A stretch of DNA of 27,030 bases from a bacterium (GTDB taxonomy: Bacteria; CG2-30-53-67; CG2-30-70-394), in NCBI GenBank assembly GCA_024278555.1, contig JAJRSX010000055.1, forward strand, positions 1-27,030, given 5' to 3'. Below, in pieces: positions 1 to 27,030 of the stretch. Made by a program: the position numbers and the translations under genes. The notes below the pieces were generated by a model. That model was given only the letters and a program-made list of their open reading frames with translations. It was not told where the DNA came from and did no database searches. Each line of letters begins with the position of its first letter. The stretch's first letter is position 1.

Positions 1-449
1 CGGGGGTCACCCTCACCGTCACCGCCGCCGACGACCTGGGGCCGGTGTGGGGAGACGGCGTCCAGCTCCAGCGGGTGGTCACCAACCTGGTGGCCAACGC
101 GGTGCGCTACGCGCCGCCGCAGACCGCCATCGAGGTGGAGATCGAGGGAGACCAGACCGACCAGCGCCTCACCCTCCGCGACCACGGCCCGGGGATCCCG
201 GCCGAGGAGCTCGACTCGATCTTCTCGCGCTTCTGGCAGGGAGAGGAGCGGGTGAGCTCCGGCAACTGCGGCCTCGGCCTCTTCCTCTGCCGGGCGATCC
301 TCGACCAGCACGGCGGTCGGATCTGGGCGGAGAGCGAAGAGGGAGAGGGGGCCACCTTCTGCTTCGAGATCCCGGTGGACCGCCGCGCCAGCCAGCGGCG
401 CGCGGCAGCGGCCGACAAGGCCGCGGCAGCGCTCTCCGCGACCCCCTGA
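1..449 (+). CDS. Sensor histidine kinase, C-terminal ATPase part (5' end outside window)
   Basis: This is the catalytic end of a two-component sensor kinase; the reading frame is open from base 3, so the sensor and phospho-acceptor domains lie outside the window. The visible residues form a HATPase_c (GHKL) domain that binds ATP and phosphorylates the kinase's own histidine. The N box (QRVVTNLVANAVRYAPP), G1 box (DHGPGIP), F box (IFSRFWQG) and G2 box (GLGLFLC) occur in the standard order and spacing. A short Ala/Arg-rich tail of about 25 residues follows the domain and has no recognisable fold. The cognate response regulator and the signal cannot be seen here. recQ starts about 100 bases downstream and is probably an independent gene. 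The family is certain; the specific kinase is not identifiable. Confidence 0.93.
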   Translation, partial: GVTLTVTAADDLGPVWGDGVQLQRVVTNLVANAVRYAPPQTAIEVEIEGDQTDQRLTLRDHGPGIPAEELDSIFSRFWQGEERVSSGNCGLGLFLCRAILDQHGGRIWAESEEGEGATFCFEIPVDRRASQRRAAAADKAAAALSATP

Positions 450-552
450 CCGCCCGCATCCGCGCCGCGCCGGGCGACGCCCATGGCCGAGGGAGTCCGG
501 CCGACCCTTTCGCCCGTGACATCGGTGGTCGGAGGAGGGAGAATCCCCGGCC

Positions 553-2385
553 ATGGGCGGAGCCCCGCGGGAGATCCTGCGTAGCGTCTTTGGCTACGAC
601 CGCTTTCGGTCCCCTCAGGAAGAGGTGGTCGAGACGGTGGTGGGTGGGGGGGACTCTCTCCTGGTCATGCCCACCGGCGGCGGCAAGTCCCTCTGCTTCC
701 AGATCCCCGCCCTGGTGCGCGACGGCTGCGGGGTGGTGGTCTCGCCCCTCATCGCCCTCATGCGCGACCAGGTCGCCGCGCTTGCGCTCCTCGGGGTGCG
801 CGCCGCCTACCTCAACTCGACCCTCAACCCGGTAGAGCGCAGAGAGGTGGAGGAGCGGCTCCTGGCCGGCGACCTCGACCTCCTCTACGTCGCCCCGGAG
901 CGGCTCCTCATGGAGGGGACCCTGGCCCTCTTGGGACGGGTGAAGCTCGCCCTGTTTGCCATCGACGAGGCCCACTGCGTCTCCCAGTGGGGCCACGACT
1001 TCCGCCCTGAGTACCTGGAGCTCGCCCAGCTCGGTGAGCGCTTCCCCGAGGTGCCGCGCATCGCCCTCACCGCCACCGCCGACGGCGAGATGCGCGAGGA
1101 GATTGTCCGCCGCCTGGCCCTCACCGACGCCCGGATCTTCGTGAGCGGCTTCGACCGCCCGAACATCTGCTATCGGGTCGCGGCCAAGCGCGACGGTCGC
1201 GCCCAGCTCCGCCGCTTCCTCGACGACCACCGGGGGGAGGCGGGGATCGTCTACTGCCTGTCGCGCAAGCGGGTCGAGGAGACCGCCGCGTGGCTGCGCG
1301 ACCAGGGGTGGGAGGCGCTGCCCTACCACGCTGGACTGGAGACCGAGGTGCGGCAGGCGAACCAGGACCGCTTCCTCACCGACGACGGGGTGGTGATCGT
1401 CGCCACCATCGCCTTCGGCATGGGGATCGACAAGCCGGACGTGCGCTTCGTCGCCCACCTCGACATGCCGCGCTCCATCGAGGCCTACTACCAAGAGACG
1501 GGACGTGCCGGCCGCGACGGCCTGCCCGCAGAGGCGTGGATGGTCTACGGCCTCGGCGACGTCATCACCCTGCGCAAGATGGTGGCCGCCTCGGAGGCGG
1601 ATGAGGCGCACAAGCGGCGTGAGTCCCAGCGGCTGGAGGCGATGCTCGGCTTCTGCGAGGCGACCACCTGCCGCCGCACCCTCCTCCTCGGCCACTTCGG
1701 CGAGGCCCACCCGGGCCCGTGCGGCCGCTGCGACAACTGCCTGGAGCCGCCGCCGACCTGGGACGCCACCGAGGCGGCGCAGCAGGCCATCTCCTGCTGC
1801 TACCGCACCGGCCAGCGCTTCGGCGTCGGCCACCTGATCGACGTCCTCACCGGCAAGGAGAGCGAACGCACCCTCCGGCTTGGCCACCACCGCCTCTACA
1901 CCTTCGGCATCGGCAAGGGGCGCTCGGCGACGGCGTGGCGCACCCTCTTTCGGCAGCTCATCGCCTCCGGCTTTCTCGCCGTCGACGGGGAGGGCTACGG
2001 CACCCTGTCGCTCACCGACCGGTGTAGGCCGCTGCTGCACGGCGAAGAGACACTCACCCTGCGCGAAGAGGCGCGCACACCGGCGAAGCGGCGCCGGGAC
2101 AAGCCGAAAGGGCGCGTCGCCGCGGTGCCGAGCGACGCCGACCCCGCCCTCTGGGAGGCCCTACGCGCCACCCGCAAGGGGCTCGCCGACGCCCAGGGGG
2201 TGCCGCCCTATGTCATCTTCCACGACGCCACCCTCCTGGAGATGGCGGTCCGCCGCCCGGCCAGCCACGCCCAGCTCCTGGAGGTGAACGGCGTCGGCGA
2301 GACCAAGCTGGAGCGCTACGGCGACGCCTTCCTCGCCGTCCTCCGCAACCCCACCGTCCCGCCGCCCACCCTGCCGAGCGAGTGA
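553..2385 (+). CDS. recQ: ATP-dependent DNA helicase RecQ
   Basis: A 610-residue superfamily 2 3'-to-5' DNA helicase of recombination and replication-fork repair. Domain order is canonical. Helicase motif I (MPTGGGKS) is at 39-46. The DEAH box with the RecQ-specific aromatic-rich loop ([18 protein letters not shown]) is at 137-154. Motif III (ALTATA) is at 171-176, motif V ([11 protein letters not shown]) at 287-297 and motif VI ([12 protein letters not shown]) at 312-323. A zinc site follows with Cys373, Cys390, Cys393 and Cys396, then the RQC winged helix and a C-terminal HRDC domain at about 530-598. The length matches bacterial RecQ. The chosen ATG is preceded by a GGAGGAGGGA purine run at slightly long spacing (about 11 bases). 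A small membrane ORF begins 3 bases after the stop. Confidence 0.97.
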
Positions 2386-2388
2386 CGG

Positions 2389-2553
2389 ATGCACCTCGTC
2401 GAGACCCTCATCCTGCCGCTGCTCTTCTCCGTCTTCCTCATCGCCCTCGGCTACCTCGGCTGGCGGGATTTCCAGGCTGAGCACCGGCGGCAGACGCCGC
2501 CCGAAGCAGAGGGCGACCCCAAGGGGAAGGAAGGGAACAGCAGTAGACAGTAG
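2389..2553 (+). CDS. Possible 54-residue single-span membrane microprotein
   Basis: An ATG three bases after the recQ stop opens a 54-codon frame ending in TAG at 2551-2553. The first 24 residues are strongly hydrophobic (LILPLLFSVFLIALGYLG), followed by a charged, Lys/Glu/Arg-rich tail, so it would be an N-in or N-out single-pass inner-membrane peptide. Codon use in the hydrophobic part keeps the G/C third-position bias of real genes nearby. There is no convincing Shine-Dalgarno sequence, so expression would depend on coupling to recQ termination. The stop lies inside a short repetitive stretch (GTAGACAGTAGAGAGTAGAC, 2543-2562), so the last ten or so residues may be eroded. I do not recognise a family. 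It could be a chance ORF. Confidence 0.45.
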   Translation: MHLVETLILPLLFSVFLIALGYLGWRDFQAEHRRQTPPEAEGDPKGKEGNSSRQ

Positions 2554-2678
2554 AGAGTAGACAGGAGTCAGGTGGGAGGCTGGGCCGGGAGGCCTATGTC
2601 GCCAGCGGGGAACCGGGGAGGGCGGTGGCCTGGAAGGCGGGGAAAAACCACAGGATCACGAAAGGGAGTCGAAGCGTA

Positions 2679-2705
2679 GGGTGCGCCAAGCGCAGCGCGG
2701 CGCAC
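2679..2705. repeat. Dispersed GGTGCGCC hairpin repeat, copy 1
   Basis: The sequence GGTGCGCCAAGCGCAGCGC followed by GGCGCACC forms a GC-rich stem. The same 19-base core recurs in inverted orientation in the hairpin at 10637-10662. Hairpins of this kind (GTAGGGTGCGCC...) are widespread repeats in proteobacterial genomes. No function can be read from this copy. Confidence 0.6.
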
Positions 2706-2791
2706 CGGCGGTGGTCAGCCAACCGCTGCCCACGGACGGTGTGCTCGTCGAAGATCGGTATGCGGGATGAGAGCGCGTTGTTCCAGGGGAG

Positions 2792-2839
2792 TTCTCTGTG
2801 TCCTCTGTGTCTCTGTGGTGAACCCCGGCCTTCCTGGCC
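2792..2839 (-). repeat. Dispersed repeat module, CACCACAGAGACACAGAGG type
   Basis: Read on the minus strand, this is GGCCAGGAAGGCCGGGG, then TTCACCACAGAGACACAGAG and GACACAGAG. The 29 bases at 2811-2839 match 8428-8456 on the plus strand with one difference. Such CACAGAGACACAGAGG strings are known as intergenic repeats in many bacteria and often give spurious HHRDTEDTE peptides. Here the module lies downstream of the GCAAAGGCGCAAAG module at 2937-2971, in the same order as at 8160-8456. Confidence 0.7.
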
Positions 2840-2936
2840 GTCGCTGTGCTTTGGCTCACCGCCGGTGACCCCCGACCCGTGGCCAGTTTTCCCCTCGGCG
2901 CACCACGGTCGACACTCCCCCCCCGCGCCCCCCCCG

Positions 2937-2971
2937 CTTTGCGCCCTGGCGTCTTTGCGCCTTTGCGTTGA
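2937..2971 (-). repeat. Dispersed repeat module, GCAAAGGCGCAAAGACGC type
   Basis: On the minus strand this 35-base module begins TCAACGCAAAGGCGCAAAG. It matches 8160-8194 on the plus strand with a single base difference. Strings of this type are common intergenic repeats in GC-rich bacteria and have no known function. It is one half of a composite repeat with 2792-2839. Confidence 0.7.
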
Positions 2972-3060
2972 GCCATTGCCTTTCAGGCCGCTCCGATCTC
3001 GCCCGACCCCCGTGGCCGCCATTCCCCTGTCTGCCCTCTGCTCTCTTCGAGCCCACGCCG

Positions 3061-3105
3061 GCAGGCGTCGTGGGTGGCCGGCCGCAGTTCGCGGAAGCCG
3101 CGGTC
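3061..3105 (-). pseudogene. Fossil duplicate of the serine hydrolase 3' end
   Basis: Read on the minus strand, 15 codons give DRGFRELRPATHDAC, nearly identical to ERGFRELRPALHDAC close to the C-terminus of the intact serine hydrolase at 3801-4913 (its bases 3828-3872). At DNA level 37 of 45 bases agree. Nothing else of that gene remains here. The order hydrolase, DUF3530 pseudogene, hydrolase fragment suggests an old tandem duplication of the two-gene unit followed by deletion. The fragment has no start, no catalytic residues and no function. Confidence 0.75.
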
Positions 3106-3158
3106 CGGCAGACTTCCAGGCGACGGCGCCGCCGGAGGGAGGGCGAGGGGGGACGGGC

Positions 3159-3760
3159 TCAATGGAGATCGAGGCGGTTGAGCCACTGGGCGACGGCCTC
3201 CACGAGGACCTCCTCCTTGCCGCGGAAGGAGTGGCTTGCCCCGGCCACGCGGTGCTGCTGGTAGGCCGTGTTCCCGGCCTCGCGCGCGGCCTCGCGGCGC
3301 CACTCGCTAGAGTGGACCACCGAGAGCAGATCGTCGCTGCCGTAGAGGTCGAGGAGCGGGAGGCGGATCCTCTTCAGCAGCTCGATGGCGTCCATCGCCG
3401 GCAGGGTGGGCGACGCGGCGATGCCGATGGCGACGAAGGCTCCGACGCGGCCCTGCGGGTGGCCCAGCCGCGCTCGGGGAGCTCGGTGCGCAAGGGAAAG
3501 ATGACGTCGCGCCAGTTCGGGTGGACTCCGGTCCCGTGCATCAGGATCACCCCCCCGCGCGTTCGAAACGTGGTGGCAGGGGTATAGAGGCCGAGGAAGC
3601 GATGGTCTCCGGTGCGCAGCCACACCACGTCGCCAACCATCACTGAGTCGACGATCTGATCTGCCCAACGCCGCTCCTTGGGGAGGTCCGAGGCGGCAGC
3701 AGCGGTGAGCCAGACCACCCACGGGAGCACGTAGAAGATCACCTTCATCATCTTGTTCAT
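3159..3760 (-). pseudogene. DUF3530 alpha/beta-hydrolase pseudogene, centre deleted and frameshifted
   Basis: The gene starts at ATG 3760 with GAGGAG upstream. It opens with a signal-peptide-like stretch (KVIFYVLPWVVWLTAAAA) and the DUF3530 N-terminal region, including LMHGTGVHPNW and RTELPERGWAT, to about residue 101 (base 3458). The frame then changes. From base 3446 another frame continues with VGAFVAIGIAASPTLPAM, the LYGSDD strand carrying the catalytic acid, and GASHSF with the catalytic histidine, ending at TGA 3159. Intact DUF3530 proteins have roughly 80-100 more residues between these parts, including the GHSLGA nucleophile elbow. An internal, out-of-frame deletion has therefore removed the catalytic serine. 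It lies 40 bases downstream of the serine hydrolase and was probably cotranscribed with it. A product from either frame should be inactive. Confidence 0.85.
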
Positions 3761-3800
3761 GGAGGAGCTCCTCGGGCGTGATGTGCGGCGCGGGCCGCCG

Positions 3801-4913
3801 CTACCCTTCCCCGGCGAGGTGGGACCAGCAGGCGTCGTGAAGCGCCGGGCGCAGCTCCCGGAAGCCGCGCTCGTCACGGCCCGCGTGGACGCGGTTGGTG
3901 AGGAGGACCGCCCGCTGGCCGGTGGCGAGGTCGAACCAGACCGAGGTCCCGGTGAAGCCGAGGAGCCCCCGGCCGGTGTCACGCGACAATAGCGCACCCG
4001 CCTGCGACCCCGACCGCGACGGGCGGTCGAGGCCGCGACACCAGCGCCCCGGGGGGCCCTGCGCCGGCCGCGCCACCACCTGGCGGGCGATCTCCACCGG
4101 CAGCCAGTCGTCGTCGCCGCGCACCGCCGCGCACAGCCGCTCGGCGACCGTGGCCACCGCCGCGGCGGTCCCGAAGCAGCCGGCGTGGCCGGCGACGCCG
4201 CCCATGGCCCAGCCGTTCTCGTCGTGGAGCTCACCGACCAGCCGACGGCCGCGCCAAGTGCAATGCTCGGTGGCGACGCACCCCGCCGCCCCGGCGGCCG
4301 ACCGCCGGGCGGGGCGGAAGGCGATCGCGTCACCGAGGCCGAGGGGCTCGGTGACCCAGGCGCGCAGACACTCCGTGAGCGGCGCACTGGCGGCCCGCTC
4401 GACGATCTCCCCGAGGAGGATGTAGCCGAGGTCGGAGTAGGTGAAGGTCTCCCCCGGGCGGGCGAGGAGCGCGGTCCGCTCCGCCGCCGCCACCATCGCC
4501 GGTCGCCACACCGGGGGCGGCTCCCCACCGCTGGCGGCGACCACCTCGTGGCCCGCCATCTGCCGGTACAGGGGCGCCCAGTCCGGCAGGCCGCTGGTGT
4601 GGGCGAGGAGCTCCTCAACGGTGATCTCCCGGTGGCGGCCACGCTTGAGCCCCGGCAACAGGGCACTGGCGGGGCTCTCCCAGCGGAGCTCGCCGTCGGC
4701 CACCAGGCGGGCGACACAGAGGGCGGTGGCGACCCCCTTGGTGAGGGAGGCGAGGTCAAAGCGGGAGGCGGCGGTGACCGGCGTCGCGGCCCGGTCACCG
4801 TGGTCGCCCACCGCGACCTCCAGCCGGAGGGCGTGGTGGTCACCGGCGAGGAGGACGGCGCCGGTAAAGAGGCCCCGTGCGAGGCCGTCGGCGAGGAGGG
4901 GCTCGGGGCTCAC
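3801..4913 (-). CDS. Serine hydrolase of the beta-lactamase / penicillin-binding-protein fold
   Basis: A 370-residue protein of the class C beta-lactamase-like (PF00144) family, which contains peptidases, esterases and PBP4*-type enzymes as well as true beta-lactamases. The nucleophile motif SxxK is Ser56-Leu-Thr-Lys59 in FDLASLTKG. The second motif is Tyr159-Ser160-Asp161, replacing the usual YxN. HTSGLP is at 105-110, and GFTGTSVWFDL at 319-329 stands where the KTG/HxG strand motif is expected. The block ENGWAMGGVAGHAGCFGTA is typical of cytoplasmic or cell-wall-recycling members. No signal peptide is apparent. Its ATG overlaps the stop of the ClC gene (ATGA at 4910-4913), so the two are translationally coupled. 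The substrate is unknown, and antibiotic resistance should not be assumed. Confidence 0.88.
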   Translation of the reverse strand: MSPEPLLADGLARGLFTGAVLLAGDHHALRLEVAVGDHGDRAATPVTAASRFDLASLTKGVATALCVARLVADGELRWESPASALLPGLKRGRHREITVEELLAHTSGLPDWAPLYRQMAGHEVVAASGGEPPPVWRPAMVAAAERTALLARPGETFTYSDLGYILLGEIVERAASAPLTECLRAWVTEPLGLGDAIAFRPARRSAAGAAGCVATEHCTWRGRRLVGELHDENGWAMGGVAGHAGCFGTAAAVATVAERLCAAVRGDDDWLPVEIARQVVARPAQGPPGRWCRGLDRPSRSGSQAGALLSRDTGRGLLGFTGTSVWFDLATGQRAVLLTNRVHAGRDERGFRELRPALHDACWSHLAGEG

Positions 4914-6982
4914 CGGCCGGCCTCCTCGGCGGCCGCCGCACCCTCCGCCTCCACGCCGCGCAGGGCGGCGAGGAGGGCGGCCACATCCTCGGCATGGGCA
5001 AAGGCGGTGATCCGGTCACCGGCCACCAACGGGGTCGCGCCGTGGGGGATGAGGGTGCGGCCGTCGCGATGGATGGCGATGAGGATCGCCTCCTCCGGCA
5101 GGGTCGCGGCGAGGTCGCGCACCGTGTGGCCCACCGCCCGGTCCCCGGCGGCAAGCTCCACCTCGACAAACTCGGTCACCCCCCCGCGCCGTTGCCCCGC
5201 CTCCTGCGCCCGATGGTGCAGGGCCTGGCGGCGCGACACAGTGGTGGAGTAGGCGCGCACCAAGGCGTCACGGTGGAGCAACCCGAGGAGCTGCGTCGGG
5301 TCGTCACGGTCAAGGACCGGCAGGATCTCAAGGCCGTGGACCCCCATGCGGGTGAGGGCGTCGGCGGCCGACTCGTCCGGATGGGTCACGACCAGCTTCG
5401 CGCGCGGCACACCGATGGCGCTCACCCGCGTCCCCATGGAGACGTGGTGTTGCACCGCGCGGTCGAGGTCGGTGCTACGCACCATCCCCCACAGGGCGCC
5501 GTCTTCGCGGAGCACCGCAAGGCAGTGGTCGCCGCTCTCGGCGAAGAGGTCGGAGAGGGTGGCGAGGTCCATGTCGCTGGCGACCCCGTGGACCTCCTCC
5601 TCCATCAGCTCCGCCACCGACAGGCCGGAGAGGAGCTCCACGTCGCGGCCGCCCTGAAGGTGGATACCGCGACGCACCAGCTTCATGGTGTAGATCGACT
5701 CGGGAGAGAGCACCTGGGCGATGGAGGTGGCAACCACCGTGGCGAGCATGAGCGGCAGGATGAGGGCGTAGTCGCCGGACATCTCGAAGACGATCAACAC
5801 GGCGGTGATCGGCGCCCGCGCCGCGCCCGCGAAGACCGCCGCCATCCCGGCGATGGCGTAGGCGCCCGGATCGATCGCGACCCCCGGCCACACGGTGTGG
5901 GCGATCGAGCCCACCATCCCCCCGAGGATCGCCCCCATGAAGAGCGACGGTGCGAAGATGCCCCCCGAGTTACCGGAACCGAGGGTGAGGCTGGTGGCGA
6001 CGAGCTTGAGGAGGAGCAGGGCGGCCATCGTCCCGAGGGAGAGGGGGAGGTTGCGGGCGATGGCGTTGCCGATGGCGTGCAGCCCCGGCCCCAAGACCCC
6101 CTCCCCAGGCAGGACGAGCGCCACCGTCCCGGTAAGGGCCATGCCCACTGCATAGCGCAGGGGCGGCCACACCCGCCAGCCGTCGAAACTCGCCTCCACC
6201 CCGTAGAGGAGGCGGATGAAGGTGGCCGCCACGATCCCGGCGAGAAGGCCGAGGAGACAGTAGAGGGGAATCTCCGCGAGGGAGTGGAGGGGGTAGGCCG
6301 GGACCACAAAGGCGGGAGAGGCGGAGAGGAAGACGCGGGCGACCACCGACGCCGCCACCGAGCTGATCACCACCGCCCCGAAGTAACCCACGGTAAAGCT
6401 GCCGAGGACGATCTCCAGGGCGAAGATGGCGCCGGCGATGGGGGCGTTGAAGGTGGCGGCAATGCCGCCGGCGGCGCCGCACGCCACCAGGGTACGGAGG
6501 TGGCGGGTGCCGAACCGGCCGAGCTGGCCGGCGATGGAGCCGAGGGCCGCCCCCACCTGGACGATCGGCCCCTCACGCCCGGCCGAGCCGCCGACGCCGA
6601 TGGTCACCGAGGAGCACAGGAGCTTCAGCACCGCCACCCGAGCGCGGATGCGGCCGCCCGCCACCACCTCCGCCTCCATCACCTCCGGCACCCCGTGGCC
6701 CCTGGCCTCACGTGCCCACCGCTCCACCACCACCCCCACCGCGAGCCCCGCCGCCGCCATCGCCGCCAACCGCGCCACCGCCCCCCCTGGGGGACCGACC
6801 GCGCCCCCGGCGGCCGCGGCGAGGCGGTGGACCGCACCCTCGATCCCACCCATCAGGCGGATAAAGCAGACCGCCCCGAGGCCGGTCCCCAGCCCCACCA
6901 CCAGGGCGGAGATGAGGACCACCAGCTCCTCGGGCGGATGGATGTGGAGGAGGCGGTGGCTGAGGGGGCGGTGCAGGGCCAT
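4910..6982 (-). CDS. ClC chloride channel/transporter with CBS pair and TrkA-C domain
   Basis: A 690-residue inner-membrane voltage-gated-chloride-channel family protein. The ClC core spans about 15-425 and carries GHGVPEV (97-102 region), the gating-glutamate motif GREGP with Glu137, FNAPIAGAIFALE (178-190) and GSGNSGGIFAP (335-345). Two CBS domains follow (about 455-510 and 530-580), then a TrkA-C/RCK-C domain (about 602-676), so nucleotide or ion sensing probably gates it. The residue after Glu190 is Ile, where the E. coli exchanger has its internal proton glutamate, so channel-like or uncoupled transport is possible (inference from motif alignment). The chosen ATG lies about 90 bases from the divergent ene-reductase start. 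The serine hydrolase is coupled downstream by ATGA. Confidence 0.94.
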   Translation of the reverse strand: MALHRPLSHRLLHIHPPEELVVLISALVVGLGTGLGAVCFIRLMGGIEGAVHRLAAAAGGAVGPPGGAVARLAAMAAAGLAVGVVVERWAREARGHGVPEVMEAEVVAGGRIRARVAVLKLLCSSVTIGVGGSAGREGPIVQVGAALGSIAGQLGRFGTRHLRTLVACGAAGGIAATFNAPIAGAIFALEIVLGSFTVGYFGAVVISSVAASVVARVFLSASPAFVVPAYPLHSLAEIPLYCLLGLLAGIVAATFIRLLYGVEASFDGWRVWPPLRYAVGMALTGTVALVLPGEGVLGPGLHAIGNAIARNLPLSLGTMAALLLLKLVATSLTLGSGNSGGIFAPSLFMGAILGGMVGSIAHTVWPGVAIDPGAYAIAGMAAVFAGAARAPITAVLIVFEMSGDYALILPLMLATVVATSIAQVLSPESIYTMKLVRRGIHLQGGRDVELLSGLSVAELMEEEVHGVASDMDLATLSDLFAESGDHCLAVLREDGALWGMVRSTDLDRAVQHHVSMGTRVSAIGVPRAKLVVTHPDESAADALTRMGVHGLEILPVLDRDDPTQLLGLLHRDALVRAYSTTVSRRQALHHRAQEAGQRRGGVTEFVEVELAAGDRAVGHTVRDLAATLPEEAILIAIHRDGRTLIPHGATPLVAGDRITAFAHAEDVAALLAALRGVEAEGAAAAEEAGR

Positions 6983-7060
6983 GGGCGAGGGGGTGCGTGT
7001 GGGCCGACGAGAGGCGGTACAGTAATCCGTCCCCGATGCGTTGCCGTCAACTTCACCCGT

Positions 7061-7066
7061 GGGAGG
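7061..7066 (+). promoter_or_regulatory. Ribosome binding site fixing the ene-reductase start
   Basis: GGGAGG five bases before ATG 7072. It decides between this start and the longer frame opening at 6997, which lacks such a site. Confidence 0.75.
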
Positions 7067-7071
7067 ACCGC

Positions 7072-8130
7072 ATGTCTCTACCCGACGCCATCACGCCGCT
7101 CTTCACCCCTCTCGACCTCGCTGACGGGCTCACCCTCCCGAACCGGATCGTCATGGCGCCGATGACCCGCTGCATGGCCGGCGACGGGCTGGTGCCGACC
7201 GAGGCGATGGCGGCCTACTACGCCCGCCGCGGCGCGGCGGGGCTGATCATCACCGAAGGGACCATCGTCCGCCCCGACGGCCAGGGGTACCCGGATACCC
7301 CCGGCCTGTTCAGCGAGGCGCAGGTCGCCGGCTGGCGGCGGGTGGTGGAGGCGGTCCACAGCGCGGGCGGGCGGCTCTTCTGCCAGCTCTGGCATGTGGG
7401 GCGCGTCTCCCACCCCACCTACCTCGACGGGGCGCTGCCCATCGCCCCGTCGGCGGTACCACTGGAGGGGCGGGTGCCGCGTACCGACCTCACCTACACC
7501 ACCCCACGGGCGCTCGCCCTGGCGGAGATCCCCGAGGTGGTCGCGGCGTACGGCACAGCGGCGACGAACGCCAAGGCCGCCGGGTTCGACGGGGTGGAGA
7601 TCCACGGCGCCAACGGCTACCTGATCGACCAGTTCCTCCACCACCACACCAACCGGCGCGACGACGCCTACGGCGGCACCCCGGAGCACATGGCGCGCTT
7701 CTGCCTGGAGGTGGTCGATGCGGTGGCCGCGGCGATGGGTCCGGGGCGCACCGGGATCCGCCTGTCGCCCGCCGCCTACCACTTCATGGAGCAGGATCCG
7801 CGCGACGTGGCCGTCTTCGACCACCTGCTCGCCGAGCTCGGCGGCCGCGACCTCGCCTACGTCCACGCGGGGATCGCCGGCCACCACTGGACCTACGACT
7901 ACTTGAAAGAGGGCACCGTGGCCGCCTACCTGCGCGCCCACTATCCGGGCCGCCTGGTGGCGTGCGGTGGTTTCACCCCGGAGAGCGCGGCCGCGGCGCT
8001 GGCCGCGGGCGAGGCCGACCTCGCCGCGATCGGCCGCCCCTTCATCGCCAACCCGGACCTGGTGGCGCGGGTGCGGGAAGGAGAGGAGCTGGTCGCGTAC
8101 CACGAGCGGATGCTCCTCAAGCTGGAGTAG
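7072..8130 (+). CDS. Old Yellow Enzyme family FMN-dependent ene-reductase
   Basis: A 352-residue TIM-barrel flavoprotein of the OYE/NemA family, which uses NADPH to reduce activated C=C bonds or nitro compounds and is usually cytosolic. Evidence includes the N-terminal NRIVMAPMTRCM and the flavin-contact region CQLWHVGRVSHP (104-115). The substrate-binding pair His178/Asn181 and proton donor Tyr183 lie in EIHGANGYLIDQFL, followed by DAYGG. The C-terminal phosphate-binding segment is CGGF...AIGRPFIANPDL (298-330). The ATG at 7072 is chosen because GGGAGG sits 5 bases upstream and the family N-terminus begins there; an in-frame ATG at 6997 would add unconserved residues. It is divergent from the ClC gene. 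The physiological substrate cannot be told, and no TetR or NemR-type regulator adjoins it. Confidence 0.93.
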   Translation: MSLPDAITPLFTPLDLADGLTLPNRIVMAPMTRCMAGDGLVPTEAMAAYYARRGAAGLIITEGTIVRPDGQGYPDTPGLFSEAQVAGWRRVVEAVHSAGGRLFCQLWHVGRVSHPTYLDGALPIAPSAVPLEGRVPRTDLTYTTPRALALAEIPEVVAAYGTAATNAKAAGFDGVEIHGANGYLIDQFLHHHTNRRDDAYGGTPEHMARFCLEVVDAVAAAMGPGRTGIRLSPAAYHFMEQDPRDVAVFDHLLAELGGRDLAYVHAGIAGHHWTYDYLKEGTVAAYLRAHYPGRLVACGGFTPESAAAALAAGEADLAAIGRPFIANPDLVARVREGEELVAYHERMLLKLE

Positions 8131-8159
8131 GAACGGGGGGTGGGAGGCGAGTGGAGTTT

Positions 8160-8194
8160 TCAACGCAAAGGCGCAAAGAGGCCAGGGCGCAAAG
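8160..8194 (+). repeat. Dispersed repeat module, GCAAAGGCGCAAAG type
   Basis: This 35-base module begins TCAACGCAAAGGCGCAAAG and differs at one base from the minus-strand copy at 2937-2971. A shorter related string, CGCAAAGACGCC, is at 8271-8282. Confidence 0.7.
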
Positions 8195-8397
8195 GGGGAG
8201 AGGTGTGGGGGGCATGGGGTCACCGGTGGTGGGGCGGAAGAGCTAATCGGCCTGGAAGGCAAGTTCCACCGCAAAGACGCCAAGATCGCGAAGGGGGAGT
8301 CAGAGCGGCAGATCGGTGTCAACGCGGCGCGAGGTGGGCTGGGAGGCAGGTGGGTTTTGAGGAGGGGAGGGGGGCGGGGAGTCGGGTGTCACTGGTG

Positions 8398-8420
8398 GGA
8401 CGTCCGGGGACGTCCGGGGA
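8398..8420. repeat. Tandem GGACGTCCGG duplication
   Basis: The decamer GGACGTCCGG occurs twice back to back and is followed by GGA. Each unit contains the palindrome GGACGTCC. This is probably replication slippage inside repetitive DNA. Confidence 0.6.
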
Positions 8421-8427
8421 GCGAGTG

Positions 8428-8456
8428 GGCCAGGAAGGCCGGGGCTCACCACAGAG
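8428..8456 (+). repeat. Dispersed repeat module, GGCCAGGAAGGCC/CACCACAGAG
   Basis: 28 of 29 bases match the reverse complement of 2811-2839. In this copy the CACCACAGAGA string continues into the 96-bp structured repeat instead of into CACAGAGG, so the repeat appears interrupted at that point. Confidence 0.7.
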
Positions 8457-8541
8457 ATGGGATGAGGAGGCCGCTCTCCTCGCGAGCTCAGGTTCTAACC
8501 TGGCTCAATGCTAACCACGGGCTCGGAGCCCACAAGCAAAG
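8446..8541 (+). repeat. 96-bp structured repeat, copy 1 (no ORF attached)
   Basis: This segment is identical to 26903-26998 except for A/G at 8453/26910. It can form three successive hairpins. H1 is GAGGAG with CTCCTC around a 6-base loop (8464-8481). H2 is GAGCTCAGGTT with AACCTGGCTC, with one bulged base (8484-8506). H3 is GGGCT with AGCCC (8519-8531). In copy 2 the identical bases run to within three bases of the end of the ribosome binding site of an ORF. Here the ORF is missing and a TGGGGTCA array follows at once. It is best read as the end of a mobile or RNA-structured element; the class is undetermined. Confidence 0.85.
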
Positions 8542-8610
8542 TGGGGTCACATTGGGGTCATCACATTGGGGTCAGGCTTGCAAACTTGCAAGTTTGCAAG
8601 CCTGACCCCA
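8542..8610. repeat. TGGGGTCA array ending in a 44-bp perfect palindrome
   Basis: TGGGGTCA occurs at 8542, 8553 and 8567. The third copy opens a perfect inverted repeat at 8567-8610 whose half begins TGGGGTCAGGCTTGCAAACT. TGGGGTCA/TTGCAAG strings of this sort resemble REP-type palindromes linked to REP-associated tyrosine transposases in proteobacteria (resemblance from memory, not searched). No transposase gene is present in the window. The palindrome is about 100 bases before the comM start and could form a cruciform or an mRNA hairpin. Confidence 0.8.
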
Positions 8611-8704
8611 GGGGAGCTCCCCGACGCCCTTGCAATCGGCGGCCACCTCGGCGAGCCTCGCGGTGGCCCGTTGGGTCGGCCCAGGAGGGCCGGCGGTGGC
8701 TCAT

Positions 8705-8711
8705 GGAGGAG
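8705..8711 (+). promoter_or_regulatory. Ribosome binding site fixing a GTG start for comM
   Basis: GGAGGAG five bases before GTG 8717. The conserved ComM N-terminus (LARAVSATPVGVDAHP) begins exactly at this GTG, while the in-frame ATG at 8630 lies upstream in repetitive, unconserved sequence. Confidence 0.85.
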
Positions 8712-8716
8712 CTGGA

Positions 8717-10237
8717 GTGCTTGCACGCGCGGTCTCCGCCACCCCGGTGGGGGTGGACGCCCACCCGATTGAGGTGGAGGTCGATATCGCCCGGGGGCTC
8801 CCGGCGATGAACACCGTGGGGCTTCCCGACGCGGCGGTGAAGGAGAGCCGTGACCGGGTGAAGGCGGCGATCTCCAACAGCGGCTTTCCCTTTCCCGAGG
8901 GGCGGATCACCGTCAACCTCGCCCCCGCCGACCTGCGCAAGGAGGGGGCGCGCTTCGACCTGCCGGTCGCCCTGGCGGTGATCGCCGCCGGTCGCCACCT
9001 CCCCAAGGGGGCGCTCTCCGGCTGGCTGATCCTCGGCGAGTTGGCCCTCGACGGGCGGGTGAAGGCGGTGCGCGGCTGTCTGTCGGCGGCCCTGTGGGCA
9101 CGCGACGCCGGCCACCACCGGCTGATGGTCCCCGCCGCCAACGCCACCGAGGCGGCGGTGGTCGCGGGGGTGGAGGTGGTGGGGGTGGACTCGCTTACCC
9201 AGGCGGCGGCGGTAGTCGCCGGGGAGGTGGTTGTCCCCCCGGTCACGGTGGATGTGGCGAGCCTCTTCCAGTCGGCCGCCACCGGCGAGGTCGACCTCGC
9301 CGAGGTGGCGGGACAGACCGCGGCGAAGCGCGCCCTGGAGATCGCCGCCGCCGGCGGCCACAACCTCCTGATGGTGGGGCCGCCGGGGAGCGGCAAGACC
9401 ATGCTCGCCCGCCGCCTCCCCACCCTCCTGCCGCCGATGTCCGTGGAGGAGGCGGTGGAGACGACCCGCATCCACTCGGTCCACGGCTCCCTGGCGCCCG
9501 GCTCCGGCCTCATCACCCGCCGCCCCTTCCGCGCTCCGCACCACTCGATCTCCGACGCCGGTCTGGTGGGCGGCGGCACCATCCCCCACCCAGGCGAGGT
9601 GTCCCTGGCGCACAACGGCGTCCTCTTCCTCGACGAGCTCCCCGAGTTCCACCGCCACGTCCTCGAGGTCCTGCGCCAGCCCCTGGAGGAGGGGGAGATC
9701 TGCGTTGCTCGGGCCACCGGGGCGCTCACCTTCCCCGCCCACTGCACCCTGGTGGCGGCGATGAACCCGTGCCCGTGCGGCTTCTCGGGCGACCCGGCCC
9801 ACGAGTGCCTGTGCACCCCGGCGCAGGTGCGCAAGTACCTCGGCCGCCTCTCCGGACCGCTTCTCGACCGCATCGACCTGCATGTGGAGGTGGCGGCGCA
9901 ACGGTACGCGGCCCTCAAGGAGACCGGCGGGGAGGGCTCGGCCGCGGTGCGCGAACGGGTCATCGCCGCCCGGCGCCGGCAGGAGAGGCGACGCTCGGAG
10001 AGCGGCGCCCACTGCAACGCCCACCTCGGGCCGCAAGCCCTGGGCCGCTTTTGCCAACCCCCGGCGGCGGCCGAGACCCTCATCGCCACCGCGGTGGACC
10101 GCCTCGGCCTCTCCGCCCGCTCGGTCACCCGGGTCTTGAAGGTGGCACGGACCATCGCCGACCTCGCCGGCCGCGACGATCTGGAGACCGGGGACGTCGC
10201 CGAGGCCCTCCACTACCGCACCCTCGACCACCCGTGA
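8717..10237 (+). CDS. comM: ComM/YifB-family AAA+ ATPase (Mg-chelatase-like)
   Basis: A 506-residue cytoplasmic protein of the YifB/ComM family. In naturally competent bacteria, ComM is a hexameric helicase that promotes branch migration during integration of transformed DNA. The N-terminal Lon-like substrate domain (about 20-170) contains the hallmark EVEVDIARGLPA and GLPDAAVKESRDRV. The AAA+ core has Walker A GPPGSGKT (221-228), Walker B VLFLDEL (302-308) and the insert RAPHHSISDAGLVGG (272-286). A cysteine cluster, NPCPCGF and CLC (350-366), precedes the arginine-finger segment SGPLLDRIDLHVEV, and a Mg_chelatase_C helical domain ends the protein. The length equals the family norm with the GTG start. 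Presence of comM alone does not prove competence, because non-competent bacteria also carry it. Confidence 0.95.
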   Translation: MLARAVSATPVGVDAHPIEVEVDIARGLPAMNTVGLPDAAVKESRDRVKAAISNSGFPFPEGRITVNLAPADLRKEGARFDLPVALAVIAAGRHLPKGALSGWLILGELALDGRVKAVRGCLSAALWARDAGHHRLMVPAANATEAAVVAGVEVVGVDSLTQAAAVVAGEVVVPPVTVDVASLFQSAATGEVDLAEVAGQTAAKRALEIAAAGGHNLLMVGPPGSGKTMLARRLPTLLPPMSVEEAVETTRIHSVHGSLAPGSGLITRRPFRAPHHSISDAGLVGGGTIPHPGEVSLAHNGVLFLDELPEFHRHVLEVLRQPLEEGEICVARATGALTFPAHCTLVAAMNPCPCGFSGDPAHECLCTPAQVRKYLGRLSGPLLDRIDLHVEVAAQRYAALKETGGEGSAAVRERVIAARRRQERRRSESGAHCNAHLGPQALGRFCQPPAAAETLIATAVDRLGLSARSVTRVLKVARTIADLAGRDDLETGDVAEALHYRTLDHP

Positions 10238-10389
10238 GGGGGTCGGGCCGCCGGAAGCCCGTCTCCCCCTCGCCATGACGCCTCTGTCTCGGACAACAAA
10301 CATCTGTTTAGTCGGGCAAGGCCCACTACGATGGTTCCAAGCCAATGGGCATCCCGCCCGGCACACGCCACAACCATCAGGAGGCAGCC

Positions 10390-10614
10390 ATGCCCCACAT
10401 CACCTGTACCCTCGACCCCATCTCCTTCAAAGACGTGCACGATCTGAAGCACCACCCCTCCATCCACGAGGGGACGGGCGAAGATCAGCTCACCGTCTAC
10501 TTCGAGAACAAGAAGAACCGCGACGCCTACCTCGCCACCCCCACGGAGCATCCGTGCGGCGACATCGGCATCGACCGCTCCAACCTCACCGAGGACTGGA
10601 TCGACAACGGCTAG
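10390..10614 (+). CDS. Small conserved-looking protein of unknown function (74 residues)
   Basis: The ATG at 10390 is preceded by AGGAGG at 5-base spacing, a near-ideal ribosome binding site, which favours it over the in-frame ATG at 10345. The product is hydrophilic and acidic, with no signal peptide or membrane span. It starts MPHITCTLDPISFKDVHDL, has a central LTVYFENKKNRDAYL segment predicted as strand then helix, and ends ENLT-like then DWIDNG. It contains Cys6 and Cys55 and several histidines (HDLKHHPSIHE). I do not recognise the family. It stands alone between comM and the convergent LOG gene, with a 9-bp-stem hairpin just downstream. The composition, ribosome site and terminator-like hairpin argue that it is expressed. 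Confidence 0.78.
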   Translation: MPHITCTLDPISFKDVHDLKHHPSIHEGTGEDQLTVYFENKKNRDAYLATPTEHPCGDIGIDRSNLTEDWIDNG

Positions 10615-10636
10615 AGGGCGGCGCCGGACCGTGGAG

Positions 10637-10662
10637 ACGGTGCGCTGCGCTTGGCGCACCGT
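10637..10662. terminator. Hairpin between convergent genes, possible bidirectional terminator
   Basis: ACGGTGCGC pairs perfectly with GCGCACCGT over 9 bp around an 8-base loop, and the right arm is followed by TTGC. It lies 22 bases after the small-protein stop and 50 bases beyond the LOG gene stop. The T-tract is poor, so termination is uncertain. The core is a second copy of the GGTGCGCC repeat at 2679-2705. Confidence 0.5.
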
Positions 10663-10711
10663 TTGCTAACGAAGCCGGTGGGTGGCGGCGGCCTGCCGTC
10701 GCCACCCAACC

Positions 10712-11380
10712 CTACCGCCGCCGCCGGTCGCCCTCGATCGGGGCGGTGGTTGCCTGGTGGTGGGCGGTAAGGATGCGCACCACCTCGTCGGGGTCGTCGA
10801 CGAGCTGGAGGAGGGCGACGTCGTCGCTGCCGATGCAGCCGTGGGCGAGGAGCGTCACCTTGAGCCAGGCCAGCAGCCCCTGCCAGTAGTCGGAGCCGTA
10901 GAGGAGGATCGGGAAGCGGCGGATCTTGCCCGTCTGTACCAGGGTGAGCGCCTCGAAGAGCTCATCCAGGGTACCGAAGCCGCCGGGGAAGATGACGAAG
11001 CCGATGGCGTACTTCACGAACATCAGCTTGCGGACAAAGAAGTAGTGGAAGGTGAGGGAGAGGTCCTGGTAGGTGTTCGCCGCCTGCTCGTGGGGGAGGG
11101 CGATGTTCAGCCCCACCGAGGTGGCGGCGCCTGCCTCGGCGCCACGGTTCGCCCCCTCCATGATCCCCGGGCCGCCGCCGGTGATCACCGCCAGCCCCGC
11201 CTCCCCGAGCCGCTCGCCCACCGCCTGCGCCGCCTGGTAATAGGGGGAGTCCCGGCCGAGACGGGCGGAGCCGAAGACGGTGACCGCCGGGCCGAGCCCC
11301 TGGAGGGTCTCGAAGCCGTCCACCAGCTCCGACTGGATGCGGAAGATCCGCCACGTCTCCGAGCTCCGTAGGTCCTCCAT
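10712..11380 (-). CDS. LOG-family nucleoside 5'-monophosphate phosphoribohydrolase
   Basis: A 222-residue Rossmann-fold protein of the TIGR00730/LOG (lysine decarboxylase-like) family. Characterised members split the N-glycosidic bond of cytokinin ribotides or of purine nucleotides such as AMP, so a role in nucleotide salvage or housekeeping is likely. The two family signatures are clear: GGGPGIMEGANRGA at 68-81 and PGGFGTLDELFE at 132-143, which contribute the catalytic Arg/Glu and the phosphate-binding loop. The opening VTVFGSAR strand (33-40) is also typical. The N-terminal extension RIFRIQSELVDGFETL is found in the longer subgroup. The start ATG 11380 has only a weak AGGG upstream. The historical 'lysine decarboxylase' label should not be used. 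Confidence 0.92.
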   Translation of the reverse strand: MEDLRSSETWRIFRIQSELVDGFETLQGLGPAVTVFGSARLGRDSPYYQAAQAVGERLGEAGLAVITGGGPGIMEGANRGAEAGAATSVGLNIALPHEQAANTYQDLSLTFHYFFVRKLMFVKYAIGFVIFPGGFGTLDELFEALTLVQTGKIRRFPILLYGSDYWQGLLAWLKVTLLAHGCIGSDDVALLQLVDDPDEVVRILTAHHQATTAPIEGDRRRR

Positions 11381-11416
11381 CGTCTATTACCCTAATTCAG
11401 GTGGATGAGCCCGATG

Positions 11417-11503
11417 GGAACACGAAGACACGAAGGGGGGAAGACACGAAAAGTCTTGATGGAGTTTTTTCGTGTTATTCAAAATTTCGTGTCTTCGTGT
11501 TCC
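11417..11503. repeat. 18-bp perfect inverted repeat, ACACGAAGACACGAA type
   Basis: GGAACACGAAGACACGAA at 11417-11434 is exactly complementary to 11486-11503, with 51 bases between. An extra GAAGACACGAAAAG lies inside. Such CACGAAGACACGAAG strings are another widespread intergenic repeat type and yield NTKTRRGEDTK-like spurious peptides. It lies between the LOG start and the MscS stop, both on the minus strand, and might act as a weak transcript hairpin. The region has a noticeably lower GC content than its neighbours. Confidence 0.7.
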
Positions 11504-11574
11504 TGTTTTGCTGGATTCCTCCAGCTTTGCTGAACTGGCAGGATAGGCAGTTCCGCTGGCGGGCGGTGCATCGC

Positions 11575-12417
11575 CTACGCGGCGTTCTCCGTCTGGAAGA
11601 GGTGGACGTCGGTCTGCGGGTAGGGGATCGAGCAGCCCGCCTGCTCCAGGGCCTCCTTGAGCCGTCGGTTGAGGTCACACCGTAGCCCCCAATAGTCGGC
11701 CCGCTTGCACCACGGCCGGACCACGAAGTTCACCGACGAGTCGGCGAGTTCGCCCACGGCCACGAAGGGGGCGGGGTCGGCGAGGATCCGGTCGTCCGCC
11801 CGCAAGACCTTCTCGATGGTCTCCTGAACCAGGCTCAGGTCGTCGTCGTAGGAGACCCCCATCACCAGGTCGATGCGGCGGGTGTCGTTCGCCGCGTAGT
11901 TCTTGATGGTGGTGCCGTACACGGAGGAGTTGGGGACGATGATGCGCACGTTGTCCGGGGTGTTCATGGTGGTGGAGAAGAGGCCGATCTCGGCAACCGA
12001 GCCGGCCACCCCGCCCACCTCCACGAAGTCACCCATGCGGAAGGGGCGGAAGATGAGGAGCATCACCCCGGAGGCGAAGTTGGTGAGGGTCCCCTGCAAT
12101 GCCAGGCCCACGGCGAGACCGGCGGCACCGAGGAGGGCGATCACCGAGGTGGTCTGGATCCCGAAGAGGCCGAGGCAGGCGACCACCACGAAGGTGACGA
12201 TCAGGTAGTAGACCATCCCCGAGAGGAAGGGGATGAGGGTCGGGTCGAGGCGGGTGCGACCGAGGGTACGGCGCATGGAGCGGCGTACCGTCTTGGCGAC
12301 GATGCTCCCCACGAACAGCAGCGCGATCGCCCCCACCACCCGGATCCCCCAGGTGGAGAGGAGCTCGGTGAGGGCGGCGATCACGCCGGAGAGGTCGAGG
12401 TTGGTGAGGGCGTCCAT
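11575..12417 (-). CDS. Small-conductance mechanosensitive channel, MscS family
   Basis: A 280-residue inner-membrane channel that opens under membrane tension to release solutes on hypo-osmotic shock. Three transmembrane segments are seen: about 25-43, 65-87 and the pore-lining TM3 92-121. TM3 has the MscS glycine/alanine pattern (LLGAAGLAVGLALQGTLTNF) and leads into FRPFRMGDFVEVGGVAGSV, the start of the beta domain. VPNSSVYG (161-168) and the alpha/beta C-terminal vestibule (to about 276) complete the E. coli MscS-type architecture and length. The ATG at 12417 has AGGAGGAG 6-8 bases upstream. It lies 170 bases downstream of the LOG gene boundary on the same strand but is separated from it by repeats. 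Confidence 0.95.
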   Translation of the reverse strand: MDALTNLDLSGVIAALTELLSTWGIRVVGAIALLFVGSIVAKTVRRSMRRTLGRTRLDPTLIPFLSGMVYYLIVTFVVVACLGLFGIQTTSVIALLGAAGLAVGLALQGTLTNFASGVMLLIFRPFRMGDFVEVGGVAGSVAEIGLFSTTMNTPDNVRIIVPNSSVYGTTIKNYAANDTRRIDLVMGVSYDDDLSLVQETIEKVLRADDRILADPAPFVAVGELADSSVNFVVRPWCKRADYWGLRCDLNRRLKEALEQAGCSIPYPQTDVHLFQTENAA

Positions 12418-12468
12418 GGTCTTCTCCTCCTGGGGGATGGGGCGGCGTTCACCGCCTGGGTGACCGAT

Positions 12469-12560
12469 CCAACCGTCCCCACCCCAACCCTCCCCCCGAG
12501 GGGGAGGGAGTACGACTTCGCCCCCTCCCTTCGGGAGGGGGCTGGGGGGAGGGTGGTTGG
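12469..12560. repeat. 92-bp multi-hairpin GC repeat element
   Basis: The outer arms CCAACC/GGTTGG enclose two perfect 9-bp hairpins: CCCTCCCCC with GGGGGAGGG (12488-12508) and CCCCCTCCC with GGGAGGGGG (12521-12541). The overall fold is clover-like. Elements with CCTCCC...GAGGGAGG arms are dispersed in many proteobacterial genomes. Located between the TIGR03545 stop and the MscS start region, it could stabilise or terminate the upstream transcript, but it has no T-tract. Confidence 0.75.
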
Positions 12561-12623
12561 AATGGGCAGGGTGTCGAGAGCTGCTCCGTGCACAGTGGAT
12601 CGAGTCCGGCGCCGACCGCCTTA

Positions 12624-14402
12624 TTAGAAGCCGGGGATCTTCAGCTTGCCCGGGAGCTTGACCCCCGGCACCCTCTTGGAGCCGCCGGGCAGGGCCGCGC
12701 GCCCCGCCTCGCCGGAGAGGTCGGTGAGCCCCTTCAGGCGGTCGCCGAGCCCCGCATCCAGGTCGCCGAGCCCCCCGAGACCGCCGGTGGCCTCGCCGAT
12801 CGGACCCTTCACCTGTTCGCCGATCGCCGACTTGAGCCTGGATTCCAGCTTCGCCGCCTGCGCCCGCGCCTCGCGCCCGACAGCATCACCCAAGAGCCGG
12901 TCGAGGTCGGAGGAGAGGCGTATGGCCGGGTCATCGAGGGTGCCGTCGATCTCCACCCGCAGGGCGAGGTGGTCGACGCCGGAGAGCGCGCGGGCGGCGA
13001 TCCCGGACCCCTCGCCCGATCCCTCGGTGGTGAGTTTGAGGCCGTCGAGCTTGGCATCACCGCCGCCGTGGAGCTGCTTGCCGGCGATGGTCAGGTGGCC
13101 CTCGCCGCCGGCGCGCCCCGCCGCCACCGCGACCGGCATGGCGCCCGCGCCGAGGGTGCAGCCGGCGAGGACGAGCCCCTCCAGGGCGACCTGCGCCGAG
13201 TCGCGCGGCCGGGTCGGATCGAGGTGGTCGAGAATGCCGCTGATCCGCGCCGCCTCCGCCCCTTTCAGGTGGTCCCCGGCGAAGGCGAAGGTGGTCGGGC
13301 GGCCGAGACGCGGCGGATCGGTGGTGAGGTCGTGGATCTCGCCGGTAAGCTTGCCGAAGTCGAGCTCCAGGGAGAGGTGGGCGGTGCGCACGAGGAGGTC
13401 GGGAAGGGGCTCGCGGTCCGGCAGGGCGATGTTCCGGCCGCCGAAGGGGGTCGGCTTCGCCGCCTCCTCCTCCTTGGCCCCCGCGCCACCGCCGAGATAC
13501 GGGGCGAGGCGGCGGTACCAGGTGAGCACCTTGTCGATGGGGTCGGCGACGCCGGGGCCGAGCAGGGTACGGGTGGCGTTCCCCAGGCCGCCGGCGGAGG
13601 GGGCGTACTTTGCCTTCAGGCGCGCGGCGTCCTTGGCCGGCGCCGCCTGCACCGCCGCCGCCTGCTCCTTGAGCCGTTGGAGGTCGGCGGTCAGGTCGGC
13701 GCGGGCGGTGCGGATCTGCGCGGCGTCGGCGCGGATCTCGTCGGCCAGCCGCTTCGCCTCTGCGGCGGTACCAATGGGATCCTGCTTCGCCCGGCCGCGC
13801 ACCGCCTCCAAGCGGCTGCGGTAGGCGGCGAGCTTGTCGGCGTCCGGCAGGGTGGCGATCCGCTCTTCCCAGCGGGCGCGGGTGGCGGCCACCTCCGCCT
13901 TCAGCTTGGCGGCCGCATCGAGGGTGTCGAGGTGCTCGCGGGCGAGGATCTCCTTCGCCGTCGGCAGCTTGGGGAGGGCGGCCGGGCCGGCCGCGCCCCC
14001 GACCTCCCCGCCCCCACCCGTCTCGGGTGCGGTCGCGCCGGGCAGCGCCCCGGAGCGCTCCCGCGGGGTGTTGAAGCGGATCGCCTCGCCGGTGAGCTCG
14101 TCGACCACCACCTTGCGCCACAACAGCGGCGCCACCTCCACGGTGGCGGCCAGCCGGCCGATCTCCACGGCGTTGGCCATCGGCGCGTCGGCGTCGGCGA
14201 CCGTGATCCCCTCCACCTCGATCCCGAGGGGCAGCAGCGAGATATCCACGTCCGCCACCTCCATCAGGGCGCCCGCCGCCTCGCTGCCGGCCGACTCGAT
14301 GGTGTGCTCGATCGCCCACGGCGCCACCAGCTTCACCCCGGCGATGAGCAGCGCCACCACCACCGCGAAGGCGACGAGACCGGGCCAACGGATCCAGCTC
14401 AT
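12624..14402 (-). CDS. TIGR03545 family envelope protein
   Basis: A 592-residue protein of unknown function. It starts MSWIRWPGLVAFAVVV, giving one N-terminal transmembrane anchor at about 8-28, followed by a large AsmA-like, presumably periplasmic body (IEVEGITVADADAPMANAVEIGRL). A long charged, Ala/Arg/Glu-rich helical stretch, probably coiled coil, covers about 160-255. The C-terminal part (330-560) is again AsmA/DUF748-like, with repeated LSLELDFGKLTGEIHDL-type strands. It ends in a Gly/Leu/Lys-rich tail. The ATG at 14402 overlaps the stop of the TIGR03546 gene (ATGA, 14399-14402) and has GGAGG 7 bases upstream, so the pair is translationally coupled. The two families are known to occur as neighbours. 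A link to envelope lipid transport is only an inference from the AsmA-like look. Confidence 0.82.
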   Translation of the reverse strand: MSWIRWPGLVAFAVVVALLIAGVKLVAPWAIEHTIESAGSEAAGALMEVADVDISLLPLGIEVEGITVADADAPMANAVEIGRLAATVEVAPLLWRKVVVDELTGEAIRFNTPRERSGALPGATAPETGGGGEVGGAAGPAALPKLPTAKEILAREHLDTLDAAAKLKAEVAATRARWEERIATLPDADKLAAYRSRLEAVRGRAKQDPIGTAAEAKRLADEIRADAAQIRTARADLTADLQRLKEQAAAVQAAPAKDAARLKAKYAPSAGGLGNATRTLLGPGVADPIDKVLTWYRRLAPYLGGGAGAKEEEAAKPTPFGGRNIALPDREPLPDLLVRTAHLSLELDFGKLTGEIHDLTTDPPRLGRPTTFAFAGDHLKGAEAARISGILDHLDPTRPRDSAQVALEGLVLAGCTLGAGAMPVAVAAGRAGGEGHLTIAGKQLHGGGDAKLDGLKLTTEGSGEGSGIAARALSGVDHLALRVEIDGTLDDPAIRLSSDLDRLLGDAVGREARAQAAKLESRLKSAIGEQVKGPIGEATGGLGGLGDLDAGLGDRLKGLTDLSGEAGRAALPGGSKRVPGVKLPGKLKIPGF

Positions 14403-14923
14403 GAGCCACCTCCGCGCACCCTGGCCACCGCCTGGTAGGCACGCCACAGCTTCGAAGCCTTGAGGAGCTGCGCGAGGCGGCTCTTTTGGACCCACGCCAG
14501 CAGGTGGTCGCGGTAGCGGCGCACCAGGACGATGGTGGCCAGGTGAACCGGCACCAGGGCGATCAGGGCGACCACCAGAGAGCCGGCGACCACCGTGTTG
14601 TTCACCCCCTCCAGGCGGCCGACCACCGTGTTGTAGAGGCCGGTCCAGAACGGATGGAGCGCCGGCGCGGTGAGGAGCGCCAGGCCGAGGTGGTGAAAGA
14701 GGGGGGCGAGGGCGAGGCCGAGGGCGGAGAAGAGTCCGAGCCCCACGAGGAAGATCGACAGGTTGACCCGCAGGCAGAGGACCAGCAGGAGGACCAGGAG
14801 GTTGTGGGCGGTGGCCAGGGGGGTGATCCCGGCGACCATGCCGAGGGCGAAGGCGAGGGCGAGCTGCGCCGGGCGCTGCTCGGAGGCGAGGGCCTTCAGG
14901 ACCTTGGCGAGGAGGCGGAGCAT
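14399..14923 (-). CDS. TIGR03546 family (DUF2062-like) membrane protein
   Basis: A 174-residue polytopic inner-membrane protein. It opens MLRLLAKVLKALASEQRPAQ, the family N-terminus, and then shows hydrophobic spans at about 22-45, 47-77, 80-100 and 118-135. The segment FALGMVAGITPLATAHNLLV carries the Gly/Pro signature of the DUF2062-like group. The C-terminus is basic and probably cytoplasmic. The start at 14923 follows the family N-terminus; the ribosome binding site there is poor, and an in-frame ATG at 14962 would add 13 basic residues, so the start is moderately uncertain. It is coupled to the TIGR03545 gene by a 4-base overlap, which suggests a stoichiometric complex. The molecular function is unknown. 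Confidence 0.85.
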   Translation of the reverse strand: MLRLLAKVLKALASEQRPAQLALAFALGMVAGITPLATAHNLLVLLLVLCLRVNLSIFLVGLGLFSALGLALAPLFHHLGLALLTAPALHPFWTGLYNTVVGRLEGVNNTVVAGSLVVALIALVPVHLATIVLVRRYRDHLLAWVQKSRLAQLLKASKLWRAYQAVARVRGGGS

Positions 14924-14984
14924 GGGGGACGTTCGCCGTTTGCGGGACCGGGGCGCTCTCACGCGCCCCGGTCCCAGCTACGGT

Positions 14985-16325
14985 CTACCGCAGTGGCTTC
15001 AGCTCCACGCGGCGGTTCTTCGCCCGCCCCGCGGCGGTGTCGTTGGTCGCCGCCGGCCGGCTCGGGCCGTACCCCTTGGCGGTGAGACGGCTGGCGTCGA
15101 CGCCGTGGGCGGTGAAGTAGGCGGCGACCGCCTCGGCACGCTGTTGCGACAGGCGCTGGTTGATGGCCGCCGAGCCGGTGGCGTCGGTGTGGCCCTGAAC
15201 CTCCAGGCGGAGGTTCGGGTTCGCCTTCAGCACCCGCACCACCGCGTCGAGGACCGGTGCCGAGCCGGGGGTGAGGTCGGCCTTACCGCTGGCGAAGTGG
15301 ACCCCCTGGAGGACCCAGCAACCGCGCGGGTCGACCTTCGCCTGGCGTGGGGTGTTCGCACACTGGTCACGGAAGTCGGCGACCCCGTCGCCGTCCGTGT
15401 CCTTCGGGCAACCGGCCATGTCCACCGGGGCGCCGGCCGGGGTGTGCGGGCAGCGGTCGGCACCATCGTTCACCCCGTCCCCATCCGAGTCCTTGGCACA
15501 ACCACGGCCGTCGACCGCGACGCCGCGCGGCGTATTCGGGCAGCGGTCGAGGTAGTCGGCGATGCCGTCGCCGTCGGTGTCCTTCGGGCAACCGGCCCTG
15601 TCCACCGGGGCGCCGGCCGGGGTATGCGGGCAGCGGTAGGCGTCGTCGGTGACGCCGTCGCCGTCGCGATCCGCCGGGGGGGCGGGCGGCGGGCAGCCGT
15701 CCACGCCGACGGTGGTCCCCGGGGGGGTCTGCGGGCAGTTGTCGCGGTCGTCGGTGACCCCGTCGCCGTCGGTGTCGGCGGGCGGCATGGGCTTGTGCTC
15801 GCCGCCGAAGAGGAGGGTGAGGCCGCCGGCGGCGGACCAGTTGGTCTCGGTGTCGTCGAAGGAGTAGAGGTTGCGCAGATCACCGCGCAGGGCGACCCGC
15901 GGGGAGAGGAAGTACTTGATCCCGGCGCCGAGGTCGACGAGGGGGTCGGTGGAATCGGAGTGGTAGTCGGGGTCGAAGTGGATCCCGCCGACCCCGGCGG
16001 AGAGGTACGGCACCAGCCGCTTCTCCGGCCGGAGGTGGAACAGGGCGTCGGCGCGCAGGCTGGAGACCTGGTTGTCGCCGCGCCCCTGGTCCGAGCGCGA
16101 GTCGATGTAGTTGCCCATCAGCTCCACGCCCCACCGCCGGGTCAGGTCGTAGCCGACCCCGAGGCCGTAGACGGCGCGATTCTCCAGGTTCTGATCACCG
16201 TCGAAGCTGTACCCGCCCACCAGGGGCGAGAGGGTGACGGCGCCTGGCCGGATCTGGGCGGTGGCGGTGGTGGTGGTGAGCGCGAGCGCAAATGCGACAG
16301 CAGTCCAGCGAGTGGGTGTAGCCAT
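14985..16325 (-). CDS. OmpA-family outer-membrane protein with TSP3 calcium-binding repeats
   Basis: A 446-residue OmpA-like porin. A signal peptide (cleavage near TATA/QIRP, about residue 23) precedes a beta-barrel domain at about 25-175 with alternating hydrophobic strands (VYGLGVGYDL, PYLSAGVGGIHF, LGAGIKYFL). Five thrombospondin type 3 repeats follow, each starting D(T/R/S)DGDGV (about 184, 219, 249, 279 and 309) with Cys-Pro spacers, and should bind calcium. The C-terminal OmpA peptidoglycan-binding domain (about 340-446) contains LEVQGHTDATGS, LSQQRAEAVAAYF and NRRVEL. The last four TSP3 units are 30 residues (90 bp) each, and two are nearly identical, so the region is prone to repeat-number change. 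AAGGAGGAGGAGG precedes the ATG, predicting strong expression. It anchors the outer membrane to the cell wall. Confidence 0.95.
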   Translation of the reverse strand: MATPTRWTAVAFALALTTTTATAQIRPGAVTLSPLVGGYSFDGDQNLENRAVYGLGVGYDLTRRWGVELMGNYIDSRSDQGRGDNQVSSLRADALFHLRPEKRLVPYLSAGVGGIHFDPDYHSDSTDPLVDLGAGIKYFLSPRVALRGDLRNLYSFDDTETNWSAAGGLTLLFGGEHKPMPPADTDGDGVTDDRDNCPQTPPGTTVGVDGCPPPAPPADRDGDGVTDDAYRCPHTPAGAPVDRAGCPKDTDGDGIADYLDRCPNTPRGVAVDGRGCAKDSDGDGVNDGADRCPHTPAGAPVDMAGCPKDTDGDGVADFRDQCANTPRQAKVDPRGCWVLQGVHFASGKADLTPGSAPVLDAVVRVLKANPNLRLEVQGHTDATGSAAINQRLSQQRAEAVAAYFTAHGVDASRLTAKGYGPSRPAATNDTAAGRAKNRRVELKPLR

Positions 16326-16462
16326 GACCTCCTCCTCCTTCTTGGGTGCGACCTACAACACCCCATGATGTCGCCAAAATCGGCGACCGACGGACCATCG
16401 TTACCACGCAACCGCGGAGCCGGCAACATCCCGACCGCCCCCACCCCGTGGGGAATAGAAGA

Positions 16463-16503
16463 CAAAAAAAAACAAAAAGGGGCACCCCGGATCGGGGTGC
16501 CCC
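16463..16503 (-). terminator. Rho-independent terminator of amt
   Basis: On the minus strand, GGGGCACCCCG pairs with CGGGGTGCCCC over 11 bp around the loop ATC (16479-16503). It is followed by TTTTTGTTTTTTTTTGTC. It lies 30 bases beyond the amt stop and is a textbook intrinsic terminator, separating amt from the OmpA-like gene. Confidence 0.95.
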
Positions 16504-16533
16504 TGCCTGAGAGAGGCCACTGTGAGGGAGTGG

Positions 16534-17919
16534 TTACAGGGCCTCCATCACGCTTGCGCCGGCCGCCGCCGGTTGCGGTGCTCCGCCCGTGGGGTGGGTG
16601 GGGAGGGTGCCGAGGCTGGAGCCGGCGGCGTGGCCGAACTCCGGGTAGGCGTCGCCGCCGTGCTCGTGGAAGTCGAGCCCCTCGTACTCCTCCTCCGGCG
16701 AGACCCGCAGGCCGATGGTCTTCTTGACCACTGTGAAGAGGATAAAGGTGGTGGTGAAGGTCCAGGCGAAGCAGGCGAGGATCCCGATCGCCTGCACGCC
16801 GACGATGTGCGGATCAAACATCTTGTCCGCGTTGAACAGCCCCGCCGCGAGGGTCCCCCAGGCGCCGTTGACCCCGTGGACCGAGATCGCGCCCACCGGA
16901 TCGTCGACACCGATCCGGTCGACGAAGAGGACCGCCACGACCACCAGGACCCCGGCGATGGCGCCGGTGAGGACCGAGAAGGCGGGGGTGAGGTTGGCGC
17001 AGCCGGCGGTGATCGCCACCAGGCCGGCCAGCGCCCCGTTCAGAGTCATCCCTACCTCCGGCTTCCCGAACTTGATCCACGCGGTGATCATCGCAAAGAC
17101 CGCGCCGGCCGCGGCCGCCAGGTTGGTGTTCACCGCGATCAGGGCGATGGAGGTGTCCGCGGTGGTGGTGGAGCCGGAGTTGAAGCCGAACCAGCCGAAC
17201 CAGAGGATGAAGACGCCGAGGGCCGCCAGGGGGATGTTGTGACCGGGGATCGCCGTCGGCTTGCCGTCGGCCGTGTATTTGCCCATGCGCGGGCCGAGGA
17301 CGATGGCGCCGGCGAGCGCCGCCCAGCCGCCCACCGAGTGGACCACCGTGGAGCCGGCGAAGTCGATGAAGCCGAGGTTCTCCAGCCACCCCTTCCCGTG
17401 GAACAGCGACCCCCACGCCCACGAGCCGAAGACCGGGTAGACGATGCCGCAGATGAACAGGGAGTAGACCAGGTAGCCGGTGAACTTGGTGCGCTCCGCC
17501 ATCGCCCCGGAGACGATGGTGGCGGCGGTGCCGGCGAAGACCACCTGGAACATCCAGAAGCAGTAGACCCACGGGTCCTGGTCCTTGGCGAAGTCGGAGA
17601 GGAAGAAGCCGTCGGTGCCGAACAGGCCGTTGGTGGTGCCGAACATGAGGCCGAAGCCGAGGGCCCAGAAGATGAGGGAGCCGACGGAGAAGTCCATCAG
17701 GTTCTTCATCATGATGTTGATCGACGACTTGGCGCGGGTGAAGCCGGTCTCCACCATCGCGAAGCCCGCCTGCATGAAGAAGACCAGACAGGCGGCCACT
17801 ATCGTCCAGAGATAGTTGGCGTGGGTCTGGACCACCTCGGCGGTGAGCGGGTCGTCCGCCGCCCGCGCAACCGCGGGCACAAGGAGCAGGGTGAGGAGGA
17901 GGAGGCTACGTGGCTTCAT
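16534..17919 (-). CDS. amt: Ammonium transporter (Amt/MEP/Rh family)
   Basis: A 461-residue inner-membrane ammonium uptake protein. A signal-peptide-like N-terminus (LLLLTLLLVPAVARA) is followed by eleven expected membrane spans. Conserved Amt motifs include FFMQAGFAMVETGF (47-60), the region SGAMAERTKFTGYL (137-150) and the twin pore histidines His194 (TVVHSVGG) and His348 (SVHGVNGAWG). The C-terminal tail with EEEYEGLDFHEHGG matches cytosolic tails of this family, and a further 30-residue Pro/Ala-rich end is unusual. The ATG at 17919 has AGGGGA upstream. A sigma-54-like promoter is found about 140 bases upstream, and a strong terminator follows the gene, so it is probably monocistronic. The PII gene glnK, often next to amt, is absent from this window. 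Confidence 0.96.
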   Translation of the reverse strand: MKPRSLLLLTLLLVPAVARAADDPLTAEVVQTHANYLWTIVAACLVFFMQAGFAMVETGFTRAKSSINIMMKNLMDFSVGSLIFWALGFGLMFGTTNGLFGTDGFFLSDFAKDQDPWVYCFWMFQVVFAGTAATIVSGAMAERTKFTGYLVYSLFICGIVYPVFGSWAWGSLFHGKGWLENLGFIDFAGSTVVHSVGGWAALAGAIVLGPRMGKYTADGKPTAIPGHNIPLAALGVFILWFGWFGFNSGSTTTADTSIALIAVNTNLAAAAGAVFAMITAWIKFGKPEVGMTLNGALAGLVAITAGCANLTPAFSVLTGAIAGVLVVVAVLFVDRIGVDDPVGAISVHGVNGAWGTLAAGLFNADKMFDPHIVGVQAIGILACFAWTFTTTFILFTVVKKTIGLRVSPEEEYEGLDFHEHGGDAYPEFGHAAGSSLGTLPTHPTGGAPQPAAAGASVMEAL

Positions 17920-18372
17920 GGTGATTTCCCCTTTAACCGGAGGTTGAACGTGACCCCCTCCGGCCCAATGCCGATGGGGGTGGGGGTGATCTCCCGCGTC
18001 CGGCACGACCCGGGAGGCCCCCACCCACCGGAGGGGAAATCGGCACGGGATTGCCCGGCCACCCTCCCCTTAGCAGCCTGCGTGCCAACCTGGCTCTCTT
18101 CCACAAACTGGCGTCCAACATATTGAAATAACAGGAGAAATGTAGCTCCACAGGATTCTGCGTTCGACGCTCGCGCGGCCAACTGCTCGACAAACCGCCA
18201 CCCGTGCCTACAAATTAGGCTGGCGTGCGGCCCGCACCCGGGAACAGCCCCCCCGCCCACAGGGGGAGGGGGAAGCTTCTGGGGCGGTCGCTTCTCTGCC
18301 GTTCCCATTGCCGTGTTCGTACTTTCGGTGCTGGAGGCTTGCAGACATCGAAAAATTTGTAGATAGACGACC
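17920..18372. other. Intergenic region upstream of divergent amt and the DUF3014 gene
   Basis: No gene is seen in these 453 bases. It holds a sigma-54-like promoter facing amt (18072-18088), a long amt leader, an AT-richer patch just upstream of it (18118-18132, CATATTGAAATAACA) that could suit DNA bending, and a GC-rich hairpin-like string at 18249-18275. A final AT-rich stretch (18338-18366) contains GAAAAATTTGTAGATAG immediately before the DUF3014 start and may carry its promoter. Confidence 0.6.
18072..18088 (-). promoter_or_regulatory. Candidate sigma-54 promoter of amt
   Basis: On the minus strand the sequence is TTGGCACGCAGGCTGCT. It has the -24 GG and -12 GC dinucleotides at the exact spacing of the consensus TGGCACGNNNNTTGC, with only one mismatch (C for T) in the informative positions. 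Transcription would start near 18061, leaving a leader of about 140 bases before amt. Sigma-54/NtrC control of amt under nitrogen limitation is established in many proteobacteria. I found no clear NtrC site upstream. Confidence 0.55.
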
Positions 18373-19164
18373 ATGCGGTTGCGACTCCTCGTCCTCGGTT
18401 TGTTGGTGGCCGGCCTGGCGGTCGCCGGCCTCGTCTGGTGGCAGGGTCGGGCGGCCGCGCCGCCGCCCGCACCGGTCACCACAGCGCCGACCCCCGGGGC
18501 GCCCGCGGTGGCGGTGGTGCCGGCTCCAGCTCCAGCGCCCGCACCGGAGCCGCTGCCGGCGATCGCGGCGCCCGCGGAAGAGCCGCCCCTCTTGCCGCCC
18601 CTCGACGAGAGCGACCCCTACGTGCGCGAGCGGCTGCTCGCCGGCGCACCGAAGCTCGCCGACTGGCTGCACCGTGAAGACCTGGTGCGCCGCTTCGCGG
18701 TGGTGATGGACAACGCCGCGGTCGGTGACCTGCCGCGCCGCCAACTGGCCTTTCTCGCCCCGACCGGACCCTTCCCGGTCCTCGCGCGGGGCGACGACCG
18801 CTTCGTCATGGACCCCAAGGGGTACGCGCGCTACGACCGGTTCGTCGACCTCTTCACCAGCGTCCCGCCCGAGGAGGGGGCGGCGCTGTTGACCACCCTC
18901 GCCCCGCTCCTGACGCAGGCCCTGGTCGAGATCGGAGAGCCCTCGGAGGAGCCGCTGGCGACCCTGCGAGACGCCATCGCCATGGTGGTGGCGACCCCCG
19001 AGCTCGACGCCCCGGTCGAGCTGGTGCGGCCGAAGGTGGTGTACAAATTTGCGGACCCGGCCCTCGAGGCCCTGCCGCCCCTGCAAAAGCAGCTCATCCG
19101 CATGGGGCCGGACCACCTCCGGCGGATCAAGGCGTATCTGCGCCGGGTGGACGCGGCGCTCTGA
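18373..19164 (+). CDS. DUF3014 domain protein, membrane anchored
   Basis: A 263-residue protein of unknown function. A single N-terminal membrane segment (LRLLVLGLLVAGLAVAGLVWW, about 3-23, read with one interruption at Arg4) is followed by a Pro/Ala-rich linker to about residue 72. The DUF3014 domain fills the rest. Family landmarks are LDESDPYVRERL (77-88), VVMDNAAVGDLP, DPKGYARYDRFV, ALVEIGEP, and near the end VYKFADPALEAL and LIRMGPDHLRR. The body is probably periplasmic. The ribosome binding site is weak, and the ATG at 18373 is taken because the anchor begins there. It is convergent with the DUF748 gene. No operon partner is visible. Confidence 0.88.
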   Translation: MRLRLLVLGLLVAGLAVAGLVWWQGRAAAPPPAPVTTAPTPGAPAVAVVPAPAPAPAPEPLPAIAAPAEEPPLLPPLDESDPYVRERLLAGAPKLADWLHREDLVRRFAVVMDNAAVGDLPRRQLAFLAPTGPFPVLARGDDRFVMDPKGYARYDRFVDLFTSVPPEEGAALLTTLAPLLTQALVEIGEPSEEPLATLRDAIAMVVATPELDAPVELVRPKVVYKFADPALEALPPLQKQLIRMGPDHLRRIKAYLRRVDAAL

Positions 19165-19252
19165 GCGGGCGCCATCTCTCGGTGGTGCGAGGCACGGGAG
19201 CGATCCTGTCCGCCGCGGTGGCGGTACTCAAAGGGATCCGGCCTGTAACCCC

Positions 19253-21580
19253 TCACAGGGAGACCTCCACCCGCGGCTCGGCGGCGGGGTCGGGGTCGAC
19301 CTCGGGGCTGCAGGTGAAGAGGCGCTCGGGAGCGATCCCGCGTTCGACCAGGGCCGCCTTGATCGCGTCGCCACGGGCGGTGGCCAGCGCCCGCAGGGCG
19401 GCGCGCTGGGCGTCGGTGAGGGGCGGGGGGGCCTTCTCCTCCACCGCCCCTGCGCGGCCAACGGCCGCAACGGCGTCGGGCTCATCGACGGCCGCGCGAG
19501 CCGCGGTCGTCTCTGGCGCTGCCGTGGCCTCACTCTCCGCCACCCCCTCCGACTGCGGCTCTGGGGATGGCAGGTCGCCGCGGGTGGCGAGACCGCACAG
19601 GGTGAGGCGCAGGCGCGGCCGGTCGGCGAGGCGGGTGGCGAGGCGGCCGAGGTAGGGGTCGGCCGCCTCCGGCAGCTCCGCTCCGCCCGCCGCGAACACG
19701 ATCGGGTCGAAGCGCAGGGCGGTGGCGAGGCTCACCACCTTGCCGGCGAGCAACGCCACGCCAAGCGGCGAGGAGAGGGGGGCGAGGTAGTGGAGGACCG
19801 CGCTCTTCACCGCCTTGACCGTCGCCTTCACCGCCACCTGGCGCAGGGCGGCGCCGAGGCCGACCTTCGCCTCCGCGACCGAGCCGGTGACCGGCACGTC
19901 GAGGCGGATGTTGTCGTCGCGGTCGCGCAGGAGCGACAGGGCGGTGTTCACCGGGATGCCGAGGTGGTCGCTCAGGGGGTCCCCCGTCGCCTGCTTGAGG
20001 CGCGCCATCTCCAGCTTGTTCACCTGCCAGCGGGTCCGGGCGTCGAGGCGGCCGCCCTCCACCTGCACCGCCAGCTCGGCGTCGAGGTGGCCGCTCTTCA
20101 GCCGGTAGCCGACCGCGCCGGCGGTGTAGCCGGTGAGGGGCGCCAGGTCGATCTGCTTGAGACCCGCCTCGACGGTGGCGGCCACCTGCGGGGCGAGGGG
20201 GGCGACGGCGCCATCGGCGGAGAGGGTGGCGTATGCGCCGGCCCGGGCGCGGAGGTGAAGGGGGGTGGCCACCTCCGGCCGGGCGGTGTCGAGGGGGCCG
20301 AGGGTGAGGGCCACCGGGGCGAGGGTGACGGCGAAGGGGGGATCGACGGCGCGGTCGGTGAGCTCGATGCGGCTGTCGCCGGTAAGCTCGACGCCGCCCA
20401 GGCGCAGGCGGAGCGGCGGCTCGGGGGCGGTCTCCGCGGCGGCGGCGGGAGGCGCGGCCGCCTCCCCCTTGGAGGCGAGCGCCGCCACCAGGGGCAGGGA
20501 TCCGTCCGCCTCGCGCACCAGCTTCATCGTCAGCCCCGCGGCGCGGAGGTGGCCGGCGGCGAGGTCGCGGGCGCCGGCCACCCGGATTCCGGTGAGGGCG
20601 ACCTCCCCGATGGCCACCGGGGGGGCGCCGCCGCCCCCCGGATCGAGGGAGACATTCACGATGGCCACGTCGCCGAAGGCCGCCACCCCGGCCCCGCCGC
20701 CGATCGCCACGGTGCCCTTCCAGCCGACGCGGCCGGCGGCCACCGTCGCCCCGATCGCCACCGGCCGCACCGCCAGCCCCGCCACCGCCAGCTCACCGGC
20801 CGCAGTGGCGGCGAGGCCGTCCGCCCGGTGGTGGGCGGTGACCTGCAGGTGGGTGGTGAGGTCGCCGTCTAGGTGCTCCACCGCCGCCACCAGGGGCGCC
20901 ACCCGGGCCAGGGGGAGGTGATCGAGGCCGATCGCCACGGTGGCGCCGGGCTCGGCCGCAAAGGGGGTGACCTCGCCGTCGACGGTGAGGTGGCCACCAT
21001 CCACCTCCGCCGCCACGGAGAGTGGGGTCGCCGCGCCGGGGGCCCAGGTGGAGAGGGGGCCGAGGCGCAGGTGACAGAGGTCTACCTCGTGGCTGGCGAG
21101 CGGCTCGCGGTAGCGAAGGTGGAGGTTGCGCAGCGCCACCGCGTCGACACCGAACCCCCACGGCACTGCCGGTGGCTCGGCCTCCCTCTTCTTCTCATCG
21201 GTGGCGGTCGGCAGGGGTAGTGCGATGCCGGCGATCCGCCAGCCACCCTCCCCGTCGCCCACCGCGTCGATCGTCACCCCCTCGGCCTCCAGCCGGGCGA
21301 GGCGGAGGCGGCGGGAGAAAAGGTCGCGCCACGACCCGACCACCGCCACCCGGGCGACGGCAAGGGGAGGGTCGCCCAGGCGCACCCCCTCGATCGTCGC
21401 GGTGGCGGTGAAGAGGTTCAGGTCGATGTCGTCGATCGTCGCCGCCACCCCGTGGCGGTCGAGCCAGCGAACCGTGGCCCAGCGGATCACCTCGGGGAGG
21501 GCGGCAAGCAAGAGGCCGACCACCGCCGCCGCCGCCACCAGGCGGCGTGTCCACGGGCTGAGGAGGGCGGAGCGGTTCAC
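19253..21580 (-). CDS. DUF748 / AsmA-like periplasmic protein with OmpA-like tail
   Basis: A 775-residue envelope protein. An N-terminal transmembrane anchor is at about 13-29, then a long body of repeated beta-rich AsmA/DUF748 units, presumably in the periplasm (VRLGDPPLAVARVAV, LRLGGVELTGDSRIELTDR). The diagnostic DUF748 block is PLSDHLGIPVNTALSLLRD (535-553), followed by NIRLDVPVTGSV and the helix QVAVKATVKAVKSAV. From about 635 the protein resembles an OmpA-like module (DPYLGRLATRLADRPRLRLT and ARGDAIKAALVERGI), interrupted by an Ala/Glu-rich insert at about 672-722. AsmA-like proteins are linked to phospholipid transport between membranes; that role here is inference. It lies downstream of the PLD-like gene on the same strand with an 85-base gap. 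Confidence 0.88.
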   Translation of the reverse strand: MNRSALLSPWTRRLVAAAAVVGLLLAALPEVIRWATVRWLDRHGVAATIDDIDLNLFTATATIEGVRLGDPPLAVARVAVVGSWRDLFSRRLRLARLEAEGVTIDAVGDGEGGWRIAGIALPLPTATDEKKREAEPPAVPWGFGVDAVALRNLHLRYREPLASHEVDLCHLRLGPLSTWAPGAATPLSVAAEVDGGHLTVDGEVTPFAAEPGATVAIGLDHLPLARVAPLVAAVEHLDGDLTTHLQVTAHHRADGLAATAAGELAVAGLAVRPVAIGATVAAGRVGWKGTVAIGGGAGVAAFGDVAIVNVSLDPGGGGAPPVAIGEVALTGIRVAGARDLAAGHLRAAGLTMKLVREADGSLPLVAALASKGEAAAPPAAAAETAPEPPLRLRLGGVELTGDSRIELTDRAVDPPFAVTLAPVALTLGPLDTARPEVATPLHLRARAGAYATLSADGAVAPLAPQVAATVEAGLKQIDLAPLTGYTAGAVGYRLKSGHLDAELAVQVEGGRLDARTRWQVNKLEMARLKQATGDPLSDHLGIPVNTALSLLRDRDDNIRLDVPVTGSVAEAKVGLGAALRQVAVKATVKAVKSAVLHYLAPLSSPLGVALLAGKVVSLATALRFDPIVFAAGGAELPEAADPYLGRLATRLADRPRLRLTLCGLATRGDLPSPEPQSEGVAESEATAAPETTAARAAVDEPDAVAAVGRAGAVEEKAPPPLTDAQRAALRALATARGDAIKAALVERGIAPERLFTCSPEVDPDPAAEPRVEVSL

Positions 21581-21644
21581 AGGATCGACGATACCCGGAC
21601 CGGGCGGTGAGGAGGAGACGGTGACCGGCGGCGGGGGCCGGGCA

Positions 21645-21680
21645 GCCTCAGAACCAACGGCGGCCTCAGAACCACCGCCG
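21645..21680 (-). repeat. 18-bp tandem duplication at the PLD gene stop
   Basis: Two 18-base units beginning GCCTCAGAACCA on the plus strand (21645 and 21663) agree at 16 of 18 bases. On the minus strand they read RRWF-stop, GRRWF-stop in the same frame. The coding end of the phospholipase-D gene was therefore duplicated and provides a back-up stop. Confidence 0.7.
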
Positions 21681-22796
21681 GAAGGGGTAGAGCACGGCGC
21701 GCCGGAGCCTGAGCCCCAGGGAGAGGGCGGTGAGGTCGGCGGCGGTGATCCGGCCGACCGTGGGGTGGGTGCGGATCGCCGCCACCACCTTTGCGAGCTC
21801 GGCGACGATCGGCGGCTCGCGGGTAAAGAGCATCGACTCGGCCAGCCGGTCGTGGGCGGCCCACTCGAAGTTGTAGGTGCCCACCGCCGCCTCGCGCCCG
21901 TCCACGACGACGATCTTCGAGTGCTCGCCGCCGCGCCGCTCGAAGATCGCCACCCCGGCGGCGAGCAGGCGCGGATAGGTGAAGGTGGCGGCGAGCCACG
22001 GCGCCGGCGAGGCGGGGAGGGCGTCGCAATGCGAGTGGACGATCTCCACCGCCACCCCGCGGCGCGCCGCCCGCGCCACCGCCGCCAGCAGCGGCGGCGC
22101 CGGCTTGAAGTAGAAGGAGGTGATCGCCAGCCGCCGCTCGGCCCGGTCGATGAGCTCGATGAGGGCGTCGGTGACCGGGTTCGGCGATTGCTGGCGAAAG
22201 GGGCTCACCGGCGAGGGGTCGTCGCACGGGAGGTGGGCGACGTAGCGGGTGGGACCATCGCCGGCCGCGGGCGGCAGCTCGTCGAGGTGGGCCCGCTCGG
22301 GGGCGTCGATCGCCGCCATCACGCTCTCCACCATCGGCCGCACCAGGGCGCCGCGCACCGCGCAGGCGTGCTCGTTCCAGCCGGCAAACGAGGTGGCGGA
22401 GATGTTGCCGGAGGCGAAGATCGCCTCGCCCGCCTCACTCACCTGCACCTTGATGTGGTAGCCGCCGCCGAGGAGCCGCTGGAGCGGCGGGCCGGGAGTG
22501 TAGCGGCAGACATGCACCCCGGCCTGCTCCAGGGTGGGCCAGAGGCGGCGGGCGGCCAGCCGCTCGGCGCCACTCATGAGCGCCCCGGCGAGGCGCTGGC
22601 CGAAGCCGTCGACCACCAGCCAGACGTCGACCCCGCGGGACGCCGCGGCGAGGAGCGCCTCGGCCATCTCGCGGCCGTACCGGTCCGGGTGGTAGAAGTA
22701 GGTGGAGAGGTAGAGGAAGCGGCGCGCCCGCTCCACCATGGCGAGGCGCCGTTTCCACTCCTCCGCACGGGAGGTAATAGAGATGAACGAGTCCAC
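21666..22796 (-). CDS. Phospholipase-D / cardiolipin-synthase family protein
   Basis: A 376-residue protein with two PLD half-domains, the architecture of cardiolipin synthases and related phosphatidyltransferases. The N-terminal half starts FLYLSTYFYHPDRYG and carries a first HKD-type motif at His114-x-Lys116, but position 121 is Glu instead of Asp, followed by ASGNIS. The second motif is complete: His292-Ser-Lys294-IVVV-Asp299, followed by GTYNFEWAAHD. No membrane segment is evident. The GTG at 22796 is chosen because family similarity begins just inside it (RAEEWKRRL) and a longer start would run into the divergent SDR gene; the ribosome site is weak. The substrate is unknown. The half-active motif suggests acid-tolerant variation or altered chemistry rather than loss. 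Confidence 0.85.
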   Translation of the reverse strand: MDSFISITSRAEEWKRRLAMVERARRFLYLSTYFYHPDRYGREMAEALLAAASRGVDVWLVVDGFGQRLAGALMSGAERLAARRLWPTLEQAGVHVCRYTPGPPLQRLLGGGYHIKVQVSEAGEAIFASGNISATSFAGWNEHACAVRGALVRPMVESVMAAIDAPERAHLDELPPAAGDGPTRYVAHLPCDDPSPVSPFRQQSPNPVTDALIELIDRAERRLAITSFYFKPAPPLLAAVARAARRGVAVEIVHSHCDALPASPAPWLAATFTYPRLLAAGVAIFERRGGEHSKIVVVDGREAAVGTYNFEWAAHDRLAESMLFTREPPIVAELAKVVAAIRTHPTVGRITAADLTALSLGLRLRRAVLYPFRRWF

Positions 22797-22853
22797 CCCA
22801 CCCACCGCCGCCGACGGTGCGGCCGCCGCCACCCCGCTCACGGTCGGGACCCC

Positions 22854-23615
22854 ATGGCCGGGGCGCTGATCACCGGGGCGGGGCGCAGGGTCGGGCGGGT
22901 CCTCGCCGAGACCCTCGCCGCCGACGGGTACGACCTGACGCTGCACCACCGCACCGCCGCCACGGAGACCGAGGCCCTCGCCGCCCGCCTCGCCGCCGAC
23001 CACGGCGTTCGCTGCGTCGCCCTCCAAGCGGACCTGGGGGTGGCGGCGGAGGCGGCCGGGCTGGTGGGGGAGGCGGTGGAGGCGATCGGCGACATCCGGC
23101 TGCTAGTGAACAACGCCTCCCTCTTCGACCCCGACACCCTGGCGACCCTGGAGGCTTCGCGGTGGGAGGCCCACATGGCGGTCAACCTTCGCGCACCGCT
23201 CCTGCTCAGTCGAGGGCTGGCGGACCACCTGGCGCCGGAGGCCACCGGCCACATCGTCAACATGCTCGACCAGCGGGTCGCCAACCTCCAGCCCGACTAC
23301 CTCTCCTACACCCTCTCGAAGGCCACCCTGGCCGCCGCCACCGAGCTGCTCGCCAAGGAGCTGGCGCCGCGGGTGCGGGTGAACGGGATCGCCCCCGGCC
23401 TCACCCTGCCGAGCGGCGGCCAGACCGACGCCGAGTTCGCCCGCGCCCAGGCCGCCTCGCTCCTGGGGTGCAACGCCACCCCGGAGCAGCTCGCCGGGGC
23501 CCTCACCTACCTCGACCACACCCCGGCGGTGACCGGCCAGATCCTCTTCGTCGACGGCGGCGACCGCTTCCGACCGGCGTCGGTGCGCCGCGTTTCGGTC
23601 CCCGAAACGCGATGA
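22854..23615 (+). CDS. Pteridine-reductase-like short-chain dehydrogenase (SDR)
   Basis: A 253-residue NADPH-type SDR. The nucleotide-binding motif is TGAGRRVG (7-14), whose double arginine favours NADPH, and NNAS lies at 86-89. The catalytic Tyr152 and Lys156 are in YLSYTLSK. The usual catalytic serine 13 residues before Tyr is replaced by Asp139 (NMLDQRV), the Asp-Tyr-Lys arrangement of pteridine reductase 1 (Asp181/Tyr194/Lys198). With PGLTLPSGGQT and VDGG near the end, it resembles bacterial PTR1/FolM-like enzymes that reduce dihydrobiopterin or dihydromonapterin. No folB or folE gene adjoins it. It is divergent from the PLD gene with 57 bases between. The ribosome binding site is weak. 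The last codons overlap a perfect hairpin. Confidence 0.87.
   Translation: MAGALITGAGRRVGRVLAETLAADGYDLTLHHRTAATETEALAARLAADHGVRCVALQADLGVAAEAAGLVGEAVEAIGDIRLLVNNASLFDPDTLATLEASRWEAHMAVNLRAPLLLSRGLADHLAPEATGHIVNMLDQRVANLQPDYLSYTLSKATLAAATELLAKELAPRVRVNGIAPGLTLPSGGQTDAEFARAQAASLLGCNATPEQLAGALTYLDHTPAVTGQILFVDGGDRFRPASVRRVSVPETR
23589..23611 (+). terminator. Hairpin overlapping the SDR stop codon
   Basis: CGCGTTTCGG pairs perfectly with CCGAAACGCG over 10 bp around the loop TCC. The right arm ends two bases before the TGA. There is no following T-tract, so it may be an mRNA-stabilising or Rho-assisted structure rather than an intrinsic terminator. Confidence 0.5.
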
Positions 23616-23709
23616 GCCGGAGGGGGGGAGATCACCCTGTCCAGCTTGTTGTCGGCGGACCAGGAGGGTGAACCTACGTTTTGTTAATCGATCCTCCACA
23701 GGTAAGACG

Positions 23710-23916
23710 ATGCAGACCACGGTCTCCAGTAAGTTTCAGGTGGTGATCCCCAAGCCCCTCCGGGAGCGGCTCGGACTGCGCCCGCAGCAGAAGCTGACGA
23801 TCTTGGAGAAGGGGGGGGATCCTCTATCCGGTCCCGGAGCATGACGTGCGATCCCTGCGGGGGATCGCACGTGGGGTCGATGCGGCGGATTACCGCGACG
23901 AGTCGGATCGTCTCCG
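23710..23916 (+). pseudogene. AbrB/SpoVT-type antitoxin, frameshifted in an 8-G run
   Basis: The frame opens MQTTVSSKFQVVIPKPLRER and continues LGLRPQQKLTILEKGG, a clear SpoVT-AbrB DNA-binding domain of the kind that serves as antitoxin to PIN toxins. After Lys34 there is a run of eight G (23811-23818). As read, the frame shifts and stops at TGA 23842-23844 after 44 residues. With seven G it would continue ILYPVPEHDVRSLRGIARGV and DAADYRDESDRL, the expected antitoxin C-terminus. That second part leads directly to the start of a truncated PIN toxin. It is either a pseudogene or a homopolymer length variant; a sequencing error in the G run cannot be excluded. AGGTAAG lies upstream as a possible ribosome site. 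Confidence 0.85.
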
Positions 23917-24048
23917 ATGGTCGTGGTCGACTCCTGCGGCTGGCTCGAGTACTTCACCGAGGGGTCGCTGGCGAAGGCGTACGCTTCATCCCCAAGGGGG
24001 GCCCGCCATAGGCGGATGCCTCTTGCGCGCTCTGCCGCGGACCGATAG
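23917..24048 (+). pseudogene. Truncated PIN-domain (VapC-like) toxin fragment
   Basis: The ATG at 23917 begins MVVVDSCGWLEYFTEG, the first strand and helix of a PIN-domain ribonuclease, including the first catalytic acid (Asp5). The match continues to about residue 23 (SLAKAYA). The remaining 20 residues are unrelated and the frame stops at 24048, so about 100 residues with the other acidic active-site residues are missing. It follows the antitoxin with an overlapping start, as in intact pairs. The stop that the antitoxin would normally use (TGATG) appears as CGATG here. The deletion ends within the leader of the next gene, whose ribosome site overlaps this stop. Confidence 0.8.
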
Positions 24049-24059
24049 GAGGGAACATT

Positions 24060-26765
24060 ATGAGCATCCGACACCTCGATTCTCTCTTCCATCCCGAGTC
24101 CGTCGCCATCATCGGCGCCACCAACCGGCCGCGCGCCATCGGCAATCTGGTGATGCACAACCTGCTGGCCGGGGGCTTCGAGGGGCCGGTGATGCCGGTC
24201 AACCCGAAGCGCCAGGCGGTGTGCGGGGTCCTCACCTATCCGAACGTCGAGAGCCTGCCGGTGGTGCCGGACATGGCGGTGATCTGCACCCCGCCGGCGA
24301 CCGTGCCGATGCTCGTCGACAAGCTCGGCGAGCGCGGCACCCGGGCGATCACCGTGCTCACCGCCGGTCTCGGGGCGGCGGGGGAAAACGGCCGCACCCT
24401 GAAGCAGGAGATGATGGCGGCGGCCCGCCACCACGGGGTGCGCATCCTCGGCTCCAACTGCCTCGGCCTCCTGGTCCCCGGCGCCGGGCTCAACGCCAGC
24501 TTCTCCCACATCGACGCCCTGCCCGGGAAGGTCGCCTTCGTCTCCCAGTCGGGCGCCCTGGGCACCGCGGTGATCGACTGGGCCGGGGCGCATGACATCG
24601 GCTTCTCCCACTTCGTCTCCCTCGGCGACGCCGACGACATCGACTTCGGCGACCTCCTCGACTACCTGGCGAGCGACGCCACGGCGCGGGCCATCCTCCT
24701 GTACATCGAGTCGGTCCGCGACGCCCGCAAGTTCCTCTCCGCGGCGCGGGCGGCGGCGCGCAACAAGCCGGTCTTGGTGGTCAAGTCGGGCCGGGTGCCC
24801 GAAGGGGCCAAGGCGGCGGCGTCGCACACCGGCGCTCTGGCCGGCTCCGACGACGTCTACGACGCCGCCTTCCGCCGTGCCGGCATGCTGCGGGTGGACG
24901 ACATCGACGAGCTCTTCGACGCGGTGGAGACCCTGGCCCGGATGCAGCCCCTGAAGGGTGACCGCCTGGCGATCCTCACCAACGGCGGCGGCCCCGGGGT
25001 AATGGCCACCGACGCCCTGATCGGCCGCGGCGGCCACCTGGCGACCCTCTCCGAGGAGACGATCGCGGCGCTCGACGCGGTCCTGCCGACCTCGTGGTCG
25101 CACGGCAACCCGGTGGACATCATCGGCGACGCGCCGCCGGAGCGGTTCGCCGAGGCGACCCGCATCCTCCTCAAGGATCCCGGTGTCGATGCCCTCCTGG
25201 TGATGCACGTCCCCACCGCCGTCTCCCTCGGGGAGCAGGCGGCGCGGGCAGTCGCCGAGGTGGCCAAGGCGAGCGAGCGCAACGTCCTTACGAGCTGGCT
25301 CGGCCAGGTGACCGCGGAGCCGGCGCGGCAGGCCTTCTCCGCCGCCGGGATCCCCACCTACACGACGCCGGACGCGGCGGTGCGCGCCTTCATGCACATG
25401 GTCCACTACCACCGCAACCAGGAGCTGTTGATGGAGACGCCGCCGTCGATCCCCGAGGGGTTCGAACCGGCGACCACCTCCGCCCGGCTGCTGGTGGAGA
25501 ACGCCCTCGCCGGTGGCCGCGACACCCTCACCGAGCCGGAGGCGAAGGCGGTCCTCGCCGCCTACGGCATCCCGGTGGTGGAGACCCACGTGGCCACCAG
25601 CCCGGAGGGGGCGGCGCGGATGGCCACCGAGATCGGCTTCCCGGTCGCCCTGAAGATCCTCTCGCCGGAGGTCTCCCACAAGTCCGATGTCGGCGGCGTC
25701 GCCCTGGAGCTGGAGAGCGGCGAGGCGGTCCGCGAGGCCGCCACGGCGATGATCCAGCGGGTCCGGGAGCTCATCCCGGAGGCGCAGATCACCGGCTTCA
25801 CGGTCCAACAGATGGCCCACCGACCGGGGGCCGAGGAGCTGATCGTCGGGATGGTGAACGACTCGATCTTCGGGCCGGTGATCCTCTTCGGACAGGGGGG
25901 GACCGCGGTGGAGGTAATCGGTGACTGCGCCGACGCCCTGCCGCCGCTGAACATGGCCCTGGCGAGCGAGCTCATCGAGCGGACCCGCGTCTCCAAGCTC
26001 CTCAAGGGGTACCGTGACCGACCCGCTGCCGACCTCGACGCCATCTGCGCAACCCTGATCCGGGTGGCGCAGCTGGTCATCGACATCCCCGAGGTGGTCG
26101 AGCTCGACATCAACCCGCTGTTTGCCGACGCCAAGGGGGTCCTCGCACTCGACGCCCGCATGCACGTTGCCGCCGCCACCGGGAAGGGGCCGGAGCGGCT
26201 GGCGATCCGCCCCTACCCGCGGGAGCTGGAGGCGACCATCCAGCTCGGCGACGAGCGCATCCTCCTGCGGCCGATCCGCCCGGAGGACGAGCCGGCACAC
26301 CAGGACTTCGTCGCCCACTGCGACCCGGACGACATCTACTTCCGCTTCTTCCGCGCCATCCGCCACATCCCCCACTCGGAGATGGCGCGCCTCACCCAGA
26401 TCGACTACGCGCGGGAGATGGCCTTCATCGCGGTGGCCGACAACGGCAAGGGCAAGACCATTGGGGTGGTGCGGGCGATCAGCGACCCGGACAACCAGAA
26501 GGCCGAGTTCGGCATCATGGTGCGCTCCGATCACAAGGGGACCGGGCTGGGCTCCGCCCTGCTCGGGAAGATCATCGACTACCTGCGCGCCCAGGGGACG
26601 CGCGAGCTCACCGCCCACGTCCTGCCGGCTAACCACGCCATGCTGTCACTCGCCGAGCGCATGGGCTTCAGCCACCACCTCCTGCCGGAGGATGAGGTGA
26701 TGGCCATCCGCCTCGACCTCACCGGCAAGCGGGCGAACGCCGCAACCACGGCGACGCAAGGGTAG
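24060..26765 (+). CDS. ADP-forming acyl-CoA synthetase fused to GNAT acetyltransferase (Pat/PatZ-like)
   Basis: A 901-residue cytoplasmic fusion. A CoA-binding Rossmann domain (about 10-135, SVAIIGATNRPRAIG) and a succinyl-CoA-synthetase-like domain (about 150-460, FVSQSGALGT) come first. An ATP-grasp domain follows (about 488-710, ALKILSPEVSHKSDVGG). The GNAT domain (about 730-880) has the acetyl-CoA loop RSDHKGTGLG. The architecture is that of Salmonella Pat / E. coli PatZ, the protein lysine acetyltransferase acting on acetyl-CoA synthetase. Unlike E. coli PatZ as I recall it, the phosphohistidine motif is kept (His256 in AASHTGALAGSDD), so the synthetase half may be active (acetyl-CoA + ADP + Pi to acetate + ATP, or the reverse). 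GGAGG precedes the ATG at 7-base spacing. It probably stands alone. Confidence 0.94.
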   Translation: MSIRHLDSLFHPESVAIIGATNRPRAIGNLVMHNLLAGGFEGPVMPVNPKRQAVCGVLTYPNVESLPVVPDMAVICTPPATVPMLVDKLGERGTRAITVLTAGLGAAGENGRTLKQEMMAAARHHGVRILGSNCLGLLVPGAGLNASFSHIDALPGKVAFVSQSGALGTAVIDWAGAHDIGFSHFVSLGDADDIDFGDLLDYLASDATARAILLYIESVRDARKFLSAARAAARNKPVLVVKSGRVPEGAKAAASHTGALAGSDDVYDAAFRRAGMLRVDDIDELFDAVETLARMQPLKGDRLAILTNGGGPGVMATDALIGRGGHLATLSEETIAALDAVLPTSWSHGNPVDIIGDAPPERFAEATRILLKDPGVDALLVMHVPTAVSLGEQAARAVAEVAKASERNVLTSWLGQVTAEPARQAFSAAGIPTYTTPDAAVRAFMHMVHYHRNQELLMETPPSIPEGFEPATTSARLLVENALAGGRDTLTEPEAKAVLAAYGIPVVETHVATSPEGAARMATEIGFPVALKILSPEVSHKSDVGGVALELESGEAVREAATAMIQRVRELIPEAQITGFTVQQMAHRPGAEELIVGMVNDSIFGPVILFGQGGTAVEVIGDCADALPPLNMALASELIERTRVSKLLKGYRDRPAADLDAICATLIRVAQLVIDIPEVVELDINPLFADAKGVLALDARMHVAAATGKGPERLAIRPYPRELEATIQLGDERILLRPIRPEDEPAHQDFVAHCDPDDIYFRFFRAIRHIPHSEMARLTQIDYAREMAFIAVADNGKGKTIGVVRAISDPDNQKAEFGIMVRSDHKGTGLGSALLGKIIDYLRAQGTRELTAHVLPANHAMLSLAERMGFSHHLLPEDEVMAIRLDLTGKRANAATTATQG

Positions 26766-26782
26766 AGGGCGGGCTTCGGTCA

Positions 26783-26819
26783 CCTCTCAGCTGTTCGCTG
26801 TTCGCTGTTCGCTGAGAGG
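26783..26819. repeat. Hairpin with three tandem CTGTTCG units
   Basis: CCTCTCAG pairs with CTGAGAGG over 8 bp. The 21-base loop is exactly three copies of CTGTTCG. It lies 17 bases after the acyl-CoA synthetase stop. There is no T-tract, so it is more likely a repeat element or a Rho-linked structure than an intrinsic terminator. Confidence 0.6.
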
Positions 26820-26902
26820 ATCAGCGGAAATAGCGATGCAGGCCAAGTACGGCGTCGCTCCACGCCTCGGCTGGGAGGTGGAGGGCTCCCGGAAGGGATT
26901 TT

Positions 26903-26998
26903 TCACCACGGAGATGGGATGAGGAGGCCGCTCTCCTCGCGAGCTCAGGTTCTAACCTGGCTCAATGCTAACCACGGGCTCGGAGCCCACAAGCAAAG
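26903..26998 (+). repeat. 96-bp structured repeat, copy 2 (leader of a truncated ORF)
   Basis: Identical to 8446-8541 except at 26910. The three hairpins are at 26921-26938, 26941-26963 and 26976-26988. The identity ends at AAGCAAAG, where the ribosome binding site AAAGGAG (26995-27001) of the following ORF begins. Upstream DNA of the two copies is unrelated apart from the TCACCAC(A/G)GAGA string. This copy is probably the intact left end or leader of the element. Confidence 0.85.
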
Positions 26999-27008
26999 GA
27001 GAGCGACC

Positions 27009-27030
27009 ATGAAGCAGGCTACCACGCAGA
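27009..27030 (+). CDS. Start of an unidentified ORF, cut by the window edge
   Basis: ATG at 27009 reads MKQATTQ to the window end. AAAGGAG seven bases upstream is a strong ribosome binding site. Seven residues are not enough to name a family. Its position directly behind the duplicated 96-bp structured leader suggests that it encodes the mobility or effector protein of that element, for example a transposase or reverse transcriptase. That is inference. Confidence 0.6.

What the first reader, a model, noticed from the sequence alone, without database searches (positions are those of the whole stretch)
26903..27030. Duplicated three-hairpin leader in front of an unseen ORF: possible uncharacterised mobile or RNA-guided element
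96 bases (26903-26998) occur again at 8446-8541 with one mismatch, although the 18 kb between them shows no recent duplication. The conserved part holds three consecutive stems (GAGGAG/CTCCTC; GAGCTCAGGTT/AACCTGGCTC; GGGCT/AGCCC). In this copy it runs into the ribosome site of an ORF (MKQATTQ...) that leaves the window. Near-identity in non-coding DNA with conserved pairing suggests recent mobility or a functional RNA. Known systems with structured RNA beside the enzyme gene include IS110-type elements with bridge RNA, group II introns and retrons; none can be chosen from seven residues.
Basis: partly seen in the sequence, partly recalled or inferred. Interest (0 to 1): 0.85.

Follow-up and report, generated by a model that had tools for sequence, protein, structure and literature searches.

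The report
Left end of an IS1111-type transposon
The repeated stretch is the left end of a multi-copy jumping gene of the IS1111 group (IS110 family, whose known members aim themselves with a guide RNA); its hairpins probably form the folded leader that hides the transposase's ribosome site, so it is a new member of a known kind rather than an unknown system.

Summary
In detail: 26903-26998 recurs at 8446-8541 with one mismatch (26910), which lies in target DNA outside the element. About 25 copies occur in the genome, mostly at contig ends. The ORF is an IS110-family transposase. I also found the matching right end (14 places). It shares a 15-bp subterminal inverted repeat with the left end (ATGAGGAGGCCGCTC), with 7 bp outside it on the left, 3 bp on the right and an AG core: the published IS1111 signature. 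Targets are a host intergenic repeat (CACCACAG-AG-ACACAGAGG; 72 matches to its right half). So this is a mobile element of a family known to be RNA-guided. The 96-mer itself is most likely not the guide RNA, which in IS1111 elements lies in the long right end; no guide match above chance was found in either end. The left end folds into a three-way junction whose outer stem pairs the inner part of the terminal repeat with the Shine-Dalgarno region. The same outer stem, with different sequences, precedes relatives' transposases in five other genomes. I infer a translation-limiting leader, as shown for ISPpu9. New member of a known kind.

The parts
26912..27030 (+). Left end and first codons of an IS1111-group insertion sequence (element continues past the window)
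   Evidence: Element/target boundary set by comparing copies with empty target repeats
26903..26911 (+). Left half of the target repeat (TCACCACGG), host DNA outside the element; holds the single mismatch (26910)
   Evidence: Empty sites read TTTCACCACAG-AG-ACACAGAGG; mismatch position
26912..26918 (+). Seven bases outside the inverted repeat (AGATGGG), beginning with the AG core shared with the target
   Evidence: Left and right junctions compared; 7/3 rule in PMC11187229
26919..26933 (+). Subterminal inverted repeat ATGAGGAGGCCGCTC; exact reverse complement in the right end
   Evidence: Right-end copies
26926..26936 (+). 5' arm of the outer leader stem (overlaps the inverted repeat)
   Evidence: Folds in own and relatives; pair counts
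26941..26963 (+). Leader hairpin 1: 4-bp stem, bulged T, inner stem
26976..26988 (+). Leader hairpin 2 (GGGCTCGGAGCCC)
26998..27008 (+). 3' arm of the outer leader stem, covering the Shine-Dalgarno sequence (AAAGGAG 26995-27001)
   Evidence: Predicted pairing probability near 1
27009..27030 (+). Start of the IS110-family transposase ORF (MKQATTQ...)
   Evidence: Continued on C81 and C16; NF033542 E 2.9e-6, P0002 alignment
8455..8541 (+). Solo left end of the same element, truncated before the start codon; immobile remnant
   Evidence: left target half at 8446-8454

Best explanation
The repeat is the left end of a multi-copy insertion sequence of the IS1111 group (IS110 family). Shown: both ends, the 15-bp subterminal inverted repeat with 7 and 3 bp outside it, the AG core, insertion into a host intergenic repeat, and a following IS110-family transposase ORF. 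Inferred from published IS1111 elements: excision as a circle, a promoter formed where right and left ends join (right-end TTGACA, 18 bp, GAAGAT across the junction; the second hexamer is weak), and a guide RNA encoded in the long right end that directs insertion. Inferred from structure and from ISPpu9: the 83-nt leader folds into a three-way junction whose outer stem pairs the inner part of the left inverted repeat with the Shine-Dalgarno region and keeps transposase translation low. The window's first copy (8455-8541) is a 3'-truncated, immobile left end.
For: About 25 left ends and 14 right ends in one genome, mostly at contig ends. Exact 15-bp inverted repeat and the 7/3-bp asymmetry given for IS1111 elements in PMC11187229. 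Empty target repeats show the insertion point. Transposase: NF033542 E 2.9e-6; two-block match to P0002, which itself matches PF01548 and PF02371. Homologous left ends in G013, G124 and G283, each in front of an IS110-type ORF or its start and each in different flanking DNA. Outer stem kept with changed sequence in G283, G013, G092, G064 and, in prediction, IS4321. Leader-controlled translation is demonstrated in ISPpu9.
Against: No complete copy is assembled, so left and right ends are joined by their shared inverted repeat and shared target, not by one contig. The host genome has no hit to the transposase Pfam models. The NCBIfam score is below its curated cut-off. No guide sequence above chance was found in the right end. 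Formal covariation rests on few, related rows. The leader function is untested.
Confidence: 0.85

Rival explanations
1. The left-end hairpins are themselves the bridge/seek RNA, as in the IS110 group where the guide lies upstream of the transposase.
For: Structured non-coding DNA upstream of the ORF; the left end holds ACCACGG, which matches the target's left half CACCACGG. A few IS1111-group elements have an upstream non-coding region.
Against: The match is not above chance (39 of 300 shuffles as long), and G013 has the same AACCACGGGCTC beside a different flanking sequence. The left end is only about 97 bp, while right ends are at least 230 bp here; the long inverted repeat marks the IS1111 group, whose guide is normally in the right end. 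No two-loop bridge architecture is predicted.
Confidence: 0.1
2. Both ends are DNA-level recognition structures only, and the leader stem is a by-product of the inverted repeat with no role in expression.
For: The 5' arm of the stem overlaps the inverted repeat, so DNA constraint alone could conserve that arm; several IS110-family elements lack the stem.
Against: The 3' arm next to the ATG is outside the repeat yet changes together with the 5' arm.
Confidence: 0.25
3. A group II intron, retron or other reverse-transcriptase element with a structured RNA.
Against: No Rfam family in the window at gathering scores; the ORF is an IS110-type transposase; terminal inverted-repeat geometry.
Confidence: 0.01

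Closest known systems
IS1111-group insertion sequences (IS4321/IS5075, ISEc11, ISPa11; PMC11187229)
   Same: DEDD transposase family; long subterminal inverted repeat; 7 bp outside on the left and 3 bp on the right; insertion into one specific, often repetitive target; short left end, long right end
   Different: Different target (CACCACAG-AG-ACACAGAGG intergenic repeat); guide RNA not shown here; many truncated solo ends; transposase only about a third identical over the aligned block to the nearest full-length relative found
ISPpu9 (IS110 family; PMC8450116)
   Same: Transposase leader predicted to bury the ribosome-binding site; inserted in host repeats
   Different: ISPpu9 has a 245-nt leader and two small RNAs (Asr9, Ssr9), and was tested experimentally; here the leader is about 83 nt and untested
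IS621 bridge RNA (IS110 group, PMC11208160)
   Same: Same recombinase family; structured RNA in a non-coding end
   Different: IS621 has a long left end with a two-loop bridge RNA, and its group has only 2-3 bp repeats; here the left end is about 97 bp with a 15-bp repeat

Membership tests
IS1111 group (IS110 family) | Subterminal inverted repeat of 7-17 bp | tested here: met
   15 bp, ATGAGGAGGCCGCTC / GAGCGGCCTCCTCAT
IS1111 group (IS110 family) | 7 bp outside the repeat on the left, 3 bp on the right | tested here: met
   AGATGGG and GGA, judged against empty target repeats; rule from PMC11187229
IS1111 group (IS110 family) | DEDD transposase with Transposase_20 domain | tested here: inconclusive
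   Own copies truncated or internally deleted: NF033542 E 2.9e-6 below cut-off, no Pfam hit; full-length relative P0002 has both domains
IS1111 group (IS110 family) | Sequence-specific target, often a genomic repeat | tested here: met
   Many ends interrupt one intergenic repeat family at the same position
IS1111 group (IS110 family) | Long non-coding right end encoding the guide RNA | tested here: inconclusive
   Right end at least 230 bp without an identifiable coding frame, but stop codon not located; no guide match above chance
IS1111 group (IS110 family) | Circular intermediate with a junction promoter | not testable with these tools
   TTGACA-18-GAAGAT would form at the junction, second hexamer only 3 of 6
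IS110 group proper (IS621-like) | Long left end with bridge RNA, repeats of 2-3 bp | tested here: not met
   Left end about 97 bp; 15-bp repeat
Group II intron / retron | Reverse-transcriptase ORF and family RNA | tested here: not met
   ORF is IS110-type; no Rfam match at gathering scores in the window

The most novel reading that the evidence does not exclude
In this branch of IS1111 elements the left subterminal inverted repeat has two jobs: as DNA it marks the element end for the recombinase, and as RNA its inner part forms one arm of a conserved three-way-junction leader that hides the transposase ribosome site, so end recognition and expression control are locked together.
Probability: 0.4. 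Interest if true: 0.5.

Novelty: new member of a known kind. Interest (0 to 1): 0.3.

Why it matters
It settles an apparent unknown as an RNA-guided-type insertion sequence that targets a high-copy intergenic repeat, and gives a testable link between the end repeat and translation of the recombinase. Relatives with the same left end have different flanking DNA in each genome, which makes this group useful for learning guide-target rules once full-length right ends are available.

Tried and rejected
Rfam on the window and on end sequences: nothing at gathering scores, only chance-level hits otherwise. Transposase Pfam models in the host genome: none. P0001 in genome contigs, and P0002 and the left-end pattern in viral contigs: no relatives; the left end in plasmids: none. 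The left-end pattern in genome contigs found the G013 contig plus two apparently chance matches. Right ends of G013, G124 and G283 by exact pattern: only left ends and chance hits, so the guide-target covariation test could not be done. Guide search in both ends: not above chance. Pairing of the inverted repeat with the Shine-Dalgarno region as a rule of all IS110-family leaders: rejected; IS4321 and the Pantoea element show an outer stem ending next to the ATG, most of the alphaproteobacterial elements examined do not. A covariance model was not built, because MAFFT misaligns the hairpins of the divergent leaders.

Full report
Observation. The 96 bases at 26903-26998 recur at 8446-8541 with one difference, at 26910. 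The same sequence is present about 25 times in the host assembly, which is in 211 contigs, and most copies sit at a contig end. That is the pattern of a collapsed multi-copy mobile element, and the window itself ends there for that reason. The one other genome of the genus that was searched (G001) has no copy.

Identity of the ORF. Contig C81 continues the ORF: MKQATTQTIGVDVSDRKSRICVLPLELRDRDTQIHLAQIRSRAMPVATRTKLVNHVRGQVKSLGYRV..., and C16 carries a copy further. NCBIfam identifies the joined fragment as IS110 family RNA-guided transposase (NF033542, E 2.9e-6, below the curated cut-off). Against the full-length relative P0002 from genome G124, residues 1-23 align with 1-23 and 24-114 with 115-204, so the assembled copies that extend this far lack 91 codons in frame, most of the DEDD domain. 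No intact transposase is present in the assembly; intact copies, if any, would be in unbinned repeat contigs.

Ends and target. I searched the host genome for the sequence that follows truncated copies and found a family of intergenic inverted repeats (72 matches to CACAGAGGRCACAGAGAA with up to one mismatch), many uninterrupted, reading TTTCACCACAG-AG-ACACAGAGGGCACAGAGAAC. Several are interrupted by ...TTGACAGGGAGCGGCCTCCTCAT-GGA-AG, which occurs in 14 places, most at contig ends: the right end. Its GAGCGGCCTCCTCAT is the exact reverse complement of ATGAGGAGGCCGCTC at 26919-26933. Seven bases (AGATGGG) lie outside the repeat on the left and three (GGA) on the right. PMC11187229 gives just these lengths for IS1111 elements. 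Hence 26903-26911, including the lone mismatch, is target, and the element starts at 26912.

Leader. From 26926 to 27008 the RNA is predicted to form a three-way junction: an outer stem pairing GGCCGCTCTCC with GGAGAGCGACC next to the ATG, and two hairpins, the first with a 4-bp stem, a bulged T and an inner stem. The leader is more stable than shuffles (z -3.5), less so with flanks added (z -1.2). The outer stem precedes IS110-type ORFs, or their first codons, in G013, G124, G283, G092 and G064, with stem sequences that differ but still pair, and the hairpins recur in most of them. On the alignable set the outer stem is paired in 94% of cells, against 36-53% when slid, with one pair seen as C-G, G-C and A-U; seven of the eleven pairs never vary and say nothing. 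Rows are few and related, so formal covariation is modest; the stronger argument is the preserved architecture in G092 and G064, where the stem sequence is different throughout. The stem covers the Shine-Dalgarno sequence. ISPpu9 shows experimentally that such a leader limits transposase translation (PMC8450116). IS4321 also pairs its left inverted repeat with its Shine-Dalgarno region in the prediction, but most of the alphaproteobacterial IS110-family elements examined do not, so this is a feature of part of the family.

Guide RNA. In IS1111 elements the guide is usually encoded downstream of the transposase. I looked for target matches in both ends and found none above chance. The location of the guide is therefore inferred by membership, not shown here.

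Truncated copies. About ten copies stop at different points. In C16, C174, C36, C68 and C125 the break follows an AG and is joined to sequence that is, or resembles, the right target half; three of these break at the same internal GACCGGAAGAG, which resembles the true right end CATGGAAG. Recombinase use of pseudo-right-ends, or deletion at short repeats, would both explain this. The window's copy at 8446-8541 and those in C26, C92, C98 and C190 end at unrelated sequence.

Verdict.

Noticed in passing
L028 (G000:C48, about 29764-29882): A palindromic mini-element of about 120 bp: a left end followed by its own inverted copy (perfect inverted ends of about 30 bp), flanked on both sides by left-type target halves. 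It looks like a fold-back derivative.
   Followed up: partly
L029 (C174), L066 (C16), L026 (C36), L025 (C68), L021 (C125): 3'-truncated left ends whose break follows an AG and joins a right-target-like sequence; three independent copies break at the same GACCGGAAGAG. Possible pseudo-right-end recombination.
   Followed up: partly
L110 (C4), L153 (C47), L152 (C129): Solo right ends truncated at their inner side, the mirror image of the solo left ends.
   Followed up: no
Genome-wide, e.g. L101, L102, L104; near 26840-26911 in the window: High-copy intergenic inverted repeat TTTCACCACAGAGACACAGAGGGCACAGAGAAC...; origin and function unknown. It is the element's target.
   Followed up: partly
L182-L186 (G283): A related element in another genome inserted after (GATTAC)n repeats; same left-end motif, different target.
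   Followed up: partly
window 8541-8625: Directly after the truncated left end: TGGGGTCACATTGGGGTCA... and a perfect palindrome-like GGGGTCAGGCTTGCAAACTTGCAAGTTTGCAAGCCTGACCCC, resembling a REP-type repeat.
   Followed up: no
window 8150-8330: Further degenerate tandem motifs of the CGCAAAGGCGCAAAGAGG / CCGCAAAGACGCCAAGA type in the intergenic region upstream of the first copy.
   Followed up: no
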